From Campylobacterota bacterium (GTDB taxonomy: Bacteria > Campylobacterota > Campylobacteria > Campylobacterales > Arcobacteraceae), in the NCBI GenBank assembly GCA_003643835.1, contig QMKX01000005.1:1-64000 (forward strand): a DNA stretch of 64,000 nt. The letters run 5' to 3'. The notes under the pieces are model-generated. The model saw only the letters and a list, made by a program, of their open reading frames with translations, did no database searches and was not told the origin of the DNA. Shown piece after piece: positions 1 to 64,000 of the stretch. Within the stretch, counting starts at the first letter, position 1; each line of letters starts with the position of its first letter. The position numbers and the translations under genes are program-made.

Positions 1-64
1 AAGTTTTTTATAGAGGCTTAAGAAAACAATGTTATAATGCGAAAAGTTTACTACGAAAGGTAGC

Positions 65-1423
65 TTAGATGGTTGGAATAAAAAATTGTTTCAAATCGGT
101 TTTATGGAATGGGGACACTATAAGATATCTTGCGGTGCTAAACATAGGCACTGTTGTCACTTCATCATAATCGCCCCATACTTGCTCTGATATTGTTTTG
201 CTTTGTTCGTATCGTTGTTCTTGTTCACTATCTTTAAACTCTCTTGATATATTCAACAATGCAAAACTTGTAAACCAATTGTCTGACTTATATTCAAATC
301 CAACTGCTCCCAATTGTGTATCTATAGGTATATAAAGTTTGCCATCATTTTGACCAATAACCCAATCATTCAAGTCTCTTTGTTGGGTATTCATTGTGGC
401 ATACGGATACCAACTTCCATAATCTTCAAGTTCTTGATTTGCACCATGTTGTTCGTAGTCAATTTTCCATGTCCATCTATTTACAGGAACAGATAGCTCA
501 ACTCCTGTCATATCAACTTTCTCTACTTCTGGGTGCGGCGTGATGATATTGCCTGTGGTGCCATTGGTTGCTTGGTTGTTAAAGCTGAAGTATTTTTCAT
601 ACCCGCTAAATTTTGTGACCCCAAATGTAAAACTATCGCCATAGTATATCAAACGAAAAGCATGGTGAGCTTCATCTTCAGGCACTTCTATATCTTTTTG
701 TTTTATCGTAAAGTTTGTTTGATTGTTGTCATAATACTCTATACCATCGTCCACTATTTTTTGCACCATAGGGTCTCTTGTAATTCCCGGAAAGTAGTAT
801 GCCTCTATATGTAGCTTGTCAGTTGCATAAAGTTTGAGTATCCCCATATTTATAGGCAGTCTATTTTGTGCTTTTGACATAGACAAAATACCACTCGATT
901 CTTCAAATGGCAAAACAGCATCTATAGGCGACAACACATCAAACTGCCCCCATACTACGACTTGTTTGCCAGCAGAAACCGATGCATATCGTCCTAAGTT
1001 TAACTCAACATATGCTTCTCTAAAACCACTTGTGTTGTATTTTCTTTCTATTTCTATAGTTTTTGGCAGACCAATACCGCCAAATTCACTCAGTTCAAAT
1101 GTTTGTCTGACTATTGTTTTAGAAGCTCTGTATTCAAGTTTTGTTTTGATAAAATCAAAAAATGTATCCTCATGTCGTATGGTGCCAAAATAGGAGTTTC
1201 TTGTGTTTCCTTCGCCATCAAAATAACTAAAGCCAATATTGCCTGAAAATGCCTTTTCAAGATAGTTGCTATCTTTTTGTTTTGTAGATGACTTATAATC
1301 AACATCATCAATACTCAACGACTCTGTTTTGCTATTGTTTTCGAATTCTGGTTCATCTGCAACAGACAATTCTTCTGCTTGCAAAATCGCTATCAACGAC
1401 AATAAAAGTAAAAGTTTTTTCAT
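65..1423 (-). CDS. DUF1302-like outer-membrane protein, possibly C-terminally truncated
   Basis: This 452-residue protein starts with a clear signal peptide (Lys-Lys followed by a Leu-rich core, cleavage probably after QA near residue 16). The rest is rich in alternating aromatic/polar segments typical of an outer-membrane beta-barrel, and contains a KQVVVWGQFD stretch like that of DUF1302 proteins. DUF1302 proteins usually occur with a LolA-like protein and an MMPL/RND permease; the LolA-like gene is directly upstream in the same direction. The last ~17 residues do not look like a closing barrel strand and the protein does not end in an aromatic residue, so the real C-terminus may be missing. 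Family assignment is by pattern only; the export or lipid-transport role is inferred from family context. Confidence 0.6.
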   Translation of the reverse strand: MKKLLLLLSLIAILQAEELSVADEPEFENNSKTESLSIDDVDYKSSTKQKDSNYLEKAFSGNIGFSYFDGEGNTRNSYFGTIRHEDTFFDFIKTKLEYRASKTIVRQTFELSEFGGIGLPKTIEIERKYNTSGFREAYVELNLGRYASVSAGKQVVVWGQFDVLSPIDAVLPFEESSGILSMSKAQNRLPINMGILKLYATDKLHIEAYYFPGITRDPMVQKIVDDGIEYYDNNQTNFTIKQKDIEVPEDEAHHAFRLIYYGDSFTFGVTKFSGYEKYFSFNNQATNGTTGNIITPHPEVEKVDMTGVELSVPVNRWTWKIDYEQHGANQELEDYGSWYPYATMNTQQRDLNDWVIGQNDGKLYIPIDTQLGAVGFEYKSDNWFTSFALLNISREFKDSEQEQRYEQSKTISEQVWGDYDEVTTVPMFSTARYLIVSPFHKTDLKQFFIPTI

Positions 1424-1453
1424 ACTATTTTAAACTTTTCATACCTATATAGC

Positions 1454-2145
1454 CTACATCTTCACTACTGTTATTTCACTAACTTCAAGCTTGGTGCTTC
1501 CACCGTGTTTTAAGTTTTTCATCACAGACAAAACTGCAAAGTAGCTACCTTTAACTTTTTTGAACTCTTTGTTGTCCAAGGTTTTAAGTTGCTTGCCTTT
1601 TTTATCATAAAATATGATTTTCAAAGCTACAAACTTCTTTTTGTCAATTATTAACTCCATTTTGCTATAAGCATCTTTTTTATCAATCGGGGTGCTTCTT
1701 ATATAATAATACTTTTTATCAATTTTCAACATCTTGTGTTTATCATCGTCTAACTCACGCCCAGCTATATCAATATAACTAAAGTCAGAACCCATAAAAC
1801 TTTTTGATCTCTCTTTTGTATTTAGTTTTTTAATAGATTTAAATACCGGCAAATATATCCACTGATTTTTTTCTCCATCTTTTGATATAGTCAAAAGTGA
1901 GCTATTTTTTATTTTTGTTGGTTTATAAAACTTTATCAGACCTTTTCTACTACTTTTTTTATCTGTTTTTTGTTGGTAAAAAACCTCTCCTTGCTTTCAC
2001 CGTCTTTGTTGTTTATCTTCATTTTGACATCAAACTCTTGAGTTTTGTGTTTATCCGCTTTTATATAAATCTTGCTCATAACTTGTTTTGCTGTAACTGA
2101 CCACGACAATGTTGCCAATACAACTATCAATAATACTTTTTTCAT
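1454..2145 (-). pseudogene. LolA-like outer-membrane lipoprotein-sorting protein, frameshifted
   Basis: Two frames together make one protein of about 230 residues. The upstream part (69 codons, 1936-2145) has a signal peptide ending near VTA. The downstream part (1454 to about 1935) carries the family hallmark GEKNQWIYLPVFKSIKK followed by SFMGSDFSY. The upstream frame stops at 1936-1938, but the +1-shifted frame is open right through this stop and reads LIKFYKP then SLLTISKD, as homologues do. One extra base in the A7 run (T7 on the plus strand, 1954-1960) or in the A6 run just upstream restores a single frame. The intact family acts in the periplasm with DUF1302 and MMPL partners in lipid or lipoprotein trafficking. 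Either the gene is broken, or it is phase-variable, or the base is a sequencing error. Confidence 0.75.
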
Positions 2146-2262
2146 ATTTTATCCTTTTTTGATATCATATTATACTAATATAATATAATATAAAAATAAA
2201 CTTAAGCATAAAATTTATATTGTATTGTTTATATTTATTCGTTTTTTGATAGTGTTTATGGC

Positions 2263-2844
2263 TTAAATAACTTCTAATATGACATCATCTATTGAGCGTT
2301 TGGGTACTATGTGGTTGTCATTTGTATCTCTATAATACAAAGTATCGCCGTCTTTTGCTGTCGTTGTATGTATGGTTTCGTTTTTGATTCCAAGTGCTAT
2401 TATAAACATTGGTTCTATATGTTTTGGCAAACTAAGTATCTTTTTATATTCAACTTTGTTTATACTTGCCATCATACACCCACTTAAACCTATAGTAGTA
2501 GCTCCCAACATAATAGTTTGCATCGCTATACCACTATCAACTGCACTAAATCCATCTATGCTTTTATCATCAAGCACCAATATATAAGCAGATGGTTTTT
2601 CGTCTATTTTTTGTGTCCAATTTGGCAAGCCAGCAGCAAACACAAGCGGCTTATAAATTTTTTCTTTGATTTTCTCGTCTGTTATGATTATATATTTAAG
2701 TGGCTGCAAATTCTTTGCGCTTGAGACCTCTCTTGCTACGTCTATTAGCTCTAATAGTGTAGATTTGTCTATTTTCATATTTGGTTTAAATCGTCTTGTG
2801 CATCTTGTGTTTTTGACTATATTTTTAAATTCTTTTATGTTCAT
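2263..2844 (-). CDS. nitroreductase family protein
   Basis: A 193-residue protein of the nitroreductase (FMN-dependent oxidoreductase) family. Visible features are the N-terminal TRCTRRFKP motif (FMN phosphate contacts), the SSAKNLQPLKYIII segment near residue 42, and the mid-protein DSGIAMQTIMLGATTIGLSGCMM segment typical of the fold. Such enzymes use NAD(P)H to reduce nitro compounds, quinones or flavins; the natural substrate cannot be read from sequence. The start overlaps the end of ruvX by 20 bases, so it is the last gene of a metF-ruvX-nitroreductase run. About 117 bases downstream, before the LolA-like gene, are AT-rich with no gene. Confidence 0.8.
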   Translation of the reverse strand: MNIKEFKNIVKNTRCTRRFKPNMKIDKSTLLELIDVAREVSSAKNLQPLKYIIITDEKIKEKIYKPLVFAAGLPNWTQKIDEKPSAYILVLDDKSIDGFSAVDSGIAMQTIMLGATTIGLSGCMMASINKVEYKKILSLPKHIEPMFIIALGIKNETIHTTTAKDGDTLYYRDTNDNHIVPKRSIDDVILEVI

Positions 2845-3217
2845 CTAAATACCTTTGTAAAATAAGTTGTGCCGATATACTATCAATCCTGCCGTCTCTT
2901 TTTTGTTTTATTTTGCCTTTTATTAGTTCTTTGGCTTCACTGCTTGACATATCTTCTTCTTGGTATATTATGGGTTTGTTAAACTTCAAAAGTGTTGCAA
3001 AGTGTTTTATTCGTCTAGCTGTCTCACTATTGCAGCTTGGCAAACCTATTATAAGTTTGTTTATATTCCAAGAGGTCAAAAATTTATCTATATCTTTTGA
3101 TGCTTGATTTCTATTTTTGCGCTGTATTGCTTTTTGTGGAGTTGCTATATTCAATATCAAAGATGTTGCCAAGCCAATTCTTTTCAAGCCTACATCTATA
3201 CAAGCATATCTATACAT
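2825..3217 (-). CDS. ruvX: RuvX/YqgF-type pre-16S rRNA nuclease / Holliday junction resolvase-like protein
   Basis: About 130 residues with the RNase H-like YqgF fold. It opens with YACIDVGLKRIGLA (first catalytic Asp), has an IIGLPSC strand, and ends with the DGRIDSISAQLILQRYL segment that supplies the last acidic residue. In other bacteria YqgF trims the 5' end of 16S rRNA. The ATG at 3217 is preferred over a TTG one codon upstream because it gives the usual short N-terminus; it overlaps the metF stop by 8 bases, which suggests coupling. Confidence 0.85.
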   Translation of the reverse strand: MYRYACIDVGLKRIGLATSLILNIATPQKAIQRKNRNQASKDIDKFLTSWNINKLIIGLPSCNSETARRIKHFATLLKFNKPIIYQEEDMSSSEAKELIKGKIKQKRDGRIDSISAQLILQRYLDEHKRI

Positions 3218-4127
3218 CAAGTAAAACTTTAGCTATGTCAAAATTGTCTGCTGTCATGATATGAGTTTTGTTGTGAAGTTTTTTTATATCTTTATATAGA
3301 TTTAAACTAAGTTTCATACCTACTTTATACTCCTCTTTTTCACTGATTTTAGATGCGCGGCTTAGTTTGTCTATCCAAGTTTGCGGCACATTTATTCCGG
3401 GTACATGTGAAGATAAAAAAATAGCGGTTCGTAGTCTTGTTATAGCAAATATGCCAAATACAAGCTGGCAGTTTGCTCTATTGTCATCAAATAGTTTTGT
3501 AACCGTTTGAAAACTATCCAACAATTTTTTTGCATTTGTTATATCAAAAACTGGCTGAGTTATGATACCTACTGAACCGTATTTTATTTTGATTAACATC
3601 TTTTTTTCAAGTGTTTTGAAGTTTTTTGCATATGAATTTATGACAGTAAATGGATATATTGGTTTTATTGTTTTTTTGAACATTTTTCCACTATAATCCA
3701 TACCATTGTTGTATGAGTATATCATTTTCAAAAGAAGGTTTGAATTACCTTCTAACACACCTTTGGTTTGTGGCTGGTCTGATATTTTTGCTGGATCACC
3801 TGTGAGACACAAAAATGAACAAATATCAAAATCATTTGCTCCAAGCAGATCTGATTGTAAGGCAAGTTTATTTCTGTCTCTCATGGTCATGGTAGCTATC
3901 ACTGGTTTGTCAAAGTTTTGTTTTAATTTTATACTGCCAAGTAAAGAGCTGTATTTTAGTCTTGATAGTGGGTTGTCTGTGACTGTGAAGCCATCAATTT
4001 TGTTTATGATATTTTTTGATTTGATATTTGTTATGATATCGTCAAATGTTGGTTCGTGCTGTGGAGTTGTCTCCAATGTAGTGAAGCTTTCATTTTGTAG
4101 TTTATTTATAAAGTTTTCATATATCAT
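3210..4127 (-). CDS. metF: MetF-like methylenetetrahydrofolate reductase
   Basis: A 305-residue TIM-barrel protein resembling the methylenetetrahydrofolate reductase family: a TTLETTPQHEP start, the FTVTDNPLSRLKYS segment, CSFLCLTGDP (flavin-binding strand seen in MetF) and SVGIITQPVFD. It would make 5-methyl-THF for methionine synthesis. Divergence from E. coli MetF is substantial, so a related C1 role is possible. An AAGGTG ribosome-binding sequence lies 10 bases before the ATG; a five-codon ATG frame overlaps the start. A TATAAT box sits about 25 bases upstream. It heads a run with ruvX and the nitroreductase. Confidence 0.75.
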   Translation of the reverse strand: MIYENFINKLQNESFTTLETTPQHEPTFDDIITNIKSKNIINKIDGFTVTDNPLSRLKYSSLLGSIKLKQNFDKPVIATMTMRDRNKLALQSDLLGANDFDICSFLCLTGDPAKISDQPQTKGVLEGNSNLLLKMIYSYNNGMDYSGKMFKKTIKPIYPFTVINSYAKNFKTLEKKMLIKIKYGSVGIITQPVFDITNAKKLLDSFQTVTKLFDDNRANCQLVFGIFAITRLRTAIFLSSHVPGINVPQTWIDKLSRASKISEKEEYKVGMKLSLNLYKDIKKLHNKTHIMTADNFDIAKVLLDV

Positions 4128-4212
4128 AGTTCATATTCACCTTCATTATATGTTAAAATAAAACTTAGATTTAACAATAGGATTTTGTTGCTAATTGTAT
4201 AAATGCTATCTT

Positions 4213-5802
4213 TCACAACATAAAACCTTTTATCATATAAAATAAACTCGCACTAAGTGTAGCAGCAACCGGCACAGTTATTACCCAAGCGGCTGCTATT
4301 TTTTTCAAAGCATCTCTTTTGACATATTTTATCTTCTTAGCTTGCTTGAACTCTTTTTTATCATCTTTGACCAACTCTTGAAGTTCCTCTATCTTGCCCA
4401 TGAGGTCTATAACTTTTTGATACTCTTTTTTGCTTTTGTCTTCTTTTTTGTCAAGTTTTTTGAACTCTTTTTCGAACTTTTCTAACTCTTTTTGGTCATC
4501 TTTAAATCTTTGTTTTGTTTGTTTTATCAGATTTGCTTCAGTATTGTCAATGTATTCTCTCAAAAAGCCTACACCAAACACACCACCTACTGCTATATGA
4601 GTTGAACTTACTGGCAAACCTAATTGTGAAGCTAATATCACTGTAATCGCAGCAGCAAGTGCTATACTAAATGCTCGCATTTGATCCAATTGTGTTATCT
4701 CGCTACCGACTGTTTTAATAAGTTTTGGTCCATACAAAGCTAAACCAATAGCGATACCGACAGCACCAACAGCCATGACCCACAATGGTATGCCAACTTT
4801 TCCACCAAATTCACCACCAGAAATTACAGCATCGTTTATAGCTGCCAATGGTCCTATAGCATTTGCTACATCGTTAGCTCCGTGAGCGAAACTCAAAAGT
4901 GCAGCTGAAAATATGAGCGGTATATTAAAAAGTGTATTTACACTTGTGCGATTGTTTTTGAGTTTCTTTGATGCATTTGCTATCAAAGGTTTGACTAAAA
5001 AATACACTGTTATTCCTACAGCCATGCCGATTGACAATGCTATAGGAAAGTCAATTTTTATAATTTTTTTAAAACCTTTCAATAAAATATATGTAAAAAA
5101 TGCTATCGTCATGATAGCCATAAGTATAGGCACCATTTTTTTAGCACTTGCTATTTTATCTTTTTTAAACACTATTTGTGTTTTGATAAGATATAAAAAT
5201 AAAGCTGCTATCAAACCACCAAGCACAGGAGATATTACCCAGCTTACAGCTATCTTGCCTATAGTTCCCCAAGCAACTATAGCAAAACCAGCCGCCGCTA
5301 TGCCACCACCCATAACACCACCAACTATTGAATGTGTTGTTGATACAGGTGCACCAAAGTATGTAGCAAAATTTAACCACAAAGCAGCACTCAATAAAGC
5401 AGCACTCATAGCCCATATGAAAATATCTGGATTATCTATCATCGCTGGGTCTATTATACCCTTTTTTATAGTGCTAACTACATCACCACCAGCGATTAAA
5501 GCTCCACTTGCTTCAAATATAGCGGCTATAACAATAGCGCCCATCATACTTAAGGCATTTGAGCCTACAGCTGGACCTACATTGTTAGCCACATCATTGG
5601 CTCCTATATTCATAGCCATATATGCACCAAACACTGCTGCTATTATTAGGAAATTGTTGTTCGCTATATCACTGTGCGAGAAGCTAACAGCTATATATAC
5701 TATAATTATAAATAAAAATGCCACACCAAATTTCATAAGGCTGTTTTTCTTGCTTTGTATGGGAGAGGCACTCTCTATAGTTGATATGGTTTGAATATCC
5801 AA
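4213..5802 (-). CDS. pit: inorganic phosphate transporter, PiT family
   Basis: A 529-residue membrane protein with the two inverted PiT signatures: GANDVANNVGPAVGS (about residues 67-81) and GANDVANAIGPLAAI (about 308-322), plus two VSTTH/VSSTH motifs. It is expected to import phosphate with a cation. Roughly residues 420-495 form a highly charged Lys/Glu-rich, probably coiled-coil cytoplasmic loop before the last membrane helix. The start is a TTG, chosen because AAAAGGA lies 6 bases upstream and no ATG fits. It follows tRNA-Arg in the same direction. Confidence 0.92.
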   Translation of the reverse strand: MDIQTISTIESASPIQSKKNSLMKFGVAFLFIIIVYIAVSFSHSDIANNNFLIIAAVFGAYMAMNIGANDVANNVGPAVGSNALSMMGAIVIAAIFEASGALIAGGDVVSTIKKGIIDPAMIDNPDIFIWAMSAALLSAALWLNFATYFGAPVSTTHSIVGGVMGGGIAAAGFAIVAWGTIGKIAVSWVISPVLGGLIAALFLYLIKTQIVFKKDKIASAKKMVPILMAIMTIAFFTYILLKGFKKIIKIDFPIALSIGMAVGITVYFLVKPLIANASKKLKNNRTSVNTLFNIPLIFSAALLSFAHGANDVANAIGPLAAINDAVISGGEFGGKVGIPLWVMAVGAVGIAIGLALYGPKLIKTVGSEITQLDQMRAFSIALAAAITVILASQLGLPVSSTHIAVGGVFGVGFLREYIDNTEANLIKQTKQRFKDDQKELEKFEKEFKKLDKKEDKSKKEYQKVIDLMGKIEELQELVKDDKKEFKQAKKIKYVKRDALKKIAAAWVITVPVAATLSASLFYMIKGFML

Positions 5803-5899
5803 TGTTTATCCTTTTAAATTTTGTTTAGTTTAACGAACTTATCTTAAAAAACCTTTAAAACTGTTCCGATTGTATTTTGCAGATTGATATTTTAAAGTC

Positions 5900-5976
5900 T
5901 GGTACTCCCTACATGATTCGAACATGTGACCTATGCCTTAGGAGGGCATCGCTCTATCCAGCTGAGCTAAGGAAGC
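5900..5976 (-). tRNA. tRNA-Arg (anticodon CCT)
   Basis: On the minus strand this reads as a complete 77-base tRNA with encoded CCA. The acceptor stem GCTTCCT pairs with AGGGAGT (two G-T wobbles). The D arm is GCTC/GAGC. The anticodon stem ATGCC/GGCAT encloses loop CTCCTAA, giving anticodon CCT (decodes AGG). The variable loop is AGGTC and the T arm is ACATG-TTCGAAT-CATGT. Its 5' end lies 17 bases downstream of the metG stop. A CTTTAAAA/TTTTAAAG pair followed by a T run 3' of the gene might act as a weak terminator. Confidence 0.96.
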
Positions 5977-5992
5977 CTGTTTATCATCAATA

Positions 5993-7927
5993 TCACGATA
6001 TTTTTGTGCCGGGTTTTTTTTGTTTTTCCGGCCTTATCAAACTCAAACCACTTTCGTCTTTTGATGCAAGTATCATACCTTCACTTAATATCCCCATAAG
6101 TTTAACTGGTTTTAGATTTGACACTAAACACACTTGTGTATCAAGCAACTCTTCTTTTTTATAATATGTTTTTATACCAGCGACTATTTGACGAGGTTTA
6201 TTTTCCCCTATATCTATAAGCAGTCTATATAATTTATCTGATTTTTTGATATCATCTACAAATACAATCTGTCCTACTCTTATAATTGAATTAAAAAAAT
6301 CATCTACAGAAACTAAGTTTTGTTCTTGCATTGTATTTGTTGTTTTTATTGCTGGTATGTTTTTTTCTATTTTAGATTGTATATCAAAAGTTTCGTCTAT
6401 CTTTGGAAATAGTTGTTCTATTTTAGATATATGAAACTTGTCTATTAGAAGTTTATCTGTTATGATACTTTCATAAGTTTTTGCGTCTATTTTTATGCCA
6501 AGTGATTTTGATATTTGTTTAGTTTTATGTGGCATAACACAATCAATAAGCAGTGCGATTTTTGCTACCAAATTTGCTACTAATGCTACTACTGCCATAG
6601 CTTTTGTTGTATCACCGTTTTTCATAAGATCCCAAGGTTCGTATTGGGCTATAGATTTGTTTGCAAGAGTGATAATCGTCCATATATCTTCTAAATAGCG
6701 ATTTATTTGCATACTAAATATATAATTTTCTAAGTTTGCGATTATATCGTGTGCAATTTTTATCTCTTGTTCGTGGTATTTTATTACATTTTTTGAATCT
6801 AACTTATAGTTGAAGTATTTTCCACTCATACCTTGAACTCTATTTAAAAGATTTCCTAAATCATTTGCAAGGTCGCTATTGATTCTATTGACCAATGCTC
6901 TTTTAGAGAAGTCACCATCTTGACCAAACGGAACCTCTCTTAATAAAAAATAACGAAGCTCATCAAGACCATATTTGTTTGCTATATCTTGTGGATTGAC
7001 AACATTGCCTTTTGATTTGCTCATCTTTTCGCCATCTTTTGTCCACCAACCATGCGCACAGATATGTTTTGGCAGAGGCATATCAAGGCTCATGAGAAAT
7101 GCTGGCCAGAATATTGAGTGAAATTTTAGTATATCTTTTCCTACTATATGTGTATTTGCTGGCCAATATTTTATATTTTTTTCATCATTTCCATAGCCAA
7201 TAGCAGTTAGATAGTTCATCAAGGCATCTAACCATACATACATCACATGTTGTGATTCGTTCATCTCGCTTGGCAAGGCAACTCCCCAACTAAAACTTGT
7301 TCTTGATATAGATAGGTCATTTAAACCACTTTTGACAAAATTGATTATCTCTTTTGCTTTTGCTTTTGGCAAAATAAACTCAGGATTATTTTCATATAGC
7401 TCAAGTAGTTTATCTTGATATTTTGAAAGACGAAAAAAGTAGCTTTCTTCTTTGACTATATTTGTAGGTCTTTCACAATCTGGACAACCCTCTCCATCTA
7501 TTAGTTGCGAATTGGTGAAAAATGTTTCGCACCCTACACAATAGTTTCCTTCATAGTTGCCTTTGTATATATCGCCATTTTTGAACATAACCATAAATGC
7601 CTTTTGTGCCCCTATTTTGTGCTCTTTGTCTGTAGTTCTTATAAATTTGTCATAGGATATATCAAAATCATCCCAAAGTTGCTTGAATTTTGCACTTACT
7701 ATGTCGCTATACTCTTGGGCTGTTTTATTTTTTTGTTGAGCTGATTGTGCTATTTTCAAACCGTGCTCGTCAGTGCCTGTTAAAAAAAATGTATCATAAC
7801 CTACTATTTTGCTATATCTTGTAAGCATATCTGCTATTATTGTAGTATATGCATGTCCTATATGTGCTATATCGTTGACATAATATATCGGTGTTGTTAT
7901 ATATATATTTTTACATCTATTTTTCAT
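5993..7927 (-). CDS. metG: methionyl-tRNA synthetase
   Basis: Charges tRNA-Met with methionine. The class I signatures are present: HIGH near the N-terminus in the context NDIAHIGHAYTT, and KMSKS in the context DGEKMSKSKGN. A zinc knuckle CVGC...CPDC lies between. The C-terminal ~100 residues form the EMAP/Trbp111-like tRNA-binding domain (SIIRVGQIVFVDDIKKSDKLYRL). Total length of about 644 residues is normal for the two-domain bacterial enzyme. I chose the ATG at 7927, 4 bases after the LPP20 stop, over a TTG five codons upstream. It is the last protein gene of the lipoprotein run. Confidence 0.95.
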   Translation of the reverse strand: MKNRCKNIYITTPIYYVNDIAHIGHAYTTIIADMLTRYSKIVGYDTFFLTGTDEHGLKIAQSAQQKNKTAQEYSDIVSAKFKQLWDDFDISYDKFIRTTDKEHKIGAQKAFMVMFKNGDIYKGNYEGNYCVGCETFFTNSQLIDGEGCPDCERPTNIVKEESYFFRLSKYQDKLLELYENNPEFILPKAKAKEIINFVKSGLNDLSISRTSFSWGVALPSEMNESQHVMYVWLDALMNYLTAIGYGNDEKNIKYWPANTHIVGKDILKFHSIFWPAFLMSLDMPLPKHICAHGWWTKDGEKMSKSKGNVVNPQDIANKYGLDELRYFLLREVPFGQDGDFSKRALVNRINSDLANDLGNLLNRVQGMSGKYFNYKLDSKNVIKYHEQEIKIAHDIIANLENYIFSMQINRYLEDIWTIITLANKSIAQYEPWDLMKNGDTTKAMAVVALVANLVAKIALLIDCVMPHKTKQISKSLGIKIDAKTYESIITDKLLIDKFHISKIEQLFPKIDETFDIQSKIEKNIPAIKTTNTMQEQNLVSVDDFFNSIIRVGQIVFVDDIKKSDKLYRLLIDIGENKPRQIVAGIKTYYKKEELLDTQVCLVSNLKPVKLMGILSEGMILASKDESGLSLIRPEKQKKPGTKIS

Positions 7928-7931
7928 ATGA

Positions 7932-8891
7932 CTACTTTTCAAATAGCAAATTATTTATGCCAATATTTTTTATTTTTTCTTCAAATGCCCTACTGGCATC
8001 GTTTAGAGCATTGTCTTTGTTTGATGAAGATCTACCAATTGTATTTATAATCTTAGTTGATAAAACTTTTGTAGATGTTCTTGATGAGATAGTTGTAGCT
8101 ACTTTTGCTATGTCCCAGCCCATAGCTTTTGAGTATCGTATTTTGTTCGTCAAAACTATATTTATATCATAGTTTTGACTTGATACTCTATAGTTTTCGG
8201 TATTTAAAGCTGAAATCATACTATCTTTGAAAAACTCTCTGTTGTGATTTGAAGCAACTTTTATGACAAGCTTTGCTTTGAGTTTGTCAATTTTATTTAT
8301 ATAACTTTGATATAAACTAGTGTATTTTTCATAATCAAATGATTTGTTTATGGCATTTAACAATATAGCTTTGCTTTGAGCTGATATTAGCTTTGGTTTT
8401 AGAGCTGTTAGTTCTTTGATTTGTTGCATTTTTGAATTTCTCTTTATGTCATTGTATCTATCTTGTATAGATTTATGTTTGGTTTGAAATTTGTTATACT
8501 TTGTATCAAATAGTTCTATACGGTTTACTTCCATTATCGTATATATTGAACCATTCACTTGCTGTATTTTATATACCTTTGCGTTTGTGAATTCTATTTT
8601 TTTAGCTTCTACTACAACATTTTTTGTGGTTTCTTTTAGATAGTATTGGTCACTGTTTGCTGTGGTGGTGGTGTCTATAATTGATTTGACAGATACTATT
8701 AGTTTAGATGACATACTTGATAAAGCGTTGTTGATTGACTCTTTTTTATCATAACCTTCACCTTCGCCATATAAAGAAGTAGAACTATTTTGCGGGCTGT
8801 TTAGATACCATGAAGGCACACCTAAATTTTGTTTGTCATTTGCACAACCTACAATAAATATCACCATCATACTATACAATAAATATCTCAC
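7932..8891 (-). CDS. LPP20 family lipoprotein
   Basis: A 319-residue lipoprotein with a lipobox (FIVGC, Cys at about 16) after a hydrophobic leader. The segment PSWYLNSP followed by LYGEGEGYDKKESINNAL is typical of LPP20-type proteins (compare Helicobacter Lpp20 and FlgP). It should sit lipid-anchored in the outer membrane facing the periplasm. The start is GTG, supported by GGAG five bases upstream, and overlaps the stop of the CsgG-like gene as GTGA. It belongs to a run of three overlapping lipoprotein genes, which suggests a joint envelope complex; the specific function is unknown. Confidence 0.75.
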   Translation of the reverse strand: MRYLLYSMMVIFIVGCANDKQNLGVPSWYLNSPQNSSTSLYGEGEGYDKKESINNALSSMSSKLIVSVKSIIDTTTTANSDQYYLKETTKNVVVEAKKIEFTNAKVYKIQQVNGSIYTIMEVNRIELFDTKYNKFQTKHKSIQDRYNDIKRNSKMQQIKELTALKPKLISAQSKAILLNAINKSFDYEKYTSLYQSYINKIDKLKAKLVIKVASNHNREFFKDSMISALNTENYRVSSQNYDINIVLTNKIRYSKAMGWDIAKVATTISSRTSTKVLSTKIINTIGRSSSNKDNALNDASRAFEEKIKNIGINNLLFEK

Positions 8892-9997
8892 TTAAACTCC
8901 TTTTTGATTAGCTTATATATTTTCAAACTCTTAATATTGTCTGTTTTTAACCAGCTTGACTTTTTGTTGATATATTTTGTAGCTTCCAGTTTTGTAGATG
9001 TTTTACTTATGCTACATTTTATCTCACCACTTATTGGATCTTTGTGATTGTCAAGCGATAACAATGTAAAATTATCACCTTTTTTTATACCATCTGCTTC
9101 ACCTAAATTTGTTTTGGCTATATAATTTTCTCCATCTGTTTTGATATTGGTTATATAGCCATTTAGAGAAAAATATTTTTGAAACTCTTTTGTAAGAGAT
9201 GGCAAAGCTTTATTGATACTGTATTTTACAGCTCCTGACAGTTCGCTATATGTTGGTCTTTGATTGCTTTTTATTGATACATATTCTTGTATTTGTTTGC
9301 TAAACATTATCTTACCGGTTTTGACATCTAAAATTTTGACCGTAGTGCCTACATTTATATCTGTGCCATCAAACAAAGATGATACCAAGTGTATCAAAGC
9401 AGCAGCAGCTACGACATCCTTGTCGCTACTATAAGCTGAAGCATTTAATAATCCACCGCTATATTGTGAATAGTTTTGAAACTTATGTTTGACATAATCA
9501 ACAGAACCTGTGACGATATATCTTACACCAGAAAGTTTGCCAAACTTAACTACACTATCACTACTTAAAAGTCCACTATCTTGGAGTTTGAGCTCTGCGT
9601 TTATCTTGTCCATATCACTTCTCGTATATAGATCAACGCCGCCTGTGTTTAAGAGTATTTGTTCTATTTTTGGTATAAATGCATTTGCTAGTTTTGGCTC
9701 TACTACTCTTGTGTTGCCACTGCTATCACTATCGCCATATATACCAATAAATCCAATACCTGCTTCAAAACTTTTGCTTGAAACTTTTGTATTTGCTCTA
9801 CCAAATGTAGAGTTGTTTGTGAAGTTTACAACTGCTACTTTGAGTTTGTTGTTTTTATAATATTTTTTGCAAGATTGTGGTATGTCGTAAGTTTTAGCTA
9901 TCTTTTTATCATATTTGTTTATGTTTATATCTTTAGAGCTACACGAGATAAAAAATATCAGCACAATAACTAAAAATAGTAAATTATAATATCTCAT
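8888..9997 (-). CDS. CsgG/HfaB-type lipoprotein
   Basis: A 369-residue protein with a lipobox (FFISC, Cys at about 19). The central part (about 50-270) resembles CsgG: KVAVVNFTNNS, a long segment ending TRSDMDKINAELKLQDSGLL, then GVRYIVTGSVDYV and VGTTVKILDVKTGKIMFS. CsgG/HfaB proteins form outer-membrane secretion or anchoring rings. The C-terminal ~90 residues look like a small periplasmic beta domain (GYITNIKTDGENYIAKTNLGEADGIKKGD), as in FlgT-like proteins. No curli subunit gene is nearby, so curli secretion is not supported. It is 1 base from the upstream lipoprotein gene and overlaps LPP20. Confidence 0.75.
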   Translation of the reverse strand: MRYYNLLFLVIVLIFFISCSSKDININKYDKKIAKTYDIPQSCKKYYKNNKLKVAVVNFTNNSTFGRANTKVSSKSFEAGIGFIGIYGDSDSSGNTRVVEPKLANAFIPKIEQILLNTGGVDLYTRSDMDKINAELKLQDSGLLSSDSVVKFGKLSGVRYIVTGSVDYVKHKFQNYSQYSGGLLNASAYSSDKDVVAAAALIHLVSSLFDGTDINVGTTVKILDVKTGKIMFSKQIQEYVSIKSNQRPTYSELSGAVKYSINKALPSLTKEFQKYFSLNGYITNIKTDGENYIAKTNLGEADGIKKGDNFTLLSLDNHKDPISGEIKCSISKTSTKLEATKYINKKSSWLKTDNIKSLKIYKLIKKEFK

Positions 9998-9998
9998 A

Positions 9999-11045
9999 TT
10001 ATTTGCCTTTTATTTGCTTATTTGCTTTTTGTTTTTCTATGATATTTGCCGATACTCTTTTGATAGCAAGTGATATATCGTCTATCACTTCACCTTTTTT
10101 TAGTGCTTGGGCATTTGCTTGTTTAAACAGCTTTAAAGCATGGTCTAGTTTGCCAGTAGCTTCTTGTGCCACACCATAGTTATATAAAGCAACATAGCTA
10201 CTATGGCCAGTATTCCTATTCAATTTTTGAAGTATATTTGCTGCTTCACTCATACGATTTTTTTCTATGAGTTTAAGCGAAGTTTTAAGCAAAGTCTCAC
10301 TACCGCTACTATAATTTGTATCGGGGTCATCAAGTAGTTTCACATCAAAATTTTTGTATGATGGTGCTATATCTGCTACGATTTGGGAAGCTATGTTATC
10401 TGATAGTTTTGGTGCCATTTGATATCTTGATGGCAAAACTTTGCTCTCATTTTGGCATTTTGATTTTTTGTCGCTTGCGTTGTAGTTTTTAGTATACAAG
10501 ATTCTAGAAGTAGCTACTTTGATTATTTTTATATTTGTTTGAACAGTATAGTTTCTCGTTTCACAGTATATTTGTCTTGTATAGTATCTTTTGCAATATT
10601 GTCTACCTTTTTTATCTTTTGAATACTCGGCGCATCTATTTGTATCTATTGTCTTGTAGTGAACATTTCTTGATGAGCCTACATCAAGAACTCTACCTGT
10701 CATGAGTGTTTTAACTCTTGACAAACCTTTTGAACTACCTTCGTCTATATCTACAAGTCCAGAGTCATTGAGTTTTTTTTCGTTCAAAACTGCTTTGATA
10801 TTTGTTCTGTTTGCTACTTTGAAATAGTTTTTGCTATCGAGTTTATAGTTTGAAAGCTTGGTAGCTATGATATCACTTTGACCTATGCTGTCATTTTTAA
10901 ACTCTAGCACCGCTATTGATTTAACTGATGTATCGTTTACTTTTCCAGCTTTCAAGGCTCTAACATTTGTCTTTTGGGCGCAACCAGCGAACAAAACCAA
11001 CACAACAATATAAACAACAAATAGTTTACATAAATTTTTTATCAT
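9999..11045 (-). CDS. CsgG-like lipoprotein with C-terminal TPR-like region
   Basis: A 348-residue protein with a signal peptide and lipobox (LFAGC, Cys about 22). Residues ~40-120 match a CsgG/LpoB-like N-terminal fold (KSIAVLEFKNDS, VANRTNIKAVLNEKKLNDSG). A Cys-rich insert follows (CAEYSKDKKGRQYC and CETRNY). The C-terminal ~90 residues look like a TPR helix pair (VALYNYGVAQEATGKLDHALKLFKQANAQALKKG). It is the first gene of the lipoprotein run, with a TATAAT box 27 bases before the ATG. Exact role unknown; an outer-membrane assembly platform is an inference. Confidence 0.7.
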   Translation of the reverse strand: MIKNLCKLFVVYIVVLVLFAGCAQKTNVRALKAGKVNDTSVKSIAVLEFKNDSIGQSDIIATKLSNYKLDSKNYFKVANRTNIKAVLNEKKLNDSGLVDIDEGSSKGLSRVKTLMTGRVLDVGSSRNVHYKTIDTNRCAEYSKDKKGRQYCKRYYTRQIYCETRNYTVQTNIKIIKVATSRILYTKNYNASDKKSKCQNESKVLPSRYQMAPKLSDNIASQIVADIAPSYKNFDVKLLDDPDTNYSSGSETLLKTSLKLIEKNRMSEAANILQKLNRNTGHSSYVALYNYGVAQEATGKLDHALKLFKQANAQALKKGEVIDDISLAIKRVSANIIEKQKANKQIKGK

Positions 11046-11071
11046 AAATTTCCTTATTTTGTATATTTGTT

Positions 11072-11077
11072 ATTATA
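11072..11077 (-). promoter_or_regulatory. predicted -10 box of the lipoprotein run
   Basis: TATAAT on the minus strand, 27 bases upstream of the ATG at 11045, in a 109-base AT-rich gap. The -35 region is not recognisable, which is common for sigma-70 promoters in this phylum. Confidence 0.45.
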
Positions 11078-11154
11078 TTTAAACAAACTTATAAAAACAT
11101 TATTTATATATATTAGTTTAAAATTTTAAATTATGTTTTGCTTTATATATTTGA

Positions 11155-12009
11155 TTAGAATTTAATTCTTGCTCCAACGACAAACCCAGCTGCTCCTAAC
11201 TCTTCCGTTGTGAATTTGTCGTCAGTTTCGTCTTTAGGCTCGATTGAATCTTCTGCATAACCTATGCTTTTGATTGCTAATCCTATGGCTACATTGTCGT
11301 TGATATATAAATCAACTCCTAAATTAAGCATTAAACTTGACACTTTGTCATCGAACTTAATAATGCTGGCACCTCCATTTTGTTTAAAATTAAGATCTAC
11401 ATTTGCTTGCCCAATTCCCAAACCAATATAAGGAGCGACCCCGTTGTAGTTGCCGAATATAAAGTTTGCGTTGATAAAATTAGTTGACACTTCTATTTGT
11501 CCATCATAGTTGAGATCTACACCTCTAAGACTTAAGCTTTTTAGTTTGTTTTCATACGATACTCTCTCATATTCTATAGAGAAGTGGTTGTTGATTTGAA
11601 ATCCTACTAAAAAAGAACTAAAATCTCCACCTTTAAATTTAAGATTTGCTTCAACATTGCTGTTATCTGTCATAGTTGCATCATCTTTGCTTATATTTAC
11701 GCTCCCTATATTGCCACCAATATACAAACCTTTTCTACCGCTTTTTTTATTGTCAAGCGAAGCAAGGCTACCTTTGTTGGTATTTTCATTTGTGTTTGTA
11801 TTGGTGTTTGTGGGTGAATTGTTGATGTTGATGATGGTGTCACCACCCGATTTTTCAACTTTTGTTTTATTTTTACAGATATTGTCTATCTGCTTTTGCG
11901 TCAAACCATTTTTAATCATAGCACCAATTTGTTCTTGTGTGCAACTTCCTGCATTTGCCGATACCATCACAAATAGACTTGCTATCAATACTTTAAATAT
12001 ATCATTCAT
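11155..12009 (-). CDS. outer-membrane beta-barrel protein with Cys-bearing N-terminal segment
   Basis: A 284-residue protein with signal peptide cleavage likely after SANA (residue 20). The mature N-terminus carries two cysteines (about 23 and 45) flanking the helical segment QIGAMIKNGLTQKQIDNI, then a low-complexity Asn/Thr linker, then a barrel of about 8 strands that ends ARIKF with the terminal Phe expected for BAM recognition. YIGGNIGS is a typical first strand. The barrel resembles small OmpA/Omp_b-brl proteins. GGAG lies 5 bases upstream of the ATG. Function unknown. Confidence 0.75.
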   Translation of the reverse strand: MNDIFKVLIASLFVMVSANAGSCTQEQIGAMIKNGLTQKQIDNICKNKTKVEKSGGDTIININNSPTNTNTNTNENTNKGSLASLDNKKSGRKGLYIGGNIGSVNISKDDATMTDNSNVEANLKFKGGDFSSFLVGFQINNHFSIEYERVSYENKLKSLSLRGVDLNYDGQIEVSTNFINANFIFGNYNGVAPYIGLGIGQANVDLNFKQNGGASIIKFDDKVSSLMLNLGVDLYINDNVAIGLAIKSIGYAEDSIEPKDETDDKFTTEELGAAGFVVGARIKF

Positions 12010-12030
12010 ATTTCTCCTTTTGTAATAATA

Positions 12031-12672
12031 TCAAAGAAAACTTAAACTTTCTATTTGTTTTTTGTGCCCACTTTGAAATATATAATTGCCTGATACCGCT
12101 ATATCTACAAAACTTTCTTTGATATCTTTTATGTTGTCGTTGTTTATGCCACCGTCCATCTCAATAAGACAGCTTGGGTTTTTTTGCTTTATAAGTTTTT
12201 TTAGCTCTTTTGCTTTATCTAACACTTCATATATAAATTTTTGGCCACCAAAGCCGGGATTTACTGACATAAGTAGCACCATATCCACTTTGTCTATTAG
12301 GTGTTTTATGGTATCTATATTTGTCTTTGGATTTATAGCTATTGATGGACTTATATTTAGCTTCCTTAGTTTTTGTATCACTTTTAGTGGATGCTTTTCG
12401 CTTTCTATATGAAATGATATATATTTAGGTTTGTATTTTGCGAACATATCTATGAATATATTGTTGTCTTCAACCATGATGTGTATATCGAGCGGTTTTG
12501 TAGCTTTTTTTGCTACAGCTTTAACCACCACTTCACCTATGGTTATGTTTGGCACAAATGTGCCGTCCATGATATCTACATGTATCATATCAGCGCCAGC
12601 TTGGCATATAGATGTTATTTCATCGTCCAATTTTCCAAAATTTGCACTTAATATACTTGGAGCTACTAACAG
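12031..12672 (-). CDS. rpe: ribulose-phosphate 3-epimerase with apparent CTG start
   Basis: Interconverts ribulose-5-P and xylulose-5-P in the pentose phosphate pathway. The TIM barrel has IHVDIMDGTFVPNIT, LDIHIMVE, SVNPGFGGQKF and MDGGIN motifs. The family N-terminus (LVAPSILSANFGKLDDE) is fully encoded in frame upstream of the first usual start codon, a TTG at 12630. Upstream there is no ATG, GTG or TTG at the expected position; a CTG at 12670-12672 fits the position of the usual Met and is preceded by AAGGA with a 5-base spacing. That gives 213 residues, the normal length. The beginning is therefore inferred to be a CTG start. Confidence 0.88.
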   Translation of the reverse strand: MLVAPSILSANFGKLDDEITSICQAGADMIHVDIMDGTFVPNITIGEVVVKAVAKKATKPLDIHIMVEDNNIFIDMFAKYKPKYISFHIESEKHPLKVIQKLRKLNISPSIAINPKTNIDTIKHLIDKVDMVLLMSVNPGFGGQKFIYEVLDKAKELKKLIKQKNPSCLIEMDGGINNDNIKDIKESFVDIAVSGNYIFQSGHKKQIESLSFL

Positions 12673-12770
12673 ATGTTTCCTTTTTTTTGTTTATAATATC
12701 ATAAACATATAAATATAGCACAAAATATTGATATTTTAGTATCTTTAAGTTATATATGATATTATGCATT

Positions 12771-13463
12771 ATGATAGCTTATGGAAAACAGGTTTGTATG
12801 TATATATTGCAAAAACACCCGCATATCATCAATGAAATATATTTGGCAAAAAAGATTGACGACAAACTATTTAAGAAGTTTAGTTCTCTTGATATCAAAA
12901 TAATCACGCCAGATAGCAAAAAAGCACAAGCTATGGCAAGAGGTGGAAATCATCAGGGTTTTTTGTTGGGTATAAAGGAGTATGAGTTTTCAACTTTTCG
13001 TTCTATATCAAACAGTCAGTTTGTTGTTGTGCTTGATGGTTTGAACGATATTGGCAATATAGGTTCTATTTGCAGGACTTCTTATGCATTAGGTGTTGAT
13101 GCTGTTGCAATATGTGGCATAAAAGATATCAAGATGTCTCAAATAATACGAGCTAGTAGTGGTGCTGCGCTTGATATAGCAGTGCTCGATTGTGGCTGTA
13201 TTGCAACTATATTAAACGAACTAAAACAAAAAAAATTTTATGTTTTAGGAGCAAATATGAGCGGCGAAACCTATAGTGATATTGATATATCAAAATCACA
13301 CAACATAGCTTTAGTCGTAGGAGCAGAGGGAGCTGGACTTAGTAAAAAGGCTACTAAAATTATTGACAAAAATATCAAAATAGATATGCCAAACAGTTTT
13401 GATAGTCTAAATGTATCAGTTGCTACGGGTATACTGATAGAAAGTATAAGGAAAAGAATATGA
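12771..13463 (+). CDS. rlmB: TrmH/SpoU family rRNA 2'-O-methyltransferase (RlmB-like)
   Basis: A SPOUT-class methyltransferase of about 230 residues. Motif 1 is VLDGLNDIGNIGSICRTSYALGVD, motif 2 is IALVVGAEGAGLS, and motif 3 is IDMPNSFDSLNVSVATGI, which together form the knotted SAM site. RlmB methylates a conserved guanosine of 23S rRNA; a tRNA target is an alternative for this family. The ATG at 12771 (IAYGKQV) is preferred to one five codons upstream. A TTGATA-17-TATATA promoter match at 12728-12756 would give a very short leader. It diverges from rpe and its stop overlaps the next gene as ATGA. Confidence 0.85.
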   Translation: MIAYGKQVCMYILQKHPHIINEIYLAKKIDDKLFKKFSSLDIKIITPDSKKAQAMARGGNHQGFLLGIKEYEFSTFRSISNSQFVVVLDGLNDIGNIGSICRTSYALGVDAVAICGIKDIKMSQIIRASSGAALDIAVLDCGCIATILNELKQKKFYVLGANMSGETYSDIDISKSHNIALVVGAEGAGLSKKATKIIDKNIKIDMPNSFDSLNVSVATGILIESIRKRI

Positions 13464-14284
13464 AAAAATTATTGTTTGTTATTCTATTGTTTGTAAGCTT
13501 AACAAGTGCAAATAAACTGAAAAATGAAATAAAAAATATAGTAGGTGAATATGAATATCAAACACACAACAATCTTATCAACTTGCTATTTACAAATGAG
13601 ACACAATACTACAAAAACAACAAAATAAACTACATCAAAACTTTAAATACACTTAAATCAAATGGACTTTTAAAATTAGGTGTGACTAATTCAAGGTCAA
13701 TAGATATAACTTTTGATATACCGGACAATCCAACCAAAACGATAAAAATTTTAAATAGTATTATAAAATCTATGGGATACTACTATTTTTTTACTAAAAA
13801 TGCATCATATGATGAACAGCAGATATTTAAATGGACTATAACACTAAATACAAAAACAGTATTAGACCCAATTCAACTTGTTGATAAATTAGAACGCCAT
13901 TTTATATATATAGTAAATATAAAAAAATACCCAAATCAAAACTGGAATTATAGATTAGATACAACACAAAGTTTCATCGCAAGTGCAAAACCAATAAACC
14001 CAAATAGCACCACTATATTAACAAAACCATTTGATAACTACTTCTTATCTATACCAATAAATACAAATAAAATAAAAATAATTAGTTTTGATGGCGATAA
14101 TTGGTATCCTTATATAGTATTTTTTGATGAAAATTTAAAACCAATAGATGCCATAACAAATAGCACATCTACAAAAACATACACACAGCGAGTTCCAACT
14201 GGCACAAAATATATAAAATTAGGTGACAACTATAACTTGAAAAATATAAAACGAGGCTTGACAATAAAGCTTTTGAACAATTAA
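13460..14284 (+). CDS. secreted protein of unknown function
   Basis: A 274-residue protein with a signal peptide (KKLLFVILLFVSLTSA). The mature part is rich in Asn, Lys, Ile and Thr. Residues ~190-270 look beta-rich (YFLSIPINTNKIKIISFDGDNWYPYIVFFDENLKPI, then VPTGTKYIKLG), resembling a carbohydrate-binding-like sandwich, but no named family is recognised. It probably acts in the periplasm. It overlaps the rlmB-like gene by 4 bases and sits 17 bases before the aminotransferase gene, so it is likely co-transcribed. Confidence 0.7.
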   Translation: MKKLLFVILLFVSLTSANKLKNEIKNIVGEYEYQTHNNLINLLFTNETQYYKNNKINYIKTLNTLKSNGLLKLGVTNSRSIDITFDIPDNPTKTIKILNSIIKSMGYYYFFTKNASYDEQQIFKWTITLNTKTVLDPIQLVDKLERHFIYIVNIKKYPNQNWNYRLDTTQSFIASAKPINPNSTTILTKPFDNYFLSIPINTNKIKIISFDGDNWYPYIVFFDENLKPIDAITNSTSTKTYTQRVPTGTKYIKLGDNYNLKNIKRGLTIKLLNN

Positions 14285-14301
14285 CAATAAGGAAAAAAAT
14301 T

Positions 14302-15513
14302 ATGTTTGATGAAATAAGATTTAATAGAATTGACAATTTGCCAAAATATGTGTTTGCTGAGATAAATGCACTCAAAGCAAAGCTGATAAATAGCGGCAAG
14401 CCAGTTGTTGATTTTTCTATGGGTAACCCAGACCAAGATACGCCACAGCACATAGTAGATGAGTTATGTAAAACAGCAAATGAAAGTGGCAACCATGGCT
14501 ATTCGCCATCACAAGGCATACCAGAAGTTCTAGATGCCATCACATGGTGGTATAAAGACAGGTATGGTATAGATTTAAACCCTAAAACTCAAGTAGTTGC
14601 TACTATTGGAAGTAAAGATGGTTATTCTACATTGGCATATGCCATAACAAACCCAGGAGACACAGCAGTAGTACCGACACCAACATATCCAATACATTCG
14701 TATTCGTTTATACTTGCTGGTGGTGTCGTAGAGGATTTGAAACTAAAGTTTAATAAAAATTATGATATAGATGAAGATAGTTTTTTTTATGAGTTAAATC
14801 ATATATTTGATAAAGCTCATGTTAAACCAAAATATGTTTTAGTCAATTTTCCTCATAATCCTACATCTGCAACAGTTACACTAGAGTTTTATCAAAAACT
14901 TGTATATCTTGCAAAACAAAGACGATTTTATATAATATCCGATATAGCTTATGGCGATATAAGTTTTGGCGGATACAAAACACCATCAATCATGGAAGTT
15001 GAAGGTGCTGCTGATGTAGCAGTTGAAAGTTTCACCGTATCAAAAAGTTACAATATGGCAGGTTGGAGAATAGGATTTTTCGTAGGCAACGAAAGACTTA
15101 TTGGTGCCTTGATAAAACTTAAGTCGTGGCTTGATTATGGTATGTTTGCTCCTATTCAAAAAGCTACAGTCAAAGCTCTCACAGGCAACCAAAGTTGTGT
15201 AGATGAGATAATTGGTCGCTACAATGACAGACAAGATCTATTGATAGAAGAGTTCAAAAAAATCAATTGGATTATACATAAAAATAAAGCAAGTATGTTC
15301 AGTTGGGCTAAAATACCCGATGAAGTTGCCTACATGGGTAGTTTGGAGTTTTGTAAAAAACTTCTAATTGAAGAGCAAGTGGCTTTCTCACCGGGAATTG
15401 GATTTGGTGATGATGGTGAAGGGTTTGTCAGAATTGCCTTAATACAAAATGGTAAAGCTATAAAATTATCTGCCAAAAAAATACAAAAGTTTATAAATAA
15501 ATACAAAAAATAA
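14302..15513 (+). CDS. class I/II aminotransferase (AlaC / LL-DAP aminotransferase-like)
   Basis: A 403-residue PLP-dependent aminotransferase. Recognisable segments are VDFSMGNPDQDTP, SKDGYSTLAYAI, NFPHNPTSATV, and SKSYNMAGWRIGF with the PLP-binding lysine. The C-terminal ALIQNG is the alpha-carboxylate arm region. Closest in pattern to AlaC (glutamate-pyruvate transaminase); in Campylobacterota such genes are often labelled LL-diaminopimelate aminotransferase. Either fits, because hom, the next gene, is also in the aspartate family. GGAAA lies upstream of the ATG. Confidence 0.85.
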   Translation: MFDEIRFNRIDNLPKYVFAEINALKAKLINSGKPVVDFSMGNPDQDTPQHIVDELCKTANESGNHGYSPSQGIPEVLDAITWWYKDRYGIDLNPKTQVVATIGSKDGYSTLAYAITNPGDTAVVPTPTYPIHSYSFILAGGVVEDLKLKFNKNYDIDEDSFFYELNHIFDKAHVKPKYVLVNFPHNPTSATVTLEFYQKLVYLAKQRRFYIISDIAYGDISFGGYKTPSIMEVEGAADVAVESFTVSKSYNMAGWRIGFFVGNERLIGALIKLKSWLDYGMFAPIQKATVKALTGNQSCVDEIIGRYNDRQDLLIEEFKKINWIIHKNKASMFSWAKIPDEVAYMGSLEFCKKLLIEEQVAFSPGIGFGDDGEGFVRIALIQNGKAIKLSAKKIQKFINKYKK

Positions 15514-15526
15514 TCAAAGGTTAAAT

Positions 15527-16789
15527 ATGATAAATATAGGCATAATTGGTGTTGGCACAGTTGGCTCTAGCGTCATAACGATATTAAATCAAAACAAGGA
15601 TATAATACAAGCAAGAGCTGGAAAATTTTTAAATATCAAAACAGCCGTTGTCAAAAATGTATCTAAAAATAGAGATATTGATATAAAAGTAACGGACAAC
15701 ATAAACGATGTGTTAGATGACCCAAGTATTGATATTGTTGTAGAGCTTATGGGAGGTGTTGATGAAGCTTTTGAAGTTGTCAAAAAAGCACTAAAAATGG
15801 GTAAAGCTGTAGTCACCGCAAATAAGGCACTACTTGCTTATCACAGATATGAACTTCAAGAGTGTGCCGGTGATATTGCGTTTGAATATGAAGCAGCAGT
15901 TGCTGGTGGGATACCAATAATCACGGCACTGCGAGATGGGCTGAGTGCTAACCATATATTGTCTATAAAAGGTATTTTAAATGGAACAACTAACTATATG
16001 CTTGATGCTATGATAAATGATAGTGTAAGTTATGAATATATTTTAAACAAAGCACAAAATTTAGGCTATGCAGAAGCAAATCCTACATTTGATGTAGATG
16101 GTTTCGATGCTGCACACAAACTGCTTATATTGTCAAGTATAGCTTATGGTATCGATGCTAAACCAGAAGATATCTTGATAGAAGGTATAAAAAATATCAA
16201 ACCAGATGATATCAAGTTTGCAAAAGATTTCAACTACGCTATCAAATTGCTGGGTATAGCAAAAAAGATTGGCTCAAAAGTTGAGTTAAGAGTTCACCCA
16301 GTTCTAATATCAAAAGATAAAATGATAGCCAAAATAGATGGCGTGATGAATGGTATAAGTGTTGTGGGTGATAAGGTTGGAGAAACATTATACTATGGAG
16401 CTGGAGCAGGTGGCGATGCAACTGCTAGTGCTGTTGTAGCAAATATCATCGATATAGCAAGAGCAGGGAAAGCCTCTCCGATGTTAGGGTTCAATAAACC
16501 GCTTGAAGACAACTTGACATTAGTTGCAAAAAATGATATCAAATGTAAATATTATGTTAGATTTGATGTAGCAAATCAGCCAGGAGTGCTCCATAGTATA
16601 TCAAAAATATTATCAGATAAAAACATATCAATAGAAACAATGCTTCAAAACCAAAAAAACAACCAAAGAGCTAATTTATTAATCACAATATATGAAACTT
16701 ATGAAAAAGATTTAAACGATGCAATAGACAATATAAAACAACTTGATTTTGTTGATAAAACAATATCTAAAATACGAATAGAGAATTGA
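15527..16789 (+). CDS. hom: homoserine dehydrogenase
   Basis: Reduces aspartate semialdehyde to homoserine on the route to threonine and methionine. The 420-residue protein begins with the Rossmann motif GIIGVGTVGSSV, has VVTANKALLA, the catalytic region GILNGTTNYML and PTFDVDGFDAAHKLLIL, and a C-terminal ACT domain (YYVRFDVANQPGVLHSISKIL, from about residue 340) that usually mediates threonine feedback. It starts 13 bases after the aminotransferase stop. Confidence 0.95.
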   Translation: MINIGIIGVGTVGSSVITILNQNKDIIQARAGKFLNIKTAVVKNVSKNRDIDIKVTDNINDVLDDPSIDIVVELMGGVDEAFEVVKKALKMGKAVVTANKALLAYHRYELQECAGDIAFEYEAAVAGGIPIITALRDGLSANHILSIKGILNGTTNYMLDAMINDSVSYEYILNKAQNLGYAEANPTFDVDGFDAAHKLLILSSIAYGIDAKPEDILIEGIKNIKPDDIKFAKDFNYAIKLLGIAKKIGSKVELRVHPVLISKDKMIAKIDGVMNGISVVGDKVGETLYYGAGAGGDATASAVVANIIDIARAGKASPMLGFNKPLEDNLTLVAKNDIKCKYYVRFDVANQPGVLHSISKILSDKNISIETMLQNQKNNQRANLLITIYETYEKDLNDAIDNIKQLDFVDKTISKIRIEN

Positions 16790-16792
16790 TAT

Positions 16793-17056
16793 ATGCAGAT
16801 GTTGGATTTCAAAAAAAATATTGAACTTTATGTTGTGTTTATAATTTTTTTTATCACAATATTGTTAGCTTTTCCTAAAATTTATCTAAGAAACAATATA
16901 TATTATGCAAGTAAAAATGTAAATGAACTACTGACAAAAAAAGATCTCCTGCTCGAAGAACAATATATTTTGGAACAACAACTTGAAAACCAAGAATACA
17001 AAAATCAAATCAACGATTCGCTCATAGTCAATGACTTACGACTTCTGCCAGATTGA
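16793..17056 (+). CDS. small membrane protein, FtsL-like topology
   Basis: An 87-residue protein with one membrane helix (about residues 11-30: LYVVFIIFFITILLAF) and a Glu/Leu/Gln-rich segment (about 42-70) likely to form a coiled coil outside the membrane. The topology resembles FtsL/DivIC-type septum proteins, but sequence alone does not prove this. It lies between hom and comEC; its stop overlaps the comEC TTG start as TTGA. Confidence 0.6.
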   Translation: MQMLDFKKNIELYVVFIIFFITILLAFPKIYLRNNIYYASKNVNELLTKKDLLLEEQYILEQQLENQEYKNQINDSLIVNDLRLLPD

Positions 17057-18273
17057 CAAAATATTTTTTTCTTTTTTTTCTTTGTATAGCTATAATAAAC
17101 ATATCTTATAGTTTTTTTAACTACAAAAAACTTATCTCTCAAGAGATACAACACGACAAATTTAAAGTAAAAAACATTTACCCAAAAAAGAACTATTTCA
17201 TTCTTAAGCTTTACAACAACAATATTACTTTTTGGACATCTATGAACAAAAATGAACAAAATATCACTATAGGAGATGTGGTATCAACTTATTTTTTGAC
17301 AAATCAAATTGATTTTATCTCATACAATAAAGGTTTTTATGCAAAATCTTTTGACACTGTTAAACAACAAAAACAGCAAAATATATTTGATGATATCAAG
17401 CTATATATTCAAAATCAGCATAAAAATGATATGACAAAGGAGCTTTATAGTGCTATTTTTTTATCTACTGCTATATCAAAAAGTGTGAGAGAAGTTTGTG
17501 TTGATTTTGGAGTTTCGCATCTTGTTGCTATAAGTGGATTTCATCTTGGTGTTTTGACATTTGTGTTATATTGGTTTTTTTATATGTTTTATAATTTTTT
17601 TCATAAAAAGTATTTTCCATATAGAAATATCAAGTTTGATATTTTGATAGTGGTTTTTATATCTCTTTTTGCATATTTATATCTTCTTGGCACTGTTGCA
17701 TCTTTGATTAGAGCATATATTATGAGTTTGTTTGCCTTGATATTACATAGATCAAATATAAAAATATTTTCATTTTATACCTTGTTTATCATCGTTGGTA
17801 TTATTATTAGCATATTTCCTTCTTTGATATTTTCTTTGTCTTTATGGTTATCTGTGTTTGGTGTATTTTATATATTTTTATTTATCAAATATTTTTCACG
17901 CCTAAATAAATATTTTTTGTTTTTATTTTTTAATATATGGATATACTTAAGTTTAAGCCCTATTATATTTTATATATTTGAAATAGCTTCTATTCATCAG
18001 CTTTATTCACCCTTATTCTCAATAGCATTTTCTCTTTTTTATCCTTTAGCAATATTTTTACATATCATAAATCAAGGCAATTTACTTGATGATATTTTAA
18101 TAGTATGGTTAAAAACAGATATAAAATCTTTTGATATCGTGTTGTCACAATATTTTATAATGTTGTATTTTATCGTATCCCTTCTTTCTATACGATACTT
18201 ATATGCTTTTTGGTTATTAAATATTATGATGGTTGGAACTTTTATCTATTTTTTAGGTTATTTAATCCAGTAG
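17053..18273 (+). CDS. comEC: ComEC/Rec2 family DNA-uptake channel protein
   Basis: A 406-residue polytopic membrane protein. The ComEC competence signature is visible: LYSAIFLSTAISKSVREVCVDFGVSHLVAISGFHLGVL (about residues 135-175), followed by at least six hydrophobic helices. It lacks the C-terminal metallo-hydrolase domain of long ComEC proteins; short forms are usual in Campylobacterota. It would pass single-stranded DNA across the inner membrane in natural transformation. TTG start, overlapping the upstream stop. Its 3' end overlaps the convergent DUF1643 gene by 32 bases. Confidence 0.85.
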   Translation: MTKYFFLFFLCIAIINISYSFFNYKKLISQEIQHDKFKVKNIYPKKNYFILKLYNNNITFWTSMNKNEQNITIGDVVSTYFLTNQIDFISYNKGFYAKSFDTVKQQKQQNIFDDIKLYIQNQHKNDMTKELYSAIFLSTAISKSVREVCVDFGVSHLVAISGFHLGVLTFVLYWFFYMFYNFFHKKYFPYRNIKFDILIVVFISLFAYLYLLGTVASLIRAYIMSLFALILHRSNIKIFSFYTLFIIVGIIISIFPSLIFSLSLWLSVFGVFYIFLFIKYFSRLNKYFLFLFFNIWIYLSLSPIIFYIFEIASIHQLYSPLFSIAFSLFYPLAIFLHIINQGNLLDDILIVWLKTDIKSFDIVLSQYFIMLYFIVSLLSIRYLYAFWLLNIMMVGTFIYFLGYLIQ

Positions 18274-18835
18274 ACACAGTCTGTATCCATAATTTTTGCT
18301 TATTTGAGTTTTGTGGCAATGGATGATAATATGCAAAATCGCTTCCATTTTTTAATATCCCTACAGGGTTAGATGAATTTATCTTTTTTATCGCCATATA
18401 TGCGAGTATTTGAAGTTTGGTATCTACGCCCCAAGCAAATATCACGGGCACACCATAAACAAAGAGCTCTTTAAAATCTTTGTCTCTATTGTTATAAAAG
18501 ATACTATGCGATAGGTCAAGTTTTTCTAAAACTTTAAAAAACTTTTTACTTTTTGATTCTCTAATATCTGACAGGTTTAACACTCTTGTATAGTCTAATT
18601 CGCATATATTCATAAGTTTTATTATCTGGTATTGTGTGTTGTCTGGTTTTGCTTTTATTGTAGTTTGTGCATTGTTGTTGCCATCAATTGGTTTTGATGA
18701 ACCAGGATTCATCATAATCACCATCAAATCAGGTTTGTATATTTTTTCTTTTTTTCTTTTAATATCTAAAAATTTTCTGCAAAGTAAATTTTGGTGAATA
18801 TAATAGTGTCCGCTTATATCAAAATTATTTATCAA
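18242..18835 (-). CDS. DUF1643 family protein
   Basis: A 197-residue cytoplasmic protein with the DUF1643 pattern: LMVIMMNPGSSKPIDGNN near residue 38, RVLNLSDIRESKS in the middle, and a FAWGVDTKLQ strand with a late YYHPLPQN. Biochemical function is unknown. Translation probably starts at TTG inside a TTGA overlap with mqnC. It ends the carB-to-DUF1643 run. Confidence 0.75.
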   Translation of the reverse strand: MINNFDISGHYYIHQNLLCRKFLDIKRKKEKIYKPDLMVIMMNPGSSKPIDGNNNAQTTIKAKPDNTQYQIIKLMNICELDYTRVLNLSDIRESKSKKFFKVLEKLDLSHSIFYNNRDKDFKELFVYGVPVIFAWGVDTKLQILAYMAIKKINSSNPVGILKNGSDFAYYHPLPQNSNKQKLWIQTVSTGLNNLKNR

Positions 18836-19878
18836 AATCTTTGCAAAATATTATAAGCTGTATTTCGTTTGGCTGGATACTCGCCTACATCTTTGATGAG
18901 TTTTATCATCTGTTGTTGATTTATACTATTTACTGTGCCAGCTGATGATACGACATTTTCTTCAAGCATAGTGCTGCCTAAGTCATTTGCTCCAAACATC
19001 AATGCAAGCTGCCCAATATACGAACCTTGTGTTACCCACGAACTTTGTATATTTTTTATATTGTCAAAATATATACGAGCAACCGACAAGAGTCTTAGAT
19101 ATCTATTTGAACTTTGTATTTGCATATTTGGAAATTGTTTTATGAGCGCTGTATTTTTTCTTTGGAAACTCCACATTATAAATGCTCTAAATCCCGTTGT
19201 CTTGTCTTGTAGTTGTCTTATTTTATCCCAGTGCTCTACTATTTGTTCATCTGTTTCTATTGTTCCATACATTTGTGTTGCTGTTGATTTGATATCAAGT
19301 TTGTGTGCTATTTCGTGAACTTCCAACCAATTTTTTGTGCCGAGTTTTTTTGGTGCTATTATATCACGAACTTTATCATCTAATATCTCAGCTCCTGCTC
19401 CAGGTATTGACGACAAACCATTTGTTTTGAGACGTTTTAAAACCTCTTTATATGATATACGGCTGATTTTTGCTATGTAGTCTATCTCAATAGAACTAAA
19501 CCCATGTATAGTGATATTTGGATATTTAGTTGATATATGTTTTAAAAGTTTTTCATACCAATTTATTTTTAGTTTTGGATGAACCCCACCTTGAAAAAGT
19601 ATCTGTGTGCCACCAATTTTTAACAACTCATCAATTTTTTCATCTATTTGTTCGTAGTTTAATACATAAGCATCTTTATCGTTTATTTTACGATAAAAAG
19701 CACAAAACTTACAGTCAACCCAGCAGATATTTGTGTAGTTTATGTTTCTATCTACAACAAAAGTTGTGATATTTTTTGGGTGCAAAGATTTTTTGATATT
19801 TGTTGCCATTTGTGAAAGTTCAAGTAGCGGTTGTGTTTTGATTAATTTTATTGCTTCTTGGTTTGACAACCTTTTCAA
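18832..19878 (-). CDS. mqnC: cyclic dehypoxanthine futalosine synthase (radical SAM)
   Basis: A 348-residue radical SAM enzyme of the futalosine route to menaquinone. The [4Fe-4S] motif is CWVDCKFC (CxxxCxxC) in the context NYTNICWVDCKFCAFYRK. It is followed by ILFQGGVHPKL and IPGAGAEILDDKVR, and it ends in the MqnC-type SAGTVNSINQQQMIKLI segment. Length is normal. It starts with TTG overlapping the bamA stop (TTGA). Use of futalosine-pathway menaquinone is characteristic of Campylobacterota. Confidence 0.93.
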   Translation of the reverse strand: MKRLSNQEAIKLIKTQPLLELSQMATNIKKSLHPKNITTFVVDRNINYTNICWVDCKFCAFYRKINDKDAYVLNYEQIDEKIDELLKIGGTQILFQGGVHPKLKINWYEKLLKHISTKYPNITIHGFSSIEIDYIAKISRISYKEVLKRLKTNGLSSIPGAGAEILDDKVRDIIAPKKLGTKNWLEVHEIAHKLDIKSTATQMYGTIETDEQIVEHWDKIRQLQDKTTGFRAFIMWSFQRKNTALIKQFPNMQIQSSNRYLRLLSVARIYFDNIKNIQSSWVTQGSYIGQLALMFGANDLGSTMLEENVVSSAGTVNSINQQQMIKLIKDVGEYPAKRNTAYNILQRF

Positions 19879-22088
19879 AATTTTGTTCCAAGTGAAAACT
19901 CAAAATTTTCTATTTTGTCTGTATCGTCTGGATTTATCGCATTTGCCCAAATTAATCTAATAGGCCCTATCATAGAAAACCATTCAATTGCAGCACCATA
20001 TCCGTATTTTTGAATATCGTCAAAATCTTTTTCTCCTATTGTGCCTGCATCTGCAAACAATGCCCACCTTAGCTTTGCACTTGGCACAAGAGGAAAACTT
20101 ATCCCAGCAGTAGTTGAAGCAACTCTTGTGTATGGATTGTTTATCCTATCAGGTGATTTGAAAGCAGCATATCTATAACCACGGACAGTATTTACACCAC
20201 CTAAAACATAAGAATCACCTTCATGTATCTCGCCTAAGTCATCTATCGTTCTTATGTTAAATTTATATCTTAATACCATATCTATATCTATATGTTTATT
20301 TAGTCCATAATATGTTCTAAAACTTGTATTTGTTCGCACATATCTTGAATCACCTCCAACTCCAGCATACTCAACACTAAAGCTAGTATCTATACCACTT
20401 CTCGGCACATAATAATCATCTGTGTTGTTGTATTTTATATATGGAGTTATTGAACTTGTAATATAATGAATATTATCAGTTTTGTTTATGTCATATGACT
20501 CCGTCACCTCTTCAAGCCTATACAATATGCCAGTTCTTGCATATCTTGACAACTTTTTGCCAATACCAAGTGTGCCACCAACTCTTGTGACATCAAATGT
20601 ATCATCTGTATACTCTATAGAACTATCAGATCGATAAAGCGATGCACTTCCATTGTAGCTACTGTCATTTATAGCTGGGTTATACAATGATATTGTGGCA
20701 CTTTGACTAAATTTTGATTTTGCTAAACTTAAACCAAATTTTTTGCTACTACCAAAAGTATTTCTATCATCAACAGATGCATTGATGGATAAGCCATCAT
20801 GGCTACCATACCCACCGCCAAACATAAGTGTGCCCGTTCTTGCTTCTTTGACTTTAACTATCAAGTCCATTTTATCCTCAGCTACTCTTTGTTGTTTTAT
20901 CTCAACACTATCAAAAAAACCAGTTCGTCTTAAGGCATTTGTACTATCTTTTATATCTCTTAAACTATATAACTCTTTTGGGCCCAGATAGATATCTCGC
21001 CTTATAACTCTATCAAGCGTTCTTATATTACCGTCAATTATTATATCGTTTATGTATACCTTTTTTCCTAATGTTACATTGAAGTTAATATCAGCTACAT
21101 CGCCTTGTTTTTTTAAATTATATACTACTTTTACAAAAGCATAACCACCCTCACCTATTTCAAGCTTTATAAACTCAATATCTTTACGTAAATTTTTTAT
21201 ATTGAATACATCATCTTTTTTAAGCTTGAGTTTTTTTATGATTTTATTTGGGTCTTGAACTTGTTTGTCCATAGATATCAAAATATCACCAACTTTATAT
21301 TGAATACCTTCAGTTAAGGTGTAGCCAAGCTTTGCTTCTATTGTGTTGTAGTTGATATTTGCACTTACTTTTGATATGGCTACATCAAGAAAACCATGTT
21401 CAAGATACAGCTCTTTTAGCCGCATATCTTCGTATTGGAGTTGTTCAGCTTGCAATATGCCATCATTTTGTCCAAAAAACCAAGGAAACCATTCTACTTC
21501 TTTGTTTGCAACTATATCATCAAATTCATTACTTTCAAAATACTCTGCTTCACCATAATCAACTTCGGTTATCACTATTTCATCGCCTTTGTTTATATTG
21601 ATTGTTAAAGCTATCAAAAATTTATCTACATTCTCTTTTTCTATCTCTACAATATTGTTAACATAACCTTCGCTTCTCAATATTGATTTCAGTTTATTTT
21701 TTGCTTTGTTTATAACTGAAGCTGAATATATGGCACCTTTTCTCAAGCCAATTATCTCAAGCACAGTTTCTATATCTTCTTTTCGTGTTTTGTAGCCTTT
21801 CATATCAATATTGACAATAATTGGTTTTTCAATAAATATAAAAAGAAGCTCCCCACTATTTATGTGCACTTCAATATCATCAAAATACCCAAGAGAGAAA
21901 AACTCTTTTATAACTTGGTTTAATTTTTTTGTGTCAAGTTCGCCACCTATTTTCATATCTACCATAGCATTTGCAACGACCGGCGATACTCGAGTTAGAT
22001 TTTTAAACTCTATGGATTTAACTGTTTGTGCATACATAAAGCTTGACAACAAAAAAAACAGGATATATATTTTATTCATAAGTTTCAT
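19875..22088 (-). CDS. bamA: outer-membrane protein assembly factor BamA
   Basis: The essential 737-residue insertase of outer-membrane barrels. It has a signal peptide (YILFFLLSSFMYA), about five POTRA domains (residues ~20-350), and a 16-strand C-terminal barrel with the VRGY loop-6 motif in the context GGVNTVRGYRYAAF. It ends EFSLGTKF with the terminal Phe. Length is slightly short but normal for the phylum. It lies 4 bases downstream of the S4-domain gene. Confidence 0.94.
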   Translation of the reverse strand: MKLMNKIYILFFLLSSFMYAQTVKSIEFKNLTRVSPVVANAMVDMKIGGELDTKKLNQVIKEFFSLGYFDDIEVHINSGELLFIFIEKPIIVNIDMKGYKTRKEDIETVLEIIGLRKGAIYSASVINKAKNKLKSILRSEGYVNNIVEIEKENVDKFLIALTININKGDEIVITEVDYGEAEYFESNEFDDIVANKEVEWFPWFFGQNDGILQAEQLQYEDMRLKELYLEHGFLDVAISKVSANINYNTIEAKLGYTLTEGIQYKVGDILISMDKQVQDPNKIIKKLKLKKDDVFNIKNLRKDIEFIKLEIGEGGYAFVKVVYNLKKQGDVADINFNVTLGKKVYINDIIIDGNIRTLDRVIRRDIYLGPKELYSLRDIKDSTNALRRTGFFDSVEIKQQRVAEDKMDLIVKVKEARTGTLMFGGGYGSHDGLSINASVDDRNTFGSSKKFGLSLAKSKFSQSATISLYNPAINDSSYNGSASLYRSDSSIEYTDDTFDVTRVGGTLGIGKKLSRYARTGILYRLEEVTESYDINKTDNIHYITSSITPYIKYNNTDDYYVPRSGIDTSFSVEYAGVGGDSRYVRTNTSFRTYYGLNKHIDIDMVLRYKFNIRTIDDLGEIHEGDSYVLGGVNTVRGYRYAAFKSPDRINNPYTRVASTTAGISFPLVPSAKLRWALFADAGTIGEKDFDDIQKYGYGAAIEWFSMIGPIRLIWANAINPDDTDKIENFEFSLGTKF

Positions 22089-22092
22089 TTTA

Positions 22093-22338
22093 TCACAATA
22101 ACCTTATATAACATTCTTGTTGAGATTTTGCTGTTGATTTTGTGTGTGGTATTTCCAAGATTTCATAGTTTTTTTCATATTCGAGATATTTAATTGTAAT
22201 TTTATCCCCTATTTTTACATCTTTTGCTTTTTTGATGACAGCTCCGTTTATAAATACAGTGCTTGAGTTTATCATATCGGTTGCTACTGCTCGTCTTTTA
22301 GTGATATTGACAGCGTTTAAAAACTTATCTATTCGCAT
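22093..22338 (-). CDS. S4-domain RNA-binding protein (HslR/YbcJ-like)
   Basis: An 81-residue stand-alone S4 domain: [19 protein letters not shown] at the start and FINGAVIKKAKDVKIGDKI in the middle. Stand-alone S4 proteins of this type bind rRNA or stalled ribosome complexes; the precise target is unknown. It overlaps the YrdC-like gene by one base. Confidence 0.85.
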   Translation of the reverse strand: MRIDKFLNAVNITKRRAVATDMINSSTVFINGAVIKKAKDVKIGDKITIKYLEYEKNYEILEIPHTKSTAKSQQECYIRLL

Positions 22339-22763
22339 TATCTTATCCTTTGTTGTTTATTTTTGTATAGTTTAAATATATTTGATGGTTTAGATTCACA
22401 AAATCCATTTGGCTCAAATACAACCACTTGCGCTGCCTTTTTTGCCCATTTTTCATAGAATTTTTCGCCTGATTTATTTGCTGAAGTAGAATAAAATTCA
22501 CCATGCTTTTTCAAAAATTTATGGTGCTCTGAACCAACAGGAGCAACCCTATAGCTATGACTACTTGGCAATATATATGTGATATTTTTAGAATTTCGTA
22601 GTTGTTTTCTAAACTTTTTTGGCACTCTATGTTTGATATCGCTTATATATGTCACCTCTTTTATGAGTGGTTTATCAATTTCTCTTTGTTTTAATATATT
22701 TAAATCTTTTTGTTTTTTACTTAAGAACCCGACTGTTGTTTCCGTTTGTTTTAGATATATCAA
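22338..22763 (-). CDS. Sua5/YciO/YrdC-like protein (short form)
   Basis: A 141-residue protein starting [17 protein letters not shown], with [28 protein letters not shown] and [10 protein letters not shown], matching YrdC-domain landmarks (the TSAN motif is the clearest). YrdC proteins make threonylcarbamoyl-AMP for t6A in tRNA. This form is shorter than E. coli TsaC (190), as is usual in this phylum. TTG start within a TTGA overlap with carB. Confidence 0.75.
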
Positions 22764-25700
22764 TTTTTTAAGTACTCTTGTATTGTTTTTGGTTCTATTT
22801 GTTTGTTTTGGTTTACTTTTATAGCCTCAATAGATGCATATGCTCCTGCTGTTGTGGTAAAATAAGGTATTCCGCTTTTTAGGACTGCTCTTCGTATTTG
22901 TTTGCCATCATCTCTTGTGATAGATAGGTTGTCACTTGTATTTATTGCGAGCACAATTTGTTTATTTGTCAAACTATCTATTACATTCGGTCTTCCTTCG
23001 CTTAATTTTAAAACTTTCTCGCATTTGATGTCAAGATTGTTTATTGTCTCATATGTTCCGGAGGTTGCTACTATATTAAAACCCAATTTGATAAAACTTT
23101 TAGCTATATTGCCTGCTTCAAACTTGTCTGTATCACACAGAGTTAAAAATACACATCCTGTTTTTGGCAAGTAGTTCTTCGCTGCATTTTGTGCTTTTAA
23201 AAATGCTTCGCCAAATATAGCACCTATTCCCATAACTTCGCCTGTACTTTTCATCTCTGGGCTTAAGATAGTATCAGCACCATCAAGTTTATCGAAAGGA
23301 AACACTGCTTCTTTGACTGCAATATGTTTTTTTAGTTTTGACTTATAAACGCTATTTTCAAATATTATGATATTTTTACCATAAAATTCCAAACTACTCT
23401 TCAAAGTTTCGCCCCACATCACTCTAGTAGCAACTTTTGCCATAGGCATACCAGTTGCTTTACTCACAAATGGCACGGTTCTGCTCGCTCGCGGATTTAC
23501 CTCTATTAGATATATGCTATCTTTATATATAGCATATTGGGTATTCATCAGTCCAACTACACCAAGTTTGGTAGCTATAAGTTTAGTTTTTGTCTCAATA
23601 TCATTGATAATACCTTTGCTTAAAGATATCGGTGGCAAACTACAAGCACTATCACCGCTGTGTATTCCCGCTTCTTCAATATGTTGCATGATACCGCCTA
23701 TATACACATCGGTTCCATCACATATACAATCAACATCAAGTTCAACTGCGTTATTTAAAAACTTATCCACAAGCACAGGAGCATCGTTTGATACATCAAC
23801 AGCTTTTTGCATATAGATATCTAATTCTTTTTGCGAATAAACTATTTTCATACCTTGACCTCCAAGCACAAACGATGGGCGAACAAGCACAGGATAACCA
23901 ATACTATTTGCTATCTTATTTGCTTCATCTAATGTTGTTGCTGTGCCATTTTCTGGTTGTAGTAGTCCTATTTTTTTTACAAACTTGCTAAACTGCTCTC
24001 TATCTTCTGCCATCTCTATAACTTTTGCAGTTGTGCCTATAATCTTCCCACCGATATTTGCTATTTTATTTGCTAATTTTAGTGGTGTTTGTCCTCCAAA
24101 ATGCACTATTATACCATCTGGTTTTTCTATCTCTATAACATTTTGAACTCTTTCGAAATCAATTGGCTCAAAATAAAGTTTGTTTGATATATCATAGTCA
24201 GTTGATACGGTTTCTGGATTGCAATTATACATGATAGTTTTTATTCCTATATCATTTAATGCAAACGATGCATGCACACAACAATAATCAAACTCAATAC
24301 CCTGCCCTATTCTGTTTGGACCGCCGCCTATTATTAGCACTTTAGATGTCTCACTCGTGCTTCTTGACACAGATTTAAAATCTGTATCAATTCCTAACTC
24401 GTTAAAATTTTCATTATCTTCTTTTGATATATTTACAAAACTATACAAATATGGAGTTATGGCTTCAAACTCACCAGCGCAAGTATCTACTTGGCCATAA
24501 GATATATTTATAGACATATTTTGTCTACTTTCATATATTTTATAGGCAGAACAGCCGATTAGTTTTGCTATCATAGCATCGCTAAAGCCATTTGTTTTGA
24601 GCTCTCTTAATAGATTTTCATCGGTTAGTATTTGTTTTTTGTTGTTTTTTGTTTTTACTTCTAAAGTATATATATCGTAAAGTTGGCTTAAAAACCATGG
24701 ATCAATTTGACACAAATTATATACTTCATCTTTAGATAACCCAACTCTAAATCCGTCCATAATAAATAGTGCTCTTTTTTCATTTGGTCTTCTTATCTCT
24801 TTTTTTATATATTCTATGTCTATACTTTGACTATCAAATCCAGCTAAACCTGTCTCCAAGCTACATAAAGCTTTTTGAAATGATTCGTTAAATGTTTTTC
24901 CTATAGCCATAACTTCGCCTACACTTTTCATACTCGTAGATAGTGTGTTTTTAGCTTTTGGAAATTTATCAAATGTCCATCGTGGAATTTTAGTAACTAC
25001 ATAGTCAATCACTGGCTCGAAAGATGCTGTAGTATTCGTGATATCGTTAGTTAGTTCGTCAAGAGTAAACCCAACTGCTAAAAGCGTGGCTATTTTTGCT
25101 ATAGGGTATCCTGTAGCTTTACTCGCAAGTGCTGAACTCCTACTTACTCTTGGGTTCATCTCAATAACTATCATACGCCCTGTTTTTGGATCAATACTAA
25201 ACTGCACATTTGACCCACCAGTATCAACACCAATTTCACGAAGTATTTTAAAAGATGCGTCTCTCATATTTTGATACTCTTTATCGGTCAAAGTCAAAGC
25301 AGGTGCAACTGTAATACTATCACCAGTATGAACACCCATAGGATCAAAGTTTTCTATACTGCATACTATTATACAGTTGTCTTTGTTGTCTCGTATCACT
25401 TCCATCTCATACTCTTTCCAACCGAGAAGCGATTCTTCCACTAGTATTTCACTGATAGGCGAAGCTTCGAGACCTGCTTTCACTAACTCTTTATACTCTT
25501 CTATATTATAAGCGACTCCACTACCACTACCAGCGAGTGTAAAGCTAGCACGAATAATAATAGGAAAACCAATAAGTTTTTGAGCCTCTATTGCTTCATC
25601 ATAATTATAAGCATATCTTGATTTTGGCAAGTCCATGCCTATTTTTTGCATCGCTTTTTTAAACTCAAGTCTATCTTCACCTTTTTTGATAGCTTCTGGA

Positions 25701-26092
25701 TTCGCACCTAAAAATTTGATACCATCTAACAAACCTTTGTTAAACATTGATGTAGCTATGTTTAAAGCAGTTTGTCCGCCCATTGTTGGTAAAATTGCAT
25801 CTACTTTTTCTTTTTTTATTATTTTAGCTACAATATCTTCTGTTATTGGCTCTATGTATGTTTTATCTGCAAACTCAGGGTCTGTCATGATTGTAGCTGG
25901 ATTTGAATTGATAAGCACAACTTCATATCCTAACTCTTTGAGAGTTTTTACACTTTGAGTGCCACTATAATCAAACTCACAAGCTTGACCTATGATTATA
26001 GGACCAGATCCTATGAGCAAAATTTTTTTTATATCTGTTCGTTTTTTTTGTAGCCGTTTGATAGATGTTGTCCTGTTGATAAATTCAAACAT
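22760..26092 (-). CDS. carB: carbamoyl-phosphate synthase large subunit
   Basis: Makes carbamoyl phosphate for arginine and pyrimidine synthesis with CarA (not in the window). The 1110 residues contain two ATP-grasp halves: [18 protein letters not shown] and [17 protein letters not shown] open them, and the allosteric MGS-like domain ends the protein ([34 protein letters not shown]). The N-terminus is about 18 residues longer than usual. No ATG fits the customary start, and GAGGTGACC lies 18 bases upstream of the ATG used here, so the start is less certain. It leads the long minus-strand run down to DUF1643. Confidence 0.95.
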
Positions 26093-26190
26093 TATATCAA
26101 AATATATTTAAGGTCACCTCAAAAATATTCAATATTTATACCAATTTATATAATTTGAAAGAAATTACAAAATATATTAATAAACACACC

Positions 26191-27516
26191 CTACATATTT
26201 GTATTGTTAGCGACAATCTCTCTCGTGATTTTATAGCTGCAAAATTTAGGGCCGCACATACTGCAAAATTCGGCATCTTTAAATACATCTTGCGGCAAAG
26301 TTTCATCGTGATACTCTTTTGCCCTATCACTATCAAGTGCTAATTCAAACTGGCGATTCCAATTGAAATTGTATCTCGCATCGCTCATGGCATCGTCAAT
26401 ATCTCTTGCACCTTTTCGCCCTCTTGCGATATCTGCACTATGAGCTGCTATTTTATATGCTATTATACCCTCTCGAACATCGTTGGCATTTGGCAAGCCC
26501 AAATGCTCTTTTGGTGTAACATAGCACAACATACTACATCCATGCCACCCACCTACAGCCGCACCTATGGCACTACTGATATGATCGTATCCTGCTGCAA
26601 TATCAGTAACTAAAGGTCCCAATATATAAAATGGAGCCTCATGGCAATATTCTCGTTCAAGTTTCATGTTGCGTTCAATTTGGTTTAGCGGGACATGGCC
26701 AGGTCCTTCTATCATCACTTGCACATCTTTGTCCCAAGCTTTTAAAGTCAATTCGCCCAATATTTTTAGTTCGTTTAGTTGGGCTTCATCGCTGGCATCT
26801 GCAAGACATCCAGGACGAAGGCTATCTCCAAGCGAAAGAGATACATCATATTGCCTACAAATATCGAGTATATCATCAAAAGCCTCATAAAATGGATTTT
26901 CCTTATGGTAGTGCATCATCCATGAAGCCATAAGTGAGCCGCCACGAGAAACTATGCCCATCTTTCTTTTTGATATATTTGGCATATTTTCAAGCAAAAA
27001 TCCTGCATGAATTGTAAAATAACTCACTCCTTGTTTAGCTTGTTTTTCCAGTGTTTCAAGCATTTTTTCTATAGTTAGATTGTTTACATCATCGCCACAA
27101 TCAGCTATGATTTGATATATTGGCACAGTGCCTATGGGCACTGTTGAGTGTGCTATGATAGCTTTTCGTATATTATCTAAATCTTTTCCGGTGCTTAAGT
27201 CCATGATGGTATCTGCTCCATATTTTAAACACATATCAACTTTTTCTAACTCTTTGCTTATATTTGAACTTAAAGCTGACGAACCTATATTTGCATTTAT
27301 TTTACATAAACTATTTATACCAATACACATAGGGCGAAGTTTTTTATGGTTTATGTTTGCTGGTATTATCATACGCCCTCTTGCGACTTCACTTCTTATG
27401 AACTGTGGTGTTATATTTTCTGCTTTTGACACTTCTATCATAGCTTGTGTTATCGTGCCTTGTTTAGCATAATACATTTGTGTTTGTGTTTTTTTGTTTT
27501 GAGTATTATCACCCAT
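26191..27516 (-). CDS. thiC: phosphomethylpyrimidine synthase ThiC
   Basis: Radical-SAM conversion of AIR to HMP-P for thiamine. The 441-residue protein is the short ThiC form. Landmarks are [48 protein letters not shown] and the C-terminal cluster motif CSMCGPKFC. The 51-base gap upstream is too short for a TPP riboswitch and none is seen; AAAAGGTC lies just before the ATG. Not coupled to its neighbours. Confidence 0.96.
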
Positions 27517-27567
27517 ATTTGACCTTTTTTATTTGTTATATCAAAAAAATATAAATTTTACAATTTT

Positions 27568-27780
27568 TTATTCAGTTCTTGTTGTGTCTGTCCATTTTAT
27601 ATAGTTATCACTTGTTGGTTGCAACATTAATATCACCAAATAAATACACAACACTATACCAATAAATATAATTATTGTTTTGACCAACTCTGCTGTATAT
27701 TTGATTTTTGTGCTTATGAGATATATCACAAGCACGATTATTCCAAGAAGGATACCAACTCTTATCATATTATGCTCCAT
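27568..27780 (-). CDS. small two-helix membrane protein
   Basis: A 70-residue protein with two membrane helices (about 7-24 and 33-53) and short polar ends. No family recognised. It overlaps the 3' end of pyrC by 16 bases and so probably belongs to the serS-pyrC transcript. Function unknown. Confidence 0.6.
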   Translation of the reverse strand: MEHNMIRVGILLGIIVLVIYLISTKIKYTAELVKTIIIFIGIVLCIYLVILMLQPTSDNYIKWTDTTRTE

Positions 27781-28790
27781 TTTATAGTTTTGCCACCATA
27801 CATTGGGGTTATAGTGTGTGTTGTGTTTTTATAATCAACTGCCACTTTGTAGTTTTTTTCTCTTAGTGTTATAGTTTTATTTGGTGGTGTCAAGCCATAT
27901 ATATCAACAGCATTGGAGCTTAAAAATTTTTGTAAGTTTTGCTCTTGTAGATTTATATTTTGTTCGTCTTTTATAAATAATTCACATAAAAGTTGCAATG
28001 CAATTGGTGCCGTGAATACACCAGCAGCACAACCACAACACTCTTTTTTGTGTGTGGGGTGAGGTGCTGAATCGCTACCAAACATAACTTTTTTATTCCC
28101 GCTTGTGGCTAATTTTACCAATGCCTCTTTGTCTTCATATCTTTTAGCTATCGGTTTGCAAAACAGATGTGGGTCTAAAAACCCTCCAGCTACATCGTCA
28201 AGTGTGATTAGAAGATGATGAGCAGTTATCGTAGCATATAAATTATCGTATTTTTGGACTATTTTTGTGGCATCTTTGGTGGTAATATGCTCCATGATTA
28301 TATTGAGTTTTGGAAAATTTGTAGCAAGTTGTTCGTATATATCCATAAATTGTGATTCTCTATCCATCACAAATCCATCGGTCTCACCATGCACACACAA
28401 AGGTATATCAAGTTCGCTCATCACACTCAAGGTTGGTTCAAGTTCTTTTATATCAAAATTTGACACTCCTTGCTTGCTATTTGTTGTGATACCAGCTGGA
28501 TATAGTTTGATAGCTGTTATGTCGTTTTGAATATCTTTTAAAAATTTTGTATCATAATTTTGATAAAACAAAGTCATATATGGCTCAAAATTATTTCCAT
28601 CTATAGCTTCAAGCACCCTATTTTTATAGGACATTAACATTTGTTTGTTTGTGATAGGAGTTGATAAATTTGGCATTATCAACCCACCAGAAAAACTTTT
28701 CGCACTAAAAGGTGCTACGAGTTTGAGCATATCGTTATCTCTTAAGTGTAAGTGCATATCAAGCGGTTGATTTATAATTATATCTCTCAT
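27765..28790 (-). CDS. pyrC: dihydroorotase
   Basis: Third step of UMP synthesis. A 341-residue class II dihydroorotase with DMHLHLRD (metal ligands), IKLYPAGITTNS (carbamylated Lys), ITAHHLL and FGSDSAPH motifs. Its start overlaps the serS stop by 4 bases. Confidence 0.95.
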   Translation of the reverse strand: MRDIIINQPLDMHLHLRDNDMLKLVAPFSAKSFSGGLIMPNLSTPITNKQMLMSYKNRVLEAIDGNNFEPYMTLFYQNYDTKFLKDIQNDITAIKLYPAGITTNSKQGVSNFDIKELEPTLSVMSELDIPLCVHGETDGFVMDRESQFMDIYEQLATNFPKLNIIMEHITTKDATKIVQKYDNLYATITAHHLLITLDDVAGGFLDPHLFCKPIAKRYEDKEALVKLATSGNKKVMFGSDSAPHPTHKKECCGCAAGVFTAPIALQLLCELFIKDEQNINLQEQNLQKFLSSNAVDIYGLTPPNKTITLREKNYKVAVDYKNTTHTITPMYGGKTIKWSII

Positions 28791-30040
28791 AATCCACTCA
28801 TGTATGATTTTAAAACATTTGGTATATCAAATGTTCCGTCTTTATTTTGATAGTTTTCCATGATAGCCACTACACATCGTCCTACAGCTAATGCAGAGCC
28901 ATTTAAGGTGTGTGCGAGCATATTTTTTCCTCGTTCTTTGTATCGTATTTTTGCCCTTCTTGCTTGAAAATCTTTTGTACTTGATATTGAGCTTATCTCT
29001 GTGTATTTATGTTGTCCTGGTAGCCAAACCTCTATATCTATAGTTCTAGCAGCACTAAAACCCAAATCCCCACAACAAAGCTCTATTTTTTGGTGAGCTA
29101 AACCTAACGAACTTAAAATATCACTTGCGTTTTGAACCATCTTGTCAAACACTTTTGCCGATTGCTCTTGTGTGGTTATAGCTACTGTCTCTACTTTAGA
29201 AAACTGATGCAATCGTATCATACCTCTGGTATCCAATCCGGCGCTTCCTGCTTCTTTGCGAAAACAAGCAGTATTGGCAGTCATAAGTATAGGCAAATTT
29301 TTGATATCTATTATCTCTTCGGCATAAAGATTAGTAAGCGACACTTCGGCTGTAGGTATGAGATACAACTGTTCGCCGTCTATTTTAAACAAATCATCTT
29401 CAAATTTTGGTAGCTGACCTGTGCCATATAAAGCTTGTGAATTTGCGATATATGGCACTGACCACTCTATAAATCCTGCTTTTGTATTAAAATCTAAAAA
29501 ATAATTTATCAAAGCTCTTTCAAGTTTCGCTACTATCTCTTTAGTAGCAACGAAACGGCTTTTTGATATCTTGACCCCACGAACAAAATCAAGCTCCCCT
29601 GTCTTTTCGCCCATATCCCAGTGGTTAATTGGTTTAAAATCAAAAGATGGTATATCGCCCATTTGTTCTATAATTATATTGTCGTTTTCATCGACACCAT
29701 CTGGCACCATATCATCAGGTAGATTTGGTATATTTGATAGCATCTTGCTAAATTGTAGTTCTGCTTTTTTGACAATTTTTTCAATAGATAACTTTTGAGC
29801 TTTGAGGTCGTTTATCTCTATTTGTAGCTTGGTGGTATCTTTTTGCTCTCGTTTATAGTTGCCAAACTGTGAAGAGAGCTGATTTTGTGTCGCTTGCACT
29901 GCTTCCATATCCTGCCTGACTGCTTTGAGTTTCAAGCTTTGAGTTTGTAACTCTTTTAGAATGGTATCATCTATTTTGCGTTTTTGAAGTTTAGCTTGAC
30001 AATACTCAAAATCTTTTCGCAATAGCTTTATATCAATCAT
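28787..30040 (-). CDS. serS: seryl-tRNA synthetase
   Basis: Charges tRNA-Ser. 417 residues: an N-terminal long coiled-coil arm (residues ~25-100), then the class II catalytic domain with TAEVSLTNLYAEE, FRKEAGSAGLDTRGMIRLHQFSKVE (motif 2) and NGSALAVGR (motif 3). First gene of the serS-pyrC run; diverges from the beta-barrel gene at 30201. Confidence 0.96.
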   Translation of the reverse strand: MIDIKLLRKDFEYCQAKLQKRKIDDTILKELQTQSLKLKAVRQDMEAVQATQNQLSSQFGNYKREQKDTTKLQIEINDLKAQKLSIEKIVKKAELQFSKMLSNIPNLPDDMVPDGVDENDNIIIEQMGDIPSFDFKPINHWDMGEKTGELDFVRGVKISKSRFVATKEIVAKLERALINYFLDFNTKAGFIEWSVPYIANSQALYGTGQLPKFEDDLFKIDGEQLYLIPTAEVSLTNLYAEEIIDIKNLPILMTANTACFRKEAGSAGLDTRGMIRLHQFSKVETVAITTQEQSAKVFDKMVQNASDILSSLGLAHQKIELCCGDLGFSAARTIDIEVWLPGQHKYTEISSISSTKDFQARRAKIRYKERGKNMLAHTLNGSALAVGRCVVAIMENYQNKDGTFDIPNVLKSYMSGL

Positions 30041-30200
30041 GAAACCTCTTTTTGCTTATTATAACAAATCTATCTTAAACAAACAAATTTACGAAAATAT
30101 TGTATGTATGTGGTTTTTTATATTTTTGTGATATTATAAATAACATTTTTGTTTGATGATTAGAGCAAATAAAAATAAATTGATATAAAAAAGGAAAAAC

Positions 30201-30922
30201 ATGGAAAAAAGTTTAAAAAGATTTGGTGGATTATTGTTATCAGTAGTGGTATTGTTCATGCTTGTAGGCACAGAAGCTATGGCGAAAAAGAAAACAGTAA
30301 AATCATCAAAAAAATACAAAAAATCAAAAATGAATAGCAAAACCAAAGATGGTGTATATATGGGGGCAATTTAGCTTATGTAATGTTAGGCGATACTACT
30401 ACCAAGGCGGATTTTCCTGGACCTATACACTCAGAATCAACTATTAAGTCAAAAAATGCTTTCGGTGGTTCTATTGTCATAGGATTCAAAAAACATGACA
30501 TGGGTATGCGATTTGAGGCAGAGTATCTCACACATAAAAATGACGCCGGTAGTGCCGAAATAAAAATGGCAGGTATAGTAAACCTAACTGAAGATATGGA
30601 CGTAAATGGTGATAATATAAAAATATCAACGATATTTTTGAGTGCTTACAAACTTATAAAGATAGATAGACAAATATCTGGTGTCATAGGCGGCGGTGTA
30701 GGTAGCACCAAATATAAAGACAACGATGACTTAGATGAAAAAGCCACAAGTTTTCATATAAGCGGTGGTATAGAAAAACAGATTAATTCAAATTTCACAA
30801 TAGTAGGCATGATAAGACTTATCAAATATGGTGGCTACACTCCAACTGTTGCAGGTATTGAAGCTGATATTAGTTATGACTTAACTGCAGCATTGCAAGC
30901 CGGTATCAGATACCAGTTTTAG
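30201..30922 (+). pseudogene. outer-membrane beta-barrel protein with G-tract frameshift
   Basis: The first 57 codons encode a signal peptide (LLLSVVVLFMLVGTEAMA) and a Lys-rich linker and then hit TAG at 30372. With one more G in the G5 run at 30362-30366 the frame continues as YMGGNLAYVMLG directly into an open frame that ends at 30922. The joined protein has 240 residues, with YMGGNLAYVML as first barrel strand and AGIRYQF as last, ending in Phe. AAGGA lies 5 bases upstream of the ATG. The intact protein would be a small porin-like or OmpA-like barrel. The frameshift may be decay, on/off switching or a sequencing error. Confidence 0.75.
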
Positions 30923-30955
30923 CTCTAAACTTTGAGTAGCTTTTGCTCTTTTTTT
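30921..30955 (+). terminator. predicted intrinsic terminator
   Basis: AGCTC and GAGTAGCT can pair (one bulge) around an 8-base loop; a T-rich tract with seven Ts follows. It begins at the stop codon of the beta-barrel gene and would separate it from the mutS2 run. Confidence 0.45.
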
Positions 30956-30999
30956 GTTTGAATCGCTGAAATATAGCAAGTTTTATGATATTTTGATAT

Positions 31000-31005
31000 T
31001 ATAAT
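31000..31005 (+). promoter_or_regulatory. predicted -10 box for the mutS2 run
   Basis: TATAAT, 15 bases before the GTG start at 31021; AAGGAG lies between. No clear -35. Confidence 0.45.
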
Positions 31006-31020
31006 CAAAAAGGAGCTTAA

Positions 31021-31353
31021 GTGTTCGATGATATCAAGGTATTTTTAAAATCCCAACAAAGATTGCTTTTGAAGTTAGATATGTTTTTCGATGAAGCTAA
31101 CTTCGCTTTCGATGACGATGAGCTTGAAGATACCGAGCAAATGAGTTTAAACAAAGCAGATAAAATTGTTTCTAAAATTTTAGCTAATCTTAAAGATAAT
31201 TTAAATTGTGATATAAAAAAATACAGCGCAACACCAATATATCATAAACTAATTTTCACAATTTTATACAAAAAAGACCAAGATAGTTTCAAACAAACAT
31301 TTGAGATAACCATATCGAACAATAGTTTTGAGTTAAAAGAACTTGAAAACTGA
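31021..31353 (+). CDS. unknown 110-residue protein upstream of mutS2
   Basis: A cytoplasmic acidic protein with a helical N-terminal half containing an acidic patch (DEANFAFDDDELEDTEQ) and a beta-like C-terminal half (KLIFTILYKKDQDSF). No family recognised. The GTG start is supported by AAGGAG 6-7 bases upstream. It overlaps mutS2 by 11 bases and is therefore probably coupled to it. Confidence 0.7.
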   Translation: MFDDIKVFLKSQQRLLLKLDMFFDEANFAFDDDELEDTEQMSLNKADKIVSKILANLKDNLNCDIKKYSATPIYHKLIFTILYKKDQDSFKQTFEITISNNSFELKELEN

Positions 31354-33547
31354 TATTTTTGATAAACTTGATATAAAAAACTATATCAACAATCTGCAAA
31401 AACTTTTTGCGAGAGAAAAGTCTGTTGATATAGGTGGCGATATTCAAACTCACTACAAACTTATCAAACAAATAAGCGAATATGAATTTAAGCCCGCTAA
31501 AACAGTAACCAATCTTGACGATAGTTTGAAAAGGCTTGAAAAAAAGGCTAACATAGGCTTGATTTATATTTATGAGTTTGTCAAGATTATAGAGTATTTT
31601 GATTATCTTAAAAGCTTCAATACAAAAAATGAACTCAAACAGTGGTTAGATAAAATTATTATTTTAAGCAACATTTATGATATTGTCGCTATGTTTGACA
31701 ACAAAGGCCAAATCAAACAAAACAAAAACGAAGATTTAGATGCAATAAACCACGAAATAAAAATACTAAAAAACAAACAAAAAGAGATATTGTCTTATAT
31801 AGCATCTAAAAAAAGCATAAGCATATATATGGTTGACAGGAGTTTGTATCTTGTTCATGGTGTGCAGTGCCTTATGGTGCGAGGTGGATTTAGTAAAGTT
31901 ATAAAAGCTAAAGTTATAGACAGAACAGCAGCTGGATTTTTTTATATTTTGCCAAAAGAGGTGCAAAATATCAACATAACGCTTGACGACACTATAGAGG
32001 AAAAAGAGCAGATATTATATCAAATATGCAAAGATATATCAATAAAATTTTTTGAAAATTTAGAGTTTTTAACCTATATCAACAAAGAGTTTGACAGATT
32101 TGACCACTATATATCGAGAGTTTTGTTCGCAAAATCAAACAATTCGTTGTTTATATTGCCCCAACATACAAAAAACCAACAACTCATAAACTTCAAACAT
32201 CCTGCTTTAAATAACCCAACTGCTATAGATATAAAGTTAGATAAAAATATCATAATCATCACAGGTGTAAATGCAGGTGGCAAAACTATGCTTCTAAAAT
32301 CAATACTTAGTGCTGTTGTTTTATCTAAACATCTTATACCATACCAGTGTCATAGTAGTAGTGTCATAGGTGAATTTAAACACATTCGCACAGTGCTTGA
32401 TGACCCGCAAGATGTGAAAAATGACATATCTACTTTTGCTGGCCGTATGCTACACTTTTCAAAACTTCTCAAACTTCAAAATAGTCTTATAGGTGTTGAT
32501 GAGATAGAGTTAGGAACAGACAGCGATGAAGCATCTGCTTTGTTTAAAGTGCTTTTAGATAAACTTGAACACTCAAACAACAAAATAATAGTCACAACTC
32601 ATCACAAACGACTTGCTCAACTTATGGCGAAAAATCCCCAAACAAAACTAATAGCAGCTATATACGATGAAAAAAACCAAATACCTACATATAAATTTCT
32701 TGATGGCACGATAGGTAAGTCGTATGCGTTTGAAACAGCTTTGCGATACCACATACCACAATACTTGGTTCAAGAAGCAATAAAAATATATGGCAGCGAC
32801 AAAGAAAATTTAAATACACTGATAACAAAAAGTGAAAATTTGCAGTTGCAAAAACAACAACAAGTGAATAACCTTCAAGACGAGATAAATAAATACAAAA
32901 AACTCAACCAAGATACCACAAGCAAACATCAAGATATGGACGATGAATTAGCTCAAGAGAAACAAAAATTAAGCCAAAAATACCACGATATTATAGATAA
33001 ACTGAAGTTAATATCAAAAAATTCAACACAAGCAAATATACATCAAGCTATAAATGAAGCTCAAAAAAATCATAAAGATATAAATAGAAAAATATTTTCT
33101 AAAAAAATTGATTTTGATATAGGACAAAGAGTAAAATATGGTAATATAAAAGGAAAGATAATCTCACTAAAAGGTAAAAAGGTAAAAATTTTGTGTGATA
33201 GTGGTATCAATATGACTATAGATACAAATAAGCTTATTTTATATAACACACCTTATATCAAACCAAAAAAACAACAAATAGTATTTAATATCCAAAAACC
33301 AAAAACAGGTTTTGTTAAACTTGATCTGCACGGACAAAGAGCAGACGAAGCTACTGCAAACTTGGACAAGTTTTTAAGTGATAGCTTGTTAAATGGTTTT
33401 GAACAAGTGCTGGTGTATCATGGTATAGGAGAGGGCAAGTTATCTAAAGTAGTCAAGGAGTTTCTTTGTATTCACCCAAAAGTTGTAAATTTTAGTGATG
33501 CTCCTCAACATCTTGGCGGATATGGCGCTAAAATTGTGGAGTTTTAA
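31343..33547 (+). CDS. mutS2: MutS2 family ATPase / Smr endonuclease
   Basis: A 734-residue protein. The P-loop is GVNAGGKT at about 308-315, followed by STFAGRMLHFSKLL and a Walker B-like region (LIGVDEIELGTDSDEAS). A Lys/Gln-rich coiled coil covers about 495-585, and the C-terminal Smr nuclease domain has LDLHGQRADEA and VYHGIGEGKL. MutS2 limits recombination and, in some species, rescues collided ribosomes. Start at TTG within the overlap. The next gene, hypA, starts 1 base after its stop. Confidence 0.93.
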   Translation: MKTDIFDKLDIKNYINNLQKLFAREKSVDIGGDIQTHYKLIKQISEYEFKPAKTVTNLDDSLKRLEKKANIGLIYIYEFVKIIEYFDYLKSFNTKNELKQWLDKIIILSNIYDIVAMFDNKGQIKQNKNEDLDAINHEIKILKNKQKEILSYIASKKSISIYMVDRSLYLVHGVQCLMVRGGFSKVIKAKVIDRTAAGFFYILPKEVQNINITLDDTIEEKEQILYQICKDISIKFFENLEFLTYINKEFDRFDHYISRVLFAKSNNSLFILPQHTKNQQLINFKHPALNNPTAIDIKLDKNIIIITGVNAGGKTMLLKSILSAVVLSKHLIPYQCHSSSVIGEFKHIRTVLDDPQDVKNDISTFAGRMLHFSKLLKLQNSLIGVDEIELGTDSDEASALFKVLLDKLEHSNNKIIVTTHHKRLAQLMAKNPQTKLIAAIYDEKNQIPTYKFLDGTIGKSYAFETALRYHIPQYLVQEAIKIYGSDKENLNTLITKSENLQLQKQQQVNNLQDEINKYKKLNQDTTSKHQDMDDELAQEKQKLSQKYHDIIDKLKLISKNSTQANIHQAINEAQKNHKDINRKIFSKKIDFDIGQRVKYGNIKGKIISLKGKKVKILCDSGINMTIDTNKLILYNTPYIKPKKQQIVFNIQKPKTGFVKLDLHGQRADEATANLDKFLSDSLLNGFEQVLVYHGIGEGKLSKVVKEFLCIHPKVVNFSDAPQHLGGYGAKIVEF

Positions 33548-33548
33548 T

Positions 33549-33890
33549 ATGCATGAGTATAGTATAGTCCAGTCTTTGCTTGATAGTTGCGAAGATGTAG
33601 CAAGAAAAAATGATGCCAAAAAAGTGTCAGTAGTTCACATCAAAATAGGTGTAAATTCTGGTGTAGAACCGCAACTTTTACGCACTGCTTTTGATACATT
33701 TAAAATTGACACTATGTGCAAAAATGCTTTATTGAAAATAAAATTACAAAAGATAAAGGTTTTTTGTAGTAGTTGCCAAAAAGAGAGTTTGCTTAAAAAA
33801 TTTGAATATATTTGCCCTATTTGTAAAAGCAATAAAATAAAAGTGACCGATGGTGAAGAGTTGTATTTAATGAGAGTTGAGATAGAATAA
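33549..33890 (+). CDS. hypA: hydrogenase/urease nickel incorporation protein HypA
   Basis: 113 residues beginning MHEYSIVQSLL; the His2-Glu3 pair is the nickel site. The zinc ribbon is CSSC and CPIC. HypA delivers Ni to [NiFe]-hydrogenase (and urease). No other hyp or hydrogenase gene lies in the window. The upstream in-frame extension into mutS2 is rejected because MHEYS is the conserved start. Confidence 0.95.
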   Translation: MHEYSIVQSLLDSCEDVARKNDAKKVSVVHIKIGVNSGVEPQLLRTAFDTFKIDTMCKNALLKIKLQKIKVFCSSCQKESLLKKFEYICPICKSNKIKVTDGEELYLMRVEIE

Positions 33891-33968
33891 GGCACGCTCT
33901 CAATGAATAACTCAAAATTAAAGAAGTGCACTTAAGAATAAAAAGATAAAATACAAAAAAGGAAAAAT

Positions 33969-36107
33969 ATGCCAAAAATTTGTGATATAGAATTTGAAAA
34001 CTCAAGTGAAATATATAAGTTTGATATGGTCGCAAGACAATCAAATGGTTCGGTTTTGTGTAGTGTAGGCGATGCCGTGATGATGTCAACCGTAGTGTGC
34101 GAAACAAACAAAAACACAGATGAAATGTTTTTGCCACTTACTGTTCAGTATATTGAAAAAACTTATGCAAATGCCAAGATAAACGGTGGATTTTTCAAAA
34201 GAGAGGGAAAGCCAAGTGATTTTGAAACCTTAACTTCAAGGCTGATAGATAGAAGCTTAAGGCCACTTTTTCCAGATGGTTTTAGCTATCCTACTACTAT
34301 TACTGTATTGGTTTTAAGTGTTGATAGTGAAGTTGATTTACAAGCTATGGCAGTCAATTGTGCTAGTGCTTCTTTGTTTTATTCTGATTTGCCAATAACA
34401 AAGCCAGTTTGTGCTGTAAGAATTGGCAAAATAGATAGCAATCTTGTAGTAAACCCAACCATATCACAACAAAAAAACTCAACAATAAATCTTTTTTTGT
34501 CTGGTGTAAACACAGAACTAATATGCTTAGAGATGGCATCAAACTCTACAAACATAAGTGGCGAACACTTTACAAATGAAATAGCAGAAAATGACCTGCT
34601 CGATGCTATTGGTTTAGGTTTAGATGCTATAAAACAAAAATCAACAAAATATTATGATAATTTTAACACTATAGCAAAAACTACTTTGGTACTTAAGCTA
34701 AAAGAAGATAAAATTGATACTGAAATTTTTAACTATATTGAAAATAGATTTAAAAACGATATTAAAAATGCTGTTAAGTATTTATGCAAAAGTGAAAGAT
34801 CCAACGAATTAAACATAGTTATGTCAAAAGTAAAAGAGGATGAGTTTATAATAAAAAGCAATATAAATGAAAATATGGTTGAAAACATTGTCATATCAAT
34901 CAAACGACAAATTGTTCGCGATATGATATTGTTTGAAAATATAAGAGCAGACGGTAGAACACTAGATGAGATTAGGCCAATAACAATAGATATAAATATT
35001 TTGCCATCTGCTCATAGTAGTTGTCTATTTACCAGAGGACAAACTCAAAGTTTATCTACTGTTACTATAGCCGATGCAAAAGATGCTCAAATGTTTGAGA
35101 CTATAACAAGCAAATCACCATCATATGAAAAATTTATGCTGCATTATAATTTTCCGGGTTTTAGTGTAGGCGAAGCAAAACCAATTATGGGTGTAAGTCG
35201 CAGAGAATTAGGGCATGGTAATTTAGCCAAAAGAGCGATATTGCCTACAATAAATGCAAGCTTCACAGACACGATAAGAGTAGTATCAGAAATACTTGAA
35301 TCAAACGGCAGTTCATCTATGGCGACAGTTTGTGCTGGGTCTTTAGCTATCAAAGCTGCAAATATACCTGCAACATCGCTTGTAGCTGGTGTTGCTATGG
35401 GTGCTATTATCCAAGATGACAAACTTGCTGTCTTGACTGATATTACTGGACTTGAGGACCACGATGGAGATATTGATTTCAAAATAGCTGGCACAAAAAA
35501 TGGCATAACCGCTATGCAGATGGATATCAAATTAGGTGGTATTAAATATGAATTGCTCACAAAGGCACTCTTGAAAGCTAAACAGGCAAGAGTAGAAATA
35601 CTCGATATTATGACAGATGCTTCAGTTGATATCACTCCAAGCGATGCACTTCCAGTTTCTCACAAATTTCAAATAGACTCATCTATGATCAAGGTAGTTA
35701 TCGGCAAAGCCGGAACCACAATCAAAAAAATAATCGACGATTTTGATATATCTATTGATATAGATAGAGACACTGGGTCAATACTGCTAAAAAGCACAGA
35801 CCAAGAAAATATAACACAAGCCGAAAATTATATAATGTCATTGGTTAAAAACCAAAAACCAAGCTTGGATTTCAACCAATTGTATAAAGTAGATGATGTA
35901 TTTATAGGCAAAGTTGAAAGGATTGTTGATTTTGGAGCATTTATCTCTATGCCGCATGATGGCGATGGTCTTTTGCATATATCAAAAATTGCAAAATATC
36001 GCCTCAAAGATATTCACGATGTGTTAAATGAAGGTGATATGATAGAGGTGGTTATAATCAAAGTCTCAAAAGACAAAATTGAGCTAAAAATGAAGGAACT
36101 TTTATGA
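33969..36107 (+). CDS. pnp: polyribonucleotide nucleotidyltransferase
   Basis: 3'-5' phosphorolytic exoribonuclease of the RNA degradosome. 712 residues: two RNase PH-like domains (FETLTSRLIDRSLRPLFPDGF; SSMATVCAGSLAIKAANIPA), a KH domain (about 560-620, VVIGKAGTTIKKI) and an S1 domain (about 635-712, GKVERIVDFGAFISM). GGAAA lies upstream of the ATG. Its stop overlaps the next gene as ATGA. Confidence 0.96.
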   Translation: MPKICDIEFENSSEIYKFDMVARQSNGSVLCSVGDAVMMSTVVCETNKNTDEMFLPLTVQYIEKTYANAKINGGFFKREGKPSDFETLTSRLIDRSLRPLFPDGFSYPTTITVLVLSVDSEVDLQAMAVNCASASLFYSDLPITKPVCAVRIGKIDSNLVVNPTISQQKNSTINLFLSGVNTELICLEMASNSTNISGEHFTNEIAENDLLDAIGLGLDAIKQKSTKYYDNFNTIAKTTLVLKLKEDKIDTEIFNYIENRFKNDIKNAVKYLCKSERSNELNIVMSKVKEDEFIIKSNINENMVENIVISIKRQIVRDMILFENIRADGRTLDEIRPITIDINILPSAHSSCLFTRGQTQSLSTVTIADAKDAQMFETITSKSPSYEKFMLHYNFPGFSVGEAKPIMGVSRRELGHGNLAKRAILPTINASFTDTIRVVSEILESNGSSSMATVCAGSLAIKAANIPATSLVAGVAMGAIIQDDKLAVLTDITGLEDHDGDIDFKIAGTKNGITAMQMDIKLGGIKYELLTKALLKAKQARVEILDIMTDASVDITPSDALPVSHKFQIDSSMIKVVIGKAGTTIKKIIDDFDISIDIDRDTGSILLKSTDQENITQAENYIMSLVKNQKPSLDFNQLYKVDDVFIGKVERIVDFGAFISMPHDGDGLLHISKIAKYRLKDIHDVLNEGDMIEVVIIKVSKDKIELKMKELL

Positions 36108-36856
36108 AACTTGTCTTGACAATATTTTTTTTTGTTGTTGTTTTATATGCCGAACAAAATATCACAACTAAAAATAGTCAAATCGCCACACAAGGTGCTC
36201 CTACAGAGATATTTGATGTAAGCAAAAACTATGCATATATCAAAACACAAAATATCAAAATAGGCACCTCTGGTATCATAGTTCATACATTTAAAGATGG
36301 CGATGAAGTTATATTGGCTAAAGCAATAGTTATATCAAAAGAAGTTGGCAAAACAAAAATATCTATAAAAAAATTTGACACACTAAAAAATAACTCAGTA
36401 GCAACTACAAAAAAAGAACCATCAATTGGTGATATATTTGTTCCAAATCATCTATACTCAAATGCCATAATTATAGCTCCGGATATGCAAACATACAAAC
36501 AAATAAAAGAGCAACACTCTTATGCCCATTTTTTGAGTAGCGATATTTTTGCTTCTGTTTTGAAAATTGACAACAACCCAACCCCACAAAAAAAAGATAT
36601 ACAAAAATTTTGTTTTGACAATTTTGTTGCTATAGTTTATTTATACACTCAAAATAATCTATACAAAATAGATGTAAATAGTTTTAAAATACTGCAAAAA
36701 TACCAACTAAAAACAGAAAAATCCAATACTATTTTACCATTTTATTCACTTGTAGAGGATATAAAAAAGGGTCTTTTTAGTTGGTTTAGTGACAATGATA
36801 TTGGTGATTATGATAAATATTATACCAGACTTATTGGTGTAAAATATGATAACTAA
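36104..36856 (+). CDS. PgbA N-terminal-domain protein
   Basis: A 250-residue secreted protein with a signal peptide (LTIFFFVVVLYA). The pattern IGTSGIIVHTF, IVISKEVGKTKISI, LYSNAIIIAPDMQTYKQI and TPQKKDIQKFCFDNFVAIVYL matches the domain at the N-terminus of Helicobacter plasminogen-binding protein PgbA, common in Campylobacterota. It lacks the Lys-rich plasminogen-binding tail, so host binding is not implied. It overlaps pnp by 4 bases and glcD by 11. Confidence 0.75.
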   Translation: MKLVLTIFFFVVVLYAEQNITTKNSQIATQGAPTEIFDVSKNYAYIKTQNIKIGTSGIIVHTFKDGDEVILAKAIVISKEVGKTKISIKKFDTLKNNSVATTKKEPSIGDIFVPNHLYSNAIIIAPDMQTYKQIKEQHSYAHFLSSDIFASVLKIDNNPTPQKKDIQKFCFDNFVAIVYLYTQNNLYKIDVNSFKILQKYQLKTEKSNTILPFYSLVEDIKKGLFSWFSDNDIGDYDKYYTRLIGVKYDN

Positions 36857-38234
36857 ACAAGATATAAGAACCTTTAAATCAATAGTAGGAGAACAAAATA
36901 CAAAAACTGATAAAGCCCACTTGATTGCATATAGCTACGATGCTACAAAAATGAGATTTGAACCTGAGATTGTTATTTTTCCACGAGATGAAAAAGATGT
37001 TCAAGATATTCTAATATATTGCAACAAAAAACATATCATTGTTGTCCCTAGAGGAGCTGGTAGTGGATTTACTGGTGGCGCGTTGCCAAGTAGTGGTGGA
37101 GTATTGATGAGTTTTGAAAAACATATGAATAAACTTCTTGAGATAGACAAAAATAATATGATAGCTATTGTGCAGCCCGGTTTGATAAATATGAAACTAC
37201 AAAAAGCAGTTGAAAAAGAGGGGTTGTTTTATCCACCTGATCCTGCTAGTGAAGAGTATTCTACTATTGGAGGCAATGTAGCAGAAAATGCTGGTGGTAT
37301 GAGAGCTGCAAAATATGGTATTACAAAAGATTATGTGATGGCTGTAGAGGCTGTGTTGCCTAGTGGGGAGCTGATACGAGCAGGCAAAAAAACTATCAAA
37401 GATGTAGCAGGATACAATATCGCAGGCTTGATAGTAGGTAGCGAAGGCACACTTGCTGTTATAACTAAAATTATTTTAAAATTGATACCAAAACCAAAAA
37501 TGAAAAAGACATATATGGGAGTATTTATAGATGTAACCAAAGCTATGAATGCTGTATTTAAATCTTTAAGCAATGGTGCTTCGCCTGTGGCTATGGAGTT
37601 TTTGGATAGTCTGGTCATAAATGCTTTAAGACAAAAGGGACATAAAAGTATACTAGACGAAAATGCAGGAGCTGTCCTCATAGGCGATGTAGACGGCAAA
37701 AATACTGCCGAGATAGATGACCAGTTAGCCATACTCAAAAACTCATTCGAGACAAATGGTTCTATAGATTTTGTTGTAGCAAAAAATGACAACGAAGCTA
37801 ATAGCTTGTGGCAAGCGAGACGAGATGCATCGCCTAGTGTTACTATGTATGGAGAGCTCAAACTCAACGAAGATATATCGGTGCCACGAAGTTGTCTGCC
37901 ACAAGCTTTGGAAGGTATATACAATATAGGCGACAAATATGGTTTCAAAGTGCCTTGCTTTGGACACAGTGGCGACGGCAACATACATGTTAATTTGATG
38001 ATTCCTGACAAAAACAATAAAACACAAATAGATGATGGTCACAAAGCTATAAAAGAGATATTTGAACTTGTAGTTAATATGGGGGGAACTTTAAGCGGGG
38101 AACATGGTATAGGACTATCAAAAGCACCATATATGCACATAGCATTTAACGATGACGAGATGCAGTTGTTTAGAGCAGTGAAAAAAGCATTTGACCCCAA
38201 TAACATATTAAATCCTTTTAAAATGGGACTATGA
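36846..38234 (+). CDS. glcD: FAD-linked oxidase, glycolate oxidase subunit GlcD-like
   Basis: A 462-residue FAD oxidase. The PCMH-type FAD domain has VVPRGAGSGFTGGALPSSGGV and IGGNVAENAGGMRAAKYG, with GSEGTLAVIT following. The C-terminal oxidase domain has CFGHSGDGNIHVN (metal/His site) and SGEHGIGL. It oxidises an alpha-hydroxy acid, glycolate or D-lactate. No GlcE/GlcF genes are adjacent. Confidence 0.88.
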   Translation: MITKQDIRTFKSIVGEQNTKTDKAHLIAYSYDATKMRFEPEIVIFPRDEKDVQDILIYCNKKHIIVVPRGAGSGFTGGALPSSGGVLMSFEKHMNKLLEIDKNNMIAIVQPGLINMKLQKAVEKEGLFYPPDPASEEYSTIGGNVAENAGGMRAAKYGITKDYVMAVEAVLPSGELIRAGKKTIKDVAGYNIAGLIVGSEGTLAVITKIILKLIPKPKMKKTYMGVFIDVTKAMNAVFKSLSNGASPVAMEFLDSLVINALRQKGHKSILDENAGAVLIGDVDGKNTAEIDDQLAILKNSFETNGSIDFVVAKNDNEANSLWQARRDASPSVTMYGELKLNEDISVPRSCLPQALEGIYNIGDKYGFKVPCFGHSGDGNIHVNLMIPDKNNKTQIDDGHKAIKEIFELVVNMGGTLSGEHGIGLSKAPYMHIAFNDDEMQLFRAVKKAFDPNNILNPFKMGL

Positions 38235-39016
38235 AAAGACTTTTTAAAAAATTTATAGACTTTTACGACCCTGACATTTTCTATTTTAGTGCGAGTTTGA
38301 GTTTCTTTTCTATTCTTTCTATCTTGCCGATATTAGCTTTGGTGCTTGTGGGGTTTTCGTATTTATCTGGTTTAGCTATTTTTGATGGTGTTGCGGAGCA
38401 TTTTATGAAAAATATATTTGAGTTAATCAACCCTACAAAATCAGCTCAACTTCAAGAAACAGTAAGCAATTTTTTGTCAAATACTAAAGATTTGGGTCTA
38501 TTTGGTTTTATATATTTACTTTTTGCTTTTGGTCTATTTTTTCGTGATTATGACTATATTATCAATAAAATCTACGATATAAAACAAAAAAGCATATACA
38601 GGATGTTTTTGACATATTTAGGTTTTATTGTTTTGTTGCCAATTGGTTTTCTAATATTTACTATTTTTATTGCTATGTTTAAGATAGCCTTTTTTGACAA
38701 TATATTTGGCGAAAATATTTTGAGATTTTTGACAGCTTGGGTTATGCTTGCTTTATTGTTTAAAGTATCAATAAATCAAAAAGTAAACACAAAAGTTTTA
38801 TTTTTATCTACATTTGCAACTGCAGTTTCATTGTCATTGGCAAAATATCTGTTCTTGTTTTATGCATCGTCAAACAAGATGTACGCCACTATTTATGGTT
38901 CTTTTAGTGTATTGATGTTTTTTTTTATATGGCTTTATATATCATGGATTATTTTTTTGTTTGGTATAAAATTTAGCAAAACGCTACAAAAGTATGAAAC
39001 TTTTTCTTTTTTATGA
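38231..39016 (+). CDS. YihY/BrkB family inner-membrane protein
   Basis: A 261-residue protein with about six membrane helices and the YihY landmarks FIDFYDPDIFYFSASLSFF at the start and MYATIYGSFSVLMFFFIWLYISW near the end. Once misnamed RNase BN; the transport role is unsettled. It overlaps glcD as ATGA. The -10 box for oadG lies across its stop codon. Confidence 0.85.
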   Translation: MKRLFKKFIDFYDPDIFYFSASLSFFSILSILPILALVLVGFSYLSGLAIFDGVAEHFMKNIFELINPTKSAQLQETVSNFLSNTKDLGLFGFIYLLFAFGLFFRDYDYIINKIYDIKQKSIYRMFLTYLGFIVLLPIGFLIFTIFIAMFKIAFFDNIFGENILRFLTAWVMLALLFKVSINQKVNTKVLFLSTFATAVSLSLAKYLFLFYASSNKMYATIYGSFSVLMFFFIWLYISWIIFLFGIKFSKTLQKYETFSFL

Positions 39017-39022
39017 TATAAT
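39017..39022 (+). promoter_or_regulatory. predicted -10 box for oadGAB-pckA
   Basis: TATAAT 23 bases before the oadG ATG, with AAAGGA between as ribosome-binding site. It starts one base after the yihY stop codon. No obvious -35. Confidence 0.5.
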
Positions 39023-39045
39023 ACAAAAAATCTAAAGGATAATTT

Positions 39046-39297
39046 ATGAATACAGATATGATTTATCAGGCGTTGACTTTTATGATGCTTGGCATGAGTA
39101 TAGTATTTTTTTTTCTAATCATATTGGTGTATATATTAAAATTTCAAGCATATACTATAAATAAGTTTGTTTCAGATGATGATGTTGCGACAACTATATC
39201 TTCACCTTCAAGCAAAACAATACAAGAAAGCAAAGATCACAATATAATCGCAGCTATTACAGGTGCCATTTTGCACCACAACAATAGGAGAATATAA
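39046..39297 (+). CDS. oadG: oxaloacetate decarboxylase gamma subunit (OadG-like)
   Basis: An 83-residue protein with one N-terminal membrane helix (FMMLGMSIVFFFLIILVYIL), a flexible Ser/Asp-rich linker, and a His-bearing end (ILHHNNRR) after IAAITGAI, as in OadG, where the C-terminal tail binds zinc and OadA. It assembles the membrane complex with OadA and OadB. Its stop overlaps the oadA start by one base. Confidence 0.85.
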   Translation: MNTDMIYQALTFMMLGMSIVFFFLIILVYILKFQAYTINKFVSDDDVATTISSPSSKTIQESKDHNIIAAITGAILHHNNRRI

Positions 39298-41087
39298 TGG
39301 CAAAAAAATTTATTGATATCATGGATACGACATTTAGAGATGGTTTTCAAAGTGTATTTGGTGGGCGAGTTCTTATGGATGATTTTATGCCAGCAGTTCA
39401 CGCTGCAAAAGAGGCTGGTATCACACACTATGAATTTGGTGGAGGTGCGAGGTTTCAGTCGCTCTATTTTTATCTAAAAGAAGATGCATTTAAAATGATG
39501 GATAAGTTTAGATCAATTGTAGGCGATGAAGCAAATTTACAAACTTTATCACGTGGTATAAATACTGTTATGTTAGATACAGGAAGCCGTGATTTAGTTG
39601 AGCTTCATGCTAAAATGTTCGCTAAACATGGCACTACAACTATAAGAAATTTCGATGCCCTAAACGATATCCAAAACTTAGAGTTTTCGGCAAAATGTAT
39701 CAAAAATAACAGCCTAAAACATGAAGTTGTGATAACTATGATGGATCTTCCACCAGGTTGTGAAGGTGCTCACGATGTAGCTTTTTATGAAAAAACTTTA
39801 AAAGACATACTTGATAGTGGTTTGCCATACGATTCAATTTGTTTCAAAGATGCAAGTGGCACGGCAAATCCAAATAAAGTTTATAATACTATAAAAATGG
39901 CGAGAAAACTTGTTGGTGTTGATACTCACATAAGATTACATACTCACGAAACAGCGGGAGTATCGGTATCGGCATATCTTGCTGCATTAGAAGCTGGAGC
40001 AGATGGAATTGACCTTGCAAATTCACCAGTAAGTGGCGGCACCAGTCAGCCTGATATATTAACTATGATACATGCTACAAAAGGAACTAATTATGATTTA
40101 GGTGGTTTAAGTATAGATAAAATATTGGGATATCAAGCGGTGCTTAAAGACTGCTTGAGCGACTATATGATGCCACCAGAAGCAACACAGGTTTCACCAC
40201 TTATACCATTTTCACCTATGCCGGGCGGTGCTTTAACATCAAATACTCAGATGATGAGAGATGATGGAACGCTAAATAAATTTCCCCAAGTGATAAAAGC
40301 TATGCAAGAAGTCGTGAAAAAAGGTGGCTTTGGCACATCGGTAACCCCTGTATCACAATTTTATTGGCAACAAGCATATGCAAATGTGATATTTGGCCCA
40401 TGGAAACAAATAGCACCAGGCTATGGCAAGATGGTGCTTGGATATTTTGGAAAAACGCCAGTTAAGCCTGACAAAGATATAGTCAAACTATCTAGTGAAA
40501 AGCTTAAACTTAAACCAACCAAAAGAAATCCACTTGACATAGCAGATGAAGACGATAGTAAGTCAATTTTTGCATGGAAAGAGAGATTAAGTATTGAAAA
40601 TCTTGAAGTGTCTGACGAAAATATATTTATAGCAGCAGCATGCCAAGAAAAAGGTATTGCATATCTAAAAGGCGAATCACCACTAAATGTGCGAAAAATA
40701 ACAAATGAAAAAAACAATAAACAGGAGCAAAATATGGCAGACGGAAACTATACAGTTGTAGTAGATGGCAAAAAATTTAGCGTTCAAGTAGCAAAAGGAG
40801 ATACAGATATCAAAATAACAGTACCAACAGCTGAACAAGTAGCTACCAAAGAAGTTGGTCTTTCACACACCAATGGCCAGGATATAAAGGCGACAGTCAA
40901 TGGCAGCGTATGGAAAATGTTAGTAAATGTTGGAGATGATATTAAAAAAGGCGATGTTGTATCTATACTGGAAGCTATGAAGATGGAGATAGATATAGAA
41001 GCTCCACATGATGGCAAGGTTTTATCAATATCAGTCAAGCCAAATGATACGGTTGAAGAGGGTCAAACTTTGCTGACTATAGGTTAA
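39297..41087 (+). CDS. oadA: oxaloacetate decarboxylase / pyruvate carboxylase subunit alpha (biotin protein)
   Basis: 596 residues: carboxyltransferase TIM barrel (MDTTFRDGFQSVFGGRV at the start, VSGGTSQPD for metal/substrate), a linker, and a C-terminal biotinyl domain whose EAMKMEI carries the biotinyl lysine (about residue 562). With OadG and OadB it forms a Na+-pumping oxaloacetate decarboxylase. In some Campylobacterota similar subunits serve pyruvate carboxylation, but no biotin carboxylase gene is in the window. ATGG overlap with oadG. Confidence 0.9.
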   Translation: MAKKFIDIMDTTFRDGFQSVFGGRVLMDDFMPAVHAAKEAGITHYEFGGGARFQSLYFYLKEDAFKMMDKFRSIVGDEANLQTLSRGINTVMLDTGSRDLVELHAKMFAKHGTTTIRNFDALNDIQNLEFSAKCIKNNSLKHEVVITMMDLPPGCEGAHDVAFYEKTLKDILDSGLPYDSICFKDASGTANPNKVYNTIKMARKLVGVDTHIRLHTHETAGVSVSAYLAALEAGADGIDLANSPVSGGTSQPDILTMIHATKGTNYDLGGLSIDKILGYQAVLKDCLSDYMMPPEATQVSPLIPFSPMPGGALTSNTQMMRDDGTLNKFPQVIKAMQEVVKKGGFGTSVTPVSQFYWQQAYANVIFGPWKQIAPGYGKMVLGYFGKTPVKPDKDIVKLSSEKLKLKPTKRNPLDIADEDDSKSIFAWKERLSIENLEVSDENIFIAAACQEKGIAYLKGESPLNVRKITNEKNNKQEQNMADGNYTVVVDGKKFSVQVAKGDTDIKITVPTAEQVATKEVGLSHTNGQDIKATVNGSVWKMLVNVGDDIKKGDVVSILEAMKMEIDIEAPHDGKVLSISVKPNDTVEEGQTLLTIG

Positions 41088-41096
41088 GGCAGGTTT

Positions 41097-42401
41097 ATGA
41101 TAAAAAAATACATATTGATTTATTTTTTATTGTCTATTTTTTTGACAAATATGATTGCATCTGAGAATACAAACAAGACACAAAAAGAGTATCAACCAAA
41201 AACTATCACAGAACTTTTAACATCTTTTTATGAAACTACCGGCATCAATGCTATATTTAATCCAAGCGATAATGTGATGACAAGTGAGCCAAAAAAAGGC
41301 GATATAAGACAAATGACTACTTTTGAGCAAACTTGGGGTAGGATTATTATGTTTGTGATTGTATTTATACTATTTTATCTTGCTATTGCTAAAAATTTTG
41401 AACCCCTTTTATTGATACCTATTGCTTTTGGTGGCTTGCTTGCTAATATCCCACTAGCAAATATAGGTGGAGAGCATGGAATGCTTGGCATTATATATAA
41501 TATGGGTATAGCAAATGAGTTTTTTCCATTGCTTATATTTATGGGTGTTGGTGCGATGACTGATTTTGGACCACTTCTTGCTAATCCAAAAACTGCTATA
41601 TTAGGTGGCGCAGCCCAATTTGGTATATTTGGCTCTCTTGTAGGAGCTGTTATGATTGGATTTGACCTACAAAGTGCATCGGCTATATCTATAATAGGTG
41701 GTGCCGATGGACCTACATCTATATTTATAGCAAATAGATTAGCGCCAGATATGCTTGGTGCCATAGCTGTGGCCGCATATAGTTATATGGCTTTAGTTCC
41801 AGTGATACAACCACCAATTATGAAACTACTGACTACTAAAGAAGAAAGAAAAATCAAGATGCCACCTTTGCGGAAGGTTCATAGGTTAGAAAAACTATTT
41901 TTACCGATTTTGATACTACTTATGGCTATACTTATTTTGCCTGAATCAACACCGCTTATTGGTGCTTTTGCTTTTGGTAATTTTGCCAAACAATCTGGCG
42001 TGGTAGATAGACTAAGTGATACTATGGAAAATGCTCTCATAAATATAGTCACTATATTTTTGGGACTTGGTGTAGGAAGCAAATTGGCAGCTGACAAGTT
42101 TTTGGTTCTTGATACTATGGGTATTATGATTATTGGTCTTTTGGCATTTTCGGCGGGCACTGCTGTAGGTGTGCTTATGGCGAAACTTATGAATAAATTT
42201 AGTGCAAAGGACAAACAAATAAATCCTCTAATAGGAGCAGCTGGTGTATCTGCTGTGCCTATGAGTGCGAGAGTTGTCAGCAAAGTAGGACAAGAGTATG
42301 ACAAATCAAATGTTCTGCTTATGCATGCCATGGGACCAAATGTAGCAGGAGTTATTGGCTCTGCTGTTGCTGCTGGTGTATTATTATCTATATTTAAATA
42401 A
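41097..42401 (+). CDS. oadB: oxaloacetate decarboxylase beta subunit (Na+ pump)
   Basis: A 434-residue integral membrane protein with about nine helices. The Na+ site region [16 protein letters not shown] and the C-terminal [16 protein letters not shown] are typical of OadB. The N-terminus has a leader-like helix and a long polar segment. It couples carboxybiotin decarboxylation to Na+ export. It lies 9 bases after oadA. Confidence 0.95.
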
Positions 42402-42410
42402 AGGATTCAA

Positions 42411-43970
42411 ATGCTTAATATAGGACTAAACAACATAAAAAATATATTTAGAAACCAAGATACAGATGTATTAATACAAGATGCTATCAAAAATGAGGGC
42501 GCTAAAGTCTCTTCAACTGGTGCGTTGTTAATTGATACCGGCAAATTCACAGGACGGAGTCCAAAAGACAAGTATTTTGTAAATAAATCACCATCAAAAC
42601 AAAATATAGCTTGGGGTAACATAAACAAACCAATCACACAAAGCGTATTTGATGAATTATTAGAAAATTCTAAAAAACAACTTGAAGGTAAATCCCTATA
42701 TGTGACAGATCTTTTTTGTGGAGCAAGTTTAAATAGTCGTATCAAAGTTCGGTTTATCACAGAACTTGCTTGGCAATCACATTTTGTAAAAAATATGTTT
42801 ATAAATCCTACAAGTGAAGAGCTCAAAGATTTCAAGCCTGATTTTACAGTGTATAACTCTTGCAAAACTACAAATAAAAATTGGAAAAAACATGGTTTAA
42901 ACTCACCTGTGTATGTTGCATTTGATTTAGAAAATCAAATCTGTGTTATAGGTGGCACTTCGTATGCTGGCGAGATGAAGAAAGGTATATTTTCTGTTAT
43001 GAACTACAATCTGCCATTGAATAACAAAATGGCTATGCACTGTTCTGCAAATGTTGGGAAAGACGGGGATGTAGCTTTGTTTTTTGGATTAAGCGGCACC
43101 GGAAAAACTACACTTTCTACTGATGATAGTCGTGCTTTGATAGGCGACGATGAGCATGGTTGGGACGATAAAGGTGTGTTTAATTTTGAAGGCGGTTGCT
43201 ATGCAAAAGTTGTCAATTTAAGTTATGAAAGTGAACCAGAGATATACGATGCCATAAAAAAAGGTGCGATACTTGAAAATGTAGTCACAGACCATGATGG
43301 TGTTGTTGATTTTAATGATACTTCAAAAACACAAAATACAAGAGTCTCTTATCCTATAGGCCATATTCACAATATACAACCAAAGGGTATAGCAACCCAC
43401 CCAAAAAATATAATATTTTTAAGTGCCGATGCTTTTGGTGTTTTACCTCCTATATCAAAACTAACTAAACAACAAGCCATGTATTATTTTTTGAGTGGTT
43501 ATACTGCAAAAGTAGCAGGAACTGAGTTGGGTATTGACGAACCAGTTGCTACTTTTAGTGCTTGTTTTGGTGAAGCATTTTTGCCACTACACCCTACTTT
43601 TTATGCTAATTTATTAGGTCAAATGATTGACAAACACGATGTTAAAGTATATCTTGTAAATACAGGCTGGACAGGTGGAGCATATGGAGTGGGTGAAAGA
43701 ATGAGCATCAAAAACACAAGAGCATGTATAAATGGTATATTAAATGGTCATATAGATGATGTCAAGTTTCAAACGACAAATATATTCAACTTATCAATTC
43801 CAACAACTCTAAATGGTGTTGAAGCTGCTGTTCTAAATCCAAGAGAGTGTTGGAGCGACAAAAAAGCATATGACACACAAGCTATAAAATTGGCAAATAT
43901 GTATATAGAAAATTTCAAAAAATACAGTGGTGGTGAGTTTGATTATACACGTGCAGGCCCAAAAATTTAG
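42411..43970 (+). CDS. pckA: phosphoenolpyruvate carboxykinase (ATP)
   Basis: Converts oxaloacetate and ATP to PEP and CO2, or the reverse. 519 residues. It has FTGRSPKDK (residues about 46-54), the kinase P-loop GLSGTGKTT (226-234), and [24 protein letters not shown] with the Mn/Mg ligands. It follows oadB by 9 bases, joining both oxaloacetate-handling systems in one unit. Confidence 0.97.
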
Positions 43971-44384
43971 ATGACTACCGATGAGTTTATAAAAGATATT
44001 GAGATATCCTGCAATCTTATTGTTTATATTTCAGCTAAACATATTTTAAATAAACTCAATATCAAAAATATAAATAAAAAAGAAATTAAGGATATATTTT
44101 CAAATTATAACAACTACATAATATATCTCAACGACATCGCAGGGCAAATATATAGAAGGCATAACAGCAGCACAGAATTTATATACAAAGAGCTATGCAT
44201 ACATCTTAATATAGAGTGGGACAACAAATCCTTATATGAAAGTAGATTAAAAAAACTAAATCATATAGATGATTGTGTGCTTGATGAGTTAGATGATGAT
44301 ATCAAAGATAGCGTGATGAAAAAATTAAATCAACAAAAAACAGAAATAGAAAATTCAAGATACTACGAAACGATAAAAAACTAA
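43971..44384 (+). CDS. unknown protein coupled to pckA
   Basis: A 137-residue, mostly helical, Lys/Asn/Ile-rich cytoplasmic protein of no recognised family. Its ATG directly follows the pckA stop (TAGATG) with no separate ribosome-binding site, so translation is probably coupled. After its stop about 114 bases remain before the convergent DUF2141 gene; they hold no clear gene. Confidence 0.65.
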   Translation: MTTDEFIKDIEISCNLIVYISAKHILNKLNIKNINKKEIKDIFSNYNNYIIYLNDIAGQIYRRHNSSTEFIYKELCIHLNIEWDNKSLYESRLKKLNHIDDCVLDELDDDIKDSVMKKLNQQKTEIENSRYYETIKN

Positions 44385-44498
44385 AAAACACATAACGATT
44401 TTGATAACAATAGCTGTTTTTACTACACCAGTCGCTATAGCGCAGACAAAACTCAAAACATATATCATTCAGATAGATATTTTTTAGATGTTTTGCTA

Positions 44499-44912
44499 CT
44501 AATATACAAGCTTTATAATTATTTTTTTCTTATTTTTTAATACAAATTTAGATTCGTCAAAATTTGCACCTCTAAACATAGGTCGGATATTGTTTGAAAA
44601 TCCATAAGCCTCTTTTGGAATCCCAAAAAAATTTTTATCTAAAATTTTATTTTGATTTTCATCGTGAAAAACTGCTACAGCATAGGTTCCATCTGGTATA
44701 TTTTCAAATATATATGTCAATGTTTTGCTATCTATAGACATATCAATACCTTTAAAATTTTTGTCTCTTTTAGCAAAATTTTCATCATTTTTATCATACA
44801 AACCTATAGAAATTTTCCCTTTTTTGTTTACTATATTTTTAACATTTACTTCAATACTACTTGCAAATATTGCTGATACTAATACCAATAAACACAAAAC
44901 TATTTTTTTCAT
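44499..44912 (-). CDS. DUF2141 family secreted protein
   Basis: 137 residues with a signal peptide (VLCLLVLVSAIFA). The DUF2141 core is visible: GKISIGLYDKN, FENIPDGTYAVAVFHDENQNKILD and GIPKEAYGFSNN. These are small periplasmic beta-sandwich proteins of unknown function. It follows the CrtI-like gene by 13 bases and likely shares its promoter. Confidence 0.88.
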   Translation of the reverse strand: MKKIVLCLLVLVSAIFASSIEVNVKNIVNKKGKISIGLYDKNDENFAKRDKNFKGIDMSIDSKTLTYIFENIPDGTYAVAVFHDENQNKILDKNFFGIPKEAYGFSNNIRPMFRGANFDESKFVLKNKKKIIIKLVY

Positions 44913-44925
44913 TTCATATCCTTTT

Positions 44926-46512
44926 TTATTTTAAAATTTGATTTGCACAAAACCAACCACTTAAAATTGCTCCTGTAAATCCTCCACCTGGGTTTGTCCA
45001 TGCGGAAGCAAAATACAAATTTTTGACGACTGATTTATTTGGCGCTCTAAACAATCCTGATTGTTCTGGAATTTGAGCATAACCATATGGAGATCCACCC
45101 GGGTTTAGAGTATATCTCATGATAGTCTTAGATGTCCCTACTTCATAACACTCTATCTCCTTTTTTATACCCGCAAACTTCTTTTCAAGTTTGTCAATAA
45201 ATATCTGTGCTATAGCCTCTTTTTTATTATTGTATTGTTCTTTACTTAAATTGTCCCAATCTTCAATATAATCAACCGTGCAAACTACACCGAAAGTTTT
45301 GTCTTTTGTAGTAAGACCTGAGTTGATTTGACTATAATCAACAAACACATAGTTTCTATTTTTAATGTCTCCTTTATGATTTGATAACATATCTTTTTGT
45401 GTTTTAACTGATTTATCAAAAAAGAAAGTAGAATAGTGCTTGCTACCAAGCTCTTTAATGTCTCTTTTAAATCCAATATAGATAGATATCAACGAGCAGG
45501 AATTTTTTAAGTTTTTTATATGTTGTTTTAGTTTTATTTGATTTTTATTTGGCAACATATTCATAACATTTGGTATAGCGCAATTTGCTATTGTGATATT
45601 TGCATAAACTTCATTTGATATATCTTTATCGTTTGTTTTTTGGTATTTAACTCCGACAGCTTTGTTGTTATGCATCAATATTTGTGTCGCTATTTGTTGT
45701 TTCAATATTTGTCCGCCATTGTCTACGATAATTTTCGCAAGATAATCAGAAAGCTTTTGCGAACCGCCTTTTATGAAGTGCCCTCCTCCGTTGTAATAAC
45801 TAGCTTGTGCGGCACTGTAATATATCAAGGACATAGTATATGGGTCATCGTGGTAATATTGTATATTTGCCAATAAAACCAATTTTAGCTCTTCATCTTT
45901 TATGATACTGTCAAGAAAACTACCTATATCTCTATAATTCCAGAAAATTAAATTTGGGTGCAACAAAAGAAAAAGAGGGTTTGTGAGTGAAGCAAATTTT
46001 GCAAATCTGCTTGAACTATTGCTAAGATATGGGAAAAAAATTGGAAAAAATGGCAACAATAATATTTGTTTCCATTTTTGAAGTGGTAGTTTTTTTATCT
46101 CTTTGTGTATATTATTTATAACTTTGAAGTATTTTTTGATACCTTTTGCTTCTATTGGAAATCTGTTTATCAAGACTTTTGTGGCTTCGTTTATACCATC
46201 GGGCACAACTATATCAACGTTTTCATTTTTAAAACGATAAAACTCTGGGATCTTCAAAAATTCTATATTTTCGGATATTTTTAAATCATCAAAAATCTCT
46301 TTTTTAAAATCATTTTTGTCTAATCCATCCAATTCGTGAAGTCCTACTTCCATAGTATAATCTTTTCTTTTGAAAGTAGTCGCACAGCCGCCAACTATAC
46401 TGTGTTGCTCTATCATACATACTTTTTTGCCCTCTTTTGATAGTTTTGCACCAGCTATCAAGCCACCGAGCCCACTACCTATTATCGCTATATCAAAGCT
46501 ATTTTTTGTCAT
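44926..46512 (-). CDS. CrtI/CrtISO-like FAD-dependent oxidoreductase
   Basis: A 528-residue flavoprotein. The N-terminal dinucleotide-binding motif is IAIIGSGLGGLIAGAKLSKEG followed by VGGCATTF. The C-terminal part contains LYFASAWTNPGGGFTGAILSG, the signature of the phytoene desaturase / carotenoid isomerase / retinol saturase group. No carotenoid synthesis gene (crtB, crtE) is in the window, so the substrate is open. It sits downstream of a Crp/Fnr gene and behind a predicted FNR-type promoter. Confidence 0.8.
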   Translation of the reverse strand: MTKNSFDIAIIGSGLGGLIAGAKLSKEGKKVCMIEQHSIVGGCATTFKRKDYTMEVGLHELDGLDKNDFKKEIFDDLKISENIEFLKIPEFYRFKNENVDIVVPDGINEATKVLINRFPIEAKGIKKYFKVINNIHKEIKKLPLQKWKQILLLPFFPIFFPYLSNSSSRFAKFASLTNPLFLLLHPNLIFWNYRDIGSFLDSIIKDEELKLVLLANIQYYHDDPYTMSLIYYSAAQASYYNGGGHFIKGGSQKLSDYLAKIIVDNGGQILKQQIATQILMHNNKAVGVKYQKTNDKDISNEVYANITIANCAIPNVMNMLPNKNQIKLKQHIKNLKNSCSLISIYIGFKRDIKELGSKHYSTFFFDKSVKTQKDMLSNHKGDIKNRNYVFVDYSQINSGLTTKDKTFGVVCTVDYIEDWDNLSKEQYNNKKEAIAQIFIDKLEKKFAGIKKEIECYEVGTSKTIMRYTLNPGGSPYGYAQIPEQSGLFRAPNKSVVKNLYFASAWTNPGGGFTGAILSGWFCANQILK

Positions 46513-46530
46513 ATTATATCTTTTTTATTA

Positions 46531-46536
46531 ATTATA
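46531..46536 (-). promoter_or_regulatory. predicted extended -10 of the CrtI-like gene
   Basis: The minus strand reads TGATATAAT, a perfect extended -10 (TGnTATAAT). It predicts a start of transcription near 46524, 12 bases before the ATG. Confidence 0.6.
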
Positions 46537-46558
46537 TCAAATTTATAAAATAATGTCA

Positions 46559-46572
46559 TTGATATATATCAA
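46559..46572. promoter_or_regulatory. perfect FNR-type operator TTGATATATATCAA
   Basis: TTGAT-ATAT-ATCAA equals the FNR consensus TTGAT-N4-ATCAA; with flanking A and T it is a 16-base perfect palindrome. Its centre (46565.5) lies at -41.5 relative to the start predicted from the extended -10 box, the standard class II activator position. It overlaps the stop codon of the Crp/Fnr gene. Confidence 0.7.
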
Positions 46573-47177
46573 TTGAACCCTCTGGTTAAATTCAGCTTTT
46601 TAAGCCTGCTCAAATGCTCTGGTGTGATATCAAGATATGTAGCTATGTGATACTGTGGAACCTTGTGCAAAAGATGTGGTGTATCAAGCATAAACTTATC
46701 AAATCTTTCTTTTGCTGACATTGTTCGTCTTTGAATAGTTATGTTGTGAATATATTTGTAAGCCTCTTCACTCATAATTCTGCCAAATCTATCTGCTTTT
46801 TTTGTGTTATTGTAAATAAACTCAATATCCTTGTAATTTGTCACAACTACTTCACAATCTTCAATAGTATCTATATTCAATTTTGATGGTTTTTGTGAAA
46901 GTAGACTTTCATAATCAACTACAAACAGGTTTGTCATATGAGAATTTTTGTCATTGAAAAATATACTCCATGTGTAATCTTTGCCATTCTCATCTAATAT
47001 ATATGCACGAGCCAATCCGCTATTGATAAACATAAGCTCATGACATATATCGCCAACAAAATGTATGATTTCACCTTTGTTGTATCGTCTTATCTTTAGC
47101 TTTGATTTTATCATACTCCATTCAATAAAATTTAAAGGCACATAATTTTGTATAAACTCTTTGTATTTTGAAAACAT
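46569..47177 (-). CDS. Crp/Fnr family transcription regulator
   Basis: About 202 residues from the ATG at 47177 (a GTG five codons upstream would give 207). A cNMP-type beta-roll covers about residues 25-110 (YNKGEIIHFVGD). The C-terminal winged helix has HIATYLDITPEHLSRLKK. The recognition helix pattern E-H-L-S-R equals the ExxSR of FNR, which reads TTGAT half-sites. There is no N-terminal four-cysteine cluster, so it is not a classical oxygen-sensing FNR. It probably regulates the following CrtI-like gene through the operator at 46559. Confidence 0.85.
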   Translation of the reverse strand: MFSKYKEFIQNYVPLNFIEWSMIKSKLKIRRYNKGEIIHFVGDICHELMFINSGLARAYILDENGKDYTWSIFFNDKNSHMTNLFVVDYESLLSQKPSKLNIDTIEDCEVVVTNYKDIEFIYNNTKKADRFGRIMSEEAYKYIHNITIQRRTMSAKERFDKFMLDTPHLLHKVPQYHIATYLDITPEHLSRLKKLNLTRGFN

Positions 47178-47230
47178 ATGATATGATAACACAATATACT
47201 TAAAAGATAGCTTTTATAAGTAAAGTATAG

Positions 47231-47236
47231 TATAAT
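47231..47236 (+). promoter_or_regulatory. predicted -10 box of dgkA
   Basis: TATAAT 31 bases before the dgkA ATG in the 90-base gap shared with the divergent Crp/Fnr gene. Confidence 0.45.
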
Positions 47237-47267
47237 AAAACAGCAAATATCAAAATGGGCACACAAA

Positions 47268-47636
47268 ATGAACAACAAACCAAAATACAATCTGTTTAAA
47301 AATACATCATATGCAATAGATGGTCTAATATGTGCTATCAAAACTGAAACATCGTTTAAGCTTGAGCTTGTTATTGGTTTGATAGCCGCGTTGGTGGTAT
47401 TTTTAGCGCCATTTGTTTTATGGCAAAAAATTATCTTGGTATCTACTTATGTTCTCATCTTAATAGTAGAACTACTAAATAGTGCTATAGAAAATATTGT
47501 TGATTTAGTAACTGCCGATATACATCCGCTGGCTAAAAATGCCAAAGATTTAGGTGCAACTGCTGTGCTATTTTCTGTGTGTTTGCATATATTTTGCTGG
47601 ATTGTAGTGACTGTCTATTTTGTCAAATTTTCATAA
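47268..47636 (+). CDS. dgkA: diacylglycerol kinase
   Basis: A 122-residue inner-membrane kinase with three helices and the family signature ELLNSAIENIVDLV (about residues 65-78, with Glu and Asn of the active site), preceded by YAIDGLICAIKTETSFKLEL. It phosphorylates diacylglycerol to phosphatidic acid. It converges on eptA, whose reaction releases diacylglycerol from phosphatidylethanolamine. Confidence 0.95.
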   Translation: MNNKPKYNLFKNTSYAIDGLICAIKTETSFKLELVIGLIAALVVFLAPFVLWQKIILVSTYVLILIVELLNSAIENIVDLVTADIHPLAKNAKDLGATAVLFSVCLHIFCWIVVTVYFVKFS

Positions 47637-47673
47637 AACAAAAAGCGAATTTCCTTAATAACTCTGTTTATAA

Positions 47674-47812
47674 TTATTTCTTTTTGAGAATTTTATCATT
47701 TGTTGGTTTTAAACAATCTTTATCACAAAAGTTTTTTATGTGTAGTTCTATAATTTTCTCTAAATTTCTTCTTATTGTGCAGACCCAACTTTGTCTTGTT
47801 TTGACTACATTA
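47674..47812 (-). other. open frame after the eptA stop, possible frameshifted tail
   Basis: Downstream of the eptA stop the minus strand holds about 46 codons without a stop and without a start codon, reading for example KTRQSWVCTIRRNLEKIIEL. Removing one A from the A6 run at 47816-47821 would join it to eptA. Most homologues end near the present stop, so this may be a species-specific tail, a decayed gene or chance. Confidence 0.25.
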
Positions 47813-49348
47813 TTATTTTTTGTTTATTTTTATAAACACTTTATCTTTTCTCAAAATTTTTGTATCAATTGACAACAAACTCAAAATTGTATCATAAAGC
47901 TCTTGCTGTTTGTATTCGCTTTTTTTTGATATTTCTATAGATACAGATGACTTTATGAGCAAAGGTATTTGGGCTTGTTCTGGCGGCAAGTCGATACCAG
48001 GGGGCATACCATGAAATATTCTGCCACCTTCAAGAAGCGACTCTCCATGGTCAGACAGATATACAAATACATAAGGCACACCAGATTTCTCAAGTGTTTC
48101 TATAGCGCTTGATACGACATAATCCACATATAAAATTGTGTTGTCAAATGAGTTATAAAGCTCATCTTTGGTGCAGTTGTTTATGATATCGGCATATTCA
48201 CAAATTGGTTTAAACTTCTCAAATGGTTTTGGATATCTATTTTGATATATCGGTCCGTGGCTTCCTCCACCAAAGTGAAGCACTACAAATTTTTTGCCAC
48301 TTTTGTATGTGGTTAAATCTTTTTCAAACAAAGGTAGAACATCTTCATCGTAGCACTTTTCGTATTTGCAGTTTGATACTTTTATCTCTGGCACCGTGCC
48401 ACAGTTACCGTATAGTTGAAAATTCACATAGCAGCTCGAAGCGATACCTAATGTATCTGCGATAGTTGATAGTTTGATATCATCGCGACTAAGCACTTGT
48501 GGTATAGCCCATATGGTTGAGCCATACTTTGCTATGCCGTTTAATACATGTAGATTTTCTATTTTGCTCAAAAGTGGATTTGTTTTTTTATTATATCCGT
48601 ACAATGAGAAGTTTTTTTGTCTTGAGGTTTCGCCAAGTGCTAACACTACTACTAAATCATCGTTAGATGTTAGTTTGCCTTTTATTTCTATAGGTTTTTG
48701 TTTTGTTTTAAAGTTGTCGTTTATATAGTGTCGCACTATATTTATGCCTGCACCTATATAGTTTGCTGGAACTTGCTGATACAATATGTATTTGTTTGAT
48801 TTATTTGCTGACTTGTGAATAGAATTAAAATTGGTATAAATTATAGCCAGCGTGATACCAAAACTAACAATAAACAAAGCAACTGTTTTGCTGATATGTA
48901 TAAAAAATTTATCGTATTTTATATTTGTATTTGCTACTATATATATAGGAATTATTATCAAAAAAAAAGTATAATATACCATATTCCACGACAACAATGT
49001 GAGCGACTCGCTTTGGTTTGTATAAGCTATATTTAGTAGCATTGACATATCTATGGCTACATTGTATTTATCTATAAAATATGTAGACATTCCAGATGCT
49101 ATTATTATAAAATAGCTAATAAGTTTTAAAATATATTTATGTGACACCAAGCTAAATACAGCCATCCACAAAAAATAACTAGCAAATGCAAATGCCACAA
49201 ATCCTTGTATATCAAACTTATCTTTATCTACAAACCATATAGTAAACTTATCGTAGTTTATAAAATTTGATACTACAAATATAAATGAAGTGAAAAAAAT
49301 GATATACCAAACAATTGATATGTCTTCTCTTTTTTTATAAAAATACAT
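47813..49348 (-). CDS. eptA: phosphoethanolamine transferase (EptA-like)
   Basis: A 511-residue inner-membrane enzyme: about five helices in residues 10-172, then a periplasmic sulfatase-fold domain. The catalytic Thr (about 241) is in LALGETSRQKNFSLYGY, and metal ligands are in VYLSDHGESL and FHGMP. It transfers phosphoethanolamine to lipid A or another envelope acceptor, which often lowers sensitivity to cationic peptides. The start overlaps hldE by 14 bases. Confidence 0.9.
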   Translation of the reverse strand: MYFYKKREDISIVWYIIFFTSFIFVVSNFINYDKFTIWFVDKDKFDIQGFVAFAFASYFLWMAVFSLVSHKYILKLISYFIIIASGMSTYFIDKYNVAIDMSMLLNIAYTNQSESLTLLSWNMVYYTFFLIIIPIYIVANTNIKYDKFFIHISKTVALFIVSFGITLAIIYTNFNSIHKSANKSNKYILYQQVPANYIGAGINIVRHYINDNFKTKQKPIEIKGKLTSNDDLVVVLALGETSRQKNFSLYGYNKKTNPLLSKIENLHVLNGIAKYGSTIWAIPQVLSRDDIKLSTIADTLGIASSCYVNFQLYGNCGTVPEIKVSNCKYEKCYDEDVLPLFEKDLTTYKSGKKFVVLHFGGGSHGPIYQNRYPKPFEKFKPICEYADIINNCTKDELYNSFDNTILYVDYVVSSAIETLEKSGVPYVFVYLSDHGESLLEGGRIFHGMPPGIDLPPEQAQIPLLIKSSVSIEISKKSEYKQQELYDTILSLLSIDTKILRKDKVFIKINKK

Positions 49349-50750
49349 CTTTTAACTTCTGTATTGTAGTTGTGGTTGATTTACCATCGATAAAATCAAC
49401 AAGTTTTAGTGTGTCTGCTATATCTTCGCCTACAACCTTTTTGCCTTTGTAATCTCCGCCTTTTACAAGCACATGAGGCCGAATAATCTTTATCAATTCA
49501 TAAGGAGTATTTTCATCAAATATCACAACCTTATCTACACTTTCCAAGCTTGCTAATATATAAGCTCTGTCATTTTGATTATTTATAGGTCTATTTTCAC
49601 CTTTGAGTGTTTTGACACTTTTGTCGCTATTGACGCCTACTATCAAGATATCGCCATATGATTTTGCTATATCTAAGTAACTTACATGTCCTTTGTGAAG
49701 TATATCAAAGCATCCATTTGTGAAAACTATCTTTTTATTTTGGTTTTTGTATATCTTTATAAGTTTTCTTATCTCATCAAAATTTTTTATGTGGCTATCT
49801 ATACTGCTTTTGTGCAAGCTACTTTTGTAGTGCTCTATCTCATCAAGTGAAGCAGTAGCAGAACCTAACTTGCCTACTACCACACCAGCAGCGAGATTTG
49901 CGAAGTTTAAAGCGGTTTTTATGTTTTCATTTTTTGACAAACTATAACCTAAACTAGCAAGCACAGTATCGCCAGCACCCGTGACATCAAAAACCTCTCT
50001 CGCTACTGTTGGACTTGTTGTGATATTTTTGTTTTCGTCGAGCACCACTATGCCATATTCACTTAAAGTTATCAAAGGGACAGAGACAATATCTTGCATA
50101 AATTCCAAAACCTGCTTTATTGTATTATCGTCTTTGATTTTGATTTTTGACGCTAAAATAGCTTCTTGACGATTTGGTGTCAATATATATGCGCCTTTAT
50201 ATTTAGACCAATTTTCTCCTTTGGGGTCTATGAGCACTTTTTTATTGTGTGTATTAGCTATGTTGATAATATCTTTAGTGAGTGTAGTAGTCAAAACTCC
50301 TTTACCATAATCTGATAAAAGAACTAAATCAAAATCTTTGATGATATTTTTAAAGTTCTGTGATATTTTATTGGCGATTTTATTGTCTATGTCATTTTTT
50401 GACTCTTCATCGTATCTAACTACTTGTTGATTTGAAGCTATAAGACGAGTTTTTTTTGATGTTATTCTACCTTTTTGCTCGACAAGTATATGCTTGACAT
50501 CTATTTTATCTAACATATTTTTGATACTATTTGCAACCTTGTCATCTCCCACACACGATATAGCTACGACATCACAACCAAAAGCTTTGAGGTTGTTTGC
50601 TACATTGCCAGCACCACCTAATTTTTTGCTTTGGTTATTTATATCCACTATTTGCACTGGAGCTTCTGGCGATATTCTATCTGCTTTGCCCCATAAATAA
50701 TGGTCAATCATAATATCGCCAACTACTATTATCTTTGGATTATTTGACAT
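49335..50750 (-). CDS. hldE: bifunctional heptose-7-P kinase / heptose-1-P adenylyltransferase
   Basis: Supplies ADP-heptose for the LOS/LPS inner core. About 471 residues: an N-terminal PfkB kinase domain (LGGAGNVANNL, and DVTGAGDTVLA near residue 262), and a C-terminal nucleotidyltransferase domain from about 340 (FTNGCFDILHKGHVSYL, HxGH motif; ENRPINNQNDRA). Start at ATG 50750, with AAAGGG 5 bases upstream. It overlaps the MMPL gene. Confidence 0.95.
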   Translation of the reverse strand: MSNNPKIIVVGDIMIDHYLWGKADRISPEAPVQIVDINNQSKKLGGAGNVANNLKAFGCDVVAISCVGDDKVANSIKNMLDKIDVKHILVEQKGRITSKKTRLIASNQQVVRYDEESKNDIDNKIANKISQNFKNIIKDFDLVLLSDYGKGVLTTTLTKDIINIANTHNKKVLIDPKGENWSKYKGAYILTPNRQEAILASKIKIKDDNTIKQVLEFMQDIVSVPLITLSEYGIVVLDENKNITTSPTVAREVFDVTGAGDTVLASLGYSLSKNENIKTALNFANLAAGVVVGKLGSATASLDEIEHYKSSLHKSSIDSHIKNFDEIRKLIKIYKNQNKKIVFTNGCFDILHKGHVSYLDIAKSYGDILIVGVNSDKSVKTLKGENRPINNQNDRAYILASLESVDKVVIFDENTPYELIKIIRPHVLVKGGDYKGKKVVGEDIADTLKLVDFIDGKSTTTTIQKLKDVFL

Positions 50751-53046
50751 CAATGCCCTTTTTATCTAGTAAACTTATGATCGATGGAAGCAAAAATAGG
50801 TCAGCTACAAATGCTATGATAAGTGCCGAAGCGGTAACTATACCAAAATTGAAATTTGGCACAAAATGACTACCTACAAACATAAAAAAAGCAGCTGACA
50901 ATATAATAGTAGTAAACAAAATAGCTTTTCCAGCGTATTTAAACACATATACAAATCTTTGTTCCATATTGTGTCCCAGTTTAACAGCATCAAAATATTT
51001 CACAAAAAAATGTATGCTATCATCTACAGCAACTCCCAATATTATAGCTCCAGCTACTGCCACACCCAAATCAATATTTATACCCAACCAGCCCATAATA
51101 CCGAGCACTAAAACTATCGGTAAAACATTTGGAAAAATAAAAAGCGCCATCATTTTCAGTCGTTTAAATATCATAAGCATCATCAATGACACAAGAACCA
51201 ATGCTATACTTATGGAGTATATCAATGTATCAGTTACACTACTTTGCATATGTGCAAACATCGCAGTTTGGCCATTGACCACTGCATTGTAGTTGTTGTC
51301 TTGCCACCATTTTTCAGCCCATTTCATCATATACAAATCGTGGCTTGTATCTACCATATTGACTTTGGCTGTCACACGAAGTAGTTTTTGCTCGATATCC
51401 ATCTTATCATTTATCTCCATACCTTGTGGAAGAGACAACGAATACAACAACAAGTATTGAGCTACGAGCTCCTTGCTTGACGGCACGGTATAATATTTCT
51501 TTTTGTCACCATTCATAACTTTGTTAAATTGTTTTACTACATCAAGCAAAGAGTATATGTGTCTAATATCTTCGAACTGTTTTTTATAAGCAATATAAAA
51601 CTCTTGAACTTTGTTTAGAAACTTAGGATTTTTTATACCATCTACTTCGCCACTATCTACAACTATCTCATAACTCATAGAACCTGTGAGGTTTTTGCCT
51701 ATAAATTCAGTAGCTTGTCGCACATCAACCGACTCATCAAAATACCGCATGGTGTTGCTATCTACTTGAACCTTAAATAATCCTACAGCAAATATGGCAA
51801 ATATGCCTGTAGTTATAGCTATAACTTTTTTGTCATATTTGATTATAAATTTTGCATATTTTTTATATAACTCATCAAACATTTTATTTTCTTCATCTGC
51901 TATATGTTTTTGTTTGATTTTTTTATTTATAGTTAAGAGTATTGCTGGCATATACACTACACTCAAAACAAATGCTAACATAGCAGCACTTGCTGTAGCG
52001 ATTCCCAATGTAGCTACTGGCACCACCTCGCTTATCGCCAAAGAAGCGAAACCTATAGATGTAGTAACTGATGTCAAAAATACTGGCAACATATTTTTTT
52101 CTAAAGTTTTGGTCACTGCTTGTTTATTTTCCAAACCTTCTTTGCGATACATAAGCCATATTATATATATATGAACAGCATCTGCTATACCAATAGCTAC
52201 TATAAATACAGGTATATTTGCTGTAAAATTATTTAGTTTATATCCAAGCAATACTTGTATACTCAACACTACACCAACCGTTAGTGCTACGACGGCTATA
52301 GGTATCAACACTCCACTAAACTTTCTAAACAAAACCAAAAGTAGCAACGATACAATCACAAAAACCAACGGAGTAAAAAATTCACCATCTGCCATAGCGA
52401 TTGACACAAAAGCAGTAGTGATAGCTGCTCCACCGCTTATATGGTATTTGTAGCCAGTTATTTCACTCTCTTTTTTGATAATATCATCTACAATACCCAT
52501 AAGCTCAAAACTTATATCTTCGTTTTCTCCAGCTCCTGCTGTTAAGCGCGCTGCTATCATGGTAGTTTTGCCATCTGCGCTTATTATTGAGTTTACTATT
52601 TGCTCATCGCCTAAGGCTATATCTTTTTTTTGTTTTAAATATGTAGCATCTGCTTTGTGTAATTCTTTTATAAAATTCTCTACGATTATCTCATCTGGAT
52701 CATCGACACTTGTATGAATATGTTGATATGATGTGATAGAATCAACTCTTGTGATATATTTGGTTTTCCACAATATATCTGTGAGCCTCGCTACTGAGTT
52801 TAGAGCTTTTTTGTTAAATATGCCATCTTTATCTTTAAATACAATCACCACCGAATCATCATTGCCAAAAACTTTTCTAAAATTATCATAATTTTGTAGT
52901 ATTTTAGAATCTTTACCAAACCATATACGATAACTACCCTCAAAACTCAATTTTTGTAAGCTTGACGATAAAATCAACACAAATATCGGCACAAAAACGA
53001 TGATATACCATTGGTATTTCTGAATTTTATCTACAAGCCTAAACAT
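50740..53046 (-). CDS. MMPL/RND family exporter
   Basis: A ~768-residue permease with 12 predicted helices in two repeats, each following a large periplasmic loop (helix groups at about 220-380 and 610-765). GVAVDDSIHFFVKYFDA and GIADAVHIYIIW are the duplicated RND helix-4 motifs. The ATG at 53046 is chosen because GGAG lies 9 bases upstream; a GTG at 53061 would overlap fabI. Such permeases often work with a DUF1302 barrel and a LolA-like protein, which sit at 65-2145. Probable lipid cargo is an inference. Confidence 0.85.
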   Translation of the reverse strand: MFRLVDKIQKYQWYIIVFVPIFVLILSSSLQKLSFEGSYRIWFGKDSKILQNYDNFRKVFGNDDSVVIVFKDKDGIFNKKALNSVARLTDILWKTKYITRVDSITSYQHIHTSVDDPDEIIVENFIKELHKADATYLKQKKDIALGDEQIVNSIISADGKTTMIAARLTAGAGENEDISFELMGIVDDIIKKESEITGYKYHISGGAAITTAFVSIAMADGEFFTPLVFVIVSLLLLVLFRKFSGVLIPIAVVALTVGVVLSIQVLLGYKLNNFTANIPVFIVAIGIADAVHIYIIWLMYRKEGLENKQAVTKTLEKNMLPVFLTSVTTSIGFASLAISEVVPVATLGIATASAAMLAFVLSVVYMPAILLTINKKIKQKHIADEENKMFDELYKKYAKFIIKYDKKVIAITTGIFAIFAVGLFKVQVDSNTMRYFDESVDVRQATEFIGKNLTGSMSYEIVVDSGEVDGIKNPKFLNKVQEFYIAYKKQFEDIRHIYSLLDVVKQFNKVMNGDKKKYYTVPSSKELVAQYLLLYSLSLPQGMEINDKMDIEQKLLRVTAKVNMVDTSHDLYMMKWAEKWWQDNNYNAVVNGQTAMFAHMQSSVTDTLIYSISIALVLVSLMMLMIFKRLKMMALFIFPNVLPIVLVLGIMGWLGINIDLGVAVAGAIILGVAVDDSIHFFVKYFDAVKLGHNMEQRFVYVFKYAGKAILFTTIILSAAFFMFVGSHFVPNFNFGIVTASALIIAFVADLFLLPSIISLLDKKGIDVK

Positions 53047-53050
53047 AAAG

Positions 53051-55142
<2,092 letters not shown>

Positions 55143-55175
55143 GCTAATTAGTTTTTGAGTATTTTATATTTATCG

Positions 55176-56321
55176 TTATTCATTCACTTTTGATATCAAA
55201 CTAAATACCTCTTTGATATAGCTCTCCCAGCTTCTATTTTTTACTGCATTTACTGATAGTTCTGCTTCTTTTTGTCTTTGTTTTTTATCTACAATCAACT
55301 GTCTCATATTAAACACTATATCTTCTATATTTGGTTTAGGCATCACTGATATTTGTTTGTTTATAATTTCTGATGCCCCAACTTGTCGTGATGTTATCAC
55401 TGGCAAACCACAAGCCATAGCCTCAAGCACAACCATACCAAACTCTTCAAAATAAGCACAATGAATAGTAAAATCCACACCATGATAATAATTTTCAATA
55501 TCATCAACAAGTGGCTTGACGATAGTCATATGTTCTAACTTATATTTAGAAATTTTATATAAATATTGTGATAGTTGTGAATTTTTTCCTATTATCAAGA
55601 TTTTGAACTCAAATTTTTCTTTTTTTAATATATATACCGACTCAATAAACATATCAAGATTTCTTTTTTCAAAATCACCAGACGTAATAAACCCAATTGT
55701 TATGTCATTTTTATTAATACCAAGTGATTTTTGAGCGTTTATTTTTTTTGCTACAATATTTTCGGTATTGAACTGCTTTTTATTGTATCCTGGGTATATT
55801 ACTTTTATTTTGTCGTTTGGAACAAAAAAAGTTTCTTCTAACTCTTTTTTCATAAGTTTTGAGTTGGCTACTATTTTTTTGAAAGTTTGTTTTTTTAGAA
55901 CCAGTCTATGAAATCTTGTTACGCTATTTTTTTTATCTATTTTTTTGTTGTGTGTCATAAGATGTGTTTTTTCAGCTAAATTATGTAAAAACATTATATC
56001 TTGATTTACAATATCTCCGTGTCCTATCACGATGTCGTATTTTTTATTTTTTATTTTATAGTCAAATATCTTGCTAAACATATATCGTTGATAATAATTA
56101 TTTAAGAAAGGTATTTTAAATATCTTGACGATACTAACTGCAAGTTTTTTAATATTGTTATCAGCTTTGTGGGTATATATATCAAGCGATATTCCATGTT
56201 TTATACAATATTTTGCCTGCTCTAAAACTATTTTGCCCAATCCACTTTTTGTGTTTATTTTTCGTATGCCTATAGCTATAGAGTTGAACGAATTTTTTTG
56301 TGTTTCTTTTGTGTTTGTCAT
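55176..56321 (-). CDS. GT4-family glycosyltransferase
   Basis: 381 residues with the GT-B fold: IRKINTKSGLGKIVLEQA at the N-terminus, IGFITSGDFEKRNLDMFIESV at the domain junction and the donor-site EEFGMVVLEAMACGLPVITSRQVGASEI. It probably adds a sugar to LPS core or O-antigen in the cytoplasm. It follows the O-antigen ligase gene with a 4-base overlap. Confidence 0.88.
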   Translation of the reverse strand: MTNTKETQKNSFNSIAIGIRKINTKSGLGKIVLEQAKYCIKHGISLDIYTHKADNNIKKLAVSIVKIFKIPFLNNYYQRYMFSKIFDYKIKNKKYDIVIGHGDIVNQDIMFLHNLAEKTHLMTHNKKIDKKNSVTRFHRLVLKKQTFKKIVANSKLMKKELEETFFVPNDKIKVIYPGYNKKQFNTENIVAKKINAQKSLGINKNDITIGFITSGDFEKRNLDMFIESVYILKKEKFEFKILIIGKNSQLSQYLYKISKYKLEHMTIVKPLVDDIENYYHGVDFTIHCAYFEEFGMVVLEAMACGLPVITSRQVGASEIINKQISVMPKPNIEDIVFNMRQLIVDKKQRQKEAELSVNAVKNRSWESYIKEVFSLISKVNE

Positions 56322-57526
56322 ATTGTCTCTTTTGTGCCAACACTTGCAAACAAACCAGCAAAAACTATAAATAGCGTTATAGGAAAGTGTAGATTTAACA
56401 ATGGTTCAGCGATACATCCTACAAAAAATATCGTCCCAAATAATACACTAAACTCTTTTATATCTGTATCGTGTATTTCAAATTTGAACATATGATATAC
56501 CATCAAAGCAAATAAAATTATACCAATAAATCCTGTTTGAAGTAGCACCATAAGGTATTGATTGTGTGGGTGGGCGTTTTGCATAAACTCTCTTGCCATA
56601 CCATCGATATAAGGATATTTGCGACTTTCAAGTTGTTGTTTGGTGGCTAATTTATAATCCCCAATTCCAGAACCAAATGGGTGCTCTTGGACACTATTGT
56701 ATGTAGTTATCCAAAATGCCGCCCTGATACCCCAAGAACTTGAAAAATCCAATTTTTGTAGTTTTGATATATCGCTAATTGTATCATGAACTCTATTGTT
56801 AAAATTATCACTTAAGTTGTATGCTGTTGTATATATGACACTCAGCACAACAATACTATAAAAGAATGTTTTGATAGAAAACCGAAAATGTATCACAAAC
56901 ATCACAAATACCCCAACTACCAAAGCGACCTGCCCTGCACGACCTGTAGATAAAAACAGATTTCCAGTGACAGTCAAAAAGAAAAAAGCAAAAAATACTT
57001 TCTCTTTTAGTTTATATCTTTTTGACAACAACCTATTTAGCAGTAGTATAGAAGAAACTGCCAGAAATATACTATAGTGTATGTGATTAAATGGTGATGG
57101 GTTAGACACTGTTGCTTCCTTGTATGTCCAAAGTTCAAAAAATACTCCATAAGATATAACTTCACTTATAAACATACCTGCCAAAAAAGCTGTGATTGCA
57201 TTTTGCACTTGTTCTTTTTTTATAGATGTAGCTATGATGACAACAACAAACAAATAAAATATCTTTAAAATTTTTTTATAACCAAACATCAAGTTTTCAG
57301 TCCAAAATATGCTCAAAATTGTAAAAAATATAAATGCTATCAAAAATAGTAAAAATTTACTACTTATTATCTGTTGGTATTTTCTTTTGAAATCAGCTTC
57401 AGCTATCCACAATAAAAGCAACATAGCCATCATCAAGCTTGTCCCTGCTCTTGACAATGGCAATATAAATGCAAAAAACACTATGATATAATAATATATT
57501 TTATCATAATAAATTGATTTTATCAT
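56318..57526 (-). CDS. O-antigen ligase/polymerase family protein (WaaL-like)
   Basis: A 402-residue polytopic protein of about 12 helices with the Wzy_C-type periplasmic loop: SSWGIRAAFWITTYNSVQEHPFGSGIGDYK and AHPHNQYLMVLLQTG. The His and Arg there are the usual catalytic residues. It joins O-antigen to lipid A-core, or polymerises it; sequence does not decide. Confidence 0.85.
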   Translation of the reverse strand: MIKSIYYDKIYYYIIVFFAFILPLSRAGTSLMMAMLLLLWIAEADFKRKYQQIISSKFLLFLIAFIFFTILSIFWTENLMFGYKKILKIFYLFVVVIIATSIKKEQVQNAITAFLAGMFISEVISYGVFFELWTYKEATVSNPSPFNHIHYSIFLAVSSILLLNRLLSKRYKLKEKVFFAFFFLTVTGNLFLSTGRAGQVALVVGVFVMFVIHFRFSIKTFFYSIVVLSVIYTTAYNLSDNFNNRVHDTISDISKLQKLDFSSSWGIRAAFWITTYNSVQEHPFGSGIGDYKLATKQQLESRKYPYIDGMAREFMQNAHPHNQYLMVLLQTGFIGIILFALMVYHMFKFEIHDTDIKEFSVLFGTIFFVGCIAEPLLNLHFPITLFIVFAGLFASVGTKETI

Positions 57527-57544
57527 ATGTTGTCTTTTTTAAAG

Positions 57545-58558
57545 TTAAGCATATTTTGACAAATACCAAGATATAGTTTTGATTATGCCTGTGTCAAAAT
57601 TTTCATCTGCTTTCCAGTTTAGGTTGGTTTCTATTTTGCTTGCATCTATGGCATATCTTTTATCGTGCCCTGCCCTATCTTGCACAAATGTTATTTGATT
57701 TTTGTAGCTTTTTTTCTTTGGTCTTTTTTCATCTAATATATTACAAATTTTATTTACTATTTGTAGATTTGTTCTTTCATTTTTTCCTCCTATATTATAC
57801 ACATTTGCTTTTTTGCCTTTATGATACACCAAATCAATAGCCTTGCAGTGGTCAAGAACATACAGCCAATCACGGATATTTTTGCCATCTGCGTATATTG
57901 GTATATTTTCATTAAACAAAGCTTTTTTTATGATAGTTGGAATTAGTTTTTCATCGTGTTGTTTTGGTCCATAGTTGTTTGAACAGTTTGTTGTAATAGT
58001 ATTTAGCCCATATGTTTCGTTATAACTTCGCACTATCATATCGCTTGAAGCTTTTGAGGCACTATATGGTGAGTTTGGAGCATATGGTGTAGTTTCTGTA
58101 AAAAGGTCAGTATCATTTAAGGTTCCATACACTTCATCTGTAGATATATGCTGAAAACGACAATCTTTATATTGATGTTTATATTTATGTGGTTTATTCA
58201 TCCAATATTTATATGCTACATCTATAAGAATAAATGTGCCTTGTATATTTGTTTTGATAAATGCATCTGGATTTTTTATGCTATTGTCGACATGTGATTC
58301 TGCTGCAAAATGTATCACACCTTGTATATCATACTCACTAAATATATACTCCATTAACTCTCTGTTGCAAATATCACCTTTTATGAACTTATGTCTTGGG
58401 TTAATTTCACACTCTTTCAAGTTTTTTAGGTTGCCAGCATATGTGAGCAAATCAAGATTGATGATATTATAACTCTCATATTTATCTAAAAAATATGGCA
58501 CAAAATTACTACCTATAAACCCAGCACCACCTGTGATTAGTATTGTTTTATTTTTCAT
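57545..58558 (-). CDS. rfbB: dTDP-glucose 4,6-dehydratase
   Basis: Second step of dTDP-rhamnose synthesis. 337 residues of the SDR fold: ITGGAGFIGSNFV, HFAAESHVDNSI, STDEVYG, the YSASKA catalytic Tyr/Lys, and NCSNNYGPKQ. Its start overlaps the end of an rmlD remnant by 11 bases. The other rhamnose genes (rfbA, rfbC, full rfbD) are absent from the window. Confidence 0.96.
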   Translation of the reverse strand: MKNKTILITGGAGFIGSNFVPYFLDKYESYNIINLDLLTYAGNLKNLKECEINPRHKFIKGDICNRELMEYIFSEYDIQGVIHFAAESHVDNSIKNPDAFIKTNIQGTFILIDVAYKYWMNKPHKYKHQYKDCRFQHISTDEVYGTLNDTDLFTETTPYAPNSPYSASKASSDMIVRSYNETYGLNTITTNCSNNYGPKQHDEKLIPTIIKKALFNENIPIYADGKNIRDWLYVLDHCKAIDLVYHKGKKANVYNIGGKNERTNLQIVNKICNILDEKRPKKKSYKNQITFVQDRAGHDKRYAIDASKIETNLNWKADENFDTGIIKTISWYLSKYA

Positions 58559-58622
58559 TTTTTTCTCCCAATGTTATCAAGCACTCACTTAAACTATCTT
58601 TCCAATATGGTATATCTATATT
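58548..58622 (-). pseudogene. rmlD: 3' remnant of rmlD (dTDP-4-dehydrorhamnose reductase)
   Basis: The minus strand in front of rfbB reads NIDIPYWKDSLSECLITLG and ends EKNEK-stop, which matches the C-terminus of RmlD (xIPxWKDSLxxCL). The reading frame ends abruptly at TTAA (58621-58624), where the IS-like sequence starts. About 270 upstream codons are missing. Confidence 0.7.
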
Positions 58623-58624
58623 AA

Positions 58625-59907
58625 GGGGGCTTCTAAATACCACACTCAAATCTTAATTTTCTTCAAATTCTCCCTTTTTTGAAAAATAATTGTCTTATTA
58701 TACTAAATTATCATAAAATTTTGATATTTTTGCGATAATTTACCTATATATAACCCATATTTGCCATATCTCTCTTGGGTTTTCTTGTTTTTTATACTAC
58801 TTTCACCCTTTGTAGCCTTACTAACTGTTCGTATCTAACTAGATTATAAGTCAAGTTAGTTAGACCTATGGAGGATTTTATCCTACCCAATCCTATTTGA
58901 GTGAGATTTAAAGCTTTGTTCATCTGTGATGACAGAGTACCAAAGACATGTTCAACTCTCACTCTTGTCTTATAGTGTTTATAATTTTCTTTGTGTTGGA
59001 AGTTTTGAAGCGGTCTGTTTCTATATGCTCTATGAATGATTTTGGCTTTGATATTTTTTTCTTTTAGATATTCATTTATTTCGGCTGATCTATAGGCACT
59101 ATCTGCATATACTGTTTTGTCATCTTGGTCTATTATCAATTTTAATACTTGTGAGTCATGTGTGGATGCAGAAGTTACTTGATATTTAGTTATGAGTTTG
59201 GTTTTCTGGTCTGCTGAAATATGGTCTTTGTATCCATACTCTCTTTTGCCACCTTTTACAACCCATTTTGCATCGCAGTCTTTCTGTGATAGTTTGTTTG
59301 GATTGTCACGGAACTCTTGGGGTATTTCACCATCTTTTATCTGTTTGTTCTGTCTTCTTGTGTTTCTTTGGATTGGCACTTTGACAAATGAAGCATCAAG
59401 CAAAAGTTCCTTCCTTTGCTACTATGCTATTAACTATAAGTCTGTTTGCAAACAAGGTAAATAGTTTCAGTGCTAAACCTTTGATTTTTAACTGCTCTTT
59501 GAAGTGCCATATAGTTTTTTCATCTGGTATCGTATCACCCAACTTTAGATTTAAAAACTGTTTAAACGATGTTCTGTCATTGATTTGAAACTCGGTTTGC
59601 TGGTCGATTAGGTTGTAATATCTTTGAAGTATGAGAATTTTAAACATCATCAGTTTGTCAAATGGTGGTCTGCCACCAACTGCTTTGTCTTTGTTCGTTG
59701 CCAACCCTATTTCTAAAGTATTTTTAAATATATACAAATTTATAACCTTATCCAACTTCGATAGTGGTGGTTGATATTGTTTAATTTTTCTCTCATGGTA
59801 TTCTAAGTCGAATAATCCTGCCATAACAAATCCTTTTGTGTTTTATAGTCAATTATATCCAAAAAAGCTTAAAGATAAAGGGTTTATCAGTGTTTTTTAA
59901 GGAATTT
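58625..59907 (-). mobile_element. IS5-family insertion sequence (approximate ends)
   Basis: The element holds an IS5-type transposase in two frames. The left end is placed at GGGGGCTTCTAAATACCAC (58625), next to TTAA, a typical IS5-type target. The right end is placed near 59907 by weak similarity of TTCCTTAAAAAACACT (minus strand) to the left end; terminal repeats are imperfect and the boundaries may be off by tens of bases. The 167-base stretch between 58625 and the transposase stop is non-coding. Confidence 0.6.
58792..59824 (-). pseudogene. IS5-family DDE transposase, split by a frameshift
   Basis: The upstream frame (59396-59824, 142 codons) carries the N-terminal DUF772-type region (GGRPPFDKLMMFKILILQRYY, TIPDEKTIWHF). 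The downstream frame (58792-59403) carries the catalytic core: first Asp in LLDASFVKV, second in VYADSAYRS, Glu in VRVEHVFGTL. They overlap by 8 bases at ACTTTTGCTTGA. Reading TTG instead of TTT (one T fewer, or a +1 shift) gives the normal EGTLLDASF junction and a 343-residue protein. Some IS5 subgroups do use two frames, so programmed shifting cannot be excluded. Confidence 0.75.
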
Positions 59908-60217
59908 ATTTGTCCCTTTTGTGAGGATATTTTATAAGTTGATGAGCAGTTTTATAGTGCTGTATGTTTTTAGTGAAATTGTTTGAGGTTTTTAGAGATG
60001 CCCATAAGCTTATCTCTTTTGATATTTCTATTAAACTATGTGTCTTTGGTATTTTCTTGTTGCTATATGCTAAAATTGTTTTAAGTGTCTTTTCGCATGA
60101 ATAGTGTATCTCTACAGCTATAATATCTGTATAATGTTCTGCTTTATATAGTAATATTGCTGTTGATAAATTGTGCCAAGATTTTGTTAGCCACTCTTTA
60201 GCTGCCTGTTTGTTCAT
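59906..60217 (-). CDS. HEPN-domain toxin-like protein, C-terminus probably cut
   Basis: About 103 residues from MNKQAAKEWL (ATG at 60217). It has the HEPN pattern: KEWLTKSWHNLSTAILLYKAEHYTDIIAVEIHYSCEKTLKTIL and IPKTHSLIEI. HEPN proteins of such pairs are RNases held by an MNT nucleotidyltransferase that AMPylates them. Homologues continue ~25 residues after the K/RYP motif; here the frame stops eight codons after it, at the IS boundary. The conserved RxxxxH RNase motif is not evident. Its start overlaps the restored MNT frame by 20 bases. Confidence 0.75.
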   Translation of the reverse strand: MNKQAAKEWLTKSWHNLSTAILLYKAEHYTDIIAVEIHYSCEKTLKTILAYSNKKIPKTHSLIEISKEISLWASLKTSNNFTKNIQHYKTAHQLIKYPHKRDK

Positions 60218-60535
60218 ACCATACTTTTCCATTTTGTAAAATATCAACTTTATAAAAATAATCTTCTCTTTGTTCTATATATTTAGTTGGGCAGATAAAA
60301 TATCTATGCCGTTCGTTTTATACTTTAATTGCAAATCTAAAAGTTTTTTTCCAGCCTCTCTTTGATAATATCTAGTATCGTCTATTGTTAAATCATCTTT
60401 TAATAAAAACAGATCTATATCACTATCTTCATTTGGAGTTCCATAAGCATAGCTACCAAAAAGTATAATCTTGTCTGGCTTAAGTGGCATAAGTGCCTTT
60501 ATAATTTGTGGTTTTAACTCTTCAATATTTAGCAT
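60198..60535 (-). pseudogene. MNT-type nucleotidyltransferase (antitoxin-like), frameshifted
   Basis: The first 86 codons hold the minimal nucleotidyltransferase fold with ILFGSYAYGTPNEDSDIDLFLL (GS...DxD). They end at TAG (60275). With one more C in the C3 run (GGG on plus, 60289-60291) the frame continues as SAPTKYIEQREDYFYK and then VDILQNGKVWYEQ, the conserved end of this family, to a TAA at 60198. The intact protein would have 112 residues and pairs with the downstream HEPN protein. Confidence 0.75.
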
Positions 60536-60557
60536 TTTACTTTATCTCTTTAACTTT

Positions 60558-60806
60558 CTCTAAACTCTAACTACTTCTTTCTTGTTGACTTTTTAAGTTT
60601 TACTTTTCGGACTTCATCTTGTATTATATTTCTGGAATATTGAAAATCACCGCTCATATTTTCAAAATCCTGAGACTCATTGTTTATATCAAAGTCTGGT
60701 GTGCCTACCAAAATTGATTGGTTCATTCCATTTTTAATATACTTTACAAATTTACTCATCTGGCACTCCTTTTTCTGATTTTAGTTTATGTCACCTCTAA
60801 ACTCTA
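60558..60806. repeat. 12-base direct repeat flanking the small orphan gene
   Basis: CTCTAAACTCTA occurs at 60558-60569 and again at 60795-60806. The second copy covers the porB stop codon; the first lies just downstream of the orphan gene stop. It could be a duplication footprint or chance. Confidence 0.4.
60571..60759 (-). CDS. small orphan protein of unknown function
   Basis: 62 residues, hydrophilic, with a Lys-rich end (KVKLKKSTRKK). No family recognised. A strong AAAAAGGAG lies 7 bases before the ATG, which supports translation. It lies between porB and the MNT gene and is flanked by two copies of the 12-mer CTCTAAACTCTA. Confidence 0.55.
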   Translation of the reverse strand: MSKFVKYIKNGMNQSILVGTPDFDINNESQDFENMSGDFQYSRNIIQDEVRKVKLKKSTRKK

Positions 60807-61783
60807 GCTTCCTCTCGTCGCTGTAGGTATACCCACTTTTCATCTACTCGTTTTTGCCACTCATCTATGATATATTCGTATTTTGGTTTAAACAAGTGTT
60901 TAAACCGTGGTTGAACTCCTAGATAATCCCGCACCGGCACGATATTTTTGGGTCTGTAGGTTATGTTTAACTCTCTACCGTCTATTATCTCATATAAAGG
61001 AAACACCAAGCTATCTGTCGCCATATCCGACACTTCAATAGTCTGATGTATAGGAAACTTCCACTCCGTGGTGCATGCACTCATGGCATTGATATACACA
61101 GGGCCTTTGGTGTCAAAACCTTTTTGGATTTTCTTGACCATATCTTTCCACTTGTTTGGTGCTATTTGTGCTACATATGGTGAGTTGTGTGCTGACATTA
61201 TCTGTAGCATATCTTTTTTGTTTTGTTTTTCACCATACGAATGCGAACCAGCGGGTGTAGTCGTAGCACTCGCTCCTATAGGAGTAGATGAGCTTCTCTG
61301 ACCGCCAGTATTTGCATATACTTCGTTGTCTAGGCATACATACATCATATCATGTCCTCTCTCAAAGCACCCGCTTATCCACTGAAACCCTATATCATAT
61401 GTAGCACCATCACCACCAAATGCCACAAACTTTGGCTCTGGTGATGTTGGGTCTATCTTGCCTTTTCGTCTTAGTGCCTTATTGGCTGCTTCGGCTCCTG
61501 CTATTGCAGTGGAGGCATTTTCAAACCCTATGTGTATCCAGCTACAATCCCACGATGTGTGTGGATATATAGCGGTGCAAACTTCCAAGCACCCAGTAGC
61601 GGCCGATACGACTATGTTGTCGTTTGTGGCATTGAGTATTTCACGAACTATGATAGAGTGAGCACACCCTGGGCACAACACATGAGCACCCTCAAACCTC
61701 TCTGCTGCGGTTGAAAATGCTTTTAGGTTTTTTATCTCTTTGTTTCCTTGTGGAGTGCATCCACCATTTGTATTACAACTCAT
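60797..61783 (-). CDS. porB: pyruvate:ferredoxin oxidoreductase beta subunit
   Basis: The TPP-binding subunit, about 328 residues. CPGCAHSI (cluster/TPP region), FGGDGATYDIGFQ (GDG...N TPP motif continuing to DNEVYANTGGQRSSSTP) and CTTEWKF are present. The start at ATG 61783 is chosen because AGGAG lies 6 bases upstream; it is 1 base after the porA stop. Earlier in-frame starts would overlap porA. Makes or cleaves acetyl-CoA with ferredoxin. Confidence 0.95.
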   Translation of the reverse strand: MSCNTNGGCTPQGNKEIKNLKAFSTAAERFEGAHVLCPGCAHSIIVREILNATNDNIVVSAATGCLEVCTAIYPHTSWDCSWIHIGFENASTAIAGAEAANKALRRKGKIDPTSPEPKFVAFGGDGATYDIGFQWISGCFERGHDMMYVCLDNEVYANTGGQRSSSTPIGASATTTPAGSHSYGEKQNKKDMLQIMSAHNSPYVAQIAPNKWKDMVKKIQKGFDTKGPVYINAMSACTTEWKFPIHQTIEVSDMATDSLVFPLYEIIDGRELNITYRPKNIVPVRDYLGVQPRFKHLFKPKYEYIIDEWQKRVDEKWVYLQRREEARV

Positions 61784-61784
61784 A

Positions 61785-63029
61785 TTAAACTCCTGTGCCA
61801 TAGTATTTGAGCTCTGGACCACGGACTGTTGCCCATCGCAGTATTCCGCCGTTTAGTTTTCCAGCTTTTACTTCATCGTTTGCATCTCTGTATATATCAC
61901 ATATATCTGCTACAGTTATATCTCTACCACCTAATCCATATATGACATCACTCATAAGTGGTCTGGCATCTGTGTTGATGAGAGCTGCTGATATGTCGTT
62001 AAATAGCAGTCCTGTATGACCACCAGGCGATGACCTATCTAAACATACCACAGCTTTGCAGTTTTGTAGTTTGGCGGCCATCTCATCTAGTGGAAATGGT
62101 CGGAAAACTCTAGGAAGTATAAGTCCTACTTTTGTGCCCTGGATTCTTAGTTTGTCTACTGCTATTTGTGCCGTCTCATAAGTAGTGCCCATACATGCTA
62201 TGACTATATCTGCATCGTCTATCTTGTACTCTTCTACGAGATTGTATTTTCTGCCGCTTAGTTTTTCATACTCGGCAAATACTTCTTTTATCACTTTTGG
62301 AGAGTTCATCATAGCATCGTTTTGTTTGGCTTTGTGTTCCATATGCCAGTCTGACTCGGTTTGCACTCCGTGTGTCACGGGGTGATCAAAGTTCAAAAGC
62401 GAGTTAACCTCTACAAACTCACCTATAAAATCAGCTACTACTTCATCGCTTAGTGGCCTGACATTTTGTGCTGTATGTGAAGACATAAAGCCATCTTGAT
62501 TTGATATAACTGGAAGTCGCACATCTTTGTGTTCGCCTATCTTAAAAGCACACAAAGTCATATCGTATGCTTCTTCAGGGTTACAACTACCCAAAGATAT
62601 CCAACCACTTTGACTAGTGAGATACATATCGGAGTGGTCACCGTTTACATTTAGTGGTGCCGCTAAAGCACGGTTGACCAAACATAGCACGACAGGAGTT
62701 CTCATACCAGCAGCTTGATATAACACCTCTATCATGAGAGCCAATCCCTGGCTAGCGGTGGCAGTAGCCGTCCTGGCGCCAGCCGCACTAGCTCCTACAC
62801 ATCCACTCATAGCGGCATGTTCGCTCTCTACTATCATGATCTCACCATCTATGTATCCATCGGCATGAAGTTTTGCATAACCCTCCACTGTAGCAGTAGA
62901 TGGCGTGATAGGGTATGCTGACATTACATCTACTCCTGCTTGTCGTAGAGCTTGAGCATTTGATGTATTACCGTCCCAAATTTCTACTTTATTTAGTTCC
63001 AAAATTTTTTTGTTTTTTGAGTGGTTCAT
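61785..63029 (-). CDS. porA: pyruvate:ferredoxin oxidoreductase alpha subunit
   Basis: 414 residues. WDGNTSNAQALRQAGVDVMSAYPITPST (pyrimidine-type fold), SEHAAMSGCVGASAAGARTATATASQGLALM, and NVNGDHSDMYL are typical of PorA. Works as the core with PorB. It overlaps porD by 4 bases. Confidence 0.95.
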   Translation of the reverse strand: MNHSKNKKILELNKVEIWDGNTSNAQALRQAGVDVMSAYPITPSTATVEGYAKLHADGYIDGEIMIVESEHAAMSGCVGASAAGARTATATASQGLALMIEVLYQAAGMRTPVVLCLVNRALAAPLNVNGDHSDMYLTSQSGWISLGSCNPEEAYDMTLCAFKIGEHKDVRLPVISNQDGFMSSHTAQNVRPLSDEVVADFIGEFVEVNSLLNFDHPVTHGVQTESDWHMEHKAKQNDAMMNSPKVIKEVFAEYEKLSGRKYNLVEEYKIDDADIVIACMGTTYETAQIAVDKLRIQGTKVGLILPRVFRPFPLDEMAAKLQNCKAVVCLDRSSPGGHTGLLFNDISAALINTDARPLMSDVIYGLGGRDITVADICDIYRDANDEVKAGKLNGGILRWATVRGPELKYYGTGV

Positions 63030-63514
63030 ACTTTATCCCCTTTCTTTGTTTTTACTGGCCATTGGGTTAAAGCTACTTCATTTGATATTTGTTCGTTGAA
63101 CATAACTAACGACTTTGGATTTGTTGGACAAACTTCCGAACATATTCCACAACCCTTGCAGTGGTCGTAGTCCACTCCTACCATCATTTTGTCTCTTGAT
63201 ATTATTGATGTATCAGGACAATATAGCCAACAGTTTTGACAATCTATACACAGATCAACTTTCCATACAGGCTTGACTACTCGCCAATCTCCTACATATT
63301 TGTTTATAGAGTTTGTTTCTGCATAATTTCTATTTTCTGGTTGTGTTTGTGCCACATGATTATCTACTTTTCCATCAAATGAAAAACAAGCAGCACTTGG
63401 AACTAACTCATCCCAACCCATATCCCATATGGATTTCTCAAAATGCTCTTTATCTTTGTATAGACTATTTGCAATATCAGCTTGTTCTTGTGTAATAGTT
63501 TTTATTTTTGCCAT
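63026..63514 (-). CDS. porD: pyruvate:ferredoxin oxidoreductase delta subunit (2x[4Fe-4S])
   Basis: 162 residues. Two ferredoxin motifs: CIDCQNCWLYCPD and CKGCGICSEVCPTNP. The N-terminal ~80 residues form an extension seen in Campylobacterota PorD. It passes electrons to ferredoxin or flavodoxin. It lies 9 bases after porG. Confidence 0.95.
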   Translation of the reverse strand: MAKIKTITQEQADIANSLYKDKEHFEKSIWDMGWDELVPSAACFSFDGKVDNHVAQTQPENRNYAETNSINKYVGDWRVVKPVWKVDLCIDCQNCWLYCPDTSIISRDKMMVGVDYDHCKGCGICSEVCPTNPKSLVMFNEQISNEVALTQWPVKTKKGDKV

Positions 63515-63523
63515 CTTGTCTCC

Positions 63524-64000
63524 TTAATTGACTTCATCGTATGCACGCTGAATAGCCAACATATTTGCATCTATGATATTTTGTGGAAGCTTAGCGAGAA
63601 CTGCTTTCATAGAATTTTTAAACTCCTCTATCTCAAACATACCGCTGACTTTCATAAAAGCACCCAGCACTGGTGTATTTGGTATAGCTCGTCCTATAGT
63701 GTCCAGTGCTATAGTGAAACAATCCAACACAAATACTCTATCACTCACAGCTTTGAGCGATGGTATAGCTTCTAGAAGTTCATCTTTGCTTAAGTGTGTA
63801 GTTATGATATACTTGGTAGTATCTTTGCCGTTTTCAAGTATGTTGTCAGTATAAGCAAGTCCTGGGTCTATAACAAACACAAAATCAGGTTTCATAAACT
63901 TACCGTGGTCAAGTATAACTTTGTCATCTATTCTGTTGTATGCGGTCATAGATGCCCCTCTTTTAGCAGAACCATAAAATGCAAATGCCTGAACTTGTTT
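63524..64000 (-). CDS. porG: pyruvate:ferredoxin oxidoreductase gamma subunit (partial)
   Basis: The frame is open to the window edge: before the internal Met at 63949 it reads VQAFAFYGSAKRGA, the conserved PorG segment, so the true start lies beyond 64000. The visible part also has DKVILDHGKFMKPDFVFVIDPGL and DTIGRAIPNTPVLGAFMK. Gene order gamma-delta-alpha-beta is the usual one in this phylum. Confidence 0.93.
   Translation of the reverse strand, partial: KQVQAFAFYGSAKRGASMTAYNRIDDKVILDHGKFMKPDFVFVIDPGLAYTDNILENGKDTTKYIITTHLSKDELLEAIPSLKAVSDRVFVLDCFTIALDTIGRAIPNTPVLGAFMKVSGMFEIEEFKNSMKAVLAKLPQNIIDANMLAIQRAYDEVN

Follow-up and report, generated by a model that had tools for sequence, protein, structure and literature searches.

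A Crp/Fnr regulator with an FNR-type box at its own stop codon in Campylobacterota, and a possible joint change of recognition helix and operator

The co-evolution of transcriptional regulators and their operators has mostly been inferred from distant families with different regulons. The locus described here, in a window of 64,000 nucleotides from a Campylobacterota draft genome (contig QMKX01000005.1, positions 1 to 64,000), raises the question of whether a Crp/Fnr-type regulator and the perfect FNR-type box at the end of its gene form one circuit, and how the two came to match. An earlier note on this DNA had proposed a local class II activation circuit from three signs, namely the box, its placement at -41.5 of a predicted promoter and an ExxSR recognition helix in the adjacent regulator. 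This first interpretation was partly supported. The gene order along the minus strand is regulator, box, promoter, CrtI-like gene and DUF2141 gene, with the following features:

46569 to 47177, minus strand: Crp/Fnr-superfamily regulator with recognition helix TPEHLSR and Glu at CRP position 181 (PF00027, AlphaFold2, Foldseek)
46559 to 46572, minus strand: operator TTGATATATATCAA, a perfect FNR-type box with 0 mismatches, its slot kept in orthologues
46554 to 46559, minus strand: -35-like ATGACA, overlapping the box by one base, with AATGAC kept in orthologues
46531 to 46536, minus strand: -10 element TATAAT, extended as TGA-TATAAT, 22 nt past the box
44926 to 46512, minus strand: predicted target gene 1, a CrtI/CrtISO-like FAD-dependent oxidoreductase of 528 aa (TIGR02730 165 bits, below its cut-off)
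44499 to 44912, minus strand: predicted target gene 2, a DUF2141 secreted protein of 137 aa (PF09912 110 bits), 13 nt downstream of gene 1

The box is the sole perfect match to TTGAT-N4-ATCAA in the window, and the TGA stop codon of the regulator (46569-46571) falls inside it. ATGACA is close to the -35 consensus and is separated from TATAAT by 17 nt. Transcription is predicted to start at about 46524, which leaves a leader of about 12 nt ahead of the CrtI-like ATG and places the box centre at -41.5 of this predicted start, in a geometry that is conserved; the earlier description of the box and its position was therefore exact. No perfect or near box was found upstream of the regulator within the window, and autoregulation through its own promoter was rejected on this basis.

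The regulator likely starts at the ATG at 47177 (202 aa), matching its orthologues, within a longer reading frame from a GTG at 47192. An N-terminal cNMP-type beta-barrel domain was identified by PF00027 (31.6 bits versus a cut-off of 27.5), and Pfam HTH_Crp gave no match. The AlphaFold2 model (pLDDT 94.6; helices 131-157, 180-186 and 191-204), combined with Foldseek, contained a long dimerisation helix and a C-terminal helix-turn-helix with a recognition helix, and matched Aliivibrio fischeri FNR (TM 0.80), CRP and GlxR; the nearest solved sequence was 3dn7 (E 7e-18). With two cysteines in place of the four of a 4Fe-4S FNR, the protein is confirmed as a predicted regulator without the FNR iron-sulfur cluster, as had been claimed. 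It also differs from cAMP-binding CRP, whose helix carries R180, E181 and R185, in having Pro at position 180, and its NCBIfam CRP score was 15 bits against a cut-off of 266. The E-x-x-S-R helix and the TTGAT-N4-ATCAA site are both of the FNR type. Neither the A180/Q181 pair nor the TTAAC-N4-GTTAA operator of NssR is present, the window protein having P180/E181 with TTGAT, whereas its orthologues have P180/Q181 with TTAAC-N4-GTGAA.

By itself the box proves nothing, since the genome contains 8 perfect matches compared with 10 for the reversed pattern, and 6 of the 8 lie inside genes. Counts in the window at two or fewer mismatches equalled those in shuffled sequence, and box counts were dropped as support because they are at chance level. 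The earlier note had named frequent equal boxes inside genes as evidence against its own circuit; by this measure the bare box is uninformative, and the three signs were not sufficient support. The position of the box is more telling, as the chance of finding it in a fixed 14-bp slot defined independently by the orthologues is about 4e-6. The one further perfect box that lies between genes (L001) had no -10 element at the right distance, and no second site combining box, TGACA and a -10 element at 22 nt occurred among the listed matches inspected in this genome, so that the regulator appears to serve a single operon.

The slot was defined from regulator orthologues (43-73% identity) in Campylobacterota genomes of several families. 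Their usual operator is TTAAC-N4-GTGAA, with variants in the left half (TGAAC, GTAAC, TTCAC) and the right half (GTTAA or GCGAA); it overlaps or abuts the stop codon and is followed by TGAC and then by a -10 element at 22 nt or, less often, 23 nt. AATGA at the regulator stop with TAnnnT 22 or 23 nt further on was found in 42 of 51 family members, the window included, versus 7 of 1404 shifted control slots, and a narrower range for the same slot gave 25 against a shuffle mean of 0.27. Because the slot is kept while its offset from the stop codon (-17 to +1), the reading frame and the C-terminal residues differ between orthologues, selection appears to act on the DNA and not on the protein. Several orthologues (L045, L058, L067, L073 and L074) have no adjacent operator. 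A scan of 22 genomes for the extended element usually gave one or two sites in each, mostly beside the regulator. Altogether, these observations suggest that regulator and operator form a genuine regulatory cassette, conserved among relatives and of a kind already known. Phylogenetic footprinting thus strongly supported the proposed circuit of regulator, operator and next gene, with class II activation suggested by its geometry.

Distant paralogues (27-39% identity) share the layout and have motifs of their own. One of them lies in the window genome (L011, contig 11, about 21570-22160) and has a PQTLSK helix; its stop codon carries an operator-like TGAAT-CTAA-GTGAA-TGAA with TATAAT at 22 nt, and the following gene resembled, by inspection, the isocitrate lyase/PEP mutase family. 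Within the window, a TTAAC at 46580-46590 lies 17 bp farther from AATGAC than in the orthologues, and may be the remnant of an ancestral half-site displaced by a small insertion.

The recognition helix reads P-Q-x-L-S-R in the orthologues and P-E-H-L-S-R in the window, a difference at CRP position 181, the residue that in CRP contacts base pair 7. The window operator has G at this base pair, which is what the published CRP/FNR correlation described below would predict. In the 66 members of the family whose operator was accepted, residue 181 and right-half base pair 7 were combined as Gln-C (47), Gln-A (4), Val-A (4), Thr-T (7), Thr-G (1), Ile-T (1), Ile-A (1) and, in the window, Glu-G (1). With the window left out, the mutual information between the two was reached by 0 of 5000 permutations, which ignore relatedness, so that the value describes a pattern and does not count independent events. 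Since the tree nests the Glu protein within the Gln clade, where its sister, with support 99/86, is the Gln protein from the window's own genus, Glu is the derived state; its codon is GAG, in one switched lineage and a draft assembly. The FNR-type box is likewise a derived state of the window lineage and not the family motif, and we infer that Glu181 and the operator change belong together. Across the CRP/FNR family, residues 180 and 181 correlate with the motif, and NssR, with Q181 and TTAACnnnnGTTAA, falls within this correlation (Rodionov et al. 2005, PMC1274295). A literature search on E181 returned nothing useful.

The reading of ExxSR as an FNR-like signature needs to be narrowed accordingly: only Glu sets the window protein apart, since Ser and Arg also occur in relatives that read TTAAC or TTCAC. 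Nor can the switch be put down entirely to this residue, because operator position 9 went from C to T in the window although Ser184 and Arg185 were kept; as a speculation, Arg185 perhaps turns to G7 once Glu181 is present. Related regulators in which Arg185 is replaced by Gln (L068, L085 and L086) have operators without C at position 9 (TTAAG, TTCAT and TTCAA). Additionally, a distant Crp/Fnr regulator from a different subfamily, which only its box brought to light (L179, positions 883-1520 in genome G096), has the helix LTPETLSR, and the TTGAT box TTGATATAAATCAATGAC lies across its own stop codon, upstream of a hemerythrin-like gene. This pairing of Glu with a TTGAT box in the same cassette layout agrees with the window. 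A tentative reading, to which we give slightly less than even weight, is that regulator and operator switched specificity jointly inside one genus, at one fixed promoter, from Gln181 with TTAAC/TTCAC to Glu with TTGAT, in a family that would form a natural recognition-code series with each gene carrying its own operator at its end. Avoidance of cross-talk with the paralogue L011 could be one reason for such a switch.

In relatives, the operator also precedes CrtI-like genes, even unlinked ones (L134), and DUF2141 operons (L123, L137 and L141). On contigs other than that of the regulator, and with the same -10 spacing, it was found before a DUF2141 operon in G414, which belongs to the genus of the window, and before a CrtI-like gene in G221; the cluster in G089 has a second site, upstream of a gene resembling the SCP2/FMN-reductase one. 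Linked targets include DUF2141, CrtI-like, MMPL with LolA-like and DUF1302, alpha/beta hydrolase and metallo-beta-lactamase-fold genes; judging by these domains, the substrates may be lipids or other hydrophobic compounds. A carotenoid pathway was considered as the function of the target and rejected: phytoene synthase (PF00494) was absent in 14 of 14 genomes, with control genomes positive, and the CrtI-like enzyme is therefore unlikely to be a carotenoid desaturase. In Sphingomonadales, DUF2141 has been reported beside crtG, without known function. No globin gene was found downstream of the box in the window. Near the regulator lie a diacylglycerol kinase gene (47268-47636, plus strand) and a gene for an EptA-like lipid A phosphoethanolamine transferase (47813-49348, minus strand), and the operator was not seen at either.

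The account that we consider probable is a dedicated cassette of one regulator and one operator, most likely acting by class II activation of the CrtI-like and DUF2141 genes, with its specificity rewritten in the window lineage. The regulator, which has no cyclic-nucleotide or iron-sulfur signatures, would bind TTGATATATATCAA, which lies at the 3' end of the gene that encodes it, and would control not its own promoter but the one starting in the 60-nt gap and driving the CrtI-like and DUF2141 genes. As a class II factor it would contact RNA polymerase from -41.5, beside the -35-like ATGACA. The usual operator of the family, TTAAC-N4-GTGAA, would be read through Gln at CRP position 181; in the window lineage Gln became Glu (GAG) and the operator became TTGAT-N4-ATCAA, a change that fits a contact, as made by CRP and FNR, between Glu181 and the C paired with G at base pair 7. 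Both the binding of the regulator to the box and the activation of the targets are what we infer from this arrangement.

Repression through the same site would be the most serious alternative, though an unlikely one. A bound dimer would lie over the upstream end of the strong ATGACA-17-TATAAT promoter, blocking polymerase until a signal released it, and the near-consensus -35-like hexamer, overlapped by one base of the box, and the high conservation of AATGAC and the -10 element, as in an activator-independent promoter, are consistent with this. Repressor sites may sit in many positions around a promoter, however, and class II activation is favored because the -41.5 position is fixed in linked and unlinked copies alike; activation from this position is established for FNR, and NssR acts positively on its targets. 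Activation is also a better account than a chance match in AT-rich DNA, with a regulator that has lost its operator or reads another nearby sequence such as the TTAAC at about 46580-46590. The chance-level frequency of the box and the orthologues without an adjacent operator lend this some weight, but the box sits exactly in the conserved slot, with its low probability there, AATGAC and the -10 element at 22 nt are intact, and the change at base pair 7 fits that at residue 181, which makes coincidence very improbable.

Least probable of all, in our estimate, is that the box serves a different Crp/Fnr factor, either a true FNR or an Nss/Dnr-type nitrogen-oxide regulator. In Campylobacterota the motif attributed to such factors is TTGA-N6-TCAA, and boxes of the same layout precede hybrid-cluster protein genes in relatives. 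Against this, the search of the genome (a 1.43-Mb draft, 96% complete) recovered three Crp/Fnr regulators and one nucleotidyltransferase-type protein; the other two Crp/Fnr regulators carry RV and PQ at positions 180/181 and lack the cysteine cluster of FNR, the window regulator being the only one of these Crp/Fnr proteins with Glu181, and a gene missed at this completeness is possible but unlikely. Elsewhere, in genomes of family f18 (L164-L172), TTGAT-N4-ATCAATGAC with a -10 element about 22 nt away is found repeatedly ahead of the gene for one conserved protein of about 115 aa, and similar boxes lie by hybrid-cluster protein genes (L153-L155).

Dozens of orthologues, each with its operator at one fixed place, allow the operator to be read without guessing and provide a naturally occurring table of residues and bases for the recognition helix of Crp/Fnr proteins, which includes a putative recent switch inside one genus. 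If the two changes are indeed coupled, the Glu form should prefer TTGATATATATCAA and the Gln form TTAACATATGTGAA. The analysis also outlines a candidate Campylobacterota regulon of CrtI-like, DUF2141, MMPL, SCP2/FMN-reductase and hydrolase genes. The names of their domains may point to lipid handling, and no published description of such a regulon was found. Judged from sequence, the locus would represent a lineage-specific specificity change that follows a known residue-base rule, in a cassette of a known kind.

Amongst known systems, the closest solved sequence, 3dn7, is a Crp/Fnr-like protein of similar length from Cytophaga hutchinsonii, for which we know of no operator or target. NssR, the nitrosative stress regulator of Campylobacter jejuni, is a Crp/Fnr protein of the same phylum with Gln181 and the operator TTAAC-N4-GTTAA, much like the Gln-type orthologues, but it controls globin genes, whereas the regulator of the window combines Glu181 with a TTGAT operator located where its own gene ends. 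The FNR proteins of Escherichia coli and Aliivibrio fischeri share with it the ExxSR helix, TTGAT-N4-ATCAA at -41.5 and the fold (TM about 0.8); in contrast to FNR, the window regulator lacks the four-cysteine cluster, is about 17% identical, has a short tail past the recognition helix and apparently has one local target. In the HcpR and DNR groups the motif likewise co-varies with residues 180 and 181 (Rodionov et al. 2005, PMC1274295), but there the correlation is between distant groups with different regulons, whereas here it is found within one family at one fixed site.
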